DNA of 64,000 nt from Microbaculum marinisediminis. Lineage in GTDB: Bacteria; Pseudomonadota; Alphaproteobacteria; Rhizobiales; Tepidamorphaceae. The DNA lies in the NCBI RefSeq assembly GCF_025397915.1, contig NZ_JALIDZ010000002.1, positions 186,001-250,000 of the forward strand. Reading direction: 5' to 3'. A model generated the notes under the pieces. It had not been told where the DNA came from. It made no database searches and saw only the letters and a program-made list of their open reading frames with translations. How positions within the stretch are numbered: the stretch's first letter is position 1; each line of letters begins with the position of its first letter. Of this stretch, positions 1 through 64,000 are shown piece after piece. A program made the position numbers and the translations under genes.

Positions 1-1
1 G

Positions 2-118
2 ACCATCACCGTCGCCGACGCTGACGGGAACGAGATATTGTCGGTTCCCTTCGCGGGGTCTCACCCGGCTGCGACAGACGGCGCACGCCCCGGCATGCCG
101 CGCGGCACCATACACTGA
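2..118 (+). CDS. C-terminal fragment of a small protein, DUF6894-like (truncated by window edge)
   Basis: An open frame enters from the left edge and stops at TGA 116-118. It reads TITVADADGNEILSVPF followed by a low-complexity tail. The pattern of a beta strand, then D-x-x-G, then a hydrophobic-Pro-Phe end resembles the C-terminus of short DUF6894-type proteins common in Alphaproteobacteria. Function is unknown. Only 38 codons are visible, so the family call is tentative and rests on that one motif. Confidence 0.4.
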   Translation, partial: TITVADADGNEILSVPFAGSHPAATDGARPGMPRGTIH

Positions 119-317
119 CACCGGCGCCTGGGCGTTCCGGGCCTTTGGCGTCTGGGCCTTCGGGCCCACCCTGCGATCCTCCGCGCAATCCGCCGTCGCG
201 CGCCGTAAGCGACGCAGGGCCCCTGCGCGCACCCGCGGCGCACGCGGCGGCGTGTTGTTATCCTCCGGCGGGCCAACTAGCCTGAAACCGGACCTGTATC
301 CGAGTGGACTATTCGCG

Positions 318-866
318 ATGTCAGACCAAGGCGACCCGGACGACACCAAACAATCCGCTCGTTTGCTAAGCGCTACCCAGAAACAGCTCCAGACGGAAAA
401 GCTGAAAGACTACAAGAGGCGCGTGTCCTTTGGCGACCTTGTGACCGACCGTTGGGAGAACGCCCGCGAATACGGGTTCGGTGAGGGAAGCTCCTGCTAC
501 GACAACGTGCTGATCCTGGGCGACGTCCGGGTCGGCGCGCATACGTGGATCGGCCCGAACGTCATCCTGGACGGCTCCGGCATGGGGCTGACTATCGGCA
601 GCCACTGCTCGATATCCGCGGGCGTTCAGATCTACACCCACAACACGGTCCGGCGCTCGGTGAGCCTTGGCCGCGATCCGGTCGACTATGCGCCGACCGT
701 CATCGGAGACGGGGTCTATATCGGGCCGAACACCGTCATCGCCATGGGCGTGACGATCGGCGACTGCGCGGTCATCGGAGCGATGTCGTTCGTCAACGGC
801 GACATCCCCGGGCGCAAGTCGGCCTGGGGCTGCCCGGCGCGCATCGTCGGCAACATCCCGGACTAG
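318..866 (+). CDS. Hexapeptide-repeat acyltransferase (WcaF/WbbJ-like O-acetyltransferase)
   Basis: The 182-aa product carries the left-handed beta-helix hexapeptide pattern from about residue 55 to the end (NVILDG, IGSHCSISAGVQIYTHN, VIGDGVYIGPNTVIAMGVTIG). The ending CPARIVGNIPD is typical of the NodL/LacA/WcaF acetyl-CoA-dependent O-acetyltransferases. The likely role is acetylation of a sugar residue of the exopolysaccharide made by this locus. ATG 318 was chosen because the upstream in-frame extension is low-complexity and non-conserved. It converges on the BY-kinase gene with only an 18-bp gap. The acceptor sugar cannot be told from sequence. Confidence 0.85.
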   Translation: MSDQGDPDDTKQSARLLSATQKQLQTEKLKDYKRRVSFGDLVTDRWENAREYGFGEGSSCYDNVLILGDVRVGAHTWIGPNVILDGSGMGLTIGSHCSISAGVQIYTHNTVRRSVSLGRDPVDYAPTVIGDGVYIGPNTVIAMGVTIGDCAVIGAMSFVNGDIPGRKSAWGCPARIVGNIPD

Positions 867-884
867 CGAGACCCGCAGCGCCGG

Positions 885-1664
885 CTAGTAGCCGCCCTTG
901 TGCGCCATGTATTCGCACTTGTTGAGAACGACGCCGAGAACGTTGGTGAAGGCCGCCAGCTCCCGCTCGCAGGCCTCGATCTCGGAGACCTTGGTCTTCC
1001 CTGCCGCGGCGACCAGAAGCACACAATCGACATTCGACGCGAAGGCGAGAACGTCTCCGCTGTCGAACACAGGCGGCATGTCGCACACGATCACGTCGGG
1101 TTGCAGTTCCTCGTGAACCCTGGCGATCGCGGCGCGCGCGGACGGGCTCTGTAGCAGTCCCGTCGGATCGGCGACCATGCTCTCGGTCGCGGCGATCGCC
1201 AAGGCATCCTGCCAGGACACGAATATGTCCTGCACGGTCGCGGAGCCGGAGAGGAATTTTTCCATCGGAACCGGCGCCTCGAGCTTGAGATATTTCGCCA
1301 TGCTGGGGCGACGCAGGTCGAGATCGAGCAAGGCGACATGGCGATCCGCCATTCTCGCCATGCTGAAGGCGAGATTGATCGTCACCACCGATTTGCCGCA
1401 GCCCGCTGTGGGCGACGTGACGATGATCGACCGCCAGCCATATTCGCGCATCAGGCGCAAGACCTTGGTGCGCAGAACCTCGAATGCCGCGTTCGCAGGC
1501 TCGAAGCGCGATCCGGTCACTATCCTATTGTCCCGAAGCGCGGAGAAATCGGGCTTGAACGGCCTCAGGCCGGGCCATTTCGCGGGACCAGCGCGACCGT
1601 GCACCGTCCCGAGCTCGCCCGGTTCCGCAATCTGCAACGGTGCAATGCCGCGAACGTGTTCCAT
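885..1664 (-). CDS. Exopolysaccharide BY-kinase, CpsD/CapB/Wzc-C-terminal type ATPase
   Basis: The 259-aa cytoplasmic P-loop protein has a deviant Walker A (SPTAGCGKSVV), a Walker A' (VALLDLDLRRP) and a Walker B (VIVCDMPPVFDSGDVL). This is the layout of bacterial tyrosine kinases that regulate polysaccharide chain length. It partners with the membrane co-polymerase encoded immediately upstream on the same strand, as in Gram-positive-style split Wzc systems. The C-terminus ends NKCEYMAHKGGY and has at most two tyrosines, so the usual autophosphorylated Tyr cluster is much reduced. ATG 1664 lies 22 bp after the upstream stop and is preceded by a GGGGG-rich Shine-Dalgarno. An in-frame TTG at 1706 would overlap the upstream gene and is less likely. 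Confidence 0.85.
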   Translation of the reverse strand: MEHVRGIAPLQIAEPGELGTVHGRAGPAKWPGLRPFKPDFSALRDNRIVTGSRFEPANAAFEVLRTKVLRLMREYGWRSIIVTSPTAGCGKSVVTINLAFSMARMADRHVALLDLDLRRPSMAKYLKLEAPVPMEKFLSGSATVQDIFVSWQDALAIAATESMVADPTGLLQSPSARAAIARVHEELQPDVIVCDMPPVFDSGDVLAFASNVDCVLLVAAAGKTKVSEIEACERELAAFTNVLGVVLNKCEYMAHKGGY

Positions 1665-1686
1665 GTCGATTGTCCGGCCCCCTGCT

Positions 1687-3261
1687 CTATTCGACTGCGG
1701 TTCCAACGGCGCCCTGCTGCGCCACCGGGATCACCTGTCCGGGCGTGTCATGTACCGGCGTGTCGGCCCGCTCGGCCAACGGAAGCCCCTGCAGGCCGAT
1801 CAGGACCGCGACGGCGGGCAACAGACCGGCCGCAAGCTTCCTGCGCGGCGGCTCCGTCGGGCTGCGAATGTAGGGCACCGCGACGAGCGGCTCGCCCTTG
1901 AAGACACGACCGATATCGGTCGGGCGATAGATGGCCGCCCGCCAGAATTCCAGGAGCAGCACCACGGCCAGGCCGAGGAAGAAACCGCCGGCCGCGCCGC
2001 CGGCCGCGACATAGCGCCGCCTCGGGCCATAGGGCCTGTCCGGCGCCACGGCAGGCTCGATCAGGGTCAGCTTCTCGCCGATGGACTGCTGAGCGATCCG
2101 CGCACCGACCGTGGCATCGGCCAGTCGCGTCTGGGCGTCGTTGTACTGGGACTGGATGGTCTCGTAGTCCCGCTGCAGCCGCTTGAGTTCCGTCTCGTTT
2201 TCGACCGTCGCGCTGATCGTCCGGTCGAGGTCGGCCAGGCTCCGCGTGATCGAGTCCTTTTCGGTTGCGAGGAACTTGAGCTGATTGTCGATATCGACAA
2301 GCTGGAGCTGCAGCTCGGCGGGCATGCCGACCGGATCGGCGTCTTGCGCCGCCGCGCTGCGATTGGCCTGCGCCTCGGCCTCGAGCGATTGGATGCGCTG
2401 GCGCAGCGCGATGATATTCGGGCTGTCCTCGGCGAAGATGGCGCGCTGCTCGGTCAGCGCCCGCCGCAGGTCGGCGATCATCTGGTCTTCCGGCGTGGTG
2501 AGCCCGTCGACCCCCGAGCCGCTCGAATGCGCGTAGATCTGCTTCAGGGTGAGCCGCCGATTTCGCAAGGACTCCGCTTCCCGCTGGATCTGCAACAACC
2601 GTTCCTGCTGGCTCGCAAGCTGGGCGCGGCGGAACTCCAGGCTGTCCGGCAGGGCGTCCCTGTGATCGTTGGTGAAGGTCGAGATCCGGGCCTCGGCGTT
2701 GGACAGGTCGGTGGACAGGCGATCGACGTCCTGACGAATGAATTCCAGCGCGTCGGTCGCCCGCTCCTTGCGCAGCTTCGCGTCCCCTTCGAGAATCTTC
2801 GCGGCATAGGCATTAGCCACGCGCGCGGCGAGAACCGGATTGCTGGCCTCGAAGGACACGGCGAAGATCAAGGCGCCGCTGCGGCCCCACTGCGAATTGG
2901 AATAGAGCGGCTGGAGACTGGTGCGGCTTCGCATGTCGGCGGCGATGGAGGATTCATTCAAGGCCATGACATCGGGATAGATGTCGAGCGAACGCGCCAT
3001 GGAGAGCAGGCTGTCTCGCGTGGTCAGGCGCTGCTCCATCACCTGCAGCTGCTCCATGGTGTCCGTCGGCACGACGGAACGCGCCACATCCGAGGAAAGA
3101 CGCGGCGATTCGATCAGGATCTTGGCGACCGCCATGTAAGTCGGCGTCAAGGAGAGCGCCACGATCACGCCGATGACCCCGCCTATCACCGTCATCACGA
3201 TGAAGAACGGCAGACGTCGGAAAAACATCCAAGTGTAGAACTGAAGGTCGATCTGGCCCAT
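1687..3261 (-). CDS. Polysaccharide co-polymerase, Wzz/GumC family chain-length determinant
   Basis: The 524-aa inner-membrane protein has an N-terminal Wzz domain with a first membrane segment near residues 18-38 (FFIVMTVIGGVIGVIVALSL). A long periplasmic coiled-coil section follows (about residues 160-400, rich in Q/E/R/L, including LRQRIQSLEAEAQ). A second membrane segment near residues 415-440 (VAAGGAAGGFFLGLAVVLLL) precedes a short cytoplasmic tail. It lacks the kinase domain, which is supplied by the next gene. It should control chain length of the Wzy-polymerised polymer and contact the outer-membrane exporter. ATG 3261 is clear and the gene is divergent from the exporter gene across 347 bp. 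Confidence 0.88.
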   Translation of the reverse strand: MGQIDLQFYTWMFFRRLPFFIVMTVIGGVIGVIVALSLTPTYMAVAKILIESPRLSSDVARSVVPTDTMEQLQVMEQRLTTRDSLLSMARSLDIYPDVMALNESSIAADMRSRTSLQPLYSNSQWGRSGALIFAVSFEASNPVLAARVANAYAAKILEGDAKLRKERATDALEFIRQDVDRLSTDLSNAEARISTFTNDHRDALPDSLEFRRAQLASQQERLLQIQREAESLRNRRLTLKQIYAHSSGSGVDGLTTPEDQMIADLRRALTEQRAIFAEDSPNIIALRQRIQSLEAEAQANRSAAAQDADPVGMPAELQLQLVDIDNQLKFLATEKDSITRSLADLDRTISATVENETELKRLQRDYETIQSQYNDAQTRLADATVGARIAQQSIGEKLTLIEPAVAPDRPYGPRRRYVAAGGAAGGFFLGLAVVLLLEFWRAAIYRPTDIGRVFKGEPLVAVPYIRSPTEPPRRKLAAGLLPAVAVLIGLQGLPLAERADTPVHDTPGQVIPVAQQGAVGTAVE

Positions 3262-3608
3262 GGATCCGATCTACTTGCGGGAGCAGCCCGCTGTTCCTGC
3301 GCCGGCAGATACCGCGACTGCGGACACGCGCCGTGCCCAACCTAAACCGACGCCGGCCGGATTGGGTCGCTTGCCGGATTGGGTAATTTGATCTTCGCCG
3401 ACACCTAATGCGAAGAAAACCACGACATAGGTTCGAGCCGCCATCCGCGTCCTCCGCCTTTTGGGGAAGGGGCTAGCCAAGTGGCGAGACCGCAAGCCCA
3501 TTGCGCGTGCGCCCTCGGACGAATTGAGGCGCCGCTCCCGCGCGCGGAAAATGTTTCTATTTCCGACCAGTATTCCAGCATTCCGCTAGTCCACCATCGA
3601 GGTCGGTG
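3262..3608. other. Divergent intergenic region between wzz-like and wza-like genes
   Basis: There is no credible coding frame in this 347-bp stretch. It should hold the back-to-back promoters for the chain-length operon (minus) and the export gene (plus). A somewhat AT-richer patch lies near 3548-3580 just upstream of the export gene. I could not pick out a confident -35/-10 pair or operator. Confidence 0.5.
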
Positions 3609-4949
3609 ATGAGGTTCCCGTTTCGTATTCGCCAAGCCGTCGTCGCCGCGCTTTTCGTCCTCGCCGCGAGTGGTGCGCCGGGCATCGCGGAACCGTTCAA
3701 GCTTGCCCCCAACACCAAGGTGCAGGTCACGATCGTCCAGTGGAACCCGAGCAAGGCGGAGTATCAGCGCTGGGATGCCCTGGGCGGAACCTTCGTCGTC
3801 TCGCCGGACATGACGCTGACGCTGCCCATCCTCGGCTCGGTCGACGTGACCGACCGAAGCGGCGCCGATATCGCGGGGCACGTCGCGCTGGCGCTCAAGG
3901 AGAAGGTCGGGCTCCTCAATGCGCCGGAAGTCACCGTCGAAGTCTTGGAGTACCCGCCGATCTATGTCGTCGGGTCGGTCAACCAGCCCGGCGAGTACGC
4001 GTATCGGCCGGGCCTCACCGTGCTGCAGGCGCTCGCGCTCAGCGGCGGGCGGTATCGTACCGCCGAGCCCGCGGGCAACGACGTGCTGTCGCTCGCCGGC
4101 GAACTCGACATCCTGCGCGCCGACGAACTCCGCCTGATCGGGCGCATCGCCCGGCTGGACGCGGAACTGGCCGACGCCACCGAGATCACGTTTCCGCGCC
4201 AACTGACAGGCAATTCGAACCGGTCGCTGGTCGAACAGATCGTCAATATCGAGACGCTGATCTTTTCGGCGCGCGAGAACGAGACCGACAGACAGCTGGC
4301 AACGCTATCCGAGCTGAGCGACCTGTACGATCAGGAGCTGAGCACGCTGCAGGCGCGGGCCGTGGCCGGCGACCGCTCGATCGCGCTCGCCCAGAAGCAG
4401 CTGGACGGCGTGACCGAGCTCTACCGGAAAGGGGTGTCTACGCTCTCGCGGCAGGCGGATCTGGAACGGGTCGTCGCCGGATTGCAGGTCGAGCGGCTGG
4501 TCGACGACACCGAGATGATGAAGGTGAGGCAGAACAAGAGCGAGAACCGGCGCCAGGAGCTGAACGTCCAGGACCAGAGGAAAACCAACCTTTCGCTGGA
4601 ACTGCGAGACGCGCGCGCGGAGCTGGACCGGGTGAAATCGCGGCAGTTCACGGTCGAAAGCCTTCTGATGGAGGTCAGCGGCGGCGCGGCGCCGGTGGAG
4701 ACCAGCGAGGAAGCCGAGCTCGTGTTCGAGATCGTCCGGCATGAGGCCGGCGCACCTGTCACCCGGCACGCCAGCGAATCGACGTACCTGGAACCCGGCG
4801 ACGTCGTGAAGGTCGAGCCTGCGGGCCGGCCCTCCGAGACGGAACCCGGTTCGCTCCTATCCGACGCACCGTCCGCCGGAACGCGGTCGGGCCGGAGGTC
4901 CGGCGGCCCGGTCCCGCTTCCCAAGCCCCGCCCGGCCGGAACGTCGTAA
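3609..4949 (+). CDS. Polysaccharide export protein (Wza/GumB/ExoF-like, SLBB domain)
   Basis: The 446-aa product starts with a Sec signal peptide (RIRQAVVAALFVLAASGAPG). It has a poly-export domain (about residues 30-110) and then an SLBB-type segment (YVVGSVNQPGEYAYRPGLTVLQ). A long helical, coiled-coil-prone region (about 160-360) and a Pro/Arg-rich tail follow. No lipobox cysteine follows the signal, so unlike classical Wza it is probably a periplasmic or ExoF-type protein. ATG 3609 follows GAGGT at good spacing; a GTG directly precedes it. Together with the Wzz/BY-kinase pair it completes the secretion apparatus. Confidence 0.87.
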   Translation: MRFPFRIRQAVVAALFVLAASGAPGIAEPFKLAPNTKVQVTIVQWNPSKAEYQRWDALGGTFVVSPDMTLTLPILGSVDVTDRSGADIAGHVALALKEKVGLLNAPEVTVEVLEYPPIYVVGSVNQPGEYAYRPGLTVLQALALSGGRYRTAEPAGNDVLSLAGELDILRADELRLIGRIARLDAELADATEITFPRQLTGNSNRSLVEQIVNIETLIFSARENETDRQLATLSELSDLYDQELSTLQARAVAGDRSIALAQKQLDGVTELYRKGVSTLSRQADLERVVAGLQVERLVDDTEMMKVRQNKSENRRQELNVQDQRKTNLSLELRDARAELDRVKSRQFTVESLLMEVSGGAAPVETSEEAELVFEIVRHEAGAPVTRHASESTYLEPGDVVKVEPAGRPSETEPGSLLSDAPSAGTRSGRRSGGPVPLPKPRPAGTS

Positions 4950-5100
4950 AACGTCCGCGTATCACCGGTCACGGCAGTCCGGTTCGGCGGCCGCGCCGGC
5001 GCATCGCGCACGCTCCCCATCCTCATTAGCAAGCAAGCACATCGACAACGGACCGCTTCGCGCGCGCGGAAGCTCGCCACACGGTTTAGGCCGTGAGCGA

Positions 5101-5235
5101 CGGGGGCATGGGGGATAAGGGCGCTCACGAGACTGGCGGCTCCCCCCCTGTGTCTGAAGGGGCAGTCACGGCGGGATGATCCCCGGGGCCTGGGCTCGGG
5201 GCCTGGGGGATCAGGGATCCTGGGGGACAGGGGGC
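5101..5235 (+). repeat. G-run cluster between convergent genes (potential G-quadruplex)
   Basis: The plus strand contains many closely spaced runs of three to five G, densest at 5183-5232, with spacers of about 3-5 nt. Units such as GGGGCCT, GGGCTC and GGGGGATCA recur, so it looks like an imperfect short tandem repeat. It lies after the stop of the export gene and just beyond the stop of the convergent sugar-transferase gene. There is no coding frame of note in 4950-5235. Confidence 0.6.
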
Positions 5236-5925
5236 CTACAAGCCGGTCCCGCGGACGACCACGCCGACCGTCGAGAGCATGATCGCCAGATCGACGCGGA
5301 GCGACTTGATCTCCTCATAGCGATCGTCATAGGCCGCGCGCGAGGCGAACGTGCCATCGTTGCGCGCGCTGATCTGCCAAAGTCCGGTGAGGCCGGGCCG
5401 CATCAGAAAATAGGCGTGGCCCGGATAAAGGGCTTCCTGATCCGGCAGCATAGGGCGCGGCCCGACCAGGCTCATGTCGCCGATCAGCACGTTCCAAAGC
5501 TGCGGCAGCTCGTCGATGGAATGCTTGCGCATGAACTCGCCGAGACGCGTGACGCGCGGATCCCGGCGCAGCTTCTGTGTCTCGTGCCACTCCCGGGCGG
5601 CTTCAGGATTCTGTTCGAGGTACTCCACCAGGAAGCGCTCGGCGTCCGGGACCATGGTCCGCAGCTTCCAGAGCTTGAACGTCCGGCCGTTCTTGCCGAG
5701 CCTGTCCTGGCGATAGAACGCCTTTCCGCCGTCGCGCCGGACCAGCAAGGCCAGCGACAGGACGATCGGTATGGAGATCGGCGCGGTCAGCAGCACGGCA
5801 CCGACATCCAGCGCGCGCTTCGCCAGCGGATAGGACCGCTTTCGTCGAGACCGCCGAAGAATACGCCCAGTTCGATTCGCGCCGAACGCAATTGTGTCCG
5901 GCCCCGTATTCATCGACGTGCTCAC
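5236..5925 (-). CDS. Initiating undecaprenyl-phosphate phosphosugar transferase (ExoY/WcaJ C-terminal type)
   Basis: The 229-aa small PGT has one membrane or re-entrant helix (ALDVGAVLLTAPISIPIVLS, about residues 38-62). The family signature blocks are FYRQDRLGKNGRTFKLWKLRTM, RKHSIDELPQLWNVLIGDMSLVGPRP and RPGLTGLWQ. It should transfer a sugar-1-phosphate from a UDP-sugar to undecaprenyl phosphate, the first step of repeat-unit assembly. It lacks the N-terminal four-helix and CoA-like part of WbaP/WcaJ. GTG 5925 is preferred, with AGGGG at good spacing; ATG 5913 has no visible ribosome site. The donor sugar is not predictable. Confidence 0.9.
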   Translation of the reverse strand: MSTSMNTGPDTIAFGANRTGRILRRSRRKRSYPLAKRALDVGAVLLTAPISIPIVLSLALLVRRDGGKAFYRQDRLGKNGRTFKLWKLRTMVPDAERFLVEYLEQNPEAAREWHETQKLRRDPRVTRLGEFMRKHSIDELPQLWNVLIGDMSLVGPRPMLPDQEALYPGHAYFLMRPGLTGLWQISARNDGTFASRAAYDDRYEEIKSLRVDLAIMLSTVGVVVRGTGL

Positions 5926-6490
5926 TGGTCGCCCCTATGGTCCACTCTACAAAACACCACTGCCCGTATAACAACTGACCTCTATTCTTTTATTCGTCGG
6001 CTTCAAATACATAACAACGATGAAATATGCCGACTTTATTCAACACGCCGCCTGCCCTTGAGGATACCAAGGCGGTTTTTGTCACTGCATCTGATAGAAT
6101 TGATTACGCAAACTGTGCCGGACCTACGCAATTGACCTGTGAATTATCCAATTTACGCTGCCCCTTACCCAATTGGAGGAATGAGCGTTTCGCCGCGCCT
6201 GTCCGAGCCGCGTTCCGGCGCGGCGCAGGCTCGCGTTTCCGGCGCGGCGGATAGCGTGATTTCGAAGGGGGTAGCGCAAACCCGGATTTTTGGCCGGATG
6301 ATCAAGTCGCGCGCGCCGGTCCGGCGGGGCAATCTGCGCCGGGTTCGGCCTCTACGGTTCCCGGAAGGGAATTCGACGCGGCCGTTTGTGGCTCGAGGGT
6401 GGTCGTGGACGAAATCCGAATATCGATTCATGGTTCCGAACGCACGGAAAAGCAGGGCCACCCGTCCCGATTCGGGCGGCGCGCACGTAG
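5926..6490. other. Intergenic region upstream of sugar transferase and flippase genes
   Basis: This 565-bp region separates two divergent genes. About 5940-6180 is clearly AT-richer than its surroundings, which suggests the promoters lie there. The frames that cross it have atypical composition and no recognisable motifs. I see no clear RNA gene or operator. Confidence 0.5.
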
Positions 6491-8059
6491 ATGACCGTCA
6501 CCGAATCACGCGCACCGGAATCAGGCGCACCGGGCCCGCACGCACCGGCATCGGGCGCACAATCCGGGAGCGCGGCCGAAAGCTATGGCCAGATCCTCCG
6601 GTCGACGGCCCTGATCGGCGCGTCCTCGCTGATCAATGTCGGCTTCGGCATCATCAGGGCGAAGGCCATGGCGATCCTGCTGGGCCCCGCCGGCGTCGGC
6701 CTGATCGGCATCTTCAATTCGCTCTCCGACCTCTGCTTCACGGCCGCTGGAATGGGCGTTCAGGAAAGCGGCGTGCGGCAGATCGCAAGCGTGCGATCGT
6801 CGGGTGACGACACCGGGATAGCCAGAACCGTATCCGTCGTCCGCAAGCTTTCGCTCGTCCTGGGGCTCGCCGGCGCTGTGCTGCTGGCCCTGGCCGCGCA
6901 ACCGCTGGCCGATCTGACCTTCGGCGAACCGTGGCGCAGCGGCGCCGTCGCCATGCTCGGCATCGCCGTGGGCCTGCGCATCGCGACGGGCGGCCAGATC
7001 GCGCTGCTGCAGGGTATGCGAAGGGTCGCCGACCTGGCGAAGCTTGGCGTGCTGTCGGCGTTCTTCAGCGCGGTCATCGCGATCCCCCTCGTCTACTGGC
7101 TCGGCGAAGACGGTATCGTTCCCTCGCTGGTGGGGATGGCGGCGGCGACGCTGCTGACATCCTGGTGGTACGCCCGCAAGGTCGGCATACAGACCCAGCG
7201 CCTGCGCATCTGGGAGATCGCGGAAGAGGCATCACCGCTGCTTAAGCTCGGCTTCGCCTTCATGGCGAGCGGCCTGCTGACCGCCGGCGCCGCCTATCTG
7301 GTCCGGCTTATCGTCCTTCACAATTCAGGGGTGGAGGAAGCGGGGTTCTATCAGGCGGCGTGGGTGCTCGGCGGCATCTATGCCAGCTTCATCCTCCAGT
7401 CGATGGGGGTCGATTTCTATCCGAGGCTGACGGCGGTGGCCGATTCCAACGAGGAGTGCGGCCGGTTGGTCAACGAGCAGGCGCGCGTGAGCCTCCTGCT
7501 CGCGGCCCCGGGGGTCCTCGCGACCCTTACATTCGCGCCGCTGGTCATGATCGTCTTCTACACGGCCGCTTTCCAGCCCGCCTCGGACCTGCTGCGCTGG
7601 ATCTGCCTGGGCATGATGCTGCGCATCATCGCCTGGCCGATGGGCTTCATCGTGCTGGCGCGCGGCGCCCAGAAGATCTTCTTCTGGACCGAGGTCGCGG
7701 CGACCACCGTCAATGTCGGCCTGGCCTATATCCTGGTTCGCGCGATCGGGTTGGACGGCGCCGGCATGGCGTTTTTCGGCCTCTACGTTTGGCACAGCGT
7801 TCTGATCTACGTCATCGTCCGGAAAATCGCCGGCTTCCGCTGGTCGGGCGAGAACATCCGCCTGGGCCTGGCGATGCTGGCGCTGACCGCCATCGTGTTC
7901 GCCGCCACGGAGATGCTGACCACGGTTCCGGCGGTGGCGATCGGCACGGCGGCCACAATCGGCTGCGGCGTCTATTGCCTGCGTTCGCTGCTGTCGATTC
8001 TGGGACCGGAGCATGCCCTGGTGCGCAAATTGCCGCGGTTCCTGCGCTCGGCGCTCTGA
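6491..8059 (+). CDS. Wzx-type lipid-linked repeat-unit flippase (MOP superfamily)
   Basis: The 522-aa polytopic membrane protein has about 12-14 hydrophobic helices. It starts with the family-typical ILRSTALIGASSLINVGFGI and AKAMAILLGPAGVGLIGIFN, as in O-antigen translocases. It should flip undecaprenyl-linked repeat units to the periplasm for polymerisation. ATG 6491 directly follows a TAG. The first about 30 residues are Pro/Ala/Ser-rich and repetitive (ESRAPESGAPGPHAPASGAQ), so a slightly later start cannot be excluded, but the rest is full length for the family. Confidence 0.87.
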   Translation: MTVTESRAPESGAPGPHAPASGAQSGSAAESYGQILRSTALIGASSLINVGFGIIRAKAMAILLGPAGVGLIGIFNSLSDLCFTAAGMGVQESGVRQIASVRSSGDDTGIARTVSVVRKLSLVLGLAGAVLLALAAQPLADLTFGEPWRSGAVAMLGIAVGLRIATGGQIALLQGMRRVADLAKLGVLSAFFSAVIAIPLVYWLGEDGIVPSLVGMAAATLLTSWWYARKVGIQTQRLRIWEIAEEASPLLKLGFAFMASGLLTAGAAYLVRLIVLHNSGVEEAGFYQAAWVLGGIYASFILQSMGVDFYPRLTAVADSNEECGRLVNEQARVSLLLAAPGVLATLTFAPLVMIVFYTAAFQPASDLLRWICLGMMLRIIAWPMGFIVLARGAQKIFFWTEVAATTVNVGLAYILVRAIGLDGAGMAFFGLYVWHSVLIYVIVRKIAGFRWSGENIRLGLAMLALTAIVFAATEMLTTVPAVAIGTAATIGCGVYCLRSLLSILGPEHALVRKLPRFLRSAL

Positions 8060-8127
8060 CGCCCTGCGCGATCTGACCGCTGCCCGGACCGATGCGCCCG
8101 CGTGCCGTGCGCGCGGCGGCACTGTCG

Positions 8128-9393
8128 CTATGCGGCGCCCGGGGACCTCTTCTGGGCGGCGATCGCGTTGAAATCCTCACTCAGCCCGGCGCCGAGCCAA
8201 TGGCGCGACTTTCGCCGAAGATAGTGGCCAAGCAGGCCGTGGGCCGACCGTGCCGTCTCCGCCGACCAGGCACGATCCCGTGTGGCGATCGCGGAGGCGT
8301 AGACCTGTTCCTGAACCTCCGCGGCCCGCGTGAGGCTGAAGCGATCGACCACCAGTTCGCGGCCGAACGCCCCGAGCAAGCGTCTGTGGTCCGGATCGGC
8401 GAGCATGGGCTCGAGTTCCGAACATAGCCGGTCCGCTCCCACCGCTATCCCGTCGTCGCCGACGGGAAACGCCAGATCCCCCAATCCATACCAGCCACCG
8501 GCAAGGAATTCGTCGACGGTGCGCGGCGTGCACAGCCGCCAGAACCCGAGTTCCCCCTGTACGACCAGCGGCTTTCCGAACGCCATGCCGCGCAGGGCCG
8601 ATCCACCCATTCCGAGCACGATGTCGGCGGCGGCATAGGCCGCGCGCGGATCCATGAGGGCGCCGGTCAGGACCACGACCTGTCGCCCGGCACGCGCATT
8701 GGCCATCCGCGCCCGCTCGACAACCTCCTCCCTGACCGGGCCATCCCCGACGATGGCTAGCTGTACGGGAATCCCCCGCCCGGCCAGGGAGCCGGCCGCG
8801 TCGCAGGCAGCAAGCAAACCTTCTCGTTTGAGTTCGCTCGAGAGGCGTCCGACCACGACGAGCAGAACCGCGTCCGGATCCAGACCATAGGTGGCGCGGA
8901 ACGCCGCCCCGTCGATCGACGGGGCGTTCGCGCCGGTGTCCACCGGCGGCTCCAGCAACGTGACGGCGGTATGCCCGCCGGCGGCGGCCGTCTTCCTGAT
9001 GTCGTCGGTCCCCACCACCAGTGGCATGGTCCTTGGCAGGAAATGCGCGACGGCCATCGACATGACCGTGCAGACGAGCGGCACCCGCTGGAACAGGTGC
9101 GGACCAAAATACAGCGCCATCGCCGGAGGCCACTCGTAGCCGTGAACGACGTCGATGCCCCGGTCGCGCACGACCTTCTTTAGGAAACGATGCGTCCGAA
9201 GCGACATACGTCCCCACTCATCGGGGAGCGGGATGTGATCCACGCCGAACTCGTGGACTTTCTCCACCAGCGGGCCTGATCCGCTGACGATGGCGACATC
9301 GTGCCCCCTGTCGCGCACGGACGCGGCGAGCTCGATCGCATTGAGCTGCGACCCGCCGATCTCCATCGAATGAGGAAAAACCAGGATTCTCAA
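8128..9393 (-). CDS. GT4-family glycosyltransferase
   Basis: The 421-aa product has a GT-B fold. The N-terminal half begins LRILVFPHSMEIGGSQLNAIEL, a typical GT4 donor-domain start. The C-terminal half has VVVGRLSSELKREGL, LAIVGDGPVREEV and a degenerate ADIVLGMGGSALRGMAFGKPLVV in place of the usual S-x-x-E-x-x-G-x-x-x-x-E motif. The start is inferred to be TTG 9393. Its TTGA overlaps the upstream stop by 4 bp and GAGGG sits 7 nt before it. A long in-frame extension into the upstream gene is a shadow. Linkage and sugar are unknown. Confidence 0.8.
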   Translation of the reverse strand: MRILVFPHSMEIGGSQLNAIELAASVRDRGHDVAIVSGSGPLVEKVHEFGVDHIPLPDEWGRMSLRTHRFLKKVVRDRGIDVVHGYEWPPAMALYFGPHLFQRVPLVCTVMSMAVAHFLPRTMPLVVGTDDIRKTAAAGGHTAVTLLEPPVDTGANAPSIDGAAFRATYGLDPDAVLLVVVGRLSSELKREGLLAACDAAGSLAGRGIPVQLAIVGDGPVREEVVERARMANARAGRQVVVLTGALMDPRAAYAAADIVLGMGGSALRGMAFGKPLVVQGELGFWRLCTPRTVDEFLAGGWYGLGDLAFPVGDDGIAVGADRLCSELEPMLADPDHRRLLGAFGRELVVDRFSLTRAAEVQEQVYASAIATRDRAWSAETARSAHGLLGHYLRRKSRHWLGAGLSEDFNAIAAQKRSPGAA

Positions 9394-10583
9394 TGTGTTT
9401 CCCTCAGCGTCTGGACCGCGGGGGACAGGCCGATCGCGGCGACGATCTCCTCGGCTCGCCGTTGCCAGGAGTGCGTCTCGGCAAACGCGCGGCGGCGGCG
9501 GCTCATGTCCTCGTTCGACGCCTCGCCGGCCGCTTCCCTCACGGCGCGAACGAATTCGTCCGGTCCGCTTGCCACGCGCACCAGATCGGAAGCCAACCAC
9601 TGCGTGGCCGGAAGATCCGAGGATACCACCGGAAGCCCGGCGGCGAGATATTCCAGGGTCTTGAGCGGGAACGAGGCGCGGTTGAAGGGAATGTCGGCGT
9701 AGGGCGTCAGGCCGACGTCCATCAGGCGCAGATAGCCAGGGAGTTCGTCGAACGGGCGCCGCCCCACCCATTTCACGCGGTCCTTGGCGATCAGGGCGGC
9801 GAAACGCTCCGGCTCCCAGGTCGGGCTGTAGGGCCCGACAAGCAGCAGGGAACAATCCGACTCGGCGATGGCCTCGAGCACGCCGATATCGATCCGCGCG
9901 GAGAGATGGCCGACCAGGCCGGCCACCGGCGACGGAAGGGCGACATCCGGCGCCGGCGACACCGTCTCCAGCTTCCGATAGGCATCCACCTGCACCCCGT
10001 TCGGGATCAGGTGGACATTCGCGCCCATCTCCGACCAGCGGTCGTACAGGACCCGCGAGATCGCCACGACGACGTCGGCATTGTCCAGCTGCCGTTTCTC
10101 GTTGCGCAAGAGCGCGCGACGGCTCAGGCCCATCAGGTCCGCGCCGGCGGCATAGTCGTCGGTGCCGTAGAGGACGCACACGACATCGGGGCCCCAGCCG
10201 GTCAGCACGTCATCGAGCGAGCACGCCATGACGGCGGCGGGCGCGGCGCCGAGCTTGTCCAGCGCCCATCGGATCTGCGTCCTGACCAGGAAGCCTGTCG
10301 TGGCATTTATGCCGGGGCGCGTATAACCGGGGATCGCAGTTGGCGTGAGCCGAACCAGACCGGGAATGCCCGGCCGGAGCCTTGGCCACGGCACCGCGCC
10401 GACCTCCTGCCGGCGGCGGACGGGCGTGAGAAACGTCACCGGCGGATCTACCCACAGCACGGTGGCGTAGCGAGTGAGTTCGGTGGCGACATGATGATCC
10501 GAGCCGCGGATGCCGCCCCAGGAAGTTCCTGCGCACACCACTATCAGCGGGAGATCACGACGCACCGCGGCACTTGCCATCAT
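9390..10583 (-). CDS. Glycosyltransferase, TuaH/GT4-like
   Basis: The 397-aa cytoplasmic GT-B protein begins LPLIVVCAGTSWGGIRGSDHHVA and includes TVLWVDPPVTFLTP, reminiscent of TuaH-like transferases. Later blocks are LIPNGVQVDAYRKLE, LLLVGPYSPTW and PFNRASFPLKTLEYLAAGLPVVSSDL, the last matching the nucleotide-binding E-x7-E region of GT4 enzymes. It is followed, with a 4-bp overlap, by a second GT gene on the same strand, so the two are probably co-translated. ATG codons lie at 10583 and 10580. Specificity cannot be assigned. Confidence 0.82.
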   Translation of the reverse strand: MMASAAVRRDLPLIVVCAGTSWGGIRGSDHHVATELTRYATVLWVDPPVTFLTPVRRRQEVGAVPWPRLRPGIPGLVRLTPTAIPGYTRPGINATTGFLVRTQIRWALDKLGAAPAAVMACSLDDVLTGWGPDVVCVLYGTDDYAAGADLMGLSRRALLRNEKRQLDNADVVVAISRVLYDRWSEMGANVHLIPNGVQVDAYRKLETVSPAPDVALPSPVAGLVGHLSARIDIGVLEAIAESDCSLLLVGPYSPTWEPERFAALIAKDRVKWVGRRPFDELPGYLRLMDVGLTPYADIPFNRASFPLKTLEYLAAGLPVVSSDLPATQWLASDLVRVASGPDEFVRAVREAAGEASNEDMSRRRRAFAETHSWQRRAEEIVAAIGLSPAVQTLRETH

Positions 10584-11262
10584 CCATCAACGCCCAGTGT
10601 CCGGCCTGATCCGATCGGCGGTCGAGCCACGATGCGTTCCCAAACGACCGCCGGCTCCCGCTGACCGTCCCTCTCGAACCGGGACATCACCACGCGGCAG
10701 CGGAGAACCACAACCGCACCGAGCACCTAGAATAGGCGCGCCTGTCACCGTTTTCTTTAACCTCGCTAAAGCCTGTCCCCGCTCCACTGTCGCGCCCTTC
10801 GCTGATCCGAGGGCTTCCCCGGCTGCTTTTACGACAATCTCGTTTTCCGGCGATTTCGCCATTTGAGGAGCCCGGGACACGATTTCCGCAAATCACGCGG
10901 TTTTGGCGCGGATTTCCCTTTCAACTCTGTGACGTTAGGGCACGAAACACGCCGCAAGCAACGTTTCTCCCGGCATTCCGGCACTGCAATTAGGCGATCA
11001 AGGAAACGTGAGTTCCGCCGAAAGTCGGAAGACCGACGGCGAATGGCTTAGCCAACACGCCATTGCGCGCCCGCAACGGGCCGAACATGGGCCAGGATGC
11101 GCGAGACGGGAGGCCGGCGGGTCCAAAATCCACCGAAGCCGGCGCACTCATCGGGCGCTCGCCTCCAGGAGGAAACGAGCGCCCGATAATCAGCACAGGG
11201 GGGAAATCCGGAACCGCAGCGATGGCGACGAGCCGCTTACGCGCCGCGCGTAGCCGACGGCC
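10584..11262. other. Long non-coding interval in the polysaccharide locus
   Basis: No frame in these 679 bp has convincing protein-like composition. It contains the upstream region of the TuaH-like gene and the downstream region of the beta-helix gene. The only strong structure seen is the hairpin at 11150-11187, listed separately. Confidence 0.5.
11150..11187 (-). terminator. Strong stem-loop downstream of the beta-helix gene
   Basis: ATCGGGCGCTCG at 11150-11161 and CGAGCGCCCGAT at 11176-11187 form a perfect 12-bp inverted repeat. The 14-nt loop itself contains CCTCC/GGAGG complementarity. It lies about 75 bp past the stop of the minus-strand beta-helix gene. There is no T-tract on either side, so it may be an mRNA 3'-end stabiliser or a non-canonical terminator rather than a simple intrinsic one. 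Confidence 0.5.
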
Positions 11263-12270
11263 TCACGGGACCGGGACGCTGCGGCCGTTATGGTCCCAGA
11301 AATTGTCGGACCAGACATTGCCGTCGCCACGCCGATTGAAGGCGGTTCCATGGCCGTAATAGCCCGACCTGTTGTAGAAGATATTCGAGAACCGGTTGTT
11401 CGTGATCTTGATATTGTACGAGGATCGGTCGCCGGACCCCTCTCCCCCGTAAATGGTGTAACCACCGCCGGCGACGAGATTGCCGACGATCGTTCTGTTT
11501 GCCTCGATCCCGAAGTCCTGGAACAGCCCGATCGCATCGGTCTGATCATGGGAGTTGAAGATCGTATTGCGCTTCACGAGCAGATGGCCGGTCGATCCGT
11601 TGGACGTGATGCCATTCAGATGGTCACCGGACTCATATCTCAGATCGTGGATGAAGTTCCTGACAATTCGGCCGCGGCCGATCTGAATTCCCGTCGACGT
11701 TCCGTATATATTGCACCGGATGATCTTGGTATTCTGCGCATCGCCGTAGATATCCTTGATGCCGACCATCAACCTGCGCTCGCCTTTCGCCGGACCGACG
11801 AAACAGCGCTTGATCTTGGTGTTGTCCGCCCTTCTGAGCGCGATTCCGAACGATTCTCCGCCGACGAGCACGCGGACATTCTTGATGACCACATTGTCGG
11901 CAAGCACATCGACGGTGCCCTTTACGATAAAGTTCTTGAATACCGTCTCGTCCCCGTTGATCTGAACGAAGCCGCGTGAATCCCAGCGCCACCCGGGACC
12001 GCTTCTCACCTCATCCGGGATCGTCTGGAACCGCACCTCTCTTACGATGCGCCGGCCATCTGCCGTCGTTCTCCTTACTTTCTTCTTCAGACCGCTGTTC
12101 CTGTTGCTGGGATAGCCGCACTTGGCCGGCCTTGACGCACAATCAAGTTCCAATTCGGCTGCCACCGCTGATTGAGGGGCTCCCAGGAATAGTCCCGTGA
12201 ACAAAACAACAGGAGAAGTCCCGACGCAAAGCTTTCTCAACCAGCTGGTCGAGCCCGTTACCACATTCAT
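11263..12270 (-). CDS. Secreted right-handed parallel beta-helix protein
   Basis: The 335-aa protein has an N-terminal signal peptide (about residues 10-38, cleavage near SAVAAEL). Regularly spaced N/D/G-containing rungs follow: VLADNVVIKNVRV, NTKIKRCFVG, NTKIIRCNIYG, TGIQIGRGRIVRNFI and YNIKITNNRFSNIFYN. This is the pectate-lyase-like solenoid fold (PbH1 repeats). Its place inside an exopolysaccharide locus suggests a polysaccharide lyase, hydrolase or epimerase acting in the periplasm or outside the cell. No catalytic residues can be assigned, so a purely binding role is equally possible. ATG 12270 follows an AGGA purine run. Confidence 0.78.
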   Translation of the reverse strand: MNVVTGSTSWLRKLCVGTSPVVLFTGLFLGAPQSAVAAELELDCASRPAKCGYPSNRNSGLKKKVRRTTADGRRIVREVRFQTIPDEVRSGPGWRWDSRGFVQINGDETVFKNFIVKGTVDVLADNVVIKNVRVLVGGESFGIALRRADNTKIKRCFVGPAKGERRLMVGIKDIYGDAQNTKIIRCNIYGTSTGIQIGRGRIVRNFIHDLRYESGDHLNGITSNGSTGHLLVKRNTIFNSHDQTDAIGLFQDFGIEANRTIVGNLVAGGGYTIYGGEGSGDRSSYNIKITNNRFSNIFYNRSGYYGHGTAFNRRGDGNVWSDNFWDHNGRSVPVP

Positions 12271-12598
12271 GTTTGTGATCTTCCTCTGCTCCCCGCCCGC
12301 AAAGGTCCCCGATTGCAGTATAACTGCCTCACTGCCTCTTCAAGGTTAACGCTAGACGACCCACGTGTTTAAAGTTTGCAAAGGGAGTGGCATTTTTCGG
12401 GCAGCCCTCCCCCTGCGGCAGAAGAAGCGACAAACCGGATCAGCAACGGACGGTCTCGCAGACGGGTCGCGGTCGTACAAACGACGGGTGATCCGGATCG
12501 AGACTACGTCAATTGTGCGCCCGGCTTCTCCCTATAGCGACCAGCGCGCGTCGATGTGGCCCGGTATAGTCGCGAAGTTCGAACAGACGACCGGATCG
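12271..12598. other. Divergent promoter region of beta-helix and polymerase genes
   Basis: This interval of 328 bp lies between the beta-helix gene (minus) and the chosen start of the O-antigen-polymerase-like gene (plus). The latter's frame stays open back to GTG 12365, but that stretch reads as basic, non-conserved sequence, so it is probably untranslated. Confidence 0.4.
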
Positions 12599-14041
12599 AT
12601 GACGCCTTCAACCGCCCTCACCAAGCGACGGCTCCCGCGCGTTTCGCCTCTCGACGACGCGCCGCTCGACAGCACGCTGGGGACAGACACTGGCGGTCTT
12701 TGGTCGCGCGGGGCACGGCCGGCCGGCCTGGCGCCTCCCGCCAGCAAACCGCTGTCTGTATTCGTCATCCTGTTTCTGATCGGCCTGCTGATCCCGTGGG
12801 AAATCTATATCGGGCCGATGCGCCTGTCGGGATACCGGCTGGTTCTGATTATCGTCACCGTGCCCTGCCTGATGATGTGGATCAGCGGGCGCGCCGGCTC
12901 GATAAGGCTCCCCGACATCGCGGTCCTGCTCTACTGCGGCTGGGGAGCGATCAGCCTGATCGTGCTGCACGGGTTCTCGGCCGCCTGGCAACCATCGGGC
13001 ATCTTGTTCATCGAGACGGCCGGCGCCTATCTGCTGGCGCGATGCCTGATCCGCACGCCCGACGACTTCTACAATATGGCCAAGGTCCTGTTCTGGATCG
13101 TGGTGGCCTTGATTCCCTTCGCGCTCATCGAGACGCTGACGCATGTGAACATCGCGATGAAGCTGTTCTCATCGGTGATGCCGAGCTATCCGATCAGCGA
13201 GGCGGAGGCCCGGTGGGGGCTACGGCGTGTCCAGAGCGTTTTCGAACACCCCATCCTGTACGGTGTCTGCGCGTCGAGCGCCGTCGCGATGGCATTCCTC
13301 GTTCTCGGCTATGGCCAGCCGCTGGTGAAGCGTGCCTTCAAGGCCGGCCTGGTGGCCTTCGCCGCGTTCCTGTCCCTGTCCGCCGGCCCGATCACCGCCG
13401 CGTTCGCGCAACTCGGGCTCGTCGGCTGGGATACCGTTCTCAAAAGCAATCCCTACCGGTGGCGCCTGCTGCTGCTCGGGGTCGTGGCGATGTGGCTGCT
13501 GATTTCGGCCGTGTCGAACCAGTCGGTGCCCGCCTTCTACATCACGCATTTCTCGTTCGATCCGGCTTCGGCCTATTTCCGGATCCTGATCTGGGAATTC
13601 GGTACCAATTCGGTGGCCCACAACCCGCTATTCGGCACGGGGCTGGGCGAGTGGCTGCGGCCCGACTGGATGCCGCCGAGCATCGATATGTTCTGGCTCA
13701 CCCACGCCGTCTACTACGGCCTTCCGGCAGCCTTGCTGATGGGCCTGGTGTTCGCCTCCAGCTTCATCTCCGTCGCACTGAAGACCGGCCTATCGGACAG
13801 GGTACTGGCGTATCGCACGGCCTACCTGATCTGCATGACCGGCTATTTCCTGGTCGGCTGGACGGTGCACTTCTGGAATGCATCCTATGCCCTGTTCATC
13901 TTCCTCATCGGGAGCGGGCTCTGGGTGCTGGACTACAAGGAGACCCGCTCCACGAACCGGAAAGACAGGACGAGCGAGGCAACGCGAACGGACAGTTTCG
14001 CACCGATCCCGTTCCGCGGGCATGATCGTTCGGCGCAGTAA
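12599..14041 (+). CDS. Wzy/O-antigen ligase-like polysaccharide polymerase
   Basis: The 480-aa polytopic membrane protein has about 10-12 hydrophobic helices from residue 50 on (SVFVILFLIGLLIPWEIYI, LVLIIVTVPCLMMWISG). Its large periplasmic loop, near HNPLFGTGLGEWLRPDWMPP, carries the H-N-x-x-x-x-x-G-x-G type motif of the O-antigen ligase/polymerase family. It should polymerise flipped repeat units. ATG 12599 gives a normal-length protein but has no clear ribosome site. ATG 12554 and GTG 12365 are alternatives in the same frame. It sits 24 bp before a glycosyltransferase gene on the same strand. Confidence 0.78.
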   Translation: MTPSTALTKRRLPRVSPLDDAPLDSTLGTDTGGLWSRGARPAGLAPPASKPLSVFVILFLIGLLIPWEIYIGPMRLSGYRLVLIIVTVPCLMMWISGRAGSIRLPDIAVLLYCGWGAISLIVLHGFSAAWQPSGILFIETAGAYLLARCLIRTPDDFYNMAKVLFWIVVALIPFALIETLTHVNIAMKLFSSVMPSYPISEAEARWGLRRVQSVFEHPILYGVCASSAVAMAFLVLGYGQPLVKRAFKAGLVAFAAFLSLSAGPITAAFAQLGLVGWDTVLKSNPYRWRLLLLGVVAMWLLISAVSNQSVPAFYITHFSFDPASAYFRILIWEFGTNSVAHNPLFGTGLGEWLRPDWMPPSIDMFWLTHAVYYGLPAALLMGLVFASSFISVALKTGLSDRVLAYRTAYLICMTGYFLVGWTVHFWNASYALFIFLIGSGLWVLDYKETRSTNRKDRTSEATRTDSFAPIPFRGHDRSAQ

Positions 14042-14065
14042 TCGTTACGTCGGCGACGGAGCCCC

Positions 14066-15271
14066 ATGAAAGTCCTGCTCATCGCCCCGACTTGCAATGG
14101 CGAAGACGTCGGCGAAGCCTGGGTGGCCTACCAGTGGGCACACGGGCTGGCGCAGCGCCACGACGTGACGCTGCTGACCTACCACAAGCGCGGTGCCAGA
14201 CCGGCGTCGGAACAGCTTGAGGGCCTCAAGATCGTGGAGTGGCGCGAGCCGCCGGGACTCGGCCGGGCCGAGCGCCTGAACAGCATCCTGAAGCCCGGCT
14301 ACGTTCCATTCTATATGCGCGCACGGGCGTGGATCCGCCGCGCCCTGGCGGAGAAAACCCATTTCGACGTGGCCCATCAGCCGGTCCCGGTGGCGATGCG
14401 CTACCCCTGCCCGTGCGCCGGCCTCGGCATTCCGTTCGTGATCGGACCGGTCGGCGGCGGCCTGCCCAATCCCGCCGGCTTCGAGTCCGCCGACACATCG
14501 GCGCCCTGGTACATGGGCCTGCGCGGGCTCGACGCGACGCGCCGGCGGTGGGACCCGATCCTGCGTCGCACCTACGAGGAGGCGGCCTGCGTTCTCGGGA
14601 TCGCGCCGTATGTGCGGGACCTGCTCGCCGACTATTCCCTGCGCCGCTTCGAGACGATGAGCGAGACGGGCCTTCAGTCGATCCCCGCCCCCATCGACCG
14701 ATCGGACCGTTCCGGGCCGGTCCGGCTCCTGTTCGTCGGGCGGCTCGTCAGGACCAAGGGCGTTCGCGAGGCGATCCGTGCGATGGCCGAGACGACCGAC
14801 CTTCCGGTCCGGCTCGACGTCGTTGGCGACGGACCGGATCGCGGCATCTGCGAAGCCATGATCGCCGACCTGAACCTCGGCGACCGGGTCACGATGCATG
14901 GCTGGCAATCAAGGCCCGAGGTGGCGCGGTTCTACAGCGAGGCGGATATCTTCGTGTTTCCGAGCTATCGCGAGCCCGGCGGCAATGTCGCGCCCGAGGC
15001 CATGGGCTATTCGCTTCCCCTGATCGTGGTGGACCGTGGCGGACCGGGTGCGGCGACCACGGACGACTGCGCGATCAGGCTCGCGGTCACGACCCCGGAG
15101 GCGCTGACCCGCGACGTCGCCGAGGCTGTTAGAACACTCGCCACCGATCCCGACCGCCGGCGCCGCATGGGGGCGGCGGCCTATGACCACGTCAAGCGGA
15201 CGGCGCTGTGGCCCGCCAAACTGGACCGGATGGGCGAGATCTACGAGGAGATCGCGACTTCAGGATCCTGA
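14066..15271 (+). CDS. GT4-family glycosyltransferase
   Basis: The 401-aa GT-B enzyme has an N-terminal MKVLLIAPTCNGEDVGEAW followed by GPVGGGLPNP. The C-terminal donor-binding half has LLFVGRLVRTKGVREAIRAM, LDVVGDGPDRGI, ADIFVFPSYREPGGNVAPEA and MGYSLPLIVVDRGGPG, the S-x-R-E-x-x-G-x-x-x-x-E motif of GT4. It probably adds a sugar to the lipid-linked repeat unit in the cytoplasm. GGAG precedes ATG 14066. Its stop overlaps the end of the convergent GT2 gene by 12 bp. Confidence 0.87.
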   Translation: MKVLLIAPTCNGEDVGEAWVAYQWAHGLAQRHDVTLLTYHKRGARPASEQLEGLKIVEWREPPGLGRAERLNSILKPGYVPFYMRARAWIRRALAEKTHFDVAHQPVPVAMRYPCPCAGLGIPFVIGPVGGGLPNPAGFESADTSAPWYMGLRGLDATRRRWDPILRRTYEEAACVLGIAPYVRDLLADYSLRRFETMSETGLQSIPAPIDRSDRSGPVRLLFVGRLVRTKGVREAIRAMAETTDLPVRLDVVGDGPDRGICEAMIADLNLGDRVTMHGWQSRPEVARFYSEADIFVFPSYREPGGNVAPEAMGYSLPLIVVDRGGPGAATTDDCAIRLAVTTPEALTRDVAEAVRTLATDPDRRRRMGAAAYDHVKRTALWPAKLDRMGEIYEEIATSGS

Positions 15272-16219
15272 GCCTTCGTCGGCGAGGCGGGCGAAACCGC
15301 CGGCGCCGGCCGGGCGTTCCGACGACGTCGCCACCGTCGTCAGCGCCGCGTGGAAGGCTGCCCGGTGCCCCGGGCCGAGCACGTATCGCAGCCCGCCTTC
15401 GACCAGGAGGCCGGATCGATACATCGCCGTGGCGAGGCGGCCGTGGTGACGACGGAAGTAGCGGATACGGTTCCTGGTCATCAGCGCGGAGAGCTGCACG
15501 TTCTCGTGGTAGGCACCGCCGATATGGACGCATTGGGCGTCCGGAACGAGGCGGACCGAAAACCCGTGGTCGCGCACGCGCCTCAGATAATCCACCTCTT
15601 CGCTGTAGAGAAAGAACGACTCGTCCCACGCCCCCACCGCGGCGCGGGCACGCGCGCTCACCAGGAGTGCGGCACCCGTGGCCCAGTCTATCGCACCGCC
15701 AATACGATAGAGGTCCGGCGTCGCGACGAGCTCGCCGAGGCCGAGCGACGATGAGATCTTCGTCCCGAGCAGGGAATCCGACCAAATCGTCGAGAGCGAG
15801 GGCTCGCGCCGCACGGACCGGGCGATACTCCCGTCTTCGTTGAAGATCTTCGGCACAGCCACGCCCACGGAGGAGTCGGCCAGTTCGTCGAGAAGACGCG
15901 CGGCTGTACCGGGCAGCAGGCGGATATCGGGGTTCAGGATCAGGATGTCGCTGTCGGGGCCCGTGGTTGCGACCGCCGCATTGATTCCGGCCGAATAGCC
16001 GCCGTTTCTTCCGGTCCGCACCACCCGCGGGCGGAGGGGATGAGCCTCAGCGACATCCGCGCTGCCGTCGGAGGATGCATTGTCGGCGACCACGATTTCG
16101 CAATTGTCGACCCCCGCCAGCCCGTCTGAGAGGGAGTCGAGGTATCCGGTCAGCACATCGCTACTGTTATAAGACACGGTGACGACCGCCAGCCGCCGGG
16201 AACTCACGTCCGCTCGCAT
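15260..16219 (-). CDS. GT2-family glycosyltransferase, WbbL/rhamnosyltransferase-like
   Basis: The 319-aa GT-A protein begins LAVVTVSYNSSDVLTGYLDSL. It has EIVVADNASSDGS, NGGYSAGINAA, ILNPDIRL (the DxD-like element), WATGAALLVSARA and FFLYSEEVDYLRRVRDHG, the WbbL pattern. A deoxyhexose transferase is the usual family function, but the donor is not proven. ATG 16219 comes 2 nt after the upstream stop with GGAGG at good spacing; earlier in-frame codons lie inside the upstream gene. Its 3' end overlaps the convergent GT4 gene. Confidence 0.85.
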   Translation of the reverse strand: MRADVSSRRLAVVTVSYNSSDVLTGYLDSLSDGLAGVDNCEIVVADNASSDGSADVAEAHPLRPRVVRTGRNGGYSAGINAAVATTGPDSDILILNPDIRLLPGTAARLLDELADSSVGVAVPKIFNEDGSIARSVRREPSLSTIWSDSLLGTKISSSLGLGELVATPDLYRIGGAIDWATGAALLVSARARAAVGAWDESFFLYSEEVDYLRRVRDHGFSVRLVPDAQCVHIGGAYHENVQLSALMTRNRIRYFRRHHGRLATAMYRSGLLVEGGLRYVLGPGHRAAFHAALTTVATSSERPAGAGGFARLADEGSGS

Positions 16220-16221
16220 GG

Positions 16222-17184
16222 TCACGTCCTCCGGGACATCTCGACCGGATTGCTGCCGGTGGGGGCATCGCCGCGGTTCCACCGGCCGACCACCTCGTTC
16301 GCATCGTTACGCAACGCGATCGAGAGCATCCTGCCGGCGCGGTAGAGCCGCAGACGCGCGACAACGCCCCACGCGAGAGCGCGCGCACGCCAATCCGGCA
16401 ACCCGGCGAGGCGGGCCAGCCGCACAATCTCGACCAGCGGGGACACCGCAACCACGCCGGCGCGCGCGACCCATTTCGCCATGGCCGTCGGGCCCGAAGG
16501 CCACTCGCCGAATTCGTGCGCGATGTGCCGGTCGTACCGGCGCACGAGCTCGGCATAGGAGCGGCACGACGGCGTGACCACGCACACGTCCGGCGCATAG
16601 GCTATGCGATAGCCCTGCGCGGTCGCGCGCTGTCCCCATTCGGTGTCTTCCATGGTGCCGATGCCGCCGAACGGCCCGACCGCCCGGAATACGTCCCCGC
16701 GCACGGCCATGTTGCCGGTGGCGGCATAGCCGTGCCGTTCGACATAGAGACGGTTGCGGTAGCAATAGGCGGATTCGTAGGCCTCGACGGCGTTGGGCCG
16801 GCGAGGATCCGACCAGGCGACCTTTATGTCGCCGCCGATCACGTCGATGTCCGGATTGGCGTCGAAAAACCCTACGATTCCCGCGATCCAGCCTTCGGCG
16901 GCCATGCAATCGGCGTCGATGAACGCGATTATCGCCGCCCGACTCAGGTCTACCCCGTGATTCCGCGCCGGGCCCGGACCGGGCGTATCCTCGCGCGCCA
17001 GCCGTACCCCCTCAAATGCCGCGCAGACGGCCTGCGGGCTGATTCGCGACCCGTTGTCGACGACGATCACCTCGAACGGAATCCCGTCAACACGCTGCGA
17101 ATCGAGCGCGCGCAGGCATTCCGCCAGCTTTTCCGGCTCGTTTAGGTGCGGAATGATGACGCTGACCGCGGGAAACGGTTCGAT
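16222..17184 (-). CDS. GT2-family glycosyltransferase with an apparent non-canonical start
   Basis: The complete GT2 N-terminus (VSVIIPHLNEPEKLAECL, then FEVIVVDNGS) lies upstream of the first ATG/GTG/TTG in the frame, which is GTG 17070. Between the frame's upstream stop (17209-17211) and this region the only plausible initiator with a ribosome site is ATC 17184, preceded by GGAG 7 nt away. From there the protein is 320 aa, with PGPARNHGVDLS, IIAFIDADCMA (DxD), TGNMAVRGDVF and GTMEDTEWGQRA. It is followed 2 nt later by the WbbL-like gene. The alternative is a frameshift or sequencing error near 17190-17210. Confidence 0.75.
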   Translation of the reverse strand: MEPFPAVSVIIPHLNEPEKLAECLRALDSQRVDGIPFEVIVVDNGSRISPQAVCAAFEGVRLAREDTPGPGPARNHGVDLSRAAIIAFIDADCMAAEGWIAGIVGFFDANPDIDVIGGDIKVAWSDPRRPNAVEAYESAYCYRNRLYVERHGYAATGNMAVRGDVFRAVGPFGGIGTMEDTEWGQRATAQGYRIAYAPDVCVVTPSCRSYAELVRRYDRHIAHEFGEWPSGPTAMAKWVARAGVVAVSPLVEIVRLARLAGLPDWRARALAWGVVARLRLYRAGRMLSIALRNDANEVVGRWNRGDAPTGSNPVEMSRRT

Positions 17185-17389
17185 CGGACTTCTCCGCCGA
17201 TTATTTGATCATGCGCCGATAATTCGTGCCGCCGTCTCCGGCTTCCAGTCAGCCAAAAAGCGTAGCGGTTCATCAATTCCGGTGCCGCGGGTAGTCGCAA
17301 ACTGCTTGCCCCACGGTCATCTTGGCAACTGGTGCCCGATATGGGGCCCGCTAGGCTGTTCGACATGAAGAAATCGGACCGCCGCAACG

Positions 17390-18727
17390 ATGAACCGACC
17401 TTCTAGCCCCCCGGACCACAAGCGCGCGGTAGCGCTGCCGCCGAGCGCCCTGCAGGCCCTTGGCAAAGGTACGCCCACGCTGCGGCCTCGCCGCGGCGAT
17501 ATCCGCAAGGTCATGCTCGTCTACGGCACGCGACCCGAGGCCATCAAGATGGCGCCGCTGGTCAAGGCCGTGCAGGCGTCCGGAAACCTCTCCGCCTGCA
17601 TCGCGGTCACCGGCCAGCATCGCGCGATGCTCGATCAGATCAACGATCTGTTCGGCATCAACCCGGCCATCGACCTCGACATCATTATGGAGCGGCAGCG
17701 GCTCGAGGACATCACGAGCCGGGCGCTGAACGGCGTGTCCGATGCGATCGTCGCCGAATCGCCCGATGCGGTGCTGGTGCAAGGCGATACGACCACGTGT
17801 TTCGCCGCGGCGCTGGCCGCGTTCTACAACAAGGTGCCGGTCTTCCACCTTGAAGCCGGCCTGCGGACCGGCGATGCCTACAATCCGTTCCCGGAAGAGA
17901 TCAACCGGCGGCTGACGACGAACCTGGCGAATGTCCATCTCGCCCCGACGGCCACCGCGAAGGCGAATCTCGTCGCCGACGGCGTGCCCGCCGAAAGCAT
18001 CTACATCACCGGCAACACCGTGATCGACGCTCTGCTCGACGTGGTTTCGCGCAAGCTGCCGATCGAGAACGCGGACCTGACCCCGGTCATCGGGAAGCGC
18101 AGCGTTCTGGTCACGGCGCATCGGCGCGAATCCTGGGGCGAGCCGATGGCGCGAATCGCCAGATCGGTGCGGCAGCTGGCCGGAAAGTTCCCGGACACCG
18201 TCTTCCTGCTTCCCGCCCACCTCAATCCCGTCGTTCGCGACGTCCTGCTGCCACCGCTTCAGGGCCTCAGGAACGTGGTGGTGACCTCGCCGCTCGGCTA
18301 CAGCGACTTCGCGCTGGCGCTGAACAACGCCTCGGTGGTTCTGACCGACAGCGGCGGCGTGCAGGAGGAGGCGCCGAGCCTGGGCAAGCCGGTCCTGGTG
18401 ATGCGCGACACGACGGAACGGCCGGAAGCCGTCTCCGCCGGAACGGTCCGCCTCGTCGGGACCAACGAAAGGGCCATCGTCGACGGCGTTTCCGAGCTAT
18501 TGACGGACGGGGGCGCCCACGGCGCCATGGCCAGGGCGGTCAATCCGTATGGAGACGGCCGGGCGGCACGACGCTGCGTCGCGGCGATCGAGCACTTCTT
18601 CGGATTTGGCGGACGGCCCCGGGACTTCACGTCCCATATCGACCCGCGCCCCGCCTCCAGGCCGTCGGTTCCGAACACCACGCGGGTCGTGGACGATCAC
18701 CCCGCCGCAGCGCATATGGCGCAGTGA
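17390..18727 (+). CDS. wecB: Non-hydrolysing UDP-N-acetylglucosamine 2-epimerase
   Basis: The 445-aa enzyme interconverts UDP-GlcNAc and UDP-ManNAc in the cytoplasm. Hallmarks are VMLVYGTRPEAIKMAPL, VTGQHRAMLDQ, VLVQGDTTTCFAAALAAF, FHLEAGLRTGD, PEEINRRLT, LVTAHRRESWGEP and LTDSGGVQEEAPSLGKPVLVMR. An unusual basic leader of about 38 residues precedes the core. The normal C-terminus would be near VAAI (residue 400). Here the frame runs on for 45 more residues that read antisense through a duplicated fragment of the wecC 3' end. A WbpI-like role on UDP-GlcNAc3NAcA is an alternative, given the wbp-like genes downstream. Confidence 0.92.
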   Translation: MNRPSSPPDHKRAVALPPSALQALGKGTPTLRPRRGDIRKVMLVYGTRPEAIKMAPLVKAVQASGNLSACIAVTGQHRAMLDQINDLFGINPAIDLDIIMERQRLEDITSRALNGVSDAIVAESPDAVLVQGDTTTCFAAALAAFYNKVPVFHLEAGLRTGDAYNPFPEEINRRLTTNLANVHLAPTATAKANLVADGVPAESIYITGNTVIDALLDVVSRKLPIENADLTPVIGKRSVLVTAHRRESWGEPMARIARSVRQLAGKFPDTVFLLPAHLNPVVRDVLLPPLQGLRNVVVTSPLGYSDFALALNNASVVLTDSGGVQEEAPSLGKPVLVMRDTTERPEAVSAGTVRLVGTNERAIVDGVSELLTDGGAHGAMARAVNPYGDGRAARRCVAAIEHFFGFGGRPRDFTSHIDPRPASRPSVPNTTRVVDDHPAAAHMAQ

Positions 18728-18838
18728 CCTGAACGCCGTGTTCTCGATGGAAGAACACGACGAAGCCGGCCGCGCGGCGGCCGGTTGCGGTCAAGGCGTT
18801 CGGAAGATTCCCCAATCGGACTGATATCAAGCCGCTTC
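18565..18838. repeat. Left copy of a diverged tandem duplication (wecB 3' end plus fossil wecC 3' end)
   Basis: This about 273-bp unit is homologous to 18839-19112. The anchors are GTCGCGGCGATC at 18578 versus 18851, and GCGCAGTGACCTGAAC at 18719 versus 18993. Read on the minus strand it contains a degenerate wecC C-terminus, including RHMRCGGVIVHDPRGVRN against the real RHTRFGGKVVYDTRGVWN, with the TGA stop changed to CGA. On the plus strand it carries the current end of wecB. A GC hairpin (CCGGCCGC/GCGGCCGG, 18766-18784) lies in it. Confidence 0.75.
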
Positions 18839-19112
18839 ACGGCAATCGCGGTCGCGGCGATCTAGCCGCTTTCGGCTTCGGCGGACGGCCCGGGGAACTT
18901 CACGTCCCGATTCCAGGCTCAGCCCGCATCGAAGGCCGTCAGTTCCAGACACCACGCGTGTCGTAGACGACCTTCCCGCCGAAGCGCGTATGGCGCAGTG
19001 ACCTGAACTTCTCGTGCTCGACGAGCAGCACGACGATATCGGCGCGCTCGACGGCGTCGGCGGCCGGCTCCAGTCGCACGTTCGACATCTCCCCCAACCG
19101 GCCGGGTATCGA
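18839..19112. repeat. Right copy of the tandem duplication (fossil wecB 3' end plus wecC 3' end)
   Basis: This copy carries the intact minus-strand end of wecC and, to its left, a plus-strand remnant of a wecB end. That remnant reads VAAI followed directly by TAG (GTCGCGGCGATCTAG, 18851-18865). The corresponding position in the left copy is GAG, which lets WecB read on. The interval 18728-18938 between the two stops therefore holds only gene fossils. Confidence 0.7.
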
Positions 19113-20198
19113 GCCGTTGATGAAGGGGTCGGAGATCAGCACCGTGACCTCCGGCCGGGCCGAGGCGATCAGTTCCACGACCTCGATCGCCGGGCTTTCG
19201 CGGAAGTCGTCGACATCGGCCTTGAAGCTCAGCCCCAGGCAGGAGATGACCGGTTCGCGGAACCGCTCCGAACTCGCGATCACGGCATTGGCGACATGGT
19301 GCGGCTTGTGGTCGTTCACTTCGCGCGCGGCCCGCAGGAGCTTTGTGACGCCGGGTGCGGCGCCGATGATGAACCATGGATCGACGGGAATGCAGTGTCC
19401 GCCCACGCCCGGCCCCGGGCTGAGGATGTTTACGCGCGGATGCCTGTTAGCGAGGCGGATTACCTCCCACACGTCCAGGTGCAGTTCCTCGCAGATCATC
19501 GACAGCTCGTTCGCGAAGGCGATGTTCACGTCGCGATACGCGTTCTCGATCAGCTTCGACATTTCCGCCGTCGCCGCGTCGGTGAGCAGGATCTCGCCCT
19601 GCGCGAACACACGGTAGAGCTCGGCCGCGCGCTCCGAACAGCGGCTGGTCATGCCGCCGATCACGCGATCGTTGGTGACGATCTCGATCATGATCCGGCC
19701 CGGCAGCACGCGCTCGGGGCAATGCGCGACGTGGACCTCGGTCATGCCGTCGTGGTTGTGCGGCATCTTGAGGTCGGGACGTAGCGCGCCGATCCAGCGG
19801 CTGACCTTTTCCGTCGTGCCCGGCGGCGACGTCGATTCCAGGATCACGATCGCGCCCGGCTGGATGCGCGGCGCGATCTGTTCGGCGGCCGCCTTCACGT
19901 AGGTCAGATCGGCCGAGCGGTCGGGATTGAAGGGCGTGGGAACGGCGATGATGTAGGCTTCGGCCTCCGGCGTCTCCGTGGTCGCGGTCAGCCGGCCCAA
20001 CGCCACGGCGCCGCTGACGCCCACCGCCAGGTCCGGTTCGACGAACGGAACCCGTCCCTGCGACACCGCTTCGATGGTCTTCGGATTCACATCGACGCCA
20101 ATGACGTCGACGCCCCGTGTGGCGAGGGCGACGGCGGTGGGAAGTCCCACATAGCCCAACCCCAGAACGGCTACGCGGCCGTTGAACGCTTTACCCAT
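18939..20198 (-). CDS. wecC: UDP-N-acetyl-D-mannosamine dehydrogenase
   Basis: The 419-aa NAD-dependent enzyme oxidises UDP-ManNAc to UDP-ManNAcA. The N-terminal Rossmann motif is VAVLGLGYVGLPTAVALA. The WecC-type blocks are GRVPFVEPDL, ESTSPPGTTE and ENAYRDVNIAFANELS, then RHPRVNILSPGPGVGGHCIP with the catalytic Cys, then VDPWFI. The C-terminal UDP-binding domain ends FGGKVVYDTRGVWN. It is preceded by the WecG-fusion gene on the same strand with an 8-bp overlap and converges on wecB. The GPGVGGHC context fits WecC better than WbpA or Ugd, although activity on UDP-GlcNAc cannot be excluded. Confidence 0.93.
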   Translation of the reverse strand: MGKAFNGRVAVLGLGYVGLPTAVALATRGVDVIGVDVNPKTIEAVSQGRVPFVEPDLAVGVSGAVALGRLTATTETPEAEAYIIAVPTPFNPDRSADLTYVKAAAEQIAPRIQPGAIVILESTSPPGTTEKVSRWIGALRPDLKMPHNHDGMTEVHVAHCPERVLPGRIMIEIVTNDRVIGGMTSRCSERAAELYRVFAQGEILLTDAATAEMSKLIENAYRDVNIAFANELSMICEELHLDVWEVIRLANRHPRVNILSPGPGVGGHCIPVDPWFIIGAAPGVTKLLRAAREVNDHKPHHVANAVIASSERFREPVISCLGLSFKADVDDFRESPAIEVVELIASARPEVTVLISDPFINGSIPGRLGEMSNVRLEPAADAVERADIVVLLVEHEKFRSLRHTRFGGKVVYDTRGVWN

Positions 20199-22263
20199 GG
20201 TGCAGTTCCGGTCGAGAGGTACGCGTCTCGGATGTCGCCGCGGAAGACAGGATCCGCGGCGGATAGTGGGTGCTCGGAGGCGGCGCGGTGCGACGACCGG
20301 CCATTTCCTTCGCCGTCAGCAGGATGAACGCGGTGTTGGTATGGAGATACCGGCGCCACATCCGCCGCGGCTCTTGCGCCAGACGGTAGGCCCATTCCAT
20401 GCCCATTTTCTGCCAGCTCGCAGGCGCGCGCCTGGTCTTGCCGGCGAGCACATCGAACGAACCGCCGACGCCGTGCATGACCGGGACGGCCAATGCGTCC
20501 CGGTAGGTAGCGAGGAACGTCTCCTTTTTCGGAGACGGCATGCCGAGAAACAGCATGTCCGGCTGGCAATCCCGGATCTCCGCGGCGATCGCGTCGGCCT
20601 CGTGATCCTCGAAATAGCCGTGTCGCCGGCCCACGATCCGCAGGCCCGGGAAGCGGCGGCCCAACTGGAACTCCAGATCCCGCAGGACGTCGGCTTTGGC
20701 CCCGAACAGGAAGACCGAGTGATTTCCCTTGTGGGCGACATGGAGCAGGCGCTCGAAGATGTCGATCCCGGTCACCCGCTCGGGAACCGGCGCGCGCAAA
20801 AGGCGGCTCGCCCAGACGACCGACTGGCCGTCGGCGAGCAGGACATCGCATTTCTGGAGCGCACCGTGCAGGGCCGCGTCCTTGCGGACGTTGACGACCT
20901 TGGAGGCGTTGACGACGCCCAGCAACAGCGGCTGCCGCGTTCTAACGGCCTGCCGGCACTGATCGACGACATCGTCGATCCGCAGCGCGTGGACGCGCAG
21001 GCCGAACAGCGTGGACACGTTGTCGGGCGCCTCGGGAAGCGGCGCGGAACCGACGGCGGCATGTTCGACCGGCCGCCGCAGCCCGGCCATCACGCCGTCG
21101 GCGCACCAGGCATAGAGCAGCCAGCCGAGCTCATACGGGCGGCACTCGTAATCGATCCGATTGGCCGGAAACAGGGCATCCACGGCGGGAATGCGCAGGC
21201 CGGGCGCGGTGGCCGTGGTGACGGAGGCGATGCTCCGCACGGCCTTCTTGGGCTCCCGGCGCGCGACCTTGCGCCAGATCATATGGGCATCTTCGCTGAC
21301 CAGTTGCGCGGAGGTCTCGGGATGCCGGTCGAGCCACTCGACCCCCTTGATGATCGCGTCGAGATAGTCCGTGCCGCCGGCTTCCATCAGGTCCAGAAGC
21401 CCCATCGGCGCCATCCCGTGCTGATGGACGCTGTAGACGGGATAGCGCTCGACGACGTCGCCGTTGCGCACGTCGTAGTGCCAGATCCACTGCCCCTCGC
21501 GGCCCTGGCAGGCGACGATACGGGCAGCGCAGGCGTTTGCCGCGGCCAGGGCCCGTTCATCGCCGAACGCCGCCGCGTAGCGGGCGAGCGCTTGGATCGG
21601 ATAGATCTGATCGGCGAAACACCCCACGTGCCGCCTCAGGCGACCGATCGCCGTGTCCGGCAGCTTGTGCGGAAACAGGCCGGCCAGCGACTGCCCCGCC
21701 CGCAGGCGCTTGGCCGCCGCCTTCGCAAGCCCGGCCGTGTCGCGGTAGGCAAGACCCGCGACCGCCGCCGTCAGGGCCCAGGCGCACACCACCGTGTCGA
21801 CCGGGACATCCGAGCCGATGGCGCGTTCCAGTCGCTCGAAGAGTACCGCATCGGCACGGCCGGCGACCTCGGCCACAGCCCAGGCCCCCAGCGCGACGCT
21901 TCCCAGATCCTCGGACGTCTCCGCCCGCTTGGCGCTGTGTATCGCGAGGTCTGCGGCACTGAAGCCTTCCAACACACGCGTCTGCGTCGCCCGGTCGCGC
22001 TGGCCGAGCCCAAGGGCCACGATCAGCGCGTAGCGGAGGCTGTCCCCCTCGGCGCGCACCTCGGGAATCACGCCCGGGATGCGTCGGCCGGTATGGGCGA
22101 ATCCCTCATGGCTCCGAAGCTTGGGGAGGCCGGCTTCCGACAGTTCGATGAATTGCTCGATGCGCGCACGTACCTCCGGAGACGCCGCCCCGGCAAGCTC
22201 AAGGCGGCTGCGCCGCGAAACGTCGCGCATCGGAATACTGTGCTGGGTCGTGAATGATTGCAT
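20191..22263 (-). CDS. Fusion: alpha-helical toroid-like domain plus WecG/TagA/CpsF glycosyltransferase (GT26)
   Basis: The product is 690 aa. The C-terminal part (about residues 417-640) is a full GT26 domain: LGVVNASKVVNVRKDAAL, CDVLLADGQSVVWAS with the family Asp at about 478, ERVTGIDIFERLL, FLGMPSPKKE and VMHGVGGSFDVLAGK. GT26 enzymes transfer ManNAc or ManNAcA to lipid-linked GlcNAc. The N-terminal about 400 residues are helical hairpins (SLRYALIVALGLGQ, DTVVCAWALTAAVAG, QGREGQWIWHYDVRNGD, VYSVHQHGMAPMGLLDL), resembling alpha/alpha toroids of the six-hairpin or terpenoid-cyclase folds. No family is assigned to that half. ATG 22263 is preferred over TTG 22296. It lies directly upstream of wecC. 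Confidence 0.85.
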   Translation of the reverse strand: MQSFTTQHSIPMRDVSRRSRLELAGAASPEVRARIEQFIELSEAGLPKLRSHEGFAHTGRRIPGVIPEVRAEGDSLRYALIVALGLGQRDRATQTRVLEGFSAADLAIHSAKRAETSEDLGSVALGAWAVAEVAGRADAVLFERLERAIGSDVPVDTVVCAWALTAAVAGLAYRDTAGLAKAAAKRLRAGQSLAGLFPHKLPDTAIGRLRRHVGCFADQIYPIQALARYAAAFGDERALAAANACAARIVACQGREGQWIWHYDVRNGDVVERYPVYSVHQHGMAPMGLLDLMEAGGTDYLDAIIKGVEWLDRHPETSAQLVSEDAHMIWRKVARREPKKAVRSIASVTTATAPGLRIPAVDALFPANRIDYECRPYELGWLLYAWCADGVMAGLRRPVEHAAVGSAPLPEAPDNVSTLFGLRVHALRIDDVVDQCRQAVRTRQPLLLGVVNASKVVNVRKDAALHGALQKCDVLLADGQSVVWASRLLRAPVPERVTGIDIFERLLHVAHKGNHSVFLFGAKADVLRDLEFQLGRRFPGLRIVGRRHGYFEDHEADAIAAEIRDCQPDMLFLGMPSPKKETFLATYRDALAVPVMHGVGGSFDVLAGKTRRAPASWQKMGMEWAYRLAQEPRRMWRRYLHTNTAFILLTAKEMAGRRTAPPPSTHYPPRILSSAATSETRTSRPELHHG

Positions 22264-23030
22264 GCAGGCTACTCGGACACCCTCTTGTCTGCGCAAGACT
22301 CTCGGGTCGCCATCGCCCGATCAAGTATTTCTCACGGCAATGAAACTAGTTTTTCGGATAGAACCTGTATTGGCCCACCGCTCCAAGCAGGTATTAATTT
22401 ATTGCTTTGGCTTAGCGGCCAACCGAAGTGACGGTGAGCTCAAGCGTCGTTTGGTCAGGACCCGGTGCCATTCGACGAGGTTCGGCCGTCATACGAGACC
22501 GAAAGGCGTATGATTCCAGGTCGAAACCCGGCTGCGACAGCTGGAAAATCAACTGGGAAGGGCCCGACCGGACCGAAGGCCGCGACCGAACCCGAGATAT
22601 ACGGGGCGCGCGAAGGACAGGGTGCGAAAGCGCCGAAATCGCGGACCGAGGCGCCTGCGGACGACCGACCGCCGCGCGAACGTCGGGAAACGCACGGCTT
22701 TGTGTGCGCGAATCGCACGCGGCACCGATTGACGGCCCGCAGACGCCGCGAGTCGACGCAGACGCCGGCGCCAACCCGATCGGGTCCGATCCGGGACCAA
22801 CCGACGCGGTCTCACGGGCCAAGCGGGCGAAAATCGCCCGTTGTGAAGCGGGCCTGGCGCCTGTCACCCCGTCCGGTCGCCCGCGTTCCTCCGCCATAGG
22901 ATCCGGAAAATCATCCGTTTGGTCTAGGCGGCGATCGTCCGCTTGTAACCGCCTGACCATTTTGGGCGGTTTTACGGGACGGCGTACGCGATAGCCTCCG
23001 GGTCAACGAAGGCTAGGGGCTATCCAGTAA
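22264..23030. other. Divergent non-coding interval
   Basis: This 767-bp interval lies between the WecG-fusion gene (minus) and the wbpD-like gene (plus). The stretch 22315-22410 is AT-richer and is the likely promoter zone for the minus-strand gene. The remainder has several overlapping open frames on both strands, rich in Arg/Gly/Ser/Asp and with no motif. They look like chance frames of high-GC DNA. Confidence 0.5.
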
Positions 23031-23561
23031 ATGCCGCTCAATAATGTTGTTCTCGGCGACGATGTTTCCATTACGCATCCCGACCTGGTCAATCTTTACG
23101 GTTGCCAGATAGGCAGCGGAAGTAAAATCGGACCGTTCGTCGAAATACAGAAAAACAGTTCCGTCGGGAAGAACTGCAAGATTTCTTCCCACTCCTTCGT
23201 CTGCGAAGGCGTGACCATCGAGGACAACGTCATGGTCGCCCATGGCGTCGTTTTCACCAACGACCTCTTCCCCCGCGCCACAAACGAAGACGGCTCGATG
23301 CAGGACGAGGCCGATTGGGAGGTGGTGCCGACGCGCGTATGCCGCGGGGCATCGATCGGCTCGAACGCCACGATCCTCGCCGGCGTGACGGTCGGCGCGC
23401 GCGCCATCGTCGGCGCCGGCGCGGTTGTGACCCAGGACGTACCCGAAAACGCGATCGTCGCCGGCGTGCCGGCGCGGGTGCTCCGGTTCCTCGACAAGGG
23501 AGCCGAAGGGCAAGACCCGAAAGTCGCATTCCTCAACACGAAATCGGCGGAGCTACGGTGA
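23031..23561 (+). CDS. WbpD/WlbB-like UDP-amino-sugar N-acetyltransferase
   Basis: The 176-aa left-handed beta-helix acetyltransferase has hexapeptide rungs ([39 protein letters not shown]). The block [17 protein letters not shown] and the ending [20 protein letters not shown] are typical of WbpD/WlbB enzymes, which acetylate the 3-amino group of UDP-GlcNAc(3NH2)A. It heads a five-gene coupled run. Its TGA overlaps the next ATG by 1 nt (TGATG). AGGGG is present but about 12 nt before the start. Confidence 0.87.
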
Positions 23562-24589
23562 TGATCGGTATTGGCCTTGTCGGTTATGGCTATTGGGGCC
23601 CGAACCTGGCGCGTTGCGTATCGGAATCGGACGGCTGCCGTCTGGCCGCGATCGCCGACGCGTCGGAGAAATCCCGCGAACGGGCCGGCCAGCGGCATCC
23701 CTCGGCGCAGCTGCATGCGAGCTGGGAAGAGATGCTGAAGGATCCGGGCGTCGACGCCGTCCTGATCGCCACCCCCGTATGCACCCACTACGAGATCGCG
23801 GCGGCGGCACTGACGGCCGGCAAGCATGTCCTGGTGGAAAAGCCGATCACGGAGACCTCCGAACAGGCGCAGCGCCTCATCGACATGGCCAACCGCGGCG
23901 GGCTGACGCTGATGGTCGACCACACCTTCGTCTATACGGGCGCGGTGCGGAAGATCCGAGACCTGATCGCGGACGGCACGGTCGGCGACATTTACTATTA
24001 TGAGTCGACCCGCATCAATCTCGGCCTGTTCCAGGGCGACGTGAACGTGATCTGGGACCTCGCGGTCCACGATTTCGCGATCCTCGAATTCATCCTGGGC
24101 GCCGAGCCCGTATCGATCACCGCGGTCGGGGCCGGGCACATCCATCGCAACCAGGAGAGCCTCGCCCACCTCAGCGTCCATTTCGACAACGGCACGCTGG
24201 CCCATATCAACGTGAACTGGCTGGCACCGGTGAAGGTTCGCCAGACGCTGATCGGCGGCAGCCGGCGGATGATCGTCTACGACGACCTCGAGCCCAGCGA
24301 GAAGATCAAGGTCTACGACCGTGGCGTCCATCTCTCGGCCGATCCGCAGAGCGCCAACGACGTCCGCATCTCCTACCGCACCGGCGACATGTGGGCCCCG
24401 CAGCTTTCCACCAGGGAAGCCCTGCTCGGCGTCATCGAGGACTTCGCCGCGAGCATTAACGGCCACGGACAGCCGACCTCGAGCGGCGTCAGCGGACTGC
24501 GCGTCGTGCGCATGCTGGAGGCCGCCGCCCAGTCGTTGAGTTCCGGTGGCCACCCCGTCGAGTTCGCCCGTCTGAAGGCCGCATCATGA
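23561..24589 (+). CDS. Gfo/Idh/MocA oxidoreductase, WbpB/WlbA-like
   Basis: The 342-aa enzyme has an N-terminal NAD-binding fold (IGIGLVGYGYWGPNLARC). The EKP motif is GKHVLVEKPITET and the catalytic H/D block is IWDLAVHDFAILEFIL. WlbA/WbpB oxidise C3 of UDP-GlcNAcA ahead of transamination, which fits the flanking acetyltransferase and aminotransferase genes. The start overlaps the previous stop by 1 nt and its TGA overlaps the next ATG (ATGA). An in-frame extension upstream of ATG 23561 is Arg-rich shadow sequence. Confidence 0.88.
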   Translation: MIGIGLVGYGYWGPNLARCVSESDGCRLAAIADASEKSRERAGQRHPSAQLHASWEEMLKDPGVDAVLIATPVCTHYEIAAAALTAGKHVLVEKPITETSEQAQRLIDMANRGGLTLMVDHTFVYTGAVRKIRDLIADGTVGDIYYYESTRINLGLFQGDVNVIWDLAVHDFAILEFILGAEPVSITAVGAGHIHRNQESLAHLSVHFDNGTLAHINVNWLAPVKVRQTLIGGSRRMIVYDDLEPSEKIKVYDRGVHLSADPQSANDVRISYRTGDMWAPQLSTREALLGVIEDFAASINGHGQPTSSGVSGLRVVRMLEAAAQSLSSGGHPVEFARLKAAS

Positions 24590-25701
24590 TCCCGTTTCAA
24601 GACCTGGGCGCGCAGCACCGCGCGCTGCGCGACGAACTGCTTCCCGAAATCACCGCCATCCTCGATAGCGGACGGTTCGTGCTCGGGGAGCCGGTAGAGA
24701 CGTTCGAGACCGATTTCGCCGCGTTCTGCGGGACGCGCGACGCCGTCACGGTCAATTCGGGGACGTCGGCCCTTCACCTCGCCCTGCTCGCGGCGGGCGT
24801 CGGGCCGGGCGACGAAGTGGTCACGGTGTCGATGACGTTCGTCGCGACGGTCGCGGCGATCCTGTATTGCGGCGCGACGCCGGTCTACGTCGACATCGAC
24901 CCGGATACCTGGACGATGGACTCCGCCGCACTGAAGACGGCCATCACCCCGCGCACCAAGGCGATCGTCCCGGTGCACCTGCACGGCCGCATCGCCGACA
25001 TGTCGGCGATTATGGAGATCGCGCGGGACCGCGAGATCGTGGTGATCGAGGACGCGGCGCAGGCGCATGGCGCCGAACGCGACGGGACCTGCGCCGGCGC
25101 CTTCGCGGACCTGGGATGCTTTTCCTTCTATCCCGGCAAGAACCTGGGCGCGGCGGGCGAAGGCGGCGCGGTCGTCACCAACCGACCGGACCTCGCCGAG
25201 CGCATGCGCGTCCTGCGCGACTGGGGACAGGCCGGGAAGTATAACCACGTGGTTCAGGGCTTCAACTACCGCATGGATGCCCTGCAGGCCGCGATCCTGA
25301 AGGTCAAGCTGCGCCATCTGCCGGCCTGGACCGAGCAACGCCAGGAGGCCGGTGCGCTGTACGACCGGCTGCTGGCGGATATCGATGTCGGGCGCCCGGC
25401 GCCGGCGGGACGCGATCACGTCTATCACGTCTATGCCATCACAGCGGCGAACCGCGACCGGCTGCAGGCCGATCTGACCGTGGCGGGCATCGCCACCGGC
25501 ATTCACTATCCCAGGCCGGTTCATCTGCAGAAGGCCTATGCCGACTGCCGCTATCCCGCAGGCTCGCTTCCGGTGACCGAGGCGTTCGCGTCAACGACGC
25601 TGTCGCTTCCGATCTTCCCCGAGATCACGGCCGAGCAGATACAGACCGTCGCCACCACGCTGGCCTCCATTCGCGAGAAAGACCATGCCGATGCAGCCTG
25701 A
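24586..25701 (+). CDS. DegT/DnrJ/EryC1/StrS sugar aminotransferase, WbpE/WlbC-like
   Basis: The 371-aa PLP enzyme has NSGTSALHLALLAAGVGPGDEV, VDIDPDTWTMD and VVIEDAAQAHGA. The PLP lysine lies in CFSFYPGKNLGAAGEGGAV (Lys185), and GFNYRMDALQAAIL follows. It should aminate the 3-keto group produced by the preceding oxidoreductase, using glutamate, as in UDP-GlcNAc3NAcA synthesis. It overlaps its upstream neighbour by 4 bp and its downstream neighbour by 17 bp, which implies tight translational coupling. Confidence 0.9.
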   Translation: MIPFQDLGAQHRALRDELLPEITAILDSGRFVLGEPVETFETDFAAFCGTRDAVTVNSGTSALHLALLAAGVGPGDEVVTVSMTFVATVAAILYCGATPVYVDIDPDTWTMDSAALKTAITPRTKAIVPVHLHGRIADMSAIMEIARDREIVVIEDAAQAHGAERDGTCAGAFADLGCFSFYPGKNLGAAGEGGAVVTNRPDLAERMRVLRDWGQAGKYNHVVQGFNYRMDALQAAILKVKLRHLPAWTEQRQEAGALYDRLLADIDVGRPAPAGRDHVYHVYAITAANRDRLQADLTVAGIATGIHYPRPVHLQKAYADCRYPAGSLPVTEAFASTTLSLPIFPEITAEQIQTVATTLASIREKDHADAA

Positions 25702-26716
25702 CCTCTCTTCACTGACCGCCACCGACGACCTGGAGCGCCTGAAGGGCAAGCGCATCCTGATCACCGGCGGCTGCGGCTTCGTGGGATCGCATATCGCGGA
25801 TCTGCTGGTCGAGGCCGGCTGCTCGAAGATCGTCCTTCTGGACAACATGGTGCGCGGCCGCATCGAGAACGTCTCGAAGGCGGCGCGGTCGGGAACCGTC
25901 CACATCGTCCAGGGCGACATCCGCGACGGCGCGCTGATCGACACCCTGGTCGCGGGAAGCGATATCGTCTTCCATCAGGCCGCCCTGCGCATCACCCATT
26001 GCGCCGCCGAGCCGCAGGCCGCTTTCGAGGTCATGGCGACGGCCACGTTCGACCTCCTGCAGAAATGCGTCACCCACAAGATCGAAAAGGTGGTGATGGC
26101 GTCGTCGGCCTCGATCTACGGCATGGCCGAGGAATTCCCGACAGGGGAGAACCATCATCCCTACGCCAACCGGACGCTCTACGGCGCGTGCAAGACGTTC
26201 GGCGAGGGGCTGCTGCGCTCCTACAATGACATGTTCGGGCTCGACTACGTCGCGTTGCGCTACTTCAACGTCTACGGGCCGCGCATGGACCTGCACGGCA
26301 AGTACACCGAGGTGCTGATCCGCTGGATGGACCGGATCGCCGCCGGCGACGCGCCGATCATCTTCGGCGACGGTCTGCAGACGATGGACATGATCCATGT
26401 TCGCGACGTCGCGCGGGCCAACGTGCTGTCCGCCGTCGCGCCCGCCAGCGACGTCGTGCTGAACGTCGGCTCGGGCACGGAGACGTCGCTGCTCGACCTC
26501 GCCAATATCCTGACGGAGATCCTCGGCCGGCCGGATCTGCGCCCGATCCACGAGGCGGAACGGGCGGTCAACCCGGTGCCGCGGCGCCTCGCCGACGTCG
26601 AGGAGGCCGCGCGCCTCATCGGGTTCCGCTCCTCGATCGGCCTCAACGACGGCATGGCCGACCTGGTTGCCTGGTGGGCCAAGGAACGGGGGCAGATCGG
26701 GGTCGCGGCCGAATGA
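25685..26716 (+). CDS. Extended SDR NAD-dependent epimerase/dehydratase
   Basis: The 343-aa product has the GxxGxxG motif in ILITGGCGFVGSHIADLL. The catalytic Ser region is VVMASSASIYG and the YxxxK motif is LYGACKTFGEG, with ALRYFNVYGPRMDLHGKYTE further on. Such enzymes act as C4 epimerases or 4,6-dehydratases on NDP-sugars. Being followed directly by a second DegT aminotransferase suggests a keto-sugar intermediate that is then aminated. The substrate is not determinable. ATG 25685 lies inside the upstream gene; ATG 25691 is an alternative. Confidence 0.85.
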   Translation: MPMQPDLSSLTATDDLERLKGKRILITGGCGFVGSHIADLLVEAGCSKIVLLDNMVRGRIENVSKAARSGTVHIVQGDIRDGALIDTLVAGSDIVFHQAALRITHCAAEPQAAFEVMATATFDLLQKCVTHKIEKVVMASSASIYGMAEEFPTGENHHPYANRTLYGACKTFGEGLLRSYNDMFGLDYVALRYFNVYGPRMDLHGKYTEVLIRWMDRIAAGDAPIIFGDGLQTMDMIHVRDVARANVLSAVAPASDVVLNVGSGTETSLLDLANILTEILGRPDLRPIHEAERAVNPVPRRLADVEEAARLIGFRSSIGLNDGMADLVAWWAKERGQIGVAAE

Positions 26717-27921
26717 TCCCGATCGCCAAACCGCTTCTGGGAGAGGAAGAGGCGCGCGCCGCCGCCGACGTGGTTCTGTCCGGCTGGCTCACGCAGGGGC
26801 CGCAGGTGGCGGCCTTCGAGAGCGAATTCGCCGCGACCGTCGGCGCCGCGCATGCCTGCGCCGTATCGAACTGCACCGTGGCGCTCCACCTCGCCTTGCT
26901 ATCGGTGGACGTCGGGCCCGGCGACGAAGTGATCACGGTCAGCCACACGTTCATCGCCTGCGCCAACGCGATCCGTCAGTGCGGCGCCACGCCGGTCTTC
27001 GTCGACATCGACCCGACGACGTTCTGCATCGATCCGGCCGCGATGGCCGCGGCGATCACCCCGCGCACGAAGGCGATCCTCGCCGTCCATCAGATGGGGA
27101 TGCCCTGCAACCTGGCCGCCGTCCTGGAGATCGCGGACGTGGACCGCCTGCCGCTGATCGAGGACGCGGCCTGTGCCGTCGGCTCCGAAATCAATGTCGG
27201 CGGCGAATGGCAGAAGATCGGACGACCGCACGGCACGATCGCATGTTTCTCGTTCCATCCGCGCAAGGTCATGACGGTGGGCGACGGCGGCATGCTGACC
27301 ACCAACGATCCGGAGCTGGACAGCAAGTTCCGGCTGCTGCGGCAACACGGCATGAGCATTCCCGATACGGTCCGGCACAGCGCCAAGACGGTGCTGTTCG
27401 AAAGCTACGACGTGCCGGGCTTCAACTACCGGCTGACGGACATGCAGGCCGCGATCGGCCGCCATCAGCTCACCCGGCTGCCGGATATCGTCGCCCGCAG
27501 GCGCGCGCTCGCCGCGCGCTACGAACGGGCGCTCGTCGATATCGGCGGCGTCGTACCGCCGTTCGAACCGGATTGGGCACGCAGCAACTGGCAGTCCTAT
27601 TGCGTACGCCTGCCCGCGCGGGTCGACCAGAAGACACTGATGAACGACATGCTGAACGATGGCGTGGCGACCCGGCGCGGCATCATGTGCATTCACCGCG
27701 AACCCGCCTATGCCGATCACCCGTGCCCGTGGCCCCTGACGGACTCCGAAGCCGCCCAGGACCGGTGCATCCTGCTGCCTCTCTTCGCCCAGATGACCGA
27801 CGCGGAGCAGGACACGGTCATCACGTCGCTGCGGCGGGCCCTCGAGAAGCAGTCCGGCCCCGCGGTGCGGCTCGCTCCGAAGACAAACGCGACCGCCCAC
27901 GACACCGTCTCGACCGCCTGA
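26713..27921 (+). CDS. Second DegT/DnrJ/EryC1/StrS aminotransferase
   Basis: The 402-aa PLP enzyme has VSNCTVALHLALLSVDVGPG, FVDIDPTTFCIDP and LIEDAACAVGSEI. The PLP lysine lies in IACFSFHPRKVMTVGDGGML (Lys185), and GFNYRLTDMQAAIGRHQL follows. The EI-NVGGEWQKIG insert and FHPRK variant separate it from the first aminotransferase, so it likely acts on the product of the preceding SDR. ATG 26713 overlaps the previous stop (ATGA). A strong bidirectional terminator lies 40 bp after its stop. Confidence 0.88.
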   Translation: MIPIAKPLLGEEEARAAADVVLSGWLTQGPQVAAFESEFAATVGAAHACAVSNCTVALHLALLSVDVGPGDEVITVSHTFIACANAIRQCGATPVFVDIDPTTFCIDPAAMAAAITPRTKAILAVHQMGMPCNLAAVLEIADVDRLPLIEDAACAVGSEINVGGEWQKIGRPHGTIACFSFHPRKVMTVGDGGMLTTNDPELDSKFRLLRQHGMSIPDTVRHSAKTVLFESYDVPGFNYRLTDMQAAIGRHQLTRLPDIVARRRALAARYERALVDIGGVVPPFEPDWARSNWQSYCVRLPARVDQKTLMNDMLNDGVATRRGIMCIHREPAYADHPCPWPLTDSEAAQDRCILLPLFAQMTDAEQDTVITSLRRALEKQSGPAVRLAPKTNATAHDTVSTA

Positions 27922-27960
27922 CCATCCCCCGCGCAACGTCACGGCACGAATAGAATAGAA

Positions 27961-27995
27961 AGCGCCCGCGATATTTCTATCGCGGGCGTTTCTTC
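27961..27995. terminator. Bidirectional intrinsic terminator
   Basis: CGCCCGCGATA (27963-27973), loop TTTC, and TATCGCGGGCG (27978-27988) form a perfect 11-bp stem, followed by TTTCTTC on the plus strand. On the opposite strand the hairpin is followed by CTTTCTATTCTATT. It therefore suits both the plus-strand aminotransferase operon and the convergent minus-strand Hint gene. Confidence 0.88.
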
Positions 27996-28024
27996 AGGTC
28001 TTCAGGTCTTGACTTCTTCAGGTC
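27993..28024. repeat. Short direct repeats TTCAGGTC (three copies)
   Basis: Copies of TTCAGGTC lie at 27993-28000, 28001-28008 and 28017-28024. The spacing is a multiple of 8 bp, and a diverged unit (TTGACTTC) fills the gap. They lie between the terminator and the stop of the Hint gene. Confidence 0.7.
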
Positions 28025-28064
28025 AGGGGTGTGGCCCGACCTTATCCAGGCCGGGCCAAATCGT

Positions 28065-28955
28065 TCACGCCGCAAGCGCCGGCGCGAGGGCTTCCGCCCG
28101 GGCGATCAGCCGCTGATTGACGCGCTGGATCGGGTCGCGCACATCGACGAAGTGCGAGGCGCCGAGCCGCATCATCGCGGTCAGGTGCGAGCGTCCACCC
28201 GAATACCACACACGCGGCGCATAGGGCGTCATCTCGGCCGGTACGTCGCCACCCAGACGGCGTTCGTACTCGGCGAAGTTCGAGAAGTTCTCGTGCTCGC
28301 CGGCCTTCAGGAGCAGGCTCTCGGCCGCGACGCCTTCCGCGAGGAGCACGTCATGGCTATCGAGCAGCACGTGGAAGTACTCGATCGTGTCGGTGTTCGC
28401 CGGCGTCGCGGCCGTGATCGTCATGTCGTTGACGAGATCCTTGGCCGGCATCAGGTGGCCGTCGAGATACAGGAAGTGCCAGGGCGACAGGTAGAGGTCG
28501 CGATGGGGAACTCCTTCGCTGATCGCCGAACGCGCGATCCGGATCGGCTTGACGTCCGCCGGCCAGTCGCGAGCGGTCTTTTGATAGACGCTGCGGCCAA
28601 CCCACCGGATCGGCGCAAAGCCGCCATCGAGGGTCTGAACGAGATCGCCGGCCTTGAGCGCTTCGACGGCAACCTCGCCGCGATCGGTCATGATGCGCGT
28701 GGCGCGCAGGAAGCACTGGGTGGCTCCACCACCGCCGCCGCCGCCACCGCCACCGCCACCGTCGCCCGGGGTCCCGCCGTTGCCGCGATAGCTGCGCGTC
28801 ATGCCGCCGCGAGCGCGCGCGGTTGCCGATGTCGTGCTGCTAATGCCCGCCAGAGCGGCTACTGCGGCGATCCGGGCCCCTGCGGCGGATGTCACCGCCA
28901 AGAAATGGCGCCTCGCCGGACTTTTCAAAGCTCTATCAGAGCGCTTTCTGGACAT
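28065..28955 (-). CDS. Secreted Hint (Hedgehog/intein)-domain protein with polyglycine linker
   Basis: The product is 296 aa. The N-terminus is Tat-like (RRHFLAVTSAAGARIAAVAA), then comes a short basic stretch and a run of 12 glycines (residues 66-77). The Hint domain begins at Cys81 (CFLRATRIMTDRGEVAVEAL, DLVQTLDGGFAPIRWVG) and continues through HRDLYLSPWHFLYLDGHLMP. Hint domains self-cleave or splice at the leading Cys. Here almost nothing precedes it except signal and Gly linker, so the N-terminal product would be tiny. It sits just past the sugar gene cluster, facing it, with GGGGAG before ATG 28955. Its role is unknown; cell-surface anchoring is a guess. Confidence 0.82.
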   Translation of the reverse strand: MSRKRSDRALKSPARRHFLAVTSAAGARIAAVAALAGISSTTSATARARGGMTRSYRGNGGTPGDGGGGGGGGGGGGATQCFLRATRIMTDRGEVAVEALKAGDLVQTLDGGFAPIRWVGRSVYQKTARDWPADVKPIRIARSAISEGVPHRDLYLSPWHFLYLDGHLMPAKDLVNDMTITAATPANTDTIEYFHVLLDSHDVLLAEGVAAESLLLKAGEHENFSNFAEYERRLGGDVPAEMTPYAPRVWYSGGRSHLTAMMRLGASHFVDVRDPIQRVNQRLIARAEALAPALAA

Positions 28956-29735
28956 CTACTTCTCCCCACCTGAAGGAAAATCTAGAGATCTCATTAAACA
29001 CATGATTCGGAACATCTCGGCATACGGAATTGGTTTATCTAGCGGCTTGTGCACACCATCATTGAACTACTTCGAATGGCACGCGATGCATGCCGATTCC
29101 GTCTAAAAGACGCTATTTTGGATATTAAGCTACCTAGAAAGCGGTATATCTCTACAGCATCTCTACGTCCAAGGAGACCGAAATAGCGATCTGTATTGCA
29201 GTCGGACGCGCTTTTTGCGGACCGATCGCTCGAGGAAGCAACAAAGCCGGGACAGACACGACATCACACCAGTCGACGGGCGCGCCCCATGTTTCTGGAA
29301 ACATGGTTAATTTCCAGCCTCAGCAGCATCATCATTTCTTCCGCCCTGTTTTGCTTACATTGAGACGATCGACCTCTGACCCGTCGATACGACGGCGATG
29401 ACCATCGGACCATCGCGGCAATGCACCGGAAGGACATCGGCCCCGCCTTGTTTCCAGGCCCGGCAAGGGACCGGAACCAGAGGCGCTGGCCGCCACAAAT
29501 GGGGAGCGTTCCGAAGTTTCGAGTGGAAACGGCGCTGGCCGCCCTGCCCCCCCCATGCTGCAGAAGCGCTCGCGTCCCGCCACGACGGCCTTCGGCGCGG
29601 CCAGCCGGTTCCGGCGATCCGATCGGCAATGGCTGGCCGACTGACCATGGCTGGGAATGCCGCTGAGGCCCACGAGCCGCCGAGCGGCCCGATCGACTTC
29701 GAAGACGCGGAATCGCGGCCCTGGCAGGCGGCACA
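28956..29735. other. AT-richer non-coding island
   Basis: These 780 bp lie between two minus-strand genes. About 28970-29260 is markedly AT-richer than the rest of the window and holds no believable frame. It probably contains the Hint gene promoter. A 20-bp palindrome lies at 29287-29306. The rest (29310-29735) has only chance frames of biased composition. There are no transposase or att-like features. Confidence 0.5.
29287..29306. promoter_or_regulatory. 20-bp palindrome CCATGTTTC-TG-GAAACATGG
   Basis: A perfect 9-bp inverted repeat with a 2-nt centre, followed by TTAATTT. It could be an operator for a dimeric regulator or a compact terminator for the minus- or plus-strand flank. It is about 430 bp past the stop of the acyltransferase-3 gene and about 330 bp upstream of the Hint gene. 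Confidence 0.45.
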
Positions 29736-30758
29736 CTACTCGGCGGCGGCCAGCCGACGGGTCGGTTCGTACCGTGCCCAGGCCGGCCGCGCGAACAGGA
29801 ACCCGAGCCGGGTGCCGCGCGTGATCCAGAACAGGATCAGCGAACCGAAGATGGCGGCGCAGGTGACGATCAGCGACATCGTCCCCACGTCGGTGACGAT
29901 CCCGGTCTTCAGCAGCACAATGCGCGTGGTCGCCATGGGCAGGAAGAAGGCGAGGAAGATGACGATCGAGTTCTCGCCGCAATAGCGCAACGGTTCGGAA
30001 ATCCGCGTCCGCGTCAGCATGACCGCCATGGACACCACCGCAAGGCCGCCGACCGCGCCGAGCACCAGGCTGAAGCCCGGCTTGGCGGCCAGCCCCATAT
30101 GGACGAGAGCGCCGTTGACGAGCGCCCAAACGGTCAGCCCAGCCGCCGCGATCCATGGATACTCACCGACCCGCGTCGCAAAGGCGAAGACGGCCGGGGC
30201 GAGCGCATATCCGGCGTAGAAGAACACGAAGCGGATGGCGAACTCGTCGAGGATGATCCATCCGGTGCCGACGGCGGTGGACTGCATGATCGCCGCGGCG
30301 ATGAGCACGATTGCCGGGTGAACCGGGCGCAGCAGCTTCGTGACGACGAAGAAGATCGGCAGGAGATAAATGAACCACAGCGCGCCGACGGGCTGCACCA
30401 TCGCGTAGAGGAAGTCGCCGGGTATGTCGGCGATGCCGGTCTTGACCCCGGTCTTCAGCGCGACCTGGATCCCCATCCAGAGCACATAGAAATACGCGAA
30501 GTGCAGCACCTTCTTGTCGATATACTCCGGCCACGGTCGGTCGATGCGGCGGCTCAGGAAAAGCCCGGCAATCAGGAAGAAGTCGGGCATACGGAACGGT
30601 CGGGCGAACTCGATGACGGGACGTAGCCAGCCCTGGGCGCCGACCGCTTCCTCGACGCCGCCGGTCGAATGCAGCATCACCACCATGATGATGCAGAATC
30701 CCTTGCCGATATCGACCCAATCGACACGTCCTGGATTCGCGAGCGATGCGTTCGACAC
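29736..30758 (-). CDS. Acyltransferase-3 family membrane O-acyltransferase
   Basis: The 340-aa protein has about 10 membrane segments. It begins VDWVDIGKGFCIIMVVMLHS, the family's N-terminal D-x-x-K/R-G...H motif with the catalytic His, and has FFLIAGLFLSRR in helix 2. Members of the OafA/WcaH-like group acylate polysaccharides, often adding acetyl or succinyl groups. Its position at the edge of the polysaccharide locus supports decoration of the exported polymer. ATG 30758 gives the expected length. Acyl donor and acceptor are unknown. Confidence 0.85.
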   Translation of the reverse strand: MSNASLANPGRVDWVDIGKGFCIIMVVMLHSTGGVEEAVGAQGWLRPVIEFARPFRMPDFFLIAGLFLSRRIDRPWPEYIDKKVLHFAYFYVLWMGIQVALKTGVKTGIADIPGDFLYAMVQPVGALWFIYLLPIFFVVTKLLRPVHPAIVLIAAAIMQSTAVGTGWIILDEFAIRFVFFYAGYALAPAVFAFATRVGEYPWIAAAGLTVWALVNGALVHMGLAAKPGFSLVLGAVGGLAVVSMAVMLTRTRISEPLRYCGENSIVIFLAFFLPMATTRIVLLKTGIVTDVGTMSLIVTCAAIFGSLILFWITRGTRLGFLFARPAWARYEPTRRLAAAE

Positions 30759-30957
30759 GAAACTGCTCCGTTGTTCGGTATTCAGCAGTCCGAAAATACT
30801 TTGCCCCCGTTACGGGCCTGTCCTGCAGGCTCTGAGCCGCGGACTCCCCCGTCGGAGCGGATCGATCAAATCAAATGAATCCGGGACAATCCGCGCAACC
30901 GCGCCGAATGGACATAGCCATACATCGAATGGCCAAGATCGCGCAGGCGCCCCGAGC

Positions 30958-31092
30958 CTAGCGCGTCGATTGCGAGGCTCCAGCCCCGTCGCGCACCGTC
31001 GCCTCCTCGTCCCCGCGCGAGGTATAGCCGACCGCGAGGATTATCGCGGTCGCGATAACGATGAGGATCCAGTTCCGGGTCCGTTTGGTCAT
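30958..31092 (-). CDS. Small single-pass membrane protein (44 aa)
   Basis: ATG 31092 to TAG 30958-30960 encodes 44 residues. A basic N-terminus (MTKRTRNW) is followed by one hydrophobic helix (ILIVIATAIILAVGYTS) and a charged tail (RGDEEATVRDGAGASQSTR). It is 87 bp downstream of the aldehyde dehydrogenase gene on the same strand, with GGAG about 11 nt upstream. The positive-inside pattern followed by a clean stop suggests a real small protein, but no family is recognised. Confidence 0.45.
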   Translation of the reverse strand: MTKRTRNWILIVIATAIILAVGYTSRGDEEATVRDGAGASQSTR

Positions 31093-31179
31093 GCTTTATG
31101 GGCTCCGCGGCCCCTCCCCGGCCCGCCGCGCGCGATACCAAGTACGGCGCGCGGCGACGGTGTTCGCCCGTGTTCAGGC

Positions 31180-32616
31180 TCAGGCCAGCGTGTAGGCGGT
31201 CTTGACCGTGGTGTAGAACTCGCGCGCATAGGCGCCCTGCTCGCGCGGACCGTACGAAGACCCCTTACGGCCGCCAAAGGGCACGTGATAGTCGACGCCA
31301 GCGGTCGGCAGGTTGACCATCACCATGCCGGCCTGCGAATTGCGCTTGAAGTCGGACGCGTGCTTCAGCGACGCCGTGCAAATGCCCGACGACAGGCCGA
31401 ATTCGGTATCGTTGGCGACGGTGAGCGCCTCGTCGTAGCCGGAGACCTTGATGACGCTGGCGACGGGACCGAAGATCTCCTCGCGGCTGGTGCGCATCGC
31501 GTTGTCGGCGCCGAGGAGCAGCGCCGGCGACAGGTAGAAGCCCTCGGCATCGCGATTGAGCCGTTCGCCGCCGATCACCTCGCAGCCCTCTTCCCTGGCG
31601 AGCGCGATGTAGCGCATGTCCTGATCGAGCTGCGACTGGTCGACGACCGGACCGATCTCGGTGTGCGGCTTGAGCGCGTTGTCGACCTTCAGGGTCTTCA
31701 CCTTGTCGGTCATCACCTCGACGAAGCGATCGTGGATCTTCTCGGTCACGATCAGACGCGAGGACGCGGTACAGCGCTGGCCCGTGGAGAAGAACGCGCC
31801 GTTGAGAGCACAGGAGACGGCGGTGTCGAGATCGGCGTCGTCCAGGACCACGAGCGGGTTCTTGCCGCCCATTTCCATCTGCACCTTCTTGCCGGATTCC
31901 GCGCACGCGAGCGCGATGCGCCTGCCCGTGGGGACCGACCCGGTGAAGGAGATGGCATCGACATCGGGCGAGCCGACCATCGCCTCGCCGACGACGGAGC
32001 CGCGGCCCATGACAAGGTTGAAGACGCCGGCGGGAATGCCGGCATCGTCGAGGATCTCGGCGATCGCATGGGCGCATCCGGGAACCAGATCCGCCGGCTT
32101 GAAGACCACGGTGTTGCCGTAGGCGAGCGCGGGCGCGATCTTCCAGGCGGGGATGGCGATCGGGAAGTTCCAGGGCGTGATCAGGCCGACGACGCCGACG
32201 CCCTCGCGCGTGATCTCGACGCCGACGCCGGGGCGCACAGAGGGGATCACCTCGCCGCCGAGCCTGAGCGCCTCGCCGGCGAAGAACTTGAAGACCTGTC
32301 CGGCCCGGGCCGCTTCGCCGATGCCTTCGGGCAGGGTCTTGCCCTCCTCGCGCGACAGCAGCGTGCCGAGACGCTCCTTCTCGGCGAGGATGCGGGAGCC
32401 GGCGGCGTCGAGGATCTCGAAACGCTGCTGCGGCGTCGACCGCGACCAGCCATGGAAAGCGTCCCGGGCCGCGGCGATGGCAGCCTGCGCCTCGCCCGCC
32501 GTGGCGCGCGCATAGTCGCCGACGACATCGGAGAGGTCGGACGGGTTGAGGTTGGGCGCGTACTCGCTGCCCTTCACCCATTCCCCGTCGATCAGATTGT
32601 CGTGCCGTTCCGCCAT
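31180..32616 (-). CDS. NAD(P)-dependent aldehyde dehydrogenase, alpha-ketoglutaric-semialdehyde type
   Basis: The 478-aa ALDH has ITPWNFPIAIPAWKIAPAL, FTGSVPTGRRIA, catalytic Glu248 (QMEMGGKNPLVVLDDAD) and nucleophile Cys282 (FSTGQRCTASSRL). The ending VPFGGRKGSSYGPREQGAYA resembles 2,5-dioxovalerate (KGSA) dehydrogenases that finish pentose, uronate or glucarate oxidation. The neighbours do not confirm a substrate. ATG 32616 follows AGGGAG; a 41-residue in-frame extension upstream lacks conservation. Confidence 0.88.
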   Translation of the reverse strand: MAERHDNLIDGEWVKGSEYAPNLNPSDLSDVVGDYARATAGEAQAAIAAARDAFHGWSRSTPQQRFEILDAAGSRILAEKERLGTLLSREEGKTLPEGIGEAARAGQVFKFFAGEALRLGGEVIPSVRPGVGVEITREGVGVVGLITPWNFPIAIPAWKIAPALAYGNTVVFKPADLVPGCAHAIAEILDDAGIPAGVFNLVMGRGSVVGEAMVGSPDVDAISFTGSVPTGRRIALACAESGKKVQMEMGGKNPLVVLDDADLDTAVSCALNGAFFSTGQRCTASSRLIVTEKIHDRFVEVMTDKVKTLKVDNALKPHTEIGPVVDQSQLDQDMRYIALAREEGCEVIGGERLNRDAEGFYLSPALLLGADNAMRTSREEIFGPVASVIKVSGYDEALTVANDTEFGLSSGICTASLKHASDFKRNSQAGMVMVNLPTAGVDYHVPFGGRKGSSYGPREQGAYAREFYTTVKTAYTLA

Positions 32617-32741
32617 CGTCGTCTCCCTGTCGTCCTGTTTCCGCCTGGGCAAAAAATCGCCCCGAACAAAGGACGATAGGGCGCGCCGGTCAATGGGAAT
32701 TGTACGATAAATCCGTCTTGCGCCGCGTTCGGCCGACAAAC

Positions 32742-34145
32742 TCAGAGTTCCGGTATTGCGTCGCGGGTGTCGTGGCCGGCCGCCCCGAGCGCGGACAGGA
32801 AGGTCGAATACCAGGCCCGGATGTCCTCGGTCTGCACCTTGTCGAAGAGCTGCCGCCAGCGATCCTGGCGCTCGTCGAGGGGCATGATGACAGCGCGCTG
32901 GATCGCCTCGGCCGTCTCGTCGATGTCATAAGGATTGACGATCAGGGCGGCGTCGAGCGCTTCGGCCGCGCCGGCAAAGCGCGACAGCACCAGCACGCCG
33001 GGATCGTCCTCTGCCTGGGCGGCGACATATTCCTTGGCGACCAGGTTCATGCCGTCGCGCAACGGCGTGACGAGGCCCACCTGGCAGGCCCGGTAGAGCC
33101 CGGCGAGGCTGCGCCGCTGCAGCGGTCGGGTGATCAGCCGGATCGGCGTCCAGTGGAGGTCGGAGAAACGTCCGTTGACGTTGCCGGTGATGCGCTCCAG
33201 CTCCTCGCGGATGTCGACATAGGCGTCGACGTCCTCGCGCGAGGCCGGCGCGACCTGCAGCAGGGACACATGGCCGCGGTTCTCCGGATAGTGCTCCAGC
33301 AGCCGCGAGAATGCCCGGAACCGCTCCACCAGCCCCTTCGTGTAGTCGATCCGGTCGACGCCGATGACGTGGCAGCGGTGCTCGGAAGACGACTTGAGCC
33401 GCCGGCCCTGGCGATGGGCTTCCGGCGACATCGCGAACTTGCGGAAGGTCTCGGCGTCGATCCCGATGGGAAAGGCGCCGACCCTGACCGTGCGCCCCTG
33501 GACGGTCAGATGCCCATCCGCGGTCGCGGTTCCGCCGAACTCCTCTTCGAAGTATCGAATGAACGCCCTGGCGTCGCGCTTCGTCTGGAAGCCGATGACG
33601 TCGTAGGCGAGCATCGCGCGGACCAGCGCGGCGTGGCCCGGCAGCGCGGCGATGATCTCGGGCACGGGAAAGGGAATGTGCAGGAAGAAGCCGATCGGCT
33701 GGCGCGCACCCATCGCCCGCAGCTTCGCGCCGAGCGCCAGGAAATGGTAGTCGTGCACCCAGACGACGTCGTCGTCCTGGAGCATCGGGTAGAGCCGGGT
33801 GGCGAACCGTTCGTTGACCGTCCAGTACGACTTCTCGAGTTCGCGATCGAACTGGGCCAGATCGAGCCTGTAGTGGAAGATCGGCCAGAGTGTCCGGTTG
33901 GAGAAACCGGCGTAGTAGCCTTCGTAATCGGCCTGATCGATATCGAGCGTCATCAGCGAGATGCGGCCGGCCTGCTCGGTCTTCAGCATGCCGTGGGTGC
34001 CTTCCGGGGTGACGTCGCCCGACCAGCCGTACCAGACGCCGCCCTGCGCGCGCAGCGCATCGACGATCGCCACCGCCAACCCGCCGGCCTTGGCGGATTC
34101 GCGCACCGGCCCGACACGGTTGGAAACGACGACGAGGCGGCTCAT
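32742..34145 (-). CDS. otsA: Trehalose-6-phosphate synthase
   Basis: The 467-aa GT20 enzyme makes trehalose-6-phosphate from UDP-glucose and glucose-6-phosphate. It begins [13 protein letters not shown] and has [66 protein letters not shown] and [19 protein letters not shown] 34145 overlaps the stop of the GH15 gene by 4 bp, so otsB-GH15-otsA form one translationally coupled operon for osmoprotection. Confidence 0.95.
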
Positions 34146-35932
34146 ATCGTCGTATCCCACCTCCGGCTAAGGCGCATGGCGCCGTTGATGATGCCGACCA
34201 TCGAATAGGTCTGCGGGTAGTTGCCCCACAGTTCCCTGGTCTGGGGGTCGATGTCCTCCGAAAGAAGGCCAAGATGATTGCGCGCGTCCAGCATGGTCTC
34301 GAATATCTCGCGGGCCTCCTCGGTGCGCCCGATCCGTGCCAGGGCGTCAATGTACCAGAAGGTGCAGATATTGAATGCCGTATGCGGCCGTCCGAAGTCG
34401 TCGGGCGCCGAATAGCGGTGGAGGTGGTTGCCGCGCCTGAGCTCGCGGCCGATGCGATCGACAGTCGCGACGAACCTCTGGTCGTCGGGGGCGACGAATC
34501 CGACCTCGGCCATGAGCAACAAGCTCGCGTCTATGTTGGAGCCTTCGAAGCTCTCGACGAACGACCCGAGTTCCGGGTTCCAGGCCCGCTCCAGTATCGT
34601 CGCGCGGATCTCGCCGGCGCGCTCGCTCCAGGTCTCCGCCCGGTCATCCTCGCCGAAGCGGCGGGCGATCTTGGCGAGCCGGTCGCAGGCCGCCCAGCAC
34701 ATCAGCGCCGAGGAAGTGTGAACGCGGGCGCGGGTGCGCAATTCCCACATGCCGGCATCCGGCTCGGCGTGGAGCGCGAAGGCGCGCTCGCCGACGCGCT
34801 CGAGCAGCCGGAAGTCGTCCAGCGTGGCCGGGCGGAACAGACGCTCGTCGAAAAACGCCTGCGCGGCACCCAGGATGACGTTGCCGTAAACATCATGCTG
34901 GAAGTGCTCGTAGGCCTGGTTGCCGACGCGCACCGGCCCCATGCCGCGATAGCCCGGCAGATGGTCGACGGTACGCTCGACCAGATGCGCCTCGCGGCCG
35001 ATTCCGTAGACCGGCTGCATGTGCCCGCCGTCCATCTCGCGGACGATGTTGGAGAGATAGCGCAGATAGGTCTCCATCGTCTCGACTTCGGCGAGACTGT
35101 TGAGCGCGCGGACCACGAAGAAGGCATCGCGCAGCCAACAATAGCGGTAGTCCCAGTTGCGCCCGCTGTCGGCGGCCTCCGGCACGCTGGTCGTCATCGC
35201 CGCGACGATGGCGCCGGTCTCCTCGAACGTGCACAGCTTCAGGGAGATCGCCGCGCGGATCACGGCGTCCTGCCACTCCAGCGGCACGGCGAGGCGGCGC
35301 GACCATTCACGCCAGTAGACCGCGGTCTGTTCCTCGAAGCTGCGGGCCAGCGTATCGACGCTGTCGCTCGCCGTCTCGTCGGGGCCCAGAAGAAAGCTGG
35401 TCGGCTCGTCGACGACGAAGGAGGTCTCGGCCAGCACATAGGCGACCGGCGCGTTGGTGGTCAGCCGGATGACGAGGCCCGAGCCGACATAGCGGATGTG
35501 GTTGGAGCCGTGCGTCACGGCCGGCGCGCTCGCCCCCCAGTCGAACCGCGGCCTGATGCGGAATGTCACCCGAGGCCGGCCGGCGAGCGGACGCAGCCGG
35601 CGGACGATCATGGTGGGGCGGAACATGCGACCGCGGGCGCGAAACCGCGGCACGAAGTCGGTGACTTCCAGCGCGTCGCCGTTGTTGCCGTAGAGCCGGG
35701 TCCGCAGGATCGCGGTATTGGGCTCGTAGGCCTGCTCGGCGCGGGTGAAGCCCTCGAGTTCGATCGTGAACGCGCCGGTAGCGGGATCGTTCCCGTCCGG
35801 ACTGCCCAGCAGGGCGTGGAACACCGGGTCCCCGTCGAAGCGCGGCAGGCACGACCACACGATCCGTGCGTTGCTGTCGACCAGCGCGCCGATCGCGCAG
35901 TTTCCGATGACGCCGAGATCCAGTCCGCTCAC
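34142..35932 (-). CDS. Glycoside hydrolase family 15 protein
   Basis: The 596-aa cytoplasmic protein has an N-terminal beta-sandwich (DLGVIGNCAIGALVDSNARI, then CLPRFDGDPVF) and a C-terminal (alpha/alpha)6 barrel. The hallmark NWDYRYCWLRDAFFVVRAL is present, as is RTHTAFNICTFWYIDALARIG-like sequence in slightly different form. GH15 proteins next to otsAB are glucoamylase- or trehalase-like, and some act on trehalose. It overlaps both neighbours by 4 bp, suggesting fixed stoichiometry with OtsA and OtsB. The exact substrate is not set by sequence. Confidence 0.9.
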   Translation of the reverse strand: MSGLDLGVIGNCAIGALVDSNARIVWSCLPRFDGDPVFHALLGSPDGNDPATGAFTIELEGFTRAEQAYEPNTAILRTRLYGNNGDALEVTDFVPRFRARGRMFRPTMIVRRLRPLAGRPRVTFRIRPRFDWGASAPAVTHGSNHIRYVGSGLVIRLTTNAPVAYVLAETSFVVDEPTSFLLGPDETASDSVDTLARSFEEQTAVYWREWSRRLAVPLEWQDAVIRAAISLKLCTFEETGAIVAAMTTSVPEAADSGRNWDYRYCWLRDAFFVVRALNSLAEVETMETYLRYLSNIVREMDGGHMQPVYGIGREAHLVERTVDHLPGYRGMGPVRVGNQAYEHFQHDVYGNVILGAAQAFFDERLFRPATLDDFRLLERVGERAFALHAEPDAGMWELRTRARVHTSSALMCWAACDRLAKIARRFGEDDRAETWSERAGEIRATILERAWNPELGSFVESFEGSNIDASLLLMAEVGFVAPDDQRFVATVDRIGRELRRGNHLHRYSAPDDFGRPHTAFNICTFWYIDALARIGRTEEAREIFETMLDARNHLGLLSEDIDPQTRELWGNYPQTYSMVGIINGAMRLSRRWDTTI

Positions 35933-36693
35933 GGTGCTGCCGTCTCCCTTGCCGCCCGATCCAGCCGGCCGGGCATCGCCACGAGCCAGCGCAGGAACTC
36001 GGCCACTGTACCGATTCGCCAGCGCGCCGCCGTCTCGCCCGCGCCGATCTTGATGCCGAAGCCGCCGAACGCGGCCGCCGCCCTGAAGCCGTCCTCGTCG
36101 GTGACGTCGTCTCCGGCGAAGACGGGGACGCGGCCGGCGAAAGGGGCCTCGTCCATGAAGCGACGCACTGCCCTGCCCTTGTCTGCCGCCGCCGGCTTGA
36201 CCTCGAAGACCATCTTGCCTTCGAGAACCTGCAGATTGCCGTGACGCGCCACGGCGTCCTTCACCGCGTCTCGGCAGGCATCGGCGAGATCAGGCCGCGC
36301 GCGATAGTGCAGCGCCAGCGCGATCCCCTTGTCCTCGAACAACAGGCCGGGCCGGCCGGCGGCGAAGGATGCCAGCGCGTCGCGGATTCCCTTGTCGGGG
36401 GCGCTCACGTCAACGCGCGATATCGGCTGGCCGGCGCGCATCCGCATCTCGAGACCATGCAGACCGGCGGCGGGAAACCCCTCGTGGTCGAGGTGGCGCT
36501 CGACCTCGGCGATCGGCCGGCCGCTCACGATCGCGACGGCGCCCCCGAGCCGGGCAGAGATCGCCGTCAGTGTGGCGGCAAGGTGACGTTCGGCACGGAC
36601 GGCATCCGGCGACTCGGCGATTTCGACGAGGGTTCCGTCGAAATCGAGGAAGAGGCACCAATCCGTCCGGGGCGCAGGAAAATCGGGCGTCAT
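35929..36693 (-). CDS. otsB: Trehalose-6-phosphate phosphatase
   Basis: The 254-aa HAD-superfamily enzyme has motif I LFLDFDGTLVEIAESPD with nucleophile Asp17 and Asp19, motif II VAIVSGRPIAEVER, and motif IV VFAGDDVTDEDGFRAA. It removes phosphate from trehalose-6-phosphate. It is first in the otsB-GH15-otsA operon. GGAAGG precedes ATG 36693; GTG 36696 is an adjacent alternative. The 290 bp upstream, shared with the divergent transpeptidase gene, have an AT-richer half and should contain both promoters. Confidence 0.94.
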   Translation of the reverse strand: MTPDFPAPRTDWCLFLDFDGTLVEIAESPDAVRAERHLAATLTAISARLGGAVAIVSGRPIAEVERHLDHEGFPAAGLHGLEMRMRAGQPISRVDVSAPDKGIRDALASFAAGRPGLLFEDKGIALALHYRARPDLADACRDAVKDAVARHGNLQVLEGKMVFEVKPAAADKGRAVRRFMDEAPFAGRVPVFAGDDVTDEDGFRAAAAFGGFGIKIGAGETAARWRIGTVAEFLRWLVAMPGRLDRAARETAAP

Positions 36694-36983
36694 CACCAGC
36701 CTTCCATTACACGCCCCGTGCGTATCCGTTAAGCCGTATGGCCCCGTCCGCTGCCGAATACCGCTGCGGAATGCCGCGACGGCATCGCATCAATCTCGCG
36801 GAATTGGTAAACCGACGTGATAAATCCGCCACAGGTGGCGCATTCTTGCATCAACTCTGCGTTATGGCGTCGCCGTCCGCTTGATTTTTACAGGAGGCTG
36901 ACGGACAAAAAGACAGATATTTCGAGTATGCAGAATCGGCTCACAGATTTGCGAATTTGGTCGTTTTCCAAGGGTTATGAACG

Positions 36984-37556
36984 ATGAAATGGCGGTTGCT
37001 CTCTCTGCTTGGTATCGTGGCGTCTTTGGTTATCGGTCCGGTCGGCGGCGCCCAGGCTGAAATCGATCCGCTCACCGGCAAGCGTCTGCAAAGCGGCGGC
37101 GTGTGGGCCTATACGCCCATCCCGCGCAAGGTCGTGAGCTACGACAAGAAATACTCCCCCGGAACCATCGTCGTGGATACGCCGGAACGGCGCCTCTACC
37201 TGGTTCTCGACGACGGCAAGGCGATCCGCTACGGCATCGGCGTCGGGCGCGAGGGCTTCCAGTTCTCCGGCACCTACAACCTCAGCCGCAAGGCCGAATG
37301 GCCGGACTGGCGGCCGCCGGCGGACATGCGCGCCCGCCAGCCGTACCTGCCGACGTTCATGCCGGGCGGCCCCAGCAACCCGCTCGGTGCGCGCGCCCTG
37401 TATGTCGGCTCCACGCTCTACCGGATCCACGGCACCAATCAGAACTGGAGCATCGGTCGCGATTTCTCGTCCGGCTGCATCCGGATGCTCAACGAGGACG
37501 TCATCGACCTCTACAACCGTGTGAATATCGGCGCGCGCATCGTCGTGCTGCAATAG
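36984..37556 (+). CDS. Periplasmic L,D-transpeptidase (YkuD domain)
   Basis: The 190-aa protein has a signal peptide (LLSLLGIVASLVIGPVGGAQA, cleavage about residue 25). The YkuD domain starts IVVDTPERRLYLVLDDGKA. The catalytic block is HGTN (His149) with SSGCIRM (Cys165). It should form 3-3 peptidoglycan crosslinks or attach proteins to the wall. It is a single gene closed by the strong terminator at 37587-37618. Confidence 0.92.
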   Translation: MKWRLLSLLGIVASLVIGPVGGAQAEIDPLTGKRLQSGGVWAYTPIPRKVVSYDKKYSPGTIVVDTPERRLYLVLDDGKAIRYGIGVGREGFQFSGTYNLSRKAEWPDWRPPADMRARQPYLPTFMPGGPSNPLGARALYVGSTLYRIHGTNQNWSIGRDFSSGCIRMLNEDVIDLYNRVNIGARIVVLQ

Positions 37557-37586
37557 TCGAGCCTCGAGGCAACGCGAGGACAGACG

Positions 37587-37618
37587 GGCCGGAGCCAAAA
37601 GCTCCGGCCTTTTCTTTT
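37587..37618 (+). terminator. Intrinsic terminator after the L,D-transpeptidase gene
   Basis: GGCCGGAGC (37587-37595), loop CAAAA, and GCTCCGGCC (37601-37609) form a perfect 9-bp stem followed by TTTTCTTTT (37610-37618). It starts 31 bp after the stop codon. Confidence 0.93.
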
Positions 37619-37741
37619 CGGGCCTTCGAAGACAGCCCCAAGGTTTTCGGACCCGTCGCGCCCGTCGCGGAAACAATCCGGCGCAGCTGTGCTAAGCTTC
37701 CGGCAGGAAAGCCTGACGGACGCCCGGACGGACGCGAGGAC

Positions 37742-38140
37742 ATGCGAAACGCCATCGCCGCTGCGACGATGCTCGGTCTTTGCCTCGGCCCGGCCCCGGC
37801 CGTGGCCGATCAGGCGGCGGATCAGACGGCCGATCAGGTCGCGGACGGAAAGGCACTGGCCGAGGAGCACTGCTCCCGCTGCCACGTGGTCGGCGACTTC
37901 AACAAGTTCGGCGGCATCGGCTCGACGCCATCGTTCCAGCTTCTGGTCGATGCCTTCGACGACTGGGCGGAACGGTTCGAAACCTTCCAGGCGCGGCGGC
38001 CGCACCCCTCGTTCGTGCGAGTGGCCGGCTATCCCTATCCCGATCCCGACGTGTTTCCGCCGAACGCGGCGCCGGTCGAGATCGAGCTCGACGACATTGC
38101 CGCCATTCGGGCCTTCGCCGAGACGCTCAGGAAACAGTGA
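37742..38140 (+). CDS. Small periplasmic c-type cytochrome
   Basis: The 132-aa protein has an N-terminal signal (MRNAIAAATMLGLCLGPAPA) and then a short repeated ADQ stretch (ADQAADQTADQVADG). One haem-binding CSRCH motif lies at residues 44-48 (LAEEHCSRCHVVGD). There is no classical M-P loop, but several His/Met-poor aromatic segments follow, so the axial ligand is uncertain. It may serve the formate oxidation chain encoded nearby. ATG 37742 was chosen because the signal peptide begins there; the frame upstream is shadow sequence. Confidence 0.8.
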   Translation: MRNAIAAATMLGLCLGPAPAVADQAADQTADQVADGKALAEEHCSRCHVVGDFNKFGGIGSTPSFQLLVDAFDDWAERFETFQARRPHPSFVRVAGYPYPDPDVFPPNAAPVEIELDDIAAIRAFAETLRKQ

Positions 38141-38143
38141 GGC

Positions 38144-38524
38144 TCAGTGCCGCAGCTTCGGCTCGCGGTCCAGGCCCTTCTCGGCGAGCTCTTCGAGATA
38201 GGCCGCCCACAGGGCGTCGTGATTCTTGCCGAGCTCGTAGAGATAGGTCCAGGAGTAGATTCCGGTTGAATGGAGATCGTCGAACTCCAGCCGGACCGCG
38301 TAGTTGCCGATCGGATGGATCTGCATGACACCGACGTTCTTCTTGCCCGGCACGGTCTGGCGCTGGTCGGGGCTGTGGCCCTGCACCTCGGCGCTCGGGC
38401 TCAGCACCCGCAGCATTTCCGCGGACAGCGCGAAACTCTCTCCGTCCTCGAAGGTGACGGTCAGCGTACGCTTGTCCTTTGACAAGCGGATTTCCGTGGG
38501 CCAGACCTTGGTATCGTTCGTCAT
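38144..38524 (-). CDS. DUF971 (GBBH-like N-terminal domain) protein
   Basis: The 126-aa protein reads WPTEIRLSKDKRTLTVTFED, then LSAEMLRVLSPSAEVQGH, then IHPIGNYAVRLEFDDLHSTG and IYSWTYLYELG. This is the complete DUF971 fold, related to the N-terminal domain of gamma-butyrobetaine hydroxylase and often found near iron-sulfur or molybdenum enzyme genes. The function is not established. GAGG precedes ATG 38524. It converges on the cytochrome gene with a 3-bp gap. Confidence 0.85.
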   Translation of the reverse strand: MTNDTKVWPTEIRLSKDKRTLTVTFEDGESFALSAEMLRVLSPSAEVQGHSPDQRQTVPGKKNVGVMQIHPIGNYAVRLEFDDLHSTGIYSWTYLYELGKNHDALWAAYLEELAEKGLDREPKLRH

Positions 38525-38619
38525 GTCGCCTCGATCCTTTGTGCGCCCGGCAAGGTAGGTCGCGCAGCGCGAAGCGGCAAGGCGGACCGGTCGAGGAAAA
38601 TCTGACAGGAGAGTGATCG

Positions 38620-38913
38620 ATGAACAGGAAGGAACGGCGCGCGGCGGGCAAGACGGGAGAGCTCGACACCGAGGCCTTCCTCAAGGTCGCCAACAAGTTC
38701 ATCGAGCTGGCCAATCGCGAGAACCAGGCGGTCAAGGCGACCGATCTGCACATGGCCTTCCTCTACGCGGCGGCCCGCTACAACGCCTACGTGGCCAAGG
38801 CGATCCTCGACGTCGAGACGCACGAGGAGTTCGTCCAGCACATGGTCGAGCAATATACGGAGATGCTGCGCCAGCATCTGGCCGACGACGCGCTTGCCAG
38901 CCCGACGCGATAA
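38620..38913 (+). CDS. Conserved hypothetical protein, DUF3144-like
   Basis: The 97-aa acidic/helical protein has FLKVANKFIELANRENQAV, HMAFLYAAARYNAYVAKAIL and FVQHMVEQYTEMLRQHL. This resembles DUF3144 in length and in the F-x-x-A-N-x-F-I-x-L-A-N and LYAAARYNA blocks. It has no signal or membrane segment. The function is unknown. AGGAGAG precedes ATG 38620, and it converges on the DUF3306 gene. Confidence 0.72.
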   Translation: MNRKERRAAGKTGELDTEAFLKVANKFIELANRENQAVKATDLHMAFLYAAARYNAYVAKAILDVETHEEFVQHMVEQYTEMLRQHLADDALASPTR

Positions 38914-38943
38914 GCGCGCGGAGAACCGGCGCGCCCGGCGCGA

Positions 38944-39603
38944 TCAGGCCTGCTTCGGGTTCTCGCCGCGGCCCACGACCGGGTCCTGGTCCGGCTCCAC
39001 GACCGCGTCCGGATCGTGCGTCGCACCGTCCGCCGGCGCATCGGGATCGGCCTCGGCGATGATGGTCTCGTCTGCCGCCTCGGCGTCGTCTGCCCCGATA
39101 AGGGGTTCTTCCGGGGGCTCTCCGGTCTCTTCGGCTGCCGGCTCCAGGCCGAGCTCCTTGTCGGACAGGAACCCCCGGCCGAGCTTCCAGTCGGACGTCG
39201 CCGCGGTGCTGATGCCGTAGGTGTATTCCATGTCCTCGTAGTCGTTGAGGCCGTCGAGATTGGCGAGGACCGGGTCGCTGGTCCAGAGCTTGCGCAGGGC
39301 CCTGCGGCGGGTTGCGGCCGAAACGCCCTTCTGCATGAAGATCGTGAAGTCGGACTCCTTGGTCAGGCTCTCGATGTCGATGTCCTCGGCCGGGTGGCGG
39401 TCCGGTTCGGCCGCTTCGCCCGCCGGCTCCTCCGCCCGTTCGTCGGCCAGCGGATCCGATGGCGAGTCCGGCACCACCGGCATCGCCTGCCCGGCATCAT
39501 CGACCGGATCCGCGGTCACCTCGGCTTCGGCCGGACCGGCCGGCTCCTTCTCCGCCAGCTTGCGCCGCGACCAGCGCGACAGGAAACCGCTGTCGTCAGC
39601 CAT
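38944..39603 (-). CDS. DUF3306 protein (formate dehydrogenase-associated)
   Basis: The 219-aa acidic protein begins MADDSGFLSRWSRRKLAE. A low-complexity E/P/A linker follows. The conserved DUF3306 core is DIESLTKESDFTIFMQKGVS, RRRALRKLWTSDPVLANLDG and LNDYEDMEYTYG. The tail is disordered and acidic. DUF3305/DUF3306 pairs recur near Fe-S proteins and formate dehydrogenase genes, and the role is undefined. ATG 39603 overlaps the DUF3305 gene by 8 bp. Confidence 0.85.
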   Translation of the reverse strand: MADDSGFLSRWSRRKLAEKEPAGPAEAEVTADPVDDAGQAMPVVPDSPSDPLADERAEEPAGEAAEPDRHPAEDIDIESLTKESDFTIFMQKGVSAATRRRALRKLWTSDPVLANLDGLNDYEDMEYTYGISTAATSDWKLGRGFLSDKELGLEPAAEETGEPPEEPLIGADDAEAADETIIAEADPDAPADGATHDPDAVVEPDQDPVVGRGENPKQA

Positions 39604-40153
39604 CCGTTTCCTTCCCCCTGTCCTTTCGCGGCGGCGTCGCGGCCGGCCGGCGGGTGAAGATCGGCTCCTTGCCGAACTTGGCCTCCTCCAGCGCCGGCGG
39701 CCTGTCGCGCTTGCGCTTCCTGAAGGGCTCCGGATCGAAATGCGCCTCCGCGAAGTCTCGCACCCAGGCGGCGACCTCGGGCGGCATCGGCACGGCCTCG
39801 ACCATGACCTCGTCGGAGGTGAGATAGGATTCGCCCTCGTAGGCCGACGCGGTCGCCAGCAGGACCCGCCACGGCCTCTCGCCACCGGTCGGTGTCATGA
39901 CGACGAACACCGACGGCGATCTGGTCGACAGGTTGTACTTGTAGGATTCGGCATCGGTGCGGTGCAGTTCGAGCGGCACGGTCGCGGCATGGTAGCGGCG
40001 CCATCGTTCGCCGGAGGCCAGTTCGCGCCAGCCCTCGACCGGCGGCGCCCCGACGAGGATCGAAACCGGTTTCCAGGTCGCATCGATCCAGCGGCTGTCC
40101 GACTCCCGCCGCTCGACCACGATGCCAACCTGAATTGTTGCCGTTTTTTCCAA
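39596..40153 (-). CDS. DUF3305 protein
   Basis: The 185-aa protein begins LEKTATIQVGIVVERRESDS, then WIDATWKPVSILVGAP, RWRRYHAATVPLELHRTDAE, SVFVVMTPTG and EGESYLTSDEVMVEAVPMPP, the DUF3305 profile. TTG 40153 is preferred because GGAGGA lies 6 nt upstream and the conserved domain starts there. ATG 40195 would add 14 residues without a ribosome site. It is coupled to the DUF3306 gene and divergent from the ferredoxin gene across 146 bp. Confidence 0.83.
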   Translation of the reverse strand: MEKTATIQVGIVVERRESDSRWIDATWKPVSILVGAPPVEGWRELASGERWRRYHAATVPLELHRTDAESYKYNLSTRSPSVFVVMTPTGGERPWRVLLATASAYEGESYLTSDEVMVEAVPMPPEVAAWVRDFAEAHFDPEPFRKRKRDRPPALEEAKFGKEPIFTRRPAATPPRKDRGKETDG

Positions 40154-40299
40154 GGTTCTCCTCCGGAAGCCGGCGCCCACAAGGAATATAGACATTTGCC
40201 TCGCCGGCTCCACCACCCTAGACTCAATCCAACCAAGAAGGGCCGCCTCCCACGAGGACGGTGATCACCGGAGGGGCGGTTCACAGGAGTGCTCAGGAC

Positions 40300-42348
40300 A
40301 TGACATCGGACCGACGCACGGTCCTGTTGTGCGATTGCGCGCACAGCATGTCGATCGACGTGGATCGCGTTCGCGCGGCTCTGCCGGATGCCGAGATCGG
40401 TCCGGTCCGCACGACGCTGTGTCGCAACGATACCGAAGCCTATCTGTCCGCGGTGCGCGCCGGCGGCGAGGTGGTGGTCGCCTGCACCCAGGAAGCCCCG
40501 CTGTTCCGCGAACTCGCCGAGGAGGCCGGCGCGGACGAGCGGGTTTCCTTCGTCAACATCCGCGAAAAGGCGGGCTGGTGCGCCGACAAGGCCGCCGCAG
40601 GCCCGAAAATGGCGGCTCTGCTGGCGGAGGCGACGGTGGCGCCCGCCCCCGCCGCGATCCACACGACCCGATCGGAGGGCATGTGCCTCGTCTACGGACG
40701 CGGCCAGCAGGCGCTGGAGGTCGCGCAGTCGCTGAACGGGCGCCTTGCCGTCAGCCTGCTTATGACCGATGCGGACGGACTGGTGCCGCCGTCGGTCGCC
40801 GATGTGCCCGTCTATCGCGGCCGGATCGTCAAGGCGGCGGGCTCGTTCGGCGCCTTCGAGATCACCGTGGACGGCTACGCGCCGCTCGTTCCCTCGTCGC
40901 GCGAGGCGGCGGCCTTCGTCATGCCGCGCGACGGCGCCCAGTCGCAATGCGACGTGATCCTCGATTTGAGCGGCGATACCGCCCTGTTCCCGGCACCGGA
41001 CCATCGCGACGGCTATTTCCGCGTCGACCCGAACCATCCCGCGGCCGTGGCCAAGGCGATGTTCGAGATCACCGACTATGTCGGCGAGTTCGAGAAGCCC
41101 GTCTATGTCGACTACGATGCGGATATCTGCGTCCATTCGCGCAACCGGATCGTCGGCTGCACCAACTGCCTCGACGCCTGCCCGGCGGGCGCCATTTCCG
41201 ACATGGGCGACACGATCTCCGTCGACCCGGGCATCTGCGGCGGCTGCGGCTCGTGCAGCGCCTCGTGCCCGACCGGGGCTGTGAGCTACCGCTATCCGCG
41301 CCGGGAAGACCTGATCGCCCGTATCCAGGTACTCGTCTCCACCTATCTGGCGGCCGGCGGCACCCGGCCGGTCCTGCTGTTCCACGACGCACGGCGCGGC
41401 GCCGAGCTGATCGCGGCAATGGCGCGGTTCGGGCGCGGCCTGCCGGTCAACGTGCTGCCCGTGCCGCTGCACGCGGTCACCGAGCTCGGCCACGACATCC
41501 TCGCCGCCGCCTTCGTCACCGGCGTCGAGCAGATGGTCGCGCTCGTCGATCCGGCGCGGGCCGACGAGGTTCTGCCGCTGGAGACGCAAGGGACACTGGT
41601 CCGATCGATCCTGCAGGGGCTCGGCCACGACGCGGACCGCATGACGATCCTGGTCGAAGCCGATCCCGACGCCGTCGAGACAGCGCTGTATGGACTTGCA
41701 GAGCGCACGCCCCTGCCCGCAGCCGGCGTCGCGGCGGTCGGCGGCAAGCGCGACATCGGCCGGGCTGCGATCGGCAGGCTGCACGAGACTGCACCGCAGC
41801 GGCCCGACGTGATCGCCCTGCCCGACGGCGCGCCGTACGGGCGCATCGTCGTTGATCAGGACAGCTGTACGCTGTGCCTGGCCTGTGTCGGCGCCTGCCC
41901 GATGGGGGCGATCCTCGACAATCCCGACAAACCGCAATTGCGGTTCCAGGAGAACGCCTGCGTGCAATGCGGCATTTGCCGCAACACCTGCCCGGAAGAT
42001 GCGATCACGCTGGAGGCGCGGTTCGACTTCACGCCGAACGCCCTGTCGCAGACGGTGATCCATGAAGAGGAGCCGTATGCCTGCCTGCGCTGCGGCAAGC
42101 CGTTCGGCACCAAGAAGACGGTCGACCGCATCGTCGAGCGGCTGCAGGGCAAGCACTGGATGTTCCAGTCGTCCGCGACCGCCGACCTGATCCGCATGTG
42201 CGACGACTGCCGCGTGATCGCCCAGTCCGAAATGGGCACCGATCCGTTCAAGATGGGCGAGCGGCCGAAGGTGCGGACCACCGACGACTATCTGGAAGCG
42301 CGCGATGCCGGCAAGGACCTGACGGTCGACGACTTCCTGGACGACTAG
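40300..42348 (+). CDS. Multi-cluster 4Fe-4S ferredoxin-type electron transfer protein
   Basis: The 682-aa protein has a Cys-poor N-terminal part starting RTVLLCDCAHSM. Two adjacent 4Fe-4S motifs follow near residues 287-323 (CTNCLDACPAGAIS, CGGCGSCSASCPTGAVS). After a linker come two more near residues 530-565 (CTLCLACVGACPMGAI, CVQCGICRNTCPEDAI) and a further pair of CxxC motifs (CLRCG, CDDC). It has no signal peptide. Homologues of this layout sit with DUF3305/DUF3306 and formate dehydrogenase genes. A role in electron transfer or enzyme assembly is inferred. ATG 40300 follows AGGA. Confidence 0.85.
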   Translation: MTSDRRTVLLCDCAHSMSIDVDRVRAALPDAEIGPVRTTLCRNDTEAYLSAVRAGGEVVVACTQEAPLFRELAEEAGADERVSFVNIREKAGWCADKAAAGPKMAALLAEATVAPAPAAIHTTRSEGMCLVYGRGQQALEVAQSLNGRLAVSLLMTDADGLVPPSVADVPVYRGRIVKAAGSFGAFEITVDGYAPLVPSSREAAAFVMPRDGAQSQCDVILDLSGDTALFPAPDHRDGYFRVDPNHPAAVAKAMFEITDYVGEFEKPVYVDYDADICVHSRNRIVGCTNCLDACPAGAISDMGDTISVDPGICGGCGSCSASCPTGAVSYRYPRREDLIARIQVLVSTYLAAGGTRPVLLFHDARRGAELIAAMARFGRGLPVNVLPVPLHAVTELGHDILAAAFVTGVEQMVALVDPARADEVLPLETQGTLVRSILQGLGHDADRMTILVEADPDAVETALYGLAERTPLPAAGVAAVGGKRDIGRAAIGRLHETAPQRPDVIALPDGAPYGRIVVDQDSCTLCLACVGACPMGAILDNPDKPQLRFQENACVQCGICRNTCPEDAITLEARFDFTPNALSQTVIHEEEPYACLRCGKPFGTKKTVDRIVERLQGKHWMFQSSATADLIRMCDDCRVIAQSEMGTDPFKMGERPKVRTTDDYLEARDAGKDLTVDDFLDD

Positions 42349-42368
42349 CCGGCTAGCTGGCTAGTTGG
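42345..42368. repeat. Three tandem 8-bp repeats spanning two convergent stop codons
   Basis: CTAGCCGG, CTAGCTGG and CTAGTTGG lie head to tail. The first contains the TAG of the plus-strand ferredoxin gene and the last contains the complement of the TAG of the minus-strand small membrane protein. The whole junction is just this repeat. Confidence 0.75.
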
Positions 42369-42648
42369 CCGGGGGCGAAGCGGATGGAAACGTCTGCTCG
42401 CAGAGCTGGCGGGCGCGGATCCTGAATTGCGCGGCCTGGCCGTCGGAAATCACCCCGTCGGCCACCATCGCGTCGACGTCGCCGAGCCGTTCGGCGAGGC
42501 AGTCTGCCAGCGGGCCGGTCGCCAATTCCGGTCCGCTCAGGGCGTCGCGATTGATCCAGGCGAGAAGGCCGGCGAAGACCAGCGCGACGAACCCGGCGAG
42601 CAGCCGCGCCCAGATCGTGTCGAGGAAGGAGCCGTCGGCCGGCGCCAC
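42361..42648 (-). CDS. Small membrane protein at the end of the FDH3 operon
   Basis: The 95-aa protein has one membrane helix (WARLLAGFVALVFAGLLAWI, about residues 13-32). A soluble tail with two cysteines follows (LADCLAERLGDVDAMVADGV, RARQLCEQTFPSA), suggesting a periplasmic disulfide. GTG 42648 starts 1 nt after the upstream stop with AAGGGG at good spacing. No family is recognised. Its position makes it the last gene of the formate dehydrogenase operon. Confidence 0.7.
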   Translation of the reverse strand: MAPADGSFLDTIWARLLAGFVALVFAGLLAWINRDALSGPELATGPLADCLAERLGDVDAMVADGVISDGQAAQFRIRARQLCEQTFPSASPPAN

Positions 42649-42649
42649 C

Positions 42650-43675
42650 TCACGCCCCTTCGCTGAACGGCAGGTTGGTCAGCAGGTTCTGCGGCTTCAT
42701 CCGCAGCTTCCCGTCGGGCGTCATGGCAAGGCCGAGATAGATCGGCTTGCCCCGCATGGAGGCGACGACGGCGCGATCGTCGCGGATTTCCATCCGGAAC
42801 AGCCCGAGTATGCGTTGCAGGTCGTCCGGCCCCACATCTTCGCCCTCGTAGAGCGCGTTGAGGATCTCCGTCGCTCCGGCGTCGAGGCCGATATGCCAGG
42901 ACCAGTGCTCGTCGTGGATCGCCTGCATCGGCTGGATGCGGGTGCGGACCTCGAGGAAATGGGCGATCCAGGCTTCCATCACGCGGGCGAAGGCGTCGAC
43001 GCCGGGCTGGGTGAAGCGGAAGTCGATCACGGTGTCGAAGCGGTCGCTGCGATCCCAGTAGAGGGACTTGTTGTCGTCGTCGAGCACGTCTAGCTCGACC
43101 TGGCGCATCGGCGTCATCGACTCCACCAGAAGCTGGCCGAGCCCGCCCATGCCGCCGGTCTGGGCGTACATCTCGACCACTTCCTCGTCGGCGAGCATGA
43201 CGCGGCCGCTGTCGAGGCTGACGTTCTGCTGGCGGAAGAACAGCTCGGCGGCGCGCAGCCGCATCGGGTCGGTGCAGCCCGACAGGACGTTACGCAGGAT
43301 GGCGTGGACGAGCTGCTCGACGAACAGCACCGGGACGTCGCCGCGGCCGGACGTGACGATCGCCAGATACGCCGCCTCCAGCGTGCCGTGCTCGATCAGC
43401 AAGTCCCGAAAGCGCAGGACGACGCGATAATTGTGCTGCACGTCCTCGTCGGCGAGCGCGGAGACGTCGGCCTCGCCGACGGGCCGCACGGGATTGTCCA
43501 GGAGTGCACCGTGGAGGGCGTGCTCGGCGCGGCAGGACTCCTCGACCGGCCGCATTTCGGGACGGGCGAGATAGGCGCGCAGGAAGTCCGGCGTGACGCG
43601 CAGCCAGCCGCGCGCGTCGGGCTGCAGCAGGTGAAATCCCGAGGACCGCCAGAAATCCGGTTTCGCCGTCGTCAT
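42650..43675 (-). CDS. DUF6352 family protein
   Basis: The 341-aa soluble protein reads FWRSSGFHLLQPDARGWLRV, TPDFLRAYLARPEMRPVEES, GCTDPMRLRAAELFFRQQNV, DRSDRFDTVIDFRFTQPGVD and IHDEHWSWHIGLDAGATEIL. I recognise this as the DUF6352 family found in alphaproteobacterial FDH3 loci, with no assigned function. It overlaps the upstream ligase-like gene by 4 bp (ATGA). No catalytic motif is obvious, although His- and Asp-rich segments could bind metal. Confidence 0.75.
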   Translation of the reverse strand: MTTAKPDFWRSSGFHLLQPDARGWLRVTPDFLRAYLARPEMRPVEESCRAEHALHGALLDNPVRPVGEADVSALADEDVQHNYRVVLRFRDLLIEHGTLEAAYLAIVTSGRGDVPVLFVEQLVHAILRNVLSGCTDPMRLRAAELFFRQQNVSLDSGRVMLADEEVVEMYAQTGGMGGLGQLLVESMTPMRQVELDVLDDDNKSLYWDRSDRFDTVIDFRFTQPGVDAFARVMEAWIAHFLEVRTRIQPMQAIHDEHWSWHIGLDAGATEILNALYEGEDVGPDDLQRILGLFRMEIRDDRAVVASMRGKPIYLGLAMTPDGKLRMKPQNLLTNLPFSEGA

Positions 43676-44427
43676 ACGCCTCGTCCAGCCGGTGCGACGG
43701 CCTCTATCGCCGCCTGCGTATCGAGCATGCGCGTCCCCTCCCCCGTCTCCAGGAGCAGGTTGCCGCGATCGTCGAGGCCGATGAACCGGCCTTCCTGGAC
43801 TTCGCCGGCATGCTCCAGCCTGACCGGCTCACGATACCCCTCGGCGCGGAACAGGAGAAGGTCGTGGACGGGCCGGAAGCCGTCGGTCTGCCAGGTATGG
43901 ATCCAGGTCAGGAGGTGCCGGGCATAGGATTCCAGCAGATCGGTGCGGGTCAGCTCGGCGCAGCCTTCCTCGACGAGGTCGGTCCGGTCCGGTGCGTCTC
44001 CCGGTTCGCCGTCGCGGTGATTGCGGCGAATGTCGAGGGTCAGGCCCACCACCATCCAGTGCGGGTGCCCGTCCGCATCGTCCTGCGCCGACATTGCCGC
44101 GCGCACATGTCCGGCCCGGGCGCCGTTGACGCAAAGCGCCATCGGCCAGCGATAGGTCAGTCCGATTTCGGGCGGGGCGATGGCGCCGAAGCTGTCGCCG
44201 AAGGCGACCATGGCGACGAACACCATCTCGGCGGCGCGGGCGCGGTCGACATCCGGCTCCAGCACCAAGGCACAGTCGAGCCGGGAGGTATCGCGCGCCC
44301 ACACCAGATCGGCGGCGCCCAGGCTGCCGCGCGCCGCCCCGGCAACCGCGGTCTCGAAGGCGCGGTCGGGTGCGGTAACGGCGTGGCCGGTCAACAGCGG
44401 CGGGAATACCGGGTCTGGCAGGCTCAT
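43672..44427 (-). CDS. Biotin/lipoate ligase-like protein with C-terminal DUF4444, apparently degenerate
   Basis: The 251-aa protein has a BirA-like core. The RWPMAL block (residues 93-98) matches the KWPND motif, NGARAGHV (101-108) sits where BirA has RKLAGIL, and WMVVGLTLDI (124-133) matches the GxGxN strand. The catalytic Lys of KLAG is absent, as is any GRGRRGR biotin loop, so ligase activity is doubtful. The C-terminal 60 residues are DUF4444 (VQEGRFIGLDDRGNLLLETG). It is co-translated with DUF6352 in the FDH3 operon. ATG 44427 has only a weak ribosome site. Confidence 0.75.
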   Translation of the reverse strand: MSLPDPVFPPLLTGHAVTAPDRAFETAVAGAARGSLGAADLVWARDTSRLDCALVLEPDVDRARAAEMVFVAMVAFGDSFGAIAPPEIGLTYRWPMALCVNGARAGHVRAAMSAQDDADGHPHWMVVGLTLDIRRNHRDGEPGDAPDRTDLVEEGCAELTRTDLLESYARHLLTWIHTWQTDGFRPVHDLLLFRAEGYREPVRLEHAGEVQEGRFIGLDDRGNLLLETGEGTRMLDTQAAIEAVAPAGRGV

Positions 44428-44437
44428 CGCGGCGCTG

Positions 44438-44629
44438 TCAGGACAGGTCGATCTCGCCGTCGACGACGTGGTTGAGATCCGTGCCCTCGGCGGTGAGAAC
44501 GACGCGGACCTTGAGCTTGCCGCCGCCCGCCTTGCCCTCACGCACGACGGTCTCGATCTCGCGCTGCGAGGTCACGCCGACCTGCTTGAGGAACTTCCTG
44601 AGCGACATGTTGAAGCGTTCTTCGTCCAT
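44438..44629 (-). CDS. DUF6494 small protein
   Basis: The 63-aa protein reads MDEERFNMSLRKFLKQVGVT, SQREIETVVREGKAGG, then KLKVRVVLTAEGTDLNHVVD and GEIDLS. This N-terminal helix-turn plus beta hairpin is the DUF6494 pattern, usually found next to FDH3 genes. It has no membrane segment or cysteine. The function is unknown; an assembly or regulatory partner is plausible from the conserved position only. Confidence 0.8.
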   Translation of the reverse strand: MDEERFNMSLRKFLKQVGVTSQREIETVVREGKAGGGKLKVRVVLTAEGTDLNHVVDGEIDLS

Positions 44630-44640
44630 TTTCAGGCTCC

Positions 44641-45594
44641 CTAGTTCTTGATGTCCGCTTCGGCCATCAGGCGGAGAACGACATTGATCGTTTCTCCGTC
44701 CCTTACGGCCTCCACCGCCAGCTCTGCCGGCGCGTCGATCCGCGCTACCGCGCTGATATAGTCCGCCGGCCCGCGAATGCGACGATCGCCGACGCGCACG
44801 ATCTGGTCGCCTTCCCGCAGCCCGGCCCTGTCGGCCGGCGACCCGGGTTCGAGCGAGAACACCCGCGCCGCCATCCGCCCGGTCTCGCCGGGCGCCGGCC
44901 AGGGCGCGAGCCGGGCGCCGGTGCGCGGCGGATGGAAGGCGCCGGCTTCCAGGATCGCCTCGGCGACATGGCCGGCCAGCGGCGCGGCCACGGCGAAATT
45001 CACGCCGATATTGGCGTCCGAGGTCTTGGTGAAGATCGCCGAGACCAGGCCGACCAGACGGCCCTCCTCGTCGACCAGGGCACCGCCGGAGACGCCCGGA
45101 TTGATCGCGGCGTCGGTCTGCACGAAATCCTCGATCGGGTTGAAGCCGACGCCGGCCATGTGAACGCCCGAAACGACACCGCAGGCAACGGTCAGGCCGA
45201 GGCCGAAGGCGTTTCCGATCGCGCAGACGTCTTCGCCGAGGGCCGCGTCGCCAGCGAAGGCGAGCGCCGGCAACGCATCGTCGACCGCCAGCACCGCGAG
45301 ATCGGTGAGCGGGTCACCGCCCACCAGCGTCGCCGCGACGATGTCGCCGGCGGCCGTGCGCACATGAATCGCGGTGGCACCGTCGACGACGTGCCGGGCC
45401 GTCAGCACGTGGCGGCCATCGCCGATCACCACGCCGCTGCCCTCCGGCTCCTCGCTGCGCACCTCCCTGGCCGGCAGCAGCGGCAGCACGCTCACCACCG
45501 ACGTCATCGCCCGTTCGAGGACGCGGGACTCGAATGCCCCTGCATCGCCGGCCGTGGCGGCAAGTCCCGCGCCAGCAAGCCCCGTGGCGATCAG
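44641..45594 (-). CDS. DegP/HtrA-like S1C trypsin-fold protease with PDZ domain
   Basis: From the inferred start the protein is 317 aa. A hydrophobic Ala/Gly-rich N-terminus precedes the trypsin domain: His in HVLTARHVVDG, Asp in GDPLTDLAVLAVDD, Ser in AAINPGVSGGALVDEEG. Note GVSGG in place of the usual GNSGG. A PDZ domain follows (FSLEPGSPADRAGLREGDQI). No ATG/GTG/TTG suits the start. CTG 45594 overlaps the stop of the upstream 41-aa gene (CTGA), while GTG 45741 would read through that gene and ATG 45507 would cut the hydrophobic leader. It is probably periplasmic quality control for the FDH complex. Confidence 0.78.
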   Translation of the reverse strand: MIATGLAGAGLAATAGDAGAFESRVLERAMTSVVSVLPLLPAREVRSEEPEGSGVVIGDGRHVLTARHVVDGATAIHVRTAAGDIVAATLVGGDPLTDLAVLAVDDALPALAFAGDAALGEDVCAIGNAFGLGLTVACGVVSGVHMAGVGFNPIEDFVQTDAAINPGVSGGALVDEEGRLVGLVSAIFTKTSDANIGVNFAVAAPLAGHVAEAILEAGAFHPPRTGARLAPWPAPGETGRMAARVFSLEPGSPADRAGLREGDQIVRVGDRRIRGPADYISAVARIDAPAELAVEAVRDGETINVVLRLMAEADIKN

Positions 45595-45716
45595 AGCCGC
45601 ACGGACTGCTGCGAGGTGTAGATGTCGCGGGCCGACATGCCGACCGCGTCGAGCACCACCCAGGCGCCGACCGCGATCACCAGCATGAGAACAACCCCGC
45701 CCCAGAATGCCTTCAT
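45591..45716 (-). CDS. 41-aa single-pass membrane peptide of the FDH3 operon
   Basis: ATG 45716 (preceded by GGAGAACGGAC) to TGA 45591-45593. One helix (WGGVVLMLVIAVGAWVVLDA) is followed by the short C-terminus MSARDIYTSQQSVRL. The MKAFWGGVV...VYTS...VRL layout is one I recognise from small uncharacterised alphaproteobacterial membrane proteins. It overlaps the protease start, which argues that it is translated. Confidence 0.75.
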   Translation of the reverse strand: MKAFWGGVVLMLVIAVGAWVVLDAVGMSARDIYTSQQSVRL

Positions 45717-45744
45717 TGTCCGTTCTCCGTTCAGACGTCACGCC

Positions 45745-47100
45745 TCAATCGTTCCCCTGCTCGCCCCCGGTGGCACGCTTCAGGAACGCAACCAGTGCCG
45801 CGCGCTCCTCGTCGTTGCGCAGGCGCTGCACCGGCATCTTGGTTCCGGGCAACACCACGTCCGGGCCGGCATCGAAGAGCTCGCTGATGGTCTCCTCGGT
45901 CCAGATGATATCCGAGTTCCTGAGCGCTTCCGAATAGGGGTAGTCCGGCAGCGCGCCGACCTTGCGGCCGAAGACGCCGTGAAGCGTCGGCCCGGCGCGG
46001 TTGGCGTCATCGGGCGTCAGGGTATGACAGACGCTGCACTTGCGCGCGAACTGGCGTTCGCCGACGTCCAGGTCCTTCTTGAGCTGGAAACGGCGCGGAT
46101 AGTCGGTTTGCGCGATATCCAGAGGCGCACCGGGCTCCAGATGCACGAGCGACACGAAGTCGTCGAGGCCGGCGCGGTAGACCGCGGTTCCATCCGGGGT
46201 GAAATCGATGGCCCAGATCGGCCCGAAGGCCGTCGAGTATTCGTTGATCTGCGTCCAGTCGTCCATGCGGTAGATGCGCATCTGCCCGTTGGCGCTGCCG
46301 ATCGCCGCGATCCCGCGTTCCACGTCGAACGCCGCGGCCAGCACCGGGCCGGCGAAGGGGGCGAATTCCGAGACAACCTTGCCCTCGGCGATGTCGACGA
46401 TGCCGTAGGCGCCGTCCTGGGCGCCGTAGAGAAGATGGGTCTCGTCGGGGAGGACGCGGACGACGTTCACGCCCCAGCCGTGCTTCAGGATCGTGCGAAG
46501 CTGCGCGCCGGACCGGGCGTTCCATTGGCGCACGGTGCCGTCATAGGAGCCGGTGTAGAGGATATTGCCCTCGCCGGCCAGGGCGACGGCGTTGACGTTG
46601 CCGGAGTGACCGCGCATGACGGCGCGCTCTGTCATGGTGTCGAGATCGTAGACGCGGGCGGTGTGGTCCCAGATGGCGGCGGCGGCGACCCGGCCATCGC
46701 CGCTGACGGCCACGTCGAGAACCTTGTCGCCGGTGCCCATGAAGCGGGTGACAAGCTCGCCGCTATCGAGATTCCAGACACCGACACTGCCGTCATCGCT
46801 GGCGGAAACGGCAAGCGGACGGGCCGGGACGAAGGCGACATCGTTGACGGCGGCCTCGTGGCCGATCAGCCGATGGAGGACCGGCGAATCCCCGTTCGCC
46901 AGCCCCCGGTGGAGGATCGCGTAGTCGAAGGAGGCGGACAGCACTTCGCTTCGCTCGGACGATATGGCAAGGCCGCGCACCGGCCCGCCATGCCCTTCCA
47001 ACCTGTCCGGCCACGCCGCCGCCGGCCCGCCGGTCAGGCACACGAAAAGCGCCGCCGCAACGGCTGCCCGCACCTCGAGGCTGGAGGTCACGTGCCGCAC
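45745..47100 (-). CDS. WD40 beta-propeller fused to cytochrome c
   Basis: The 451-aa exported protein has a signal peptide (VRAAVAAALFVCLTGGPAAA). WD40-type repeats cover about residues 32-330 (GHGGPVRGLAISSE, GHEAAVNDVAFVPA, SASDDGSVGVWNLDSGEL, GHSGNVNAVALAGE, TGSYDGTVRQWNARSG). The class I cytochrome c domain has CSVCH at 355-359, GPTLHGVFGRKVG and the Met ligand in VLPGTKMP (about 422). It follows the gamma subunit gene by 12 bp, so it may take electrons from formate dehydrogenase or scaffold it in the periplasm. The start is GTG 47100 with a weak ribosome site. Confidence 0.85.
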   Translation of the reverse strand: MRHVTSSLEVRAAVAAALFVCLTGGPAAAWPDRLEGHGGPVRGLAISSERSEVLSASFDYAILHRGLANGDSPVLHRLIGHEAAVNDVAFVPARPLAVSASDDGSVGVWNLDSGELVTRFMGTGDKVLDVAVSGDGRVAAAAIWDHTARVYDLDTMTERAVMRGHSGNVNAVALAGEGNILYTGSYDGTVRQWNARSGAQLRTILKHGWGVNVVRVLPDETHLLYGAQDGAYGIVDIAEGKVVSEFAPFAGPVLAAAFDVERGIAAIGSANGQMRIYRMDDWTQINEYSTAFGPIWAIDFTPDGTAVYRAGLDDFVSLVHLEPGAPLDIAQTDYPRRFQLKKDLDVGERQFARKCSVCHTLTPDDANRAGPTLHGVFGRKVGALPDYPYSEALRNSDIIWTEETISELFDAGPDVVLPGTKMPVQRLRNDEERAALVAFLKRATGGEQGND

Positions 47101-47112
47101 CGTTCGCGCGGG

Positions 47113-48249
47113 CTATTCCGCCGGTTCCGCTGCGGCGCCGCCCGTCCGGGACCGCTCGGCCGCCTCCAGCTCCTCTACCCAGATCGAATGATGCTCCTTG
47201 GCCCAGTTGAGATCGACGTCGCCGGAGCCCATCGCATCGAAGGCGCCTTCCATGCCTATGGTGCCGATGTAGATATGCCCGAGGATTGCGATGATCAGAA
47301 CCAGGGCCATGATGGCGTGCCAGAGCTGGGCGAGCTGCATTTCCTGCAGCGCCGTCAGATCGGTGGGCAGGCCGGCGCCGAAGACGTTCAGGAAGGCGAA
47401 CGTCTTGGCGAACAGGCTGGTCTGGAACGGGAACATCAACGCGATGCCCGACAGGCTGATCGAAACGCCGCCCAGGATCACCAGCCAGAACAGGATCTTC
47501 TGGCCGGCATTGAACTTCTTCGCCGGCGGATGCGAGTGCTTGGAAAACAGCCCCCCGCCCTTCAGGAGCCAAATGACGTCGTAGCGGTTGGGAATGTTGT
47601 TGGCGACCCACATGACGAAGATGTAGGCGAGGCCGAGCATGAAGGCGAACGCGACATAGTTGTGCGCCAGCTTGCCCCAATGGGTGAGCGCGCCGAAGGC
47701 CTCCGGTCCGATTACCGGCAGCAGGACATACCGGCCGTAGAGGACATTCAGGCCCGTCAGGCCCAGAATGATGAAGGACACGGCGAGCAGCCAGTGGCCC
47801 ATGCGCTCGAACTCGCCGAACCGCACGATCGTCCGCCCGGCCCAGCCGTGCTCGATGCGGATGCGGCCGCGAATGAGGAAGAACAGCGCAAGCAGCACGA
47901 TCATGCCGAGCAGGCCCCAGGCGCCCCAGGTCGACAGCGGCCCGTTGCGGAGCGCCCGCCAGGTCTCGCCTTCCGACTGGACCAGCGTCCCCGCGTTCTT
48001 GTCGGGAATGGACACGGTGCCCTGCGCGCCGCCACGAATGGCGCGCCAGAATTCGGTGTCCGAGGTCCCGCCCAGCGTATTGCCGGGAACCTGGCCGCCG
48101 GTCGGGTTCTCACGCAGTTGCTGCGGGCTTTCCTGGGCGAACGCCGTGCCATCGACCGCGACGGACAGCGGCGCCGCCAGAACGAGCGTCATCGCCACGG
48201 CGAGACCCACGCGGCAGAGGCGACGGGAAACGGTTTTCAGGAGACGCAT
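47113..48249 (-). CDS. fdh3C: Formate dehydrogenase gamma subunit (cytochrome b)
   Basis: The 378-aa protein has an N-terminal signal-like helix and a periplasmic stretch of about 100 residues (TEFWRAIRGGAQGTVSIPDK). Four or more membrane helices follow, with haem-ligand histidines in FERMGHWLLAVSFIILGLTG, LTHWGKLAHNYVAFAFMLGL and AQLWHAIMALVLIIAILGHI, the FdnI/Ni-hydrogenase cytochrome b type. It anchors the complex and passes electrons to quinone or a cytochrome. ATG 48249 follows GGGGAGA at good spacing; ATG 48264 is an alternative. Confidence 0.9.
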   Translation of the reverse strand: MRLLKTVSRRLCRVGLAVAMTLVLAAPLSVAVDGTAFAQESPQQLRENPTGGQVPGNTLGGTSDTEFWRAIRGGAQGTVSIPDKNAGTLVQSEGETWRALRNGPLSTWGAWGLLGMIVLLALFFLIRGRIRIEHGWAGRTIVRFGEFERMGHWLLAVSFIILGLTGLNVLYGRYVLLPVIGPEAFGALTHWGKLAHNYVAFAFMLGLAYIFVMWVANNIPNRYDVIWLLKGGGLFSKHSHPPAKKFNAGQKILFWLVILGGVSISLSGIALMFPFQTSLFAKTFAFLNVFGAGLPTDLTALQEMQLAQLWHAIMALVLIIAILGHIYIGTIGMEGAFDAMGSGDVDLNWAKEHHSIWVEELEAAERSRTGGAAAEPAE

Positions 48250-48263
48250 CGGATCTCTCCCCA

Positions 48264-48458
48264 TCAGAATTTCTGCTGCTGATTGCGCTGGTCCAGCGCG
48301 CGACGCTGCTCGTCGGTCAGGGGGGTATCGGCCTTGCCCAAATAGACCCCCTTGTCGAGATGGAGCGGACGGTTCTGCTCCTCCTCGCGGCACCCCCCAA
48401 GCCCGGCCGCGAGACCGACAGCAAGCGATGCGATCAGAACGGTTTTGATGTTGCCCAT
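48264..48458 (-). CDS. Small lipoprotein between beta and gamma subunit genes
   Basis: The 64-aa protein has a lipoprotein signal (IKTVLIASLAVGLAAGLGGC, lipobox LGGC with Cys23). A 41-residue mature part follows (HLDKGVYLGKADTPLTDEQR, then RALDQRNQQQKF). The mature part is short, charged and helical. Its position between subunit genes suggests a membrane-attached accessory of the formate dehydrogenase. No known family is recognised with confidence. Confidence 0.78.
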   Translation of the reverse strand: MGNIKTVLIASLAVGLAAGLGGCREEEQNRPLHLDKGVYLGKADTPLTDEQRRALDQRNQQQKF

Positions 48459-48642
48459 TGTGTATCGCCGATCCCTCGTTCTGGCGAAGCCACCCCTGGA
48501 GACGGCACCGATGGCGAAGGCACAAGCCCGAGACGACTCGACGCCGCGCGTGCCCCGTTCGCTGGAACAAAGCACCGCGACGGCGTCGATACCGTACGAT
48601 GGGGCGGCCCGGAAGGCCGCCCTCCTTGCGCGTGACCGGTCG

Positions 48643-49239
48643 TCAGCCGCCGGTTTTCTGCTCGTAGGCCGTGCCCCAGCCCCAGGCGCCCGAGCCGAAG
48701 CCGCGGGCGACGATGCGCTCGCGATAGATGCCCGACACGATGTCGCCGTCGCCGGCGAGCAGAGCCTTGGTGGAGCACATCTCGGCGCAGAGCGGCAGCT
48801 TGCCCTCCGCCAGGCGGTTGCGGCCGTACTTCTGGAACTCCGCGTCGGAGGTGTCCTCTTCGGGACCGCCGGCGCAGAAGGTGCACTTGTCCATCTTGCC
48901 GCGCGAGCCGAAGTTGCCGACCTGCGGATATTGCGGCGCGCCGAAGGGGCACGCGTAGAAGCAATAGCCGCAGCCGATGCACAGGTCCTTGGAGTGAAGG
49001 ACCACCCCCTCGTCGGTCTGGTAGAAGCAGTCGACCGGGCAGACGGCCATGCAGGGCGCGTCCGAACAGTGCATGCAGGCCACCGAGATCGAGCGTTCGC
49101 CCGGCTTGCCGTCATTGATGGTGACGACGCGGCGCCGGTTGATGCCCCACGGGATCTCGTTCTCGTTCTTACAGGCCGTGACGCAGGCGTTGCATTCGAT
49201 GCAGCGTTCGGCGTCGCAGAGGAATTTCATACGTGCCAT
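48643..49239 (-). CDS. fdh3B: Formate dehydrogenase FDH3 beta subunit, four 4Fe-4S clusters
   Basis: The 198-aa ferredoxin-type subunit has CIECNACVTACKNENEIPWG, then CMHCSDAPCMAVCPVDCFYQ, then CIGCGYCFYACPFGAPQYP and KCTFCAGGPEEDTSDAEFQK, giving 16 ligand cysteines. It wires the molybdenum subunit to the cytochrome b. ATG 49239 gives the usual MARMKFLCDAERCIECNAC start. The gene follows the alpha gene by 16 bp. Confidence 0.94.
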   Translation of the reverse strand: MARMKFLCDAERCIECNACVTACKNENEIPWGINRRRVVTINDGKPGERSISVACMHCSDAPCMAVCPVDCFYQTDEGVVLHSKDLCIGCGYCFYACPFGAPQYPQVGNFGSRGKMDKCTFCAGGPEEDTSDAEFQKYGRNRLAEGKLPLCAEMCSTKALLAGDGDIVSGIYRERIVARGFGSGAWGWGTAYEQKTGG

Positions 49240-49255
49240 TGGTCAAACTCCTCCC

Positions 49256-52147
49256 TCAAGCCCGCTCGATACGGCAGAGCGTGGTTTTGGTTTCCTGCAT
49301 CTGCGTGACCACGTCGTAGCCGTAGGTCTGCGCAGTGTTCGAGGCTTCGCCGAGCACATAGGGGTCGGCACCGTCCGGGTACTTGGACCTGCGGTCCTCG
49401 CCCTGCCACCAGCCGCCGAAGTGGAACGGCATGAACGCGACGTTCCTGCCGACCCGTTCGGTGACCAGCGCCTTGACGTTGACCTTGGCGCCTTCCGGAC
49501 TGTGCAGCCAGACCATGTCGCCGTCCCTGATGCCCAGTTCGTTGGCATTGAAGGGATTGATCTCGACGAACATGTCCTGCTGCAGCTCTGCGAGCCACGG
49601 GTTGGACCGCGTCTCGTCGCCGCCGCCCTCGTATTCGACCAGACGGCCCGAGGTCAGGATGACCGGGAAGTCCTGCGAAAAGTCCTTGTCCTGGATGGAC
49701 TTGTACAGGACCGGCACGCGGTGCCGGCGACCATCCTCGTAGGTCGGGTAATCGGCCACGAGGTCACGCCGCGGCGTGTAGAGCGGCTCACGATGCAGCG
49801 GCACCGGGTCCGGGAACTGCCACACCACGACACGTGCCTTGGCGTTGCCGTAGGGCGCGCAGCCATGCGCGATGGCGACGCGCTGGATGCCACCGGACAG
49901 GTCGATCTTCCAGTTGACCCCGTCCGGGTTATCGCCGCCGATCTGCTCGATCGTCGCACGCTCCTCGTCGGTCAGGTCGCCGTCCCAGCCAAGCTTCTTC
50001 AGCATCCCGTAGGTGAACTCGGGATAGCCGTCCTCGATCTCGGAGCCGACCGGATAGACACCCTCGGCGAGCAGGTTGTGCATGACGCCGTCGACCTCGC
50101 GCTCGACGCCGAAGCGGGCACGGAAGCCCATGCCGCCCTCGGCCACCGGCTTGGAGAGGTCGTAGAGGTTGGGCGAGCCGGGATGATTGATCTCGGCGGT
50201 CCCCCACGACGGCCACGGCAAACCATAGTAGTCGCCGTCGCACGGGCCGCCGTTGGCCCTGAGCGTCGTCTTGTCGAAGGTGTGCTGATTGGCCATGTGC
50301 TTCTTCAGCCGCTCCGGCGACTGGCCGGTGTAGCCGATCGTCCACATGCCACGGTTCAGCTCGCGCAGCGTGTCCTCGATGGAGGGCTCGCCGTCGACGA
50401 CCTCGATGTTCTTGAACATCTCGTCGGCGAAACCGAACTTGGTCGCGAACTTGTACATGATGACGTGGTCGGGAAGGCTTTCGAAGAGCGGATCGAACAC
50501 CTTCTCGCGCCATTGCAGCGACCGGTTCGACGCCGTCACCGAGCCGTAGGTCTCGAACTGCGTCGAGGCCGGCAGCAGGTAGACGCCGTCGGTGCGGTCC
50601 TGCATCACCGCACTCATCGTCGGATAGGGATCGATGACGACGAGGATGTCCAGCATCTCCATCGCCTTCTTCATATCCGGCAGACGGGTCTGCGAGTTCG
50701 GCGCGTGGCCCCAGAAGACCATGGCGCGGACATTGTCGGGCTGGTCGAGGTTCTCCTTCGACTCGAGCACGCCGTCGAACCAGCGGCTGACCGGAATGCC
50801 GGCCTTGGTCATGATTTCCGGGTCGTGGAAACGGCCGACCATATATTCATGGTCGACATCCCAGACGCGCGCCCAGTGCTTCCAGGAACCTTCCGCCAGG
50901 CCGTAATAGCCCGGCAGGGTATCCATAAGCACGCCGAGATCGGTCGCGCCCTGGACGTTGTCGTGGCCGCGGAAGATGTTGGCGCCACCGCCGGCGGCGC
51001 CGATCGAGCCGAGCGCCAGGCCCAGCGCGCAATAGGCACGGGTATTGTTGTTACCGTTGGTGTGCTGCGTGGCGCCCATGCACCAGATGATGGTGAACGG
51101 CCGGTTGTTGGCGAGCGTTCGGGCGACGCGGCGCAACTGCGAGCCCGGCACGCCGGTAACGCGCTCGACCTCCTCGGGCGTCCACTTGGCGACCTCGACC
51201 TTGACCTCGTCCATGCCGTAGACGCGGGTGCGGATGAACTCCTTGTCCTCCCACCCGTTCTCGAAGACGTGCCAGAGGATGCCCCAGATCAGGGCGACGT
51301 CGGTGCCCGGACGGAAGCGGACATACTCGCTGGCGTGCGCGGCCGTGCGGGTGAAGCGCGGATCGCAGACGATCAGCGGGGCGGAATTCTCCTCCTTCGC
51401 CTTCAGCAGGTGAAGCAACGACACCGGATGGGCTTCCGCCGGATTGCCGCCGATCAGGAAGATCGCGCGCGAGTTGTGGATGTCGTTGTACGAGTTGGTC
51501 ATCGCGCCGTAGCCCCAGGTATTGGCCACGCCGGCAACCGTCGTCGAATGGCAGATACGCGCCTGATGGTCGACATTGTTCGTGCCCCAGAAGGCCGCGA
51601 ACTTGCGCACCAGGTAAGCCTGCTCGTTGGAGTGCTTGGCCGACCCGAGCCAGTAGACCGAGTCAGGACCGGACTGCTCGCGGATCTCCAGCATCTTGTC
51701 GCCGATCTCGTCGATCGCCTGGTCCCAGGAGATGCGGGTCCATTTGCCGTCGACGAGCTTGGTCGGATACTTGAGCCGGCGGTCGCCGTGCGCGTGCTCG
51801 CGCACTGAGGCGCCCTTCGCGCAGTGCGAGCCGAGATTGAACGGCGAGTCGAAGCCGGGCTCCTGGCCGACCCAGACGCCGCCCTTGACTTCGGCAAGCA
51901 CGGTGCAGCCCACCGAGCAGTGGGTGCAGACCGACTTCTTGATCTCGACATTGGCGGGCGTGGCCGTCTGCGCCTCGGCCTTGCGGACCATGCCGCTGCC
52001 AACCGTCGCGGCGGCGGCAAGGCCACCGGCGGTCAGGCCCGAACGACGCAGAAACGTGCGGCGGTCGATCGTCGCGCCGGCCACATCAGAGAGGATGTGC
52101 GCCAAACGTGTGCTTTTCGCCACGCCGTCCGATTTCTTCCTGAGCAT
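49256..52147 (-). CDS. fdh3A: Formate dehydrogenase FDH3 alpha subunit (molybdopterin, Tat-exported)
   Basis: The 963-aa DMSO-reductase-family enzyme oxidises formate to CO2 in the periplasm. The Tat signal is DRRTFLRRSGLTAGGLAAAA (residues 28-47). The 4Fe-4S ligands are Cys74, Cys77, Cys81 and Cys109. The Mo ligand position is Cys199 in ARICHSTTVAGVANTWGYGA, followed by His200, so it is a cysteine and not a selenocysteine enzyme. The MGD-binding blocks include FLIGGNPAEAHPVSLLHLLK and GATQHTNGNNNTRAY. It is preceded by a small Tat protein and a TorD-like chaperone gene, and moaA is adjacent. Confidence 0.96.
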   Translation of the reverse strand: MLRKKSDGVAKSTRLAHILSDVAGATIDRRTFLRRSGLTAGGLAAAATVGSGMVRKAEAQTATPANVEIKKSVCTHCSVGCTVLAEVKGGVWVGQEPGFDSPFNLGSHCAKGASVREHAHGDRRLKYPTKLVDGKWTRISWDQAIDEIGDKMLEIREQSGPDSVYWLGSAKHSNEQAYLVRKFAAFWGTNNVDHQARICHSTTVAGVANTWGYGAMTNSYNDIHNSRAIFLIGGNPAEAHPVSLLHLLKAKEENSAPLIVCDPRFTRTAAHASEYVRFRPGTDVALIWGILWHVFENGWEDKEFIRTRVYGMDEVKVEVAKWTPEEVERVTGVPGSQLRRVARTLANNRPFTIIWCMGATQHTNGNNNTRAYCALGLALGSIGAAGGGANIFRGHDNVQGATDLGVLMDTLPGYYGLAEGSWKHWARVWDVDHEYMVGRFHDPEIMTKAGIPVSRWFDGVLESKENLDQPDNVRAMVFWGHAPNSQTRLPDMKKAMEMLDILVVIDPYPTMSAVMQDRTDGVYLLPASTQFETYGSVTASNRSLQWREKVFDPLFESLPDHVIMYKFATKFGFADEMFKNIEVVDGEPSIEDTLRELNRGMWTIGYTGQSPERLKKHMANQHTFDKTTLRANGGPCDGDYYGLPWPSWGTAEINHPGSPNLYDLSKPVAEGGMGFRARFGVEREVDGVMHNLLAEGVYPVGSEIEDGYPEFTYGMLKKLGWDGDLTDEERATIEQIGGDNPDGVNWKIDLSGGIQRVAIAHGCAPYGNAKARVVVWQFPDPVPLHREPLYTPRRDLVADYPTYEDGRRHRVPVLYKSIQDKDFSQDFPVILTSGRLVEYEGGGDETRSNPWLAELQQDMFVEINPFNANELGIRDGDMVWLHSPEGAKVNVKALVTERVGRNVAFMPFHFGGWWQGEDRRSKYPDGADPYVLGEASNTAQTYGYDVVTQMQETKTTLCRIERA

Positions 52148-52227
52148 CTTCTTCTCCTCCTGGGGCTTTCAGTGGCGCGGGGGGCACCACCGGCCCTTGG
52201 TCGTTGCCTTCGCCGACGGCCCCGGTG

Positions 52228-52428
52228 TCAGAACCGGGTCGACTCGTAGAAGGCCTTAACGTGCGGCGTTTCCCGATAGCCCTTGCCGCCTTCGGCGGTC
52301 TTTTCTGCGGCGGCCTGCGCCGGCGCGTCCTGCATCAACAGGCTGGCGCCGCCGACAACGGTCCCCAAGCTCGCGAGCTTCAGGAACTCGCGGCGACCCG
52401 TCGCCTTGCGATCTTTCCCTTCAGGCAT
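52228..52428 (-). CDS. Small twin-arginine signal protein of the FDH operon
   Basis: The 66-aa protein has a Tat motif (TGRREFLKLASLGTVVGGAS) and a short mature segment (AAAEKTAEGGKGYRETPHVK, then AFYESTRF). Such tiny Tat proteins commonly precede the alpha subunit gene in FDH3 loci. The mature part is too small for an enzyme, so it may be a subunit or export partner. It lies 80 bp upstream of the alpha gene. Confidence 0.82.
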   Translation of the reverse strand: MPEGKDRKATGRREFLKLASLGTVVGGASLLMQDAPAQAAAEKTAEGGKGYRETPHVKAFYESTRF

Positions 52429-52566
52429 TCCTCTTCTCCCCTTTGCACGACCTGCTGGCGTTCAAGGCGCCCGCCGACCGCATCCGAAATTCCCACTTGC
52501 CAACTGCCGAAATCTCTATCGTCCGGCTTTCCTGCATTGAAGGGGGCAAAAAGCCGCCCCTCGACG

Positions 52567-53184
52567 TCACTCCATAGAGAAGGCGGCCTCCTCCACGTCC
52601 ATGAACACGCGACCGACGCCACCGACGGCGCCGTAGAAGACCGCGGCCTTGGCTTTCTCGAGATCCTTGAAGAAATGTCCGGCCCAGGGACCGACGTGAT
52701 CGGCGAAGAAGCGCTTCTGCCGCGACAGGGCCGCCGGTTCGCCGTAGTCGCCGAGGATCAGCCCCGCCATCATGTCGAGTTCGGCGGCGATGTGGTCCTC
52801 GGGCTCCTTCACAGCGGGATCGCGCTCGATGCCCAGGCCGGCCATGTCGTCGCGCAGCCGCGCCAGCGGCTTCTCGTGCAGGAAGCCGGTGAGATAATAC
52901 GAGCCGAACGGAAGCAGTTCGCCACGGCCTAGGCCGATGAACAGATCGTGGTACTCGCGCTCCACCTGTGCGGGCTCGACTGTGCCGGCGACACGGGACA
53001 GCTCGGCGAGAGCACGGCCGAGTTCGCTCTCGTCTCCGCCTATCGCGGCGACAAGCTCGATATCGGATCGCGACGCCGGGCGAGCGAGAAGCCGCGCCAG
53101 CAGCCTGTACAGCTGCGCGCGAACCTCGTCCTCCTGAGCGACTGCCGTCGTTATCTGTTCTTTTGTTTGTATCAATGCGGCCAT
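52567..53184 (-). CDS. TorD/DmsD-family molybdoenzyme chaperone
   Basis: The 205-aa all-helical protein has AQLYRLLARLLARPAS, VEREYHDLFIGLGRGELLPFGSYYLTG-type sequence (the conserved Y-x-x-L-F and P-x-x-S-Y-Y blocks), EPEDHIAAELDMMAGLI and FFADHVGPWAGHFFKDLEKA. The E-P-x-D-H motif is the TorD signature. It should bind the Tat leader of the alpha subunit and hold it until cofactor is loaded. It is first in the operon. Confidence 0.9.
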   Translation of the reverse strand: MAALIQTKEQITTAVAQEDEVRAQLYRLLARLLARPASRSDIELVAAIGGDESELGRALAELSRVAGTVEPAQVEREYHDLFIGLGRGELLPFGSYYLTGFLHEKPLARLRDDMAGLGIERDPAVKEPEDHIAAELDMMAGLILGDYGEPAALSRQKRFFADHVGPWAGHFFKDLEKAKAAVFYGAVGGVGRVFMDVEEAAFSME

Positions 53185-53490
53185 TGACCGCTGTTCCTCC
53201 TACGTCAACTGTGTCGCGAGCATCGACTCGATGCAAGCATTCAATCTTTCGGTTTCGGGAACTAATCGATCCGACTATCGCGCTGGCGTCAAGAATGGCG
53301 ATTTCTGGCGGGATTGTGGTCGCGATCTTGCCCCGGCGGAAATTGTTTTATTGTTCTGTTGCGCGTGGACCTGGTTTCGGATTGACTTGTCGCATTGCGC
53401 CGGCGCCCCAGATCAACCAAGAACCGGCAACCAGAAACGCTCAGGAACCCCCGGCGGTACGCAAGGCCCGACCGGGACAGGAAGATCACG
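53185..53490. promoter_or_regulatory. Divergent control region between the FDH3 operon and moaA
   Basis: These 306 bp contain no gene. A perfect inverted repeat GCATCGA-C-TCGATGC lies at 53220-53234, 36 bp upstream of the torD-like start, placed where an operator could act on the FDH operon. AT-richer stretches near 53230-53290 and 53335-53365 are candidate promoters. I did not find a convincing FNR or ModE box. Confidence 0.5.
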
Positions 53491-54519
53491 ATGACCATCG
53501 AACTGCCGCGCACGGCCGCACGCGCGCCGCTCGTCGATCCCTTCGCCCGACACATCACCTATCTGCGCATCTCGGTCACCGACCGCTGCGACTTCCGCTG
53601 CCACTACTGCATGGCGGAGAACATGACGTTCCTGCCGAAGGCGGAGTTGCTGACGCTCGAGGAGATCGACCGCGTCGCTTCGGCCTTCGTCGAACGCGGC
53701 GTGCGCAAGCTGCGCCTGACCGGCGGCGAGCCGCTGGTGCGGCGCAACATCATGTCGTTGATCCGCACCCTCTCCCGCCATCTCGACAGCGGCGCGATGG
53801 ACGAGCTGACGATCACCACCAACGGATCGCAACTTGCCCGCTTCGCCGGGGAGCTCGCCGATTGCGGCGTGAAACGCATCAACGTCTCGCTCGACACGCT
53901 CGATCCCGACAAGTTCCGCGCCATCACGCGCTGGGGCGACCTGGCCAAGGTGATGGCCGGCCTCGACGCGGCGCAGGACGCCGGCCTGCGGGTCAAGATC
54001 AACGCGGTGGCGCTGAAGGGCGTCAACGAGGACGAGATCGACGGGCTGATCCGCTGGTCGCACGGCCGGAACATGGACATCACCTTCATCGAGACCATGC
54101 CGATGGGCGAGATCGAGTTCGACCGTACCGACAATTACTTGCCGCTGAGCGAGGTGCGCCGTCGGCTGGAACAGCACTGGACGCTGACGGACATTCCCTA
54201 CAAGACCGGCGGGCCCGCGCGCTACGTGGAGGCCGCGGAAACCGGCGGACGGATCGGCTTCATCACGCCGATGACCCACAATTTCTGCGAGTCCTGCAAT
54301 CGCGTTCGGCTGACCTGCACCGGCACGCTCTATATGTGCCTCGGCCAGGACGACGCCGCCGACCTGCGCGCGGCGGTGCGGGCCTCGGAAAGCGACGACC
54401 TGTTGCACGCAACGATCGACGAGGCCATCGCGCGCAAGCCCAAGGGCCACGATTTCGTCATCGACCGGCGCAATGCCCGCCCCGCCGTCGCCCGCCACAT
54501 GAACGTCACCGGCGGCTGA
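53491..54519 (+). CDS. moaA: GTP 3',8-cyclase (molybdenum cofactor biosynthesis)
   Basis: The 342-aa radical SAM enzyme has CDFRCHYC (Cys33, Cys37, Cys40), [35 protein letters not shown] and FIETMPMGE. The C-terminal second 4Fe-4S site is in [20 protein letters not shown], and it ends with the required Gly-Gly. It makes the pterin precursor needed by the adjacent formate dehydrogenase. ATG 53491 follows AGGAAGA; a longer in-frame extension upstream is non-conserved. Confidence 0.95.
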
Positions 54520-54619
54520 AGCCGCCGGTACGAATAGCAAGCTCTGCTTTTTCGGCATATCGGCTGAACGGTAGCGCCAGTAGTGGCGCCTGCCCCGGCG
54601 TGATAAGGAATACTTTCAT

Positions 54620-55663
54620 TTGGCGTATTTCCGCCGCGGTGCAACGAGAAATCGCATTCGGATAATTCCCGTGTTTCTGTCCAAGCCCGGTGGCCGGAGC
54701 GACGCCTCTGCCCAATCAGCCTCCAGTGCCCCCGCCAGCGCCCCGGACACGGCGGCGCGCGAAAACCTGCACGGCATGCTGGCGATGCTGGCGGCGATGT
54801 TCTTCTTCGTGACCAACGACACCTTCGTGAAGCTGTCTAGCGCTTCGCTCGACCTGCCGCAGATCCTGTTCATTCGGGGCGGGATCGCCTGCATATTGAT
54901 CGCGATCCTGGCCTGGTACATGGGCGCGCTCAGAACCTGGCCGCGGCGCGGCTGGAAAGTGATGGGCCTGCGCGTGATCGGCGAGATCGGCTCGACGCTG
55001 CTGTTCCTGACCGCCCTGTTCCAGATGCCGATCGCCAACGTCACGGCGATCCTGCAGGGCATGCCGCTGGTCATGACGGTGCTTTCCGCGATCCTGCTGG
55101 GCGAGATCGTGCGCTGGCGCCGGTGGGCCGCGGTCGTCGCCGGGTTCGTCGGCATGCTCCTGGTGGTCCAGCCCGGCGGCGCGGATTTCAACGCCTACGC
55201 CCTGTTCGCCGTTGCCAGCCTCGCGTTCGCCGCGCTGCGCGACCTGGCGAGCCGCTACCTGCCGGCCGAACTCCCCACGCCCTTCGTCGCGCTCGTCTCG
55301 ATGTTTTCGGTCACCGTCGTCGGCGGTGCGTGGTCGCTTGCCGAGCCCTGGAAGCCGGTGCCCGGCGAGGTGCTGATCTACCTGGCCTGCGCCGCCGCAC
55401 TGCTGTCGGGCGCCTTCTATTTCATCACCGAGGCGATGCGACACGGTGAGGTTTCGCTGGTGGCACCGTTCCGGTACTCGATCATCGTTTGGGCGCTGCT
55501 GCTCGGCTATCTGGTCTGGGGCCAGCTTCCCAATCCGCTGGCGGGCGCCGGCATGGTACTGGTGGTCGGCAGCGGCCTCTATGTCTTCTACCGCGAAAGC
55601 CGCGTCCACCGGACCAGCCGGGTGGTGAGCGACCCGGCCCTCAAGCAGGGTGCGGACCGATGA
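54620..55663 (+). CDS. EamA/DMT-family transporter
   Basis: The 347-aa protein has ten membrane helices in two EamA halves (LAMLAAMFFFVTNDTFVKLS, FIRGGIACILIAILAWYMGA, ILQGMPLVMTVLSAILLGEI, APFRYSIIVWALLLGYLVWG). It is probably an exporter of small metabolites; the substrate is unknown. The first 45 residues are hydrophilic and poorly constrained. TTG 54620 has AAGGAA about 10 nt upstream, while GTG 54671 is a good alternative. It is coupled to the MFS gene by ATGA. Confidence 0.85.
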   Translation: MAYFRRGATRNRIRIIPVFLSKPGGRSDASAQSASSAPASAPDTAARENLHGMLAMLAAMFFFVTNDTFVKLSSASLDLPQILFIRGGIACILIAILAWYMGALRTWPRRGWKVMGLRVIGEIGSTLLFLTALFQMPIANVTAILQGMPLVMTVLSAILLGEIVRWRRWAAVVAGFVGMLLVVQPGGADFNAYALFAVASLAFAALRDLASRYLPAELPTPFVALVSMFSVTVVGGAWSLAEPWKPVPGEVLIYLACAAALLSGAFYFITEAMRHGEVSLVAPFRYSIIVWALLLGYLVWGQLPNPLAGAGMVLVVGSGLYVFYRESRVHRTSRVVSDPALKQGADR

Positions 55664-56889
55664 CCGATACCGTGGCAGAGACCGTCGCCGACGGCATAAA
55701 GCGCGGCCAGCTCCTGGTCATCCTGATCGTCGCGACCGGTCTCGGCGTCATGTCCATGAACATGGTGCTGCCGTCGCTGCCGTCGATGGCGCGGGAGTTC
55801 GACACCAGCTACAACGCCGCCCAGTACGTGCTGACGGTGTTCCTGTTCGCGCTGTCCTTCGCACAGTTGATCTACGGCGTCGTCTCCGACCGCTTCGGAC
55901 GCCGTCCGGTGATCATCGCGGGGCTCGTCATTTTCCTCGTCGGAAGCCTGATGTCCGCCTTGGCCTGGAACCTGGAAATGCTGCTCGTCGGCCGCTTCAT
56001 CCAGGGCGCGGGCGGGTGCGCGGCACTGGTTCTCGGCCGCGCGATCCTGCGCGATCTGTTCACGCGGGACCAGGCGGCGAGCCTGCTGGGCTACGTCACC
56101 ATGTCGATGGTGCTGGCGCCGATGCTCGGCCCGGCGCTCGGCGGCCTGTTCGAGGAAACGCTGGGCTGGCGCGCCGGCATCCTGCTGCTCGTCGTCGTCG
56201 GCGTCGGCGTCACCGCGCTGGTGGCGCTGCGCCTGCCGGAAACCCACTACAACCGGGGCGAATCCTCCGGGTTCGGGCCGCTGATCCGATCCTTCTGGAT
56301 CCTTGCCCACAATCGCCTGTTCCTGTGCTTCGCGGCCGTGATGTCGTTCACCTCGGCGACGTTTTTCGGCTTCATCGGCGGCGCGCCCTACATCGTCATC
56401 GAGCTGATGGGCCGCAGTCCCGGCGAGTTCGGCCTGTGGGCGATGATGCTGGCGGCGGGCTACATGCTCGGCAACTTCGTCACCGGACGCTACGCCCAGA
56501 GGGTGGGCACGCGGCGCATGATCAGCTTCGGCGTGATCCTGGGCGTGGTCGGTGCGACGGCGCTCATCGTCATGGCGGTCGCAGGCCCGAACATCCCGAT
56601 CGCCCTGTTCGGGCCGATGATGCTGGTCACCTTCTCGAACGGCCTGGTGATGGCGAGCGCGGTGTCCAGTTCCGTCAGCGTCCGGCCGGATCTCGCCGGC
56701 GCCGCCGCCGGGCTGGGCGGGTTCCTGCAGATGGGCGCCGCCACGGTGGCGACCATCGTGGTGGGCGCAACGCACAACGGCACGGCGATCCCGCTTGCCA
56801 TCGTCATCGGTGCCTGTGCGAGTGCCGCGTTCCTGGCGTTCCTGGCGGCGATGCGCTTTCCCGATCCGATCGAGGAACCGGGCCACTGA
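55660..56889 (+). CDS. Bcr/CflA-type MFS drug-resistance transporter
   Basis: The 409-aa protein has twelve membrane helices. MFS motif A is in GVVSDRFGRRPVIIAGLVIF. Helix 1 ends MNMVLPSLPSMAREFDTS, typical of Bcr/CflA, and motif C-like sequence is LAPMLGPALGGLFEETLGWR. It should export drugs or metabolites by proton antiport. ATG 55660 overlaps the DMT gene stop by 4 bp, so the two transporters are co-translated. Confidence 0.9.
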   Translation: MTDTVAETVADGIKRGQLLVILIVATGLGVMSMNMVLPSLPSMAREFDTSYNAAQYVLTVFLFALSFAQLIYGVVSDRFGRRPVIIAGLVIFLVGSLMSALAWNLEMLLVGRFIQGAGGCAALVLGRAILRDLFTRDQAASLLGYVTMSMVLAPMLGPALGGLFEETLGWRAGILLLVVVGVGVTALVALRLPETHYNRGESSGFGPLIRSFWILAHNRLFLCFAAVMSFTSATFFGFIGGAPYIVIELMGRSPGEFGLWAMMLAAGYMLGNFVTGRYAQRVGTRRMISFGVILGVVGATALIVMAVAGPNIPIALFGPMMLVTFSNGLVMASAVSSSVSVRPDLAGAAAGLGGFLQMGAATVATIVVGATHNGTAIPLAIVIGACASAAFLAFLAAMRFPDPIEEPGH

Positions 56890-56928
56890 TCAAGTGCCGG
56901 TGATCAGGCGCCGGTGATCAGGCGCTGG
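56887..56928. repeat. Three tandem 14-bp repeats spanning two convergent stop codons
   Basis: TGATCAAGTGCCGG (56887-56900), TGATCAGGCGCCGG (56901-56914) and TGATCAGGCGCTGG (56915-56928) lie head to tail, followed by a partial TCAGGCG. The first unit begins with the TGA of the MFS gene. The third contains the complement of the TGA of the UDG-like gene. Confidence 0.8.
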
Positions 56929-57556
56929 TCAGGCGTGCCACTTCGGCGCGCAGCACCGGGACGACATCGCTCTCGAACCACGGATTGCGCTTGAGCCAGG
57001 CGGTGTTGCGCCACGAGGGGTGCGGCAGCGCCAGCACGCGGGGCGACGCCTGCCCGTCCCAGATCTCCCGCCAGGCGGCCACCGTCTCGGTCAGCGAACG
57101 ACGGCGGGCCGCCCCCAGATGATAGGCCTGCGCATACTGGCCGATCGCCACGATCAGCTCGATCTGCGGCATGGCGGCGAAGATACGGTCGTGCCAGGTC
57201 GCGGCACATTCGCGTCGCGGCGGCAGATCGCCGCCGTTGGCGTCGAGGCCGGGAAAGCAGAAGCCCATCGGAATGATCGCGATCCGGGCGCGGTCATAGA
57301 AGGCTTCGCGGCCGATCCCCATCCAGTCGCGCAGCCGGTCGCCGGACGGATCGTTGAAGGGAAGTCCGGTGGCGTGGACGCGCGTGCCCGGCGCCTGTCC
57401 GCAGATCGCCAGCCGCGCGGTGGCCGACAGCCACGCGACCGGCCGCGGTTCGTGCGGCAGCGGCCTGCCGCGCGGGGCGTCCACACAGATCCGGCAGGCG
57501 GCGATTTCGCTGGCGAGCCGGTCGATCTCCGTCACCGTTTTCGCGGCGGCGCTCAC
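56918..57556 (-). CDS. Uracil-DNA glycosylase superfamily protein
   Basis: The 212-aa protein has motif 1 LAICGQAPGTRVHATGLPFN, then SGDRLRDWMGI, IAIIPMGFCFPG, LIVAIGQYAQAYHLG and motif 3 VLALPHPSWRNTAWLKRNPW. Four cysteines are scattered, with an ACRIC pair near the N-terminus. The likely role is excision of uracil or modified bases, in a divergent group where GQAPG replaces GEAPG. GTG 57556 overlaps the MBL gene stop by 4 bp (GTGA). It is last in a GST-MBL-UDG run. Confidence 0.82.
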   Translation of the reverse strand: MSAAAKTVTEIDRLASEIAACRICVDAPRGRPLPHEPRPVAWLSATARLAICGQAPGTRVHATGLPFNDPSGDRLRDWMGIGREAFYDRARIAIIPMGFCFPGLDANGGDLPPRRECAATWHDRIFAAMPQIELIVAIGQYAQAYHLGAARRRSLTETVAAWREIWDGQASPRVLALPHPSWRNTAWLKRNPWFESDVVPVLRAEVARLTSA

Positions 57557-58299
57557 ACCTCGACGACCAGGCCGTCCTCGGCGCGCTCGATGGCCTTGTC
57601 GATCTCGCCGACGCGCCCGCGCGATTCCGGACCGAGGTGATTGACCATGACGCGCCTTGCCGAAAGGCGCGGCAGGTTCGCCTCGAGGTCGCGATAGCGC
57701 ACGTGATAGGGGATCGGTTCCTCGAAGGCGTAGCACTCGCACATGAACAGGTCGGCGCCGCGGGCGACGTCGACCAGCACGTCGAGCCACAGGGTGTCAC
57801 CCGAGAATGCGAACAGCCGGTCCCCGGCCCCGATGCGCAGGGCCAGCGGCGGGGCGCCGGAGGGATGGCTCACCTCGAAGGCCTCGATATCGGCACCGCT
57901 GACATGGGTCGTCTCGCCAGGGACCAGTTCCACGAACCGAAGCTCGAATCCGAGTTCGATACTGGAGGAATCCGGGAAAAGAACCTCCTGGGCGTCGCGG
58001 ATGCGCCTTTCGACACCCGGAGGACCGGCGATCGTCAGCGGCCGCGTCCGGTTCGTCACGAAATGTTCGTGCAGGATGAGAAAGGGAAGCCCGCCGAAAT
58101 GATCGCCATGCAGATGCGACAGGATGACGGCGTCGACGGCGTTGGTGTCTATCTCGAGGGCATGGACCCCGACCATCGCGCTCGCGCCGAAATCAACGAA
58201 ATAGCGCGCGTCTTCCGTCTCCAGATGGAAGCAGGTATTGCGACGCCCGCCGCTGCCGAAGGCGTCACCGCAGCCGACGATGGTGAGTTTGAGGCTCAT
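57553..58299 (-). CDS. MBL-fold metallo-hydrolase (RNase Z-like)
   Basis: The 248-aa protein begins LKLTIVGCGDAFGSGGRRNT. It has the HLHGDH motif (His62, His64, Asp66, His67), then FSGDTLWLDVLVDVARGADL and VMVNHLGPES supplying later metal ligands. Related proteins include tRNase Z and arylsulfatase-type phosphodiesterases; without the exosite arm it is better called a general MBL hydrolase. It overlaps both neighbours by 4 bp. Confidence 0.88.
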   Translation of the reverse strand: MSLKLTIVGCGDAFGSGGRRNTCFHLETEDARYFVDFGASAMVGVHALEIDTNAVDAVILSHLHGDHFGGLPFLILHEHFVTNRTRPLTIAGPPGVERRIRDAQEVLFPDSSSIELGFELRFVELVPGETTHVSGADIEAFEVSHPSGAPPLALRIGAGDRLFAFSGDTLWLDVLVDVARGADLFMCECYAFEEPIPYHVRYRDLEANLPRLSARRVMVNHLGPESRGRVGEIDKAIERAEDGLVVEV

Positions 58300-58907
58300 G
58301 CGCCGGCGCTCGGCCTGCCGGACACGTCCGCGTACCAGCGCAGCACGTTGGTGCAGCTTTCAGGCACGCCGAGCCGGACCGGCCGCATGAAATCAATCGC
58401 CACCAGCGCGGTGATGTCCGCCACCGTATAGCGCTGCCCGGCGATGAACGGGCGGTCGGCCAGTTCCCCGTCCAGCCAGTCGAGCATGGTGAAGATGCGC
58501 GGTTTGTTGACCTCGCCCCATTCGGCCACCTGCGGCGTTTCCAGCTCCGCCATCGCCGGATGGGTATGCCGGAAGGCCATCGCCACGGGGACCATCAGAT
58601 CGAGCTCCATGCGCCGCTGCCACATCTCGACAAGCGCCCGGTCGAGCATATCGACGCCGAAAAGCGGCGGTGCGGGCTGCAATTCCTCGAAATAGCGGCA
58701 AATCGCGATCGATTCCGCGATATGTGTGCCGTCATCGAGCTCCAACACGGGCACCCGCATCATCGGATTGCGCGCGATGAAGTCGGGCGCCTTGTGCTCC
58801 TGCTTCATGATGTCGATCTCGACCCTGGGCACCTCTATGCCCTTTTCGGCCAGGAAAATATCGACGCGCCGCGGATTCGGTGCCCGGGTGGACGTGTAGA
58901 GCTTCAT
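58296..58907 (-). CDS. Glutathione S-transferase
   Basis: The 203-aa protein has a thioredoxin-like N-terminal domain (MKLYTSTRAPNPRRVDIFLA, with the cis-Pro block MMRVPVLELDDGTHIAESIA that binds glutathione) and an all-helical C-terminal domain (FIAGQRYTVADITALVAIDF, the N-capping box). It conjugates or reduces electrophiles with glutathione. It is first in the GST-MBL-UDG coupled run. Confidence 0.92.
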   Translation of the reverse strand: MKLYTSTRAPNPRRVDIFLAEKGIEVPRVEIDIMKQEHKAPDFIARNPMMRVPVLELDDGTHIAESIAICRYFEELQPAPPLFGVDMLDRALVEMWQRRMELDLMVPVAMAFRHTHPAMAELETPQVAEWGEVNKPRIFTMLDWLDGELADRPFIAGQRYTVADITALVAIDFMRPVRLGVPESCTNVLRWYADVSGRPSAGA

Positions 58908-58977
58908 GTGAGGCGTTCCCTGTCGTTCTGTCTCAGTGGATCATAGCGGCGCGGGCACGGGCAAGTGCCCGATCGCC

Positions 58978-59493
58978 TCATGTTCCCTTGAACATCTCAC
59001 GCCAGAGGGCGGGACGCTCGAATTCGCCAGACCAAATGCCGGCTTCGGCCGCTTTCGCGGCCTTTTCCTGCGCTTCGTAGGCGCCGTAGGCGACAGCCCA
59101 GCCCTTCTTTACCATTTCCCGGTTCAGGTCGCGCCCGCCGACCCGGCACACCGCGAGCACGCGGTTGTAGACGTCCCTGCCCGCGCCGTCGCACGTCACG
59201 TTACGGCCGGCGATCATGCCGTGCAGCGCCGCCGTCGATGCCTCGCCGCAGCGCCACAGCGTGCCGTCGCGCCGGCAGAACTGGCCCGTCTCCGGCGCAT
59301 CGATGCCCTTCAGCCTGGTTTTCACGCTGCCGACCACCAGCGTGTCGCCGTCGATCACGCGCGCCGGGCCGTAGTAGCTGCGCCGCCAGTCGGACGGCAG
59401 ATACACCGCGACCAGCAGCAGCAGCGCGACGGCCAGAACCGCTGTCAGCGCTTCATCGATACGGACCACGAAGCTGCGGGACCGGCGGGGCAA
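58978..59493 (-). CDS. Thermonuclease (SNase)-family nuclease, membrane-anchored or secreted
   Basis: The 171-aa protein has an N-terminal hydrophobic helix (ALTAVLAVALLLLVAVYL) and an SNase OB-fold domain: ARVIDGDTLVVGSVKTRLKG, IDAPETGQ, then NVTCDGAGRDVYNRVLAVCR and NREMVKKGWAVAY. The catalytic Asp/Arg/Glu positions (DGDT, R-x-x-G-I-D-A-P-E, Y-x-R-x-L) are present. It should degrade DNA or RNA in the periplasm. TTG 59493 has GAGG 7 nt upstream; no ATG fits. Confidence 0.88.
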   Translation of the reverse strand: MPRRSRSFVVRIDEALTAVLAVALLLLVAVYLPSDWRRSYYGPARVIDGDTLVVGSVKTRLKGIDAPETGQFCRRDGTLWRCGEASTAALHGMIAGRNVTCDGAGRDVYNRVLAVCRVGGRDLNREMVKKGWAVAYGAYEAQEKAAKAAEAGIWSGEFERPALWREMFKGT

Positions 59494-59615
59494 CGGAAAA
59501 CCTCGAAACTAGATGAATCGATTCTTACGACGATCTTAAGGAATTTGCCGCACAAGGGGGCAGTTCTCCTTCGTCGCGGCGGCGTCGCGACGGCGTAACA
59601 GTTTGCAGTATCGCG

Positions 59616-61145
59616 ATGACCGAGCAAGGTGAGACCGCAAATCTCCCGGACCAGCAACAGGCTGCCCAACGCCGCCGCTCGGTCTCCGGCAAGGTCCGCC
59701 AGGTCCGCGAGCGGCTGACCTCGCACACCGGCACCAATCCGGCCTTCGACCGCGACCTGACCCTGGCCTACGCGCGCAACCAGACCGGCATCGCCCTTGT
59801 GGTGCCGCTGCTGGCGATCATCATCGCGGGCATGATGACGGTCTGGGTTCCGTGGTCGGAATCCTCGGTGTGGCTCGCCGGCGTCCTGATCAGCAACGGC
59901 ATCCTGACGTATCTGTGCCGGCGGTTCGAACTGGGAAGAACGCACAAGCTGAGCGCCGATTTGTGGGAGCGCCGGTTCTTCGCCGCCGAATTCCTGAACG
60001 GCGTGATGTGGTCGACGATGGCGTTCCTTTCGGTTCCCACGCACGAGACGGAACCGATCATCTTCATGTTCGCCGTCCTGATCGTCGTCTTGGCGATGCG
60101 CACGCTGACGGCCAGCAATCTGCCGATGGCCTCGCTGGCCGGCACCCTGCCCATCACCGCGGCGATCGTGCTGCGATTCTCGATGCTGGGCGAGCCGCTC
60201 TACTACGCCATGGCCGGATTGGCGGCGGGGGCGCAGGTCTTCTTCATGATCATCGCCCGCCAGTTTCAGTCGACGGTGCTGGCGATGTTCGGCCTGCGCA
60301 AGGAAAAGGACGCGCTGATCGGCGAACTGGAACAGGCGACCGCGCTGTCGGAAGAGGCGCGCCGGCGCGCCGAAGAGGCCAATCTGGCCAAATCCCGTTT
60401 TCTGGCCACCATGAGCCACGAGCTGCGCACCCCGCTCAACGCCATCCTCGGCTTCTCCGAGGTTCTAAAGGACGAGATTCTCGGCAAGCACAGCGTGCCC
60501 GCCTACAAGGAGTATTCCGGCGATATCCATCGCAGCGGCCAGCACCTGCTCGAACTGATCAACGAAATCCTCGACCTGTCGCGCATCGAGGCCGGCCGCT
60601 ACGCCCTGCAGGAGGAAGCGGTCTCGCTGCCGGGCACGGTGCAGGACTGCCATCATCTGACGAAGCTGCGCGCCGATCAGCGCGGCATCACGATCGAGGA
60701 GGTGTTCGAGGTCGACCTGCCGAAGATCTGGGTCGACGAGCGGGCGGTGCGCCAGATCGTCCTCAACCTCCTGACCAACGCCGTCAAGTTCTCGCCGAAC
60801 GGCAGCAAGGTAACGCTGACCGTCGGCTGGACCTCGGGTGGCGGGCAGTATCTCAGCGTCAAGGACAGTGGCCCGGGAATACACGAGGACGAGATTCCGA
60901 CCGTGCTGCAGACCTTCGGACGCGGCTCGGTCGCCATGAAGAACGCCGACGAGGGCACCGGACTCGGCCTGCCGATCGTCATGAAACTGATCGAACTGCA
61001 CGGCGGGCGGTTCGATTTCCGCTCGAAATTGCGCGAGGGCACCGAAGCCATCGTCATTTTCCCGCGTGAACGGGTGATGAAGGCGCTGCCGCCGCTGGAG
61101 GACGAGAAGCCGGCGCTGCGGCTCCGGCGGCGCTCGGCGGCCTGA
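59616..61145 (+). CDS. Membrane sensor histidine kinase, PdhS/PleC-like
   Basis: The 509-aa protein has five to six N-terminal membrane helices (residues about 57-212) and a short coiled coil (EKDALIGELEQATALSEEAR). A HisKA domain carries His268 in FLATMSHELRTPLNAILGFS, and HATPase boxes follow (LLTNAVKFSPNG, VKDSGPGIHEDEI, GTGLGLPIVMKLIELHGG). The EVLKDEILG after the His box is typical of alphaproteobacterial PdhS/PleC kinases that signal to DivK. No response regulator gene is adjacent. The upstream region has a GAATCGATTC palindrome (59515-59524) with two GANTC sites. Confidence 0.9.
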   Translation: MTEQGETANLPDQQQAAQRRRSVSGKVRQVRERLTSHTGTNPAFDRDLTLAYARNQTGIALVVPLLAIIIAGMMTVWVPWSESSVWLAGVLISNGILTYLCRRFELGRTHKLSADLWERRFFAAEFLNGVMWSTMAFLSVPTHETEPIIFMFAVLIVVLAMRTLTASNLPMASLAGTLPITAAIVLRFSMLGEPLYYAMAGLAAGAQVFFMIIARQFQSTVLAMFGLRKEKDALIGELEQATALSEEARRRAEEANLAKSRFLATMSHELRTPLNAILGFSEVLKDEILGKHSVPAYKEYSGDIHRSGQHLLELINEILDLSRIEAGRYALQEEAVSLPGTVQDCHHLTKLRADQRGITIEEVFEVDLPKIWVDERAVRQIVLNLLTNAVKFSPNGSKVTLTVGWTSGGGQYLSVKDSGPGIHEDEIPTVLQTFGRGSVAMKNADEGTGLGLPIVMKLIELHGGRFDFRSKLREGTEAIVIFPRERVMKALPPLEDEKPALRLRRRSAA

Positions 61146-61230
61146 TCGCGCCGGACGATCCGTTGCGGATGGCCGCGGTGCGCCACATATCCCTGCGCGA
61201 GCGACCTCAACCGGCGGGAGAACAAAACAG

Positions 61231-61950
61231 GTGCGGGGCATGAATTTCGCCTGGATCGGTATCGGCGTCCTGGTGCTGGCAGCCATCATCCTGGTGTCGC
61301 GCCATTCCGAAGGGATGGTCGGCGGCGTCACCAACGCCGATTTCGCCTCGCTGGTCAGCGGGGTCGCCCTGCTGATCGTCATCGGCGGGTCGATGCTCGC
61401 CAGCCGCCGGTTCAACGTTGGCACCGCGCTGCGGCATGCCACGATATGGCTCGGCGCGGTTCTCCTCCTCGTGACCCTGTACAGCTATCGCACCGAGTTC
61501 GCCGGCCTCGGCGCCCGCGTCTTCGGGGAACTCGTGCCGGGCGCGCCGATCGCCGCGACGGATGCCGAAGGCCGCATCGTCGTCACGCTTCGGCGCGACG
61601 CCAGCGGCCATTTCGGCGCGCGCGGCACCATCGACGGGGCGGGCGCGCGCTTCATCGTCGATACCGGGGCGAGCGTCCTGACGCTGACGCCGGCGACCGC
61701 CAGGGCGGCGGGGCTCGACCCGGACAAGCTCACCTTCTCGGTGCCGGTCGAGACGGCCAACGGCGTCACCTTCGTGGCGCCGGTCAGGGTCGGCCGGCTG
61801 GAGATCGGCCCCCTCGCCTTCCACGACCTGCGCGCCTACGTGGCGCCGCCGGGGGCGCTGAACGACAACCTGCTGGGCGTGAACGTTCTGGACCGGCTGG
61901 CGTCCTATTCGGTGCGCGGCGACGAGATGGTGCTGACGGGACCGCGCTGA
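61231..61950 (+). CDS. Retropepsin-like aspartic protease with membrane anchor (TIGR02281-like)
   Basis: The 239-aa protein has three N-terminal membrane helices (about residues 7-24, 39-57 and 67-86). A single pepsin-like lobe follows: GHFGARGTIDGAGARFIVDT with the catalytic D-T-G at 144-146, ASVLTLTPATARAAGL, and NLLGVNVLDRLASYSVRGD. It would work as a homodimer in the periplasm. GTG 61231 is used here; ATG 61240 in the same frame is equally possible. A paralogue follows directly. Confidence 0.88.
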   Translation: MRGMNFAWIGIGVLVLAAIILVSRHSEGMVGGVTNADFASLVSGVALLIVIGGSMLASRRFNVGTALRHATIWLGAVLLLVTLYSYRTEFAGLGARVFGELVPGAPIAATDAEGRIVVTLRRDASGHFGARGTIDGAGARFIVDTGASVLTLTPATARAAGLDPDKLTFSVPVETANGVTFVAPVRVGRLEIGPLAFHDLRAYVAPPGALNDNLLGVNVLDRLASYSVRGDEMVLTGPR

Positions 61951-62105
61951 GCCGGCGCCCGCCGCCCGTTTACCGTTCGTTTACCCAAGGCCGAAGGCCG
62001 GCGATCGGTTTCACCGTCGACTTACCCTTTTCGCCTAGCCTCGATCGCCGTTTGCGCAAATCCGGACAGGCGATCTGTCCGGACGGGCAACCTGGAGCCA
62101 TCGCG

Positions 62106-62618
62106 ATGATGCGCGGTCTCGCAATCCTGTTCCTGCTCGGTGCCACCGTCTACGCGGCGCCGAAGTTGGAGCAGTATGTCAACCAGTGGGAGGACCCGGA
62201 CGACGCTCGCGACGCGTCCGCCGGGTCGTCCGCCTACGCCACCGCGCCCCGCACCGTGCGGCTGCGGGCCGACAATCGCGGCCACTTCCTGGTCCGGGCC
62301 ACGGTGAACGGCCGATCGATCGACATGCTCGCCGATACGGGTGCATCCGCGGTGGCGCTGACGGAAGCCGACGCCAGGCGTGCCGGCTTCGATCCGCGCT
62401 CGCTAAATTTCGACATTCCGGTCCAGACGGCCAACGGCAAGGTCAATGTGGCGAGCGTCACGCTCGATCGCATCGAGGTCGAGGGGATCGTCATGCGCGA
62501 CGTGCGCGCGATGGTCGCCGAGAACGACGCCCTCGCCTCCAGCCTGCTCGGCATGAGCTTCCTGGGCCGCCTTGCCAGCGTCAAATTATCCGGAGATACC
62601 CTCGAACTCGTCAAATGA
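62106..62618 (+). CDS. Second retropepsin-like aspartic protease (tandem paralogue)
   Basis: The 170-aa protein has one N-terminal hydrophobic helix (RGLAILFLLGATVYAAP). A lobe nearly superimposable on the previous gene follows: DNRGHFLVRATVNGRSIDML, catalytic D-T-G at 77-79, ASAVALTEADARRAGFDPRS, VQTANGKVN and SSLLGMSFLGRLASVKLSGD. It differs in lacking the multi-pass anchor. TGGAG precedes ATG 62106. The 155-bp gap before it repeats GTTTACC-like words but has no clear terminator. Confidence 0.87.
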   Translation: MMRGLAILFLLGATVYAAPKLEQYVNQWEDPDDARDASAGSSAYATAPRTVRLRADNRGHFLVRATVNGRSIDMLADTGASAVALTEADARRAGFDPRSLNFDIPVQTANGKVNVASVTLDRIEVEGIVMRDVRAMVAENDALASSLLGMSFLGRLASVKLSGDTLELVK

Positions 62619-62688
62619 CACGGTTCCTTCCCGTACGAGAGTGCTGTAACTGCTCTCGCCATCGTCGAAACGATCGAATGGACAGGTA

Positions 62689-64000
62689 ATGCTTCCAAAG
62701 CCGACCGCAGCGGTCGCGGCCAACACCGCGGCCTACGAGACCACCCCGCTCGTCAAACCGACCGGTTTTCGCGAATACGACGCCCGCTGGCTGATCGGCA
62801 GCGAACTGAACCTGATGGGCGCGCAGGCGCTGGGCCTGGGCATCGGCACGCTGCTGCACGAGCGCGACGTGCGGCCCGATATCGTCGTCGGCCACGACTA
62901 CCGCTCCTATTCGCAGTCGATCAAGCTGTCGCTGGTCGCCGGGCTGATGTCGGCCGGCTGCCGGGTTCACGACATCGGCCTCGCGGTCTCGCCGATGGCG
63001 TATTTCGCCCAGTTCGCGCTCGACGTGCCCGCCGTCGCCATGGTCACGGCGAGCCACAACGACAACGGCTGGACGGGCGTGAAGATGGGCGCCGATCGTC
63101 CGCTGACCTTCGGCCCCGACGAGATCGGACGGCTGAAGGAGATCGTGCTGTCGGGGTCGGGTGTTCCGCGTCAGGGCGGCGCCTACACCTATGTCGAGGA
63201 CTTCGGCGAGCGCTATGTCGCCGACCTCGTCGCGGGAAAGACGCTCAAGTCGCCGCTAAAGGTCGTCGCGGCATGTGGAAACGGCACCGCCGGGCTGTTC
63301 GCCGCGCGGGTGCTCAGGGCGATCGGCTGCGAGGTTGTCGAGCTGGATTGCGAACTCGACTACACCTTCCCGAACTACAATCCGAACCCGGAAGACCTGA
63401 AGATGCTGCACGCCGTCGCCGACGCGGTGAAGGCGAGCGGCGCCGCCGTCGGGCTCGCCTTCGATGGCGACGGCGACCGCTGCGGCGTCGTCGACGACAG
63501 TGGCGAGGAGATCTTCGCGGACAAGGTCGGCGTGCTGCTCGCCCGCGACCTGTCGGCCCGGCACCCGAACTCCAGGTTCGTCGTCGACGTGAAATCGACG
63601 GGGCTGTTCGCCACCGACCCGGTGCTGAAGGCGAACGGCGTCTCGGTCGACTACTGGAAGACCGGCCATTCCTACATCAAGCGGCGCGTCAACGAACTCG
63701 ACGCACGGGCGGGATTCGAGAAATCCGGTCACTTCTTCTTCAACGCGCCGGTGGGCCGCGGCTATGACGACGGCCTGGTCGCGGCGATCGCGGTGTGCGA
63801 GATGCTGGACCACAATGCCGGCACGCCGCTGTCGGCGCTGCGCGCCGCGCTGCCGCAGACCTGGCAGTCGCCGACCATGTCGCCACATTGCGCCGACGAG
63901 GTGAAATACGACGTGGTCGACAGGGCCATCGCCCATTTCAAGGCACGCGCGGAGGCCGGCGACAGCCTGGCCGGACAGACGGTGCGCGACGTCATCACCG
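62689..64000 (+). CDS. Phosphomannomutase/phosphoglucomutase (3' end beyond window)
   Basis: The 437 codons visible from ATG 62689 continue past the right edge. The catalytic phosphoserine lies in AMVTASHNDNGWTGVKMG, the metal loop is LAFDGDGDRCGVVDDSGE, and the sugar-binding block is FEKSGHFFFN. This is the AlgC/ManB type that interconverts hexose-6- and 1-phosphates and supplies GDP-mannose or UDP-glucose precursors, including for the polysaccharide locus. GHFFFN replaces the usual G-E-x-S-G-H core only partly, since EKSGH is present. An about 25-residue leader precedes GFREYDARW. Confidence 0.92.
   Translation, partial: MLPKPTAAVAANTAAYETTPLVKPTGFREYDARWLIGSELNLMGAQALGLGIGTLLHERDVRPDIVVGHDYRSYSQSIKLSLVAGLMSAGCRVHDIGLAVSPMAYFAQFALDVPAVAMVTASHNDNGWTGVKMGADRPLTFGPDEIGRLKEIVLSGSGVPRQGGAYTYVEDFGERYVADLVAGKTLKSPLKVVAACGNGTAGLFAARVLRAIGCEVVELDCELDYTFPNYNPNPEDLKMLHAVADAVKASGAAVGLAFDGDGDRCGVVDDSGEEIFADKVGVLLARDLSARHPNSRFVVDVKSTGLFATDPVLKANGVSVDYWKTGHSYIKRRVNELDARAGFEKSGHFFFNAPVGRGYDDGLVAAIAVCEMLDHNAGTPLSALRAALPQTWQSPTMSPHCADEVKYDVVDRAIAHFKARAEAGDSLAGQTVRDVIT

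Follow-up and report, generated by a model that had tools for sequence, protein, structure and literature searches.

The convergent genes wecB and wecC of Microbaculum marinisediminis very probably overlapped tail to tail in an ancestor, and a tandem duplication of both 3' ends, followed by reciprocal decay of the copies, probably resolved this overlap; we put the probability of this reading at about 85%. The junction is located in the window, i.e. the whole stretch of 64,000 nucleotides that was analyzed. A preliminary description had recognized the duplication, and had regarded the end of WecB as new coding sequence that arose afterwards from a fossil of wecC.

The duplicated wecB/wecC junction

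In the window, wecB on the plus strand and wecC on the minus strand are convergent, share no nucleotides and are separated by a gap of 211 bp. Profile searches identified both products as confident members of their families: WecB reached 444 bits with TIGR00236 (cut-off 210) over residues 40-401, its core domain ending at about residue 401, and WecC reached 561 bits with NF008286 (cut-off 459). The features of the junction are as follows.

17390-18727, plus strand: live wecB, UDP-GlcNAc 2-epimerase, 445 aa (Pfam PF02350 at residues 59-401; TIGR00236)
18578-18834, unstranded: left duplication unit, with the live end of wecB and the dead end of wecC
18590-18628, plus strand: WecB residues 401-413 (EHFFGFGGRPRDF), the C-terminus usual in this family rather than a new one
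18629-18664, plus strand: WecB residues 414-425, fast-evolving linker
18665-18727, plus strand: WecB residues 426-445 and stop, antisense and codon-in-register to the dead wecC 3' end of the left unit
18665-18834, minus strand: wecC 3'-end fossil, stop TGA changed to CGA, more stops and indels
18764-18786, plus strand: strong hairpin with a 10-bp stem and no T-run, in the new intergenic gap
18851-19116, unstranded: right duplication unit, with the dead end of wecB and the live end of wecC
18851-18938, plus strand: wecB 3'-end fossil, nonsense TAG at 18863-18865, frameshifting indels
18939-19001, plus strand: ghost of the end of the former WecB tail, SVPDTTRVVDDLPAEARMAQ and stop, still open antisense inside live wecC
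18939-20198, minus strand: live wecC, UDP-ManNAc dehydrogenase, 419 aa (NF008286)

Alignment confirmed that the tandem duplication is real. The two adjacent units, previously reported at about 273 bp each, gave a best local score of 179 between 18578-18834 and 18851-19116, as compared to a mean of 21 and a maximum of 35 for 1000 dinucleotide shuffles. They are collinear, with a spacing of 272-274 in the left part and of 282 in the right part past an indel; an 89-nt core of both units is 83% identical, and the remaining parts contain indels. The left unit may truly start up to 16 bp further left of 18578; no recognizable likeness was found between the 16 bp preceding each unit.

The contents of the units, two direct copies with the complementary part decayed in each, also agree by sequence and alignment with the preliminary description: the left unit holds live wecB and a degenerate wecC end, the right unit the real wecC 3' end and a wecB remnant with VAAI-TAG. 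The wecC stop, TCA at 18939-18941, corresponds to TCG at 18665-18667 in the left unit (minus strand: TGA replaced by CGA), and GAG at 18590 in the left unit aligns with TAG at 18863 in the right one. The coding-like pattern of the fossil was likewise found (RHMRCGGVIVHDPRGVRN in the fossil versus RHTRFGGKVVYDTRGVWN). Furthermore, SVPDTTRVVDDLPAEARMAQ with its stop constitutes a complete older WecB tail, which lies antisense in the live wecC of the right unit.

A consensus scan of the window gap for terminators and promoters found none. The hairpin at 18764-18786, having no T-run, is no intrinsic terminator by consensus; it is possibly a transcription-stop or spacer structure. Its GC stem lies in the wecC fossil, at a point where fossil and live copy differ by an indel, and its fold z-score is -2.8.

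On the map of the minus strand, the open reading frame immediately downstream of wecC (701 aa; 20191-22296, minus strand) overlaps the wecC start by 8 bp. A WecG/TagA/CpsF glycosyltransferase domain occupies its C-terminal third alone (residues 484-650), and the first ~430 residues gave no Pfam match at E ≤ 0.001; the predicted protein looks like a fusion.

The WecB tail and the overlap in relatives

In 80 WecB relatives taken from the genome collection, the sequence continued past the VAAI column by a median of 16 residues, and by at least 10 residues in 55 of them; the nearest relatives (Devosia, Rhizobium, Micrococcales) carry IEHFFG..RP.DF or IEQFFG..R..DF at this position. The earlier assumption that a normal WecB ends near VAAI is not borne out. 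Since the relatives run past VAAI, residues 401-413 are ordinary, and the TAG following VAAI in the right unit is best read as a nonsense mutation in a dead wecB copy, not as an ancestral stop. The 45 additional residues had all been described as antisense to wecC; this applies to residues 426-445 (20 residues and the stop), but not to residues 401-413, which are normal C-terminus, or to the linker at 414-425.

A tail-to-tail overlap of wecB and wecC was found in 11 sampled Rhizobiaceae, in each case 45 bp long, in the same antisense register and at a single-copy junction. Overlapping genomes include G423, G429, G444, G1186, G1193, G1194, G1198, Sinorhizobium sojae (G527), S. terangae (G753) and S. 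mexicanum; G1185 has the same WecB tail as these. In the overlapping Rhizobiaceae, the end of WecB (..SAP..ARVVNDFAA or a close variant) is encoded antisense to the conserved wecC C-terminus KVVYDTRGAWR, with the codons of both genes in register. The window tail, PSVPNTTRVVDDHPAAAHMAQ and stop, can be aligned with this overlap-coded tail, the two being of unequal length, and residues 426-445 are homologous to it. For the window pair, the orthologs thus overlap in relatives, in the same register and with a homologous tail. Devosia has a wecB/wecC overlap of 28 bp in another frame.

The proposal that the tail was new and arose from the antisense fossil after duplication had to be abandoned, as the single-copy Rhizobiaceae with the 45-bp overlap encode the same antisense tail with no duplication nearby, a finding that the preliminary description had itself named as one that would refute it. 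Judged by these homologs, the WecB tail is apparently antisense-derived from living wecC via the overlap and not from the fossil, and its last 20 residues evidently predate the duplication. Further close WecB proteins were not found in a class-wide sample of 385 genomes.

The wecC codon facing the wecB stop carries a signature of the overlap. This leucine codon is CTA or TTA in all 11 overlapping Rhizobiaceae genomes, because these leucine codons have a stop as complement, and in none of the 16 non-overlapping genomes (P = 8e-8, a value that overstates independence, as a few rows are near-identical strains or kin by descent). All 16 non-overlapping genomes have CTC, CTG, CTT or the phenylalanine codon TTC. 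We take the CTA/TTA signature as direct evidence of double coding and of its release. In the window and in its sister species (G001), the codon opposite the old wecB stop is TTC (Phe); the old stop would therefore have been lost in both species and WecB prolonged by six codons to a TGA.

In a WecB tree, overlapping genomes were found near the base of the Rhizobiaceae group, in several positions; genomes with wecC moved away were nested inside this group, beside S. sojae (99/96). Support near the window was weak, and Devosia, the window pair and the Rhizobiaceae form an unresolved fork. In every such genome tested, wecC was still present, at a distance of at most about 12 kb or on a different contig; their WecB keeps endings such as ARVVSGFAA at the stop. 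WecB tails have outlasted the overlap in several rhizobial lineages. No duplication footprint above shuffles was detected in the non-overlapping rhizobia G322, G494, G539, G474, G695 and Rhizobium BK399.

Two further observations were made in this group. In a Pararhizobium-like clade (L129, L130, L157-L162) wecC is located kilobases away, and the short WecB tail still ends in VVSGFAA or VVAA. At the non-overlapping locus L113 (G494), WecB retains the tail ..AAQVVSGFAA, and the region separating its gene from wecC contains, immediately after the wecB stop, a GC-rich hairpin with a run of nine Ts behind it.

Proposed order of events and alternative explanations

We propose that in an ancestor wecB and wecC were convergent and overlapped tail to tail, the last WecB residues being written antisense and codon-in-register on the wecC 3' end. 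In the genus of the window, the old wecB stop would then have been lost; WecB would have run on for six codons to the TGA used today, and the overlap would have grown to about 63 bp. Both 3' ends would next have been duplicated in tandem (~273 bp), so that each gene had a copy of its own. With double coding relieved, the wecC end would have degenerated in the left unit, where wecB was retained, and the wecB end in the right unit, where wecC was retained, here by the nonsense TAG and frameshifts. The outcome would be two genes with no overlap, a gap of 211 bp, and a WecB tail that is a relic of the overlap. The pre-duplication state in this scheme is reconstructed from other families, the sister species being the only other carrier of the pair in the genus or family of the window; a single-copy overlapping genome was not found in this genus or family.

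The preliminary description had proposed instead that WecB ended at VAAI, that duplication placed the wecC fossil downstream of it and that a change of TAG to GAG let WecB run on for 45 codons. It fits the real duplication and the VAAI-TAG of the right unit; however, relatives pass VAAI with the same residues, the antisense tail is found in single-copy, overlapping relatives, and the right wecB copy is frameshifted as well, as expected of a dead copy. Furthermore, in a three-way comparison of the wecB segment with the sister species, six differences were specific to the fossil and none to the live gene of the window. We consider this order of events very improbable. An assembly artefact is more improbable still: the window belongs to one contig of a 55-contig draft assembly, but with indels and with differences at about 15-25% of sites the copies diverge far beyond assembly noise, and the separately assembled sister species has the same tail and no overlap. 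The timing of duplication and decay is less clear. WecB of the sister species is 83% identical to that of the window and has the tail; its genes do not overlap and are separated by a 142-bp gap. The tail matches the wecC end of its own genome (score 56, null maximum 31), and at three of 66 tail sites both left copies agree with each other and differ from both right copies, with no site in favor of the alternative grouping (about 5% by chance under independence). The duplication was initially read as shared because of these three sites. It is possible that a single duplication preceded the split of both species, the fossils having decayed in the sister species and those of the window looking young through gene conversion or chance; this is a variant of the proposed scheme in which the timing alone differs. 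Against it, the gap of the sister species contains neither a recognizable fossil nor a recognizable second wecB copy. Of the three shared sites, two represent synonymous wobble transitions in WecB freed by the release from wecC, for which parallel change is likely. In a three-way count of live copy, fossil and outgroup over both fossil segments, four differences were specific to the live genes of the window as compared to 25 specific to the sister species (P = 1e-4 under a clock), which would place the window duplication well after the split. The fourfold-degenerate sites of the two species differ at two of 13 positions at the wecC end (last 21 codons) as compared to 103 of 207 (P = 0.02), which suggests that the wecC end was double-coding until recently, long after the split. 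We therefore favor, without regarding it as settled, a later duplication in the lineage of the window and a separate or older resolution in the sister species. A sharp drop in synonymous divergence between the two species was seen at wecC codons 399-419 (18942-19004).

The -AA ending of rhizobial WecB resembles the SsrA-type ends recognized by ClpXP, which provides a lead only. Overlap and tail might matter in themselves, with -AA acting as an SsrA-type ClpXP degron or with wecB and wecC coupled at the mRNA level, and the duplication might have become fixed since both ends are kept while termination separates. This is consistent with the -AA ending of 20 of the 26 non-overlapping WecBs in the Rhizobiaceae group, kept despite varying linker lengths, although most of these endings perhaps go back to one inheritance and -AA is lost in the window and its sister species, where WecB ends in MAQ and MAL. 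The 32 tail codons compared between both species contain no indel and gave a pN of 0.29 and a pS of 0.42; this pN is below the pS of 0.52 in the WecB body (pN 0.075), and the adjacent gaps are unalignable. However, the 21 antisense-derived codons are near neutral (pN/pS 0.88), and 32 codons are too small a sample for tail dN/dS to decide on function. A selected role of this kind thus seems unlikely. The reading frame of the tail is probably under some constraint, because it is intact beside an unalignable gap; the WecB tail is probably a tolerated, flexible extension with no important function of its own.

Comparison with known systems

Overlaps are usually thought to be lost by a shift of a stop or start codon, one protein being shortened. 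With overlap resolution by duplication and reciprocal decay, the junction would represent another route caught midway, in which the shared DNA is copied and each copy specializes. The case is readable and has its controls in relatives with a single-copy overlap; the CTA/TTA signature opposite the stop can be used for finding more cases, and coding sequence born antisense to a neighbor can apparently outlive the overlap. The pair may have lost its overlap several times in Hyphomicrobiales. Only tentatively do we suggest that short tandem duplications might be a general, recurrent bacterial route of undoing antisense overlaps with neither protein shortened, and that antisense-born WecB tails might persist as independent, possibly degron-like C-termini.

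Tail-to-tail overlapping gene pairs are common in bacteria (PMC2174442, PMC4161906). In one of these studies overlap loss is modeled as movement of stop or start codons, and duplication is mentioned zero times (PMC4161906). We found no paper on an antisense overlap separated by tandem duplication in the open-access literature, which is weak evidence of absence as most subscription journals lie outside it. The proposed ancestor, as well as present Sinorhizobium and others, corresponds to such convergent pairs with a 45-bp in-register overlap in phase (123:321); the window differs in that its genes no longer overlap and that both full ends were kept, as the shared DNA was copied. Mitochondrial tandem duplication-random loss (TDRL), in which pseudogene copies of the overlapping genes ND4L/ND4 remain (PMC4223735), is similar in its tandem duplication holding parts of neighboring genes and in the subsequent complementary decay. 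In contrast, gene order is unchanged in the window, the 3' ends alone are duplicated, the replicon is a bacterial chromosome, and the outcome is the separation of an antisense overlap. Finally, the WecB tail resembles cases of overprinting and antisense origin (PMC2268670, PMC5810103) in being written antisense to an older gene; however, it extends an existing gene C-terminally instead of forming a new one, and it has outlived its overlap.

Follow-up and report, generated by a model that had tools for sequence, protein, structure and literature searches.

A single gene of Microbaculum marinisediminis (assembly GCF_025397915.1, contig NZ_JALIDZ010000002.1) encodes a 690-residue protein in which a glycosyltransferase of family GT26 (WecG/TagA/CpsF) is joined to an N-terminal domain predicted to be an (alpha/alpha)6 toroid, the latter belonging to a conserved, unnamed protein family. 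Enzymes of this family, which are usually regarded as working on their own, carry out an early step, often the committing one, in making many surface polysaccharides. In the window, i.e. the whole stretch of 64,000 nucleotides that was analysed, the gene is a single uninterrupted frame with an ATG start (Table 1), and because a second genome of the genus carries the same architecture (locus L003; 74% identity to the window copy in the toroid and 82% in GT26), an assembly error in one genome does not explain the fusion. The preliminary description had recognised a GT26 enzyme fused to an alpha-helical domain and had proposed a search for the same fusion elsewhere. The fusion is present in these two genomes of one genus, and neither toroid nor GT26 was found in a further genome of that genus, which is 86% complete. 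As the two parts are fused here and are encoded by neighbouring genes in many other bacteria, they probably cooperate, and we see about an even chance that the product is a two-domain protein whose toroid, an uncharacterised enzyme, and GT26 share one early step in building the polysaccharide. The link between an unnamed toroid family and a single GT26 clade, seen in several phyla, indicates that a reaction or binding step is missing from the picture at that stage, and the fused gene provides a ready natural fusion with a defined set of residues for testing the coupling.

Table 1 Features of the fused gene and its neighbours, in window coordinates
Feature	Residues	Position	Strand	Basis or conservation
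Fused gene, toroid (N-terminal) + GT26 (C-terminal)	690 aa	20191..22263	(-)	ORF + Pfam; architecture repeated in second genome of genus (L003)
(alpha/alpha)6 toroid domain	about 20-395	21079..22206	(-)	AlphaFold2; VIA-align range 22-393
FADQIY	216-221	21601..21618	(-)	F, Y 35/35; Q 34/35; D 31/35
GQWIWHYD	257-264	21472..21495	(-)	G257, W259, W261 35/35; D264 34/35
YPVYSVHQHGMAPM, inner-helix start	274-287	21403..21444	(-)	V279, H280, Q281, M284, A285, P286 35/35; helix from 278 (model)
Trp330-Arg331	330-331	21271..21276	(-)	R331 35/35; W330 32/35
RPYELGW	375-381	21121..21141	(-)	Y377, E378, W381 35/35; R375 34/35
Linker, toroid-GT26	389-417	21013..21099	(-)	alignment of two fused genes
GT26 (WecG/TagA/CpsF) domain	419-640	20344..21009	(-)	PF03808; PDB 7mpk
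Val450, TagA Thr37 position (donor contact)	450	20914..20916	(-)	alignment
Asp478, TagA catalytic base Asp65	478	20830..20832	(-)	alignment; role of Asp65 from the available part of PMC6493773
Lys580, TagA Gln167 position; marks toroid-linked GT26 clade	580	20524..20526	(-)	alignment, tree
wecC (UDP-ManNAc dehydrogenase)		18939..20198	(-)	same strand; start overlaps GT26 stop by 8 nt
wecB (UDP-GlcNAc 2-epimerase)		17390..18727	(+)	ORF + Pfam

The C-terminal half is a complete GT26 domain, which matches PF03808 with an E-value of 2.2e-61 and 207 bits (cut-off 27.4) and, within the residues given in Table 1, the crystal structures of TagA with an E-value of 6.9e-42. By alignment, the equivalents of TagA Asp65, Arg83, Glu168, Arg214, Arg221, and Arg224 are all kept, the three last-named residues of the C-terminal appendage as Arg627, Arg634, and Arg637; Asp65 is described as the catalytic (general) base in the available part of the TagA study (PMC6493773). 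The likeness to T. italicus TagA (PDB 7mpk/5wb4) and E. coli WecG extends to the full domain, the catalytic aspartate, and the appendage arginines, and the WecB/WecC neighbours are those of GT26 in enterobacterial common antigen synthesis. The window domain differs from TagA and WecG in being carried behind a toroid, and in sequence it has Val in place of TagA Thr37 (Ala in E. coli WecG) and Lys in place of Gln167. The earlier remark that GT26 enzymes are usually standalone proteins of about 250 residues is fair for most of them, although mechanically called open frames vary in length. The window GT26 stays below the NCBIfam equivalog cut-offs of both subtypes, with 141.8 versus 350 bits for TarA (ManNAc subtype TagA/TarA, whose Thr37 donor contact is also absent) and 140.1 versus 323 bits for NF002980 (ManNAcA subtype, WecG). 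Transfer of ManNAcA is most likely, because of the WecC partner and the valine at the Thr37 position.

For the N-terminal half of about 390 residues, neither a Pfam match (E up to 1) nor an NCBIfam match was found. An AlphaFold2 model of residues 1-412 (pLDDT 89.6, pTM 0.90) folds as an (alpha/alpha)6 toroid, and a relative with 25% identity to the window toroid was modelled separately with a pLDDT of 91.8; since fold searches with these two independent models both return toroids, the toroid-like character suspected from the sequence is borne out. Among the families that VIA-align lists, the AGE superfamily ranked first for the window model (Z 25.6, 3.4 A over 320 residues, 11% identity) and for that of the relative (Z 26.9, 3.5 A over 324 residues). 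This superfamily, which includes N-acylglucosamine 2-epimerase, cellobiose 2-epimerase, and YihS, has an (alpha/alpha)6 barrel like that of the toroid, and most of its rows reached Z 24.7-26.9 against the relative's model; the GH88/GH105 unsaturated uronyl hydrolases and GH76 mannanases have the same fold, at Z about 21.5-23.8. YPO2471 is also a structural neighbour; the open-licence literature yielded no paper on YPO2471 and none on the mechanism of YihS.

Outside the genus the toroid is a separate protein of about 400 residues, found in Actinobacteria, Rhizobiales, Gammaproteobacteria, Planctomycetes, and others, and the order of toroid followed by GT26 recurs in the four groups named. A GT26 lies at most 1.5 kb downstream of the toroid in 25 of 33 distinct loci, as a separate gene in 24 of them and fused in one (L003), and the genes of 14 of the 24 separate pairs overlap by 4 nt (frame arithmetic by hand for L008, L011, L013, and L014). 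The distances among toroids and among GT26s correlate (Spearman 0.89 for 26 pairs and 0.66 for the 19 WecC-linked pairs; none of 2000 permutations reached as high a value), which may reflect just the joint inheritance of one operon. No toroid was present anywhere in 39 genomes sampled for a GT26 without a nearby toroid. Toroids without a nearby GT26 occur in the other eight loci; when 16 genomes were checked for GT26 (E 1e-8), none was found in three (G489, G492, G496), all of them toroid carriers, and the toroid genomes G488 and G494 have GT26 of the Gln167 type only, so that the work of the toroid is not strictly GT26-dependent. The notion that two separate proteins are made from the region has a mixed outcome: there is one frame in the window, but in most relatives the halves are neighbouring genes, and translation of the fused gene may also begin internally, near residues 391-416, to give a separate GT26 product. 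When the two fused genes are aligned, identity covers 15 of 29 residues of the linker, compared with 288 of 369 toroid residues and 190 of 233 GT26 residues. The open-licence literature contained no description of the toroid family or of the fusion that we could find, which is weak evidence.

In a tree of 91 GT26 rows, from which same-gene duplicates (L060, L061, L100-L102, and the '_alone' copies) and the partial L066 were left out, the toroid-adjacent members all fall into one clade. Lysine occupies TagA position 167 in all 28 of them, and a single change on the tree suffices to account for this state. Ten further rows with Lys167 have no toroid within 1.5 kb; because the clade thus holds toroid-free members, Lys167 is a marker and not a rule, and the idea that the toroid caused it was rejected.

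Conservation within the toroid was assessed in 35 aligned members (L090, whose toroid is cut by the locus edge, was left out). His280, Gln281, Arg331, Tyr377, Glu378, Trp259, Trp261, Trp310, and Trp381 are kept in every member, including the window copy. The aromatic and histidine-rich block noted in the preliminary description is present as WIWHYD (residues 259-264) and YPVYSVHQHG (residues 274-283) and ranks among the best-conserved positions of the family. This near-invariant set of Trp, His, Asp, Arg, and Glu residues suggests that the toroid is an active enzyme.

In the mechanism that we propose, the fused gene belongs to an exopolysaccharide cluster of the Wzx/Wzy type and its product is a true two-domain protein. 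The C-terminal half is an intact, cytoplasmic, membrane-peripheral GT26 that most likely transfers ManNAcA to the first sugar on undecaprenyl diphosphate. The N-terminal half is a member of the unnamed family, whose soluble (alpha/alpha)6 toroids have a predicted AGE-like fold and near-invariant pocket-type residues of their own. Most carriers translate the toroid on its own, just before GT26, and the genus of the window has joined the two. Toroid and GT26 would act on the same lipid-linked intermediate, presumably in a physical complex, and the toroid, as a putative carbohydrate-active enzyme, would bind the acceptor or the new disaccharide and change it once; His280, Asp264, and Glu378 are candidates for the acid/base residues, and Arg331 may contact an anion. 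A role of the N-terminal half in handling the acceptor of GT26 or its product, as the preliminary description supposed, would fit the gene coupling and the fusion; catalysis by the toroid is what we infer from residue conservation alone. As a tentative possibility, the toroid may found a new enzyme family that edits polyprenyl-diphosphate-linked di- or oligosaccharides at the cytoplasmic face, complexed with a dedicated GT26 of the Lys167 clade, by a reaction unlike those of AGE, GH88, GH76, and the terpene cyclases. In that case the fusion would unite a transferase and a glycolipid-editing enzyme in one bifunctional protein.

The toroid could instead be a non-catalytic binding or scaffold domain, which keeps the polyprenyl-linked acceptor in place or attaches GT26 to the membrane or to the cluster's other glycosyltransferases, and we consider this unlikely, if still a serious reading. 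The fusion and the 4-nt gene overlaps imply a fixed stoichiometry, aromatic and arginine residues might bind a glycan without chemistry, and in L018 and L023, which lack an adjacent GT26, the toroid adjoins a GT2 glycosyltransferase. However, the invariant His, Gln, Arg, and Glu and the near-invariant Asp exceed the needs of a plain scaffold, and GT26 enzymes such as TagA function without any toroid (PMC6493773).

That the toroid is specific for uronates and attacks the ManNAcA residue as a C5-epimerase, lyase, or unsaturated-uronyl hydrolase is decidedly improbable. The appeal of this reading lies in the WecC gene adjoining the fused gene, in the GH88 hydrolase 3wiw as best Foldseek row for the window model (E 1.8e-5), and in two toroid-free genomes with a heparinase II/III-like gene immediately upstream of a Lys167 GT26; such proteins of polysaccharide clusters take a toroid-like place in these two cases only, and they belong to families other than that of the toroid (PF07940, PF16889). 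Against it stands the pattern at TagA Thr37, which is Val or Ala in 21/21 WecC-linked toroid partners, whereas Thr is kept in 7/7 partners without a WecC match in the fetched locus (of 28 toroid-adjacent GT26s). The toroid thus persists where the donor apparently changes and is not tied to a uronate donor, so that uronate chemistry was downgraded and specificity for ManNAcA is unlikely; the earlier suggestion that the N-terminal half is concerned with ManNAcA is weakened by this pattern and by the three toroid carriers without GT26. The GH88/GH105 profile PF07470 was matched by 0/28 toroid members; a PF07470 sequence was found in just 1 of 115 genomes, and the GH88 profile comparison was given up.

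Still less probable is that the toroid works on a free sugar such as ManNAc/GlcNAc, as a sugar 2-epimerase or aldose-ketose isomerase of divergent AGE type. AGE enzymes are nearest in fold to both models, and a PDB profile search with the toroid matched N-acylglucosamine 2-epimerase (E 4.4e-4), but their identity to the toroid is 8-12%. Catalysis in the superfamily involves two essential histidines (CsCE His247 and His377) and a third, His188, according to the available part of the source (PMC5726027). The invariant His280 on the inner helix lies roughly at the first of these in a weak, register-ambiguous profile alignment; the second and third are missing from the toroid, and no conserved His column that could correspond to His377 exists past residue 282 in the 35 toroids. 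The AGE profile PF07221 was matched by 0/28 members at E up to 1. In hhalign, the toroid reached a probability of 42% at best against an AGE profile built from 15 of 16 AGE loci (L053, with no long frame at its centre, was left out), with several registers in competition, an expected outcome with a repeat fold, and a residue-by-residue mapping was therefore dropped. AGE membership, although the fold is the closest, was rejected on the His and profile tests.

GH76 enzymes have an adjacent catalytic Asp pair, and class II terpene/squalene-hopene cyclases have a DxDD motif. GH76 shares the fold of the toroid (Z 23.8), and no conserved Asp-Asp column pair was seen in the 35 members, the structural position being unmapped. 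Residues 1-412 contain no DxDD and a lone QxxxGxW at residues 253-259, and TIGR03463 matched 3/28 members weakly (best E 4.9e-5).

To mere operon hitchhiking, with the fusion as a neutral stop-codon loss devoid of functional meaning, we give hardly any credence: the fusion is restricted to one genus and the 4-nt stop/start overlap means that one mutation could fuse the genes, but the gene order is repeated in the four groups named above, always with the Lys167 clade, and the conserved toroid residues are intact in both fused copies.

Toroid-family proteins also occur in ten plasmid records, two of them annotated as 'hypothetical protein' and eight without an annotated feature at that place. 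Antisense to the whole fused gene runs an open frame of 691 aa (20182-22257, plus strand), in our view a by-product of high G+C.

The two parts of the fused gene product, an N-terminal (alpha/alpha)6 toroid and a C-terminal GT26 (WecG/TagA-type) glycosyltransferase, would handle the same lipid-linked sugar intermediate at the cytoplasmic face, with the toroid either altering this intermediate or passing it on; the rivals to this reading are an AGE-type toroid, a scaffold and a uronate enzyme. Residues 419-640 were assigned to GT26 by Pfam, NCBIfam and a match to TagA structures, and residues 1-412 gave no match above cut-off in Pfam or NCBIfam, either singly or as a 28-member family. The gene lies in an exopolysaccharide cluster in which Wzz-, CpsD-, Wza-, sugar-transferase- and Wzx-like proteins are recognizable by eye and GT4, GT2, WecB and WecC by Pfam; an O-antigen ligase-type protein scored 27.8 bits in Pfam, slightly below the cut-off of 31.7. 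The GT26 and wecC frames share 8 nt where the first stops and the second starts, and neither a signal peptide nor a membrane helix is apparent by eye at the toroid N-terminus. The acyltransferase-to-SDR stretch listed in the table is what we take, from its resemblance to Wlb/Wbp enzymes, to be likely a diacetamido-sugar uronate pathway, and the antisense frame is probably a product of high G+C codon usage.

Coordinates of the fused gene and of further features in the window and in related loci (L-numbers)
Feature	Location	Strand	Remarks
Fused toroid-GT26 gene	window 20191-22263	-	one frame, 690 residues
Open frame antisense to entire fused gene	window 20182-22257	+	691 aa
Hexapeptide acyltransferase, then frames resembling Gfo/Idh oxidoreductase, two DegT aminotransferases, SDR	window 23031-27921		acyltransferase by Pfam, others by eye
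Hint-domain protein	window 28065-28955	-	PF13403
Hint-domain protein	L056:6622-7449		similar cluster of Pararhizobium
Heparinase II/III-like gene	L076:3-1325		PF07940; directly upstream of Lys167-type GT26, toroid-free genome
Heparinase II/III-like gene	L081:2250-3494		PF07940; directly upstream of Lys167-type GT26, toroid-free genome
Asparagine-synthase-like gene	L018:10316-12217		Pfam; near GT26-distant toroid
Asparagine-synthase-like gene	L019:3955-5826		by eye; near GT26-distant toroid

The preliminary description had proposed an N-terminal toroid, and this was borne out at the level of prediction by AlphaFold2, Foldseek and VIA-align results on two models and by a profile search. The model of residues 1-412, built with a 28-row alignment, had a pLDDT of 89.6 and a pTM of 0.90, and the Foldseek matches listed for it were toroid-fold proteins, namely GH88 (3wiw, E 1.8e-5), a squalene-hopene-cyclase-like protein (2.1e-5), YihS/AGE (3.2e-5), and also GH47 and GH76. 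VIA-align placed the AGE superfamily (N-acylglucosamine 2-epimerase, cellobiose 2-epimerase, YihS) on top with Z 25.6 (3.4 A over 320 residues, 11% identity), followed by GH76 (23.8), GH88 (22.3) and terpene cyclase (22.1). For the distant toroid L024, which is 25-29% identical to window-type members (model pLDDT 91.8), the best matches were YihS in Foldseek (2.2e-6) and cellobiose 2-epimerase in VIA-align (Z 26.9, 3.5 A over 324 residues), and the family profile matched N-acylglucosamine 2-epimerase in the PDB (E 4.4e-4). The nearest fold of the predicted models is AGE-like, ahead of other toroids by 2-3 Z units.

An AGE-type toroid is at odds with the conserved residues. According to PMC5726027, catalysis in the AGE superfamily relies on two essential histidines, which in the reference enzyme CsCE are His247 and His377, and on a third, His188. 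H280 of the window protein is invariant across 35 toroids and could be the counterpart of His247, the profile alignment being too ambiguous to fix the register; whereas the superfamily needs the C-terminal catalytic His377, no conserved histidine column was found beyond residue 282 in the 35 toroids. Further near-invariant residues (W259, W261, D264, Q281, W310, R331, Y377, E378, W381) are all kept in the fused copy, and we infer that the conserved set would form a working pocket with chemistry unlike that of AGE. The toroid family has no covering entry in Pfam or NCBIfam, and a search of open-licence papers found no description of it; the fold itself is not new, neither the family nor its fusion to GT26 seems to have been described, and there is a real chance that the toroid is a new enzyme.

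Scanning GTDB genomes for matches to residues 1-415 yielded 25 loci, which come from Rhizobiales, several Actinobacteria, Acidobacteria, Nitrospirae, Planctomycetes, Gammaproteobacteria and Myxococcota, in all of which the toroid is discontinuous with GT26 and typically 370-450 residues long; longer frames probably reflect over-extended starts. Ten Rhizobiaceae plasmid records also match, two annotated as 'hypothetical protein' and eight without an annotated feature at that site. Among 33 distinct toroid loci, the window left out, GT26 follows within 1.5 kb downstream as a separate gene in 24, is fused in one (L003) and is missing from that stretch in eight; 14 of the 24 separate pairs share a 4-nt stop/start overlap (ATGA or GTGA). 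Most stand-alone toroids of the group lacking WecC (L020-L028) end in tails such as GHII, GHVV, RHIV or AHLV directly ahead of the stop codon.

The fused gene is single-copy in its source genome and recurs in a second genome of the genus (L003; 74% identity in the toroid, 82% in GT26), and a third was found to contain neither toroid nor GT26. Toroids occur in 2/8 genomes of the family, 3/385 of a sample of the class and 6/249 of the family to which the Microbacterium locus L012 belongs. When the two fused genes are compared, the linker (residues 389-417) shows weaker conservation (15/29 identical) than the toroid (288/369) or GT26 (190/233), and since weak internal start codons lie at residues 391, 392 and 416, a separate GT26 product may be made besides the fusion.

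The activity-linked TagA residues named in PMC6493773 are kept in the GT26 partner with two exceptions. TagA Thr37 is a donor contact. This position is Val (19) or Ala (2) in the 21 toroid-adjacent GT26 proteins whose locus contains a WecC match (only partial within the fetched stretch in L003, L037, L039, L068 and L090) and Thr in 7/7 lacking such a match; in E. coli WecG the residue is Ala. For the proteins with WecC, this split is consistent with ManNAcA as the donor. Because the toroid stays across this apparent uronate/non-uronate donor switch, it more likely recognizes the acceptor, or a part of the product common to both donor groups, than the carboxylate, which argues against a uronate enzyme.

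The TagA Gln167 position is Lys in 28/28 toroid-adjacent GT26 proteins of a 91-row tree built with that column removed. The tree needs one change for Lys167 and three for toroid adjacency, each inside the Lys167 clade; the branch below this clade (SH-aLRT 84) is not strongly supported. When 69 GT26 loci, some of them previously known toroid loci, were compared by this residue, a toroid lay within 1.5 kb in 7/18 Lys types versus 0/51 Gln/Glu/Ser types. A renewed toroid search of 40 genomes found it in the known carrier G913 and in none of the remaining 39 (9 with a Lys-type, 30 with another GT26). The heparinase II/III-like gene is perhaps a functional substitute for the toroid.

The pairing is not strict. 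In 16 genomes searched for GT26, none was found in the toroid carriers G489, G492 and G496, and the carriers G488 and G494 have only a Gln167-type GT26 far from the toroid; a Lys-type GT26 lies about 7.4 kb from the toroid in G402 and, as a partial gene, on a different contig in G743. GT2 adjoins the toroid in L018 and L023. The toroid therefore probably carries out a reaction of general use in polysaccharide assembly, and GT26 would be its commonest but not its sole partner. Toroid neighbours in L018 also include an asparagine-synthase-like and a DUF354 gene, and L019 contains an exosortase-like frame, read by eye.
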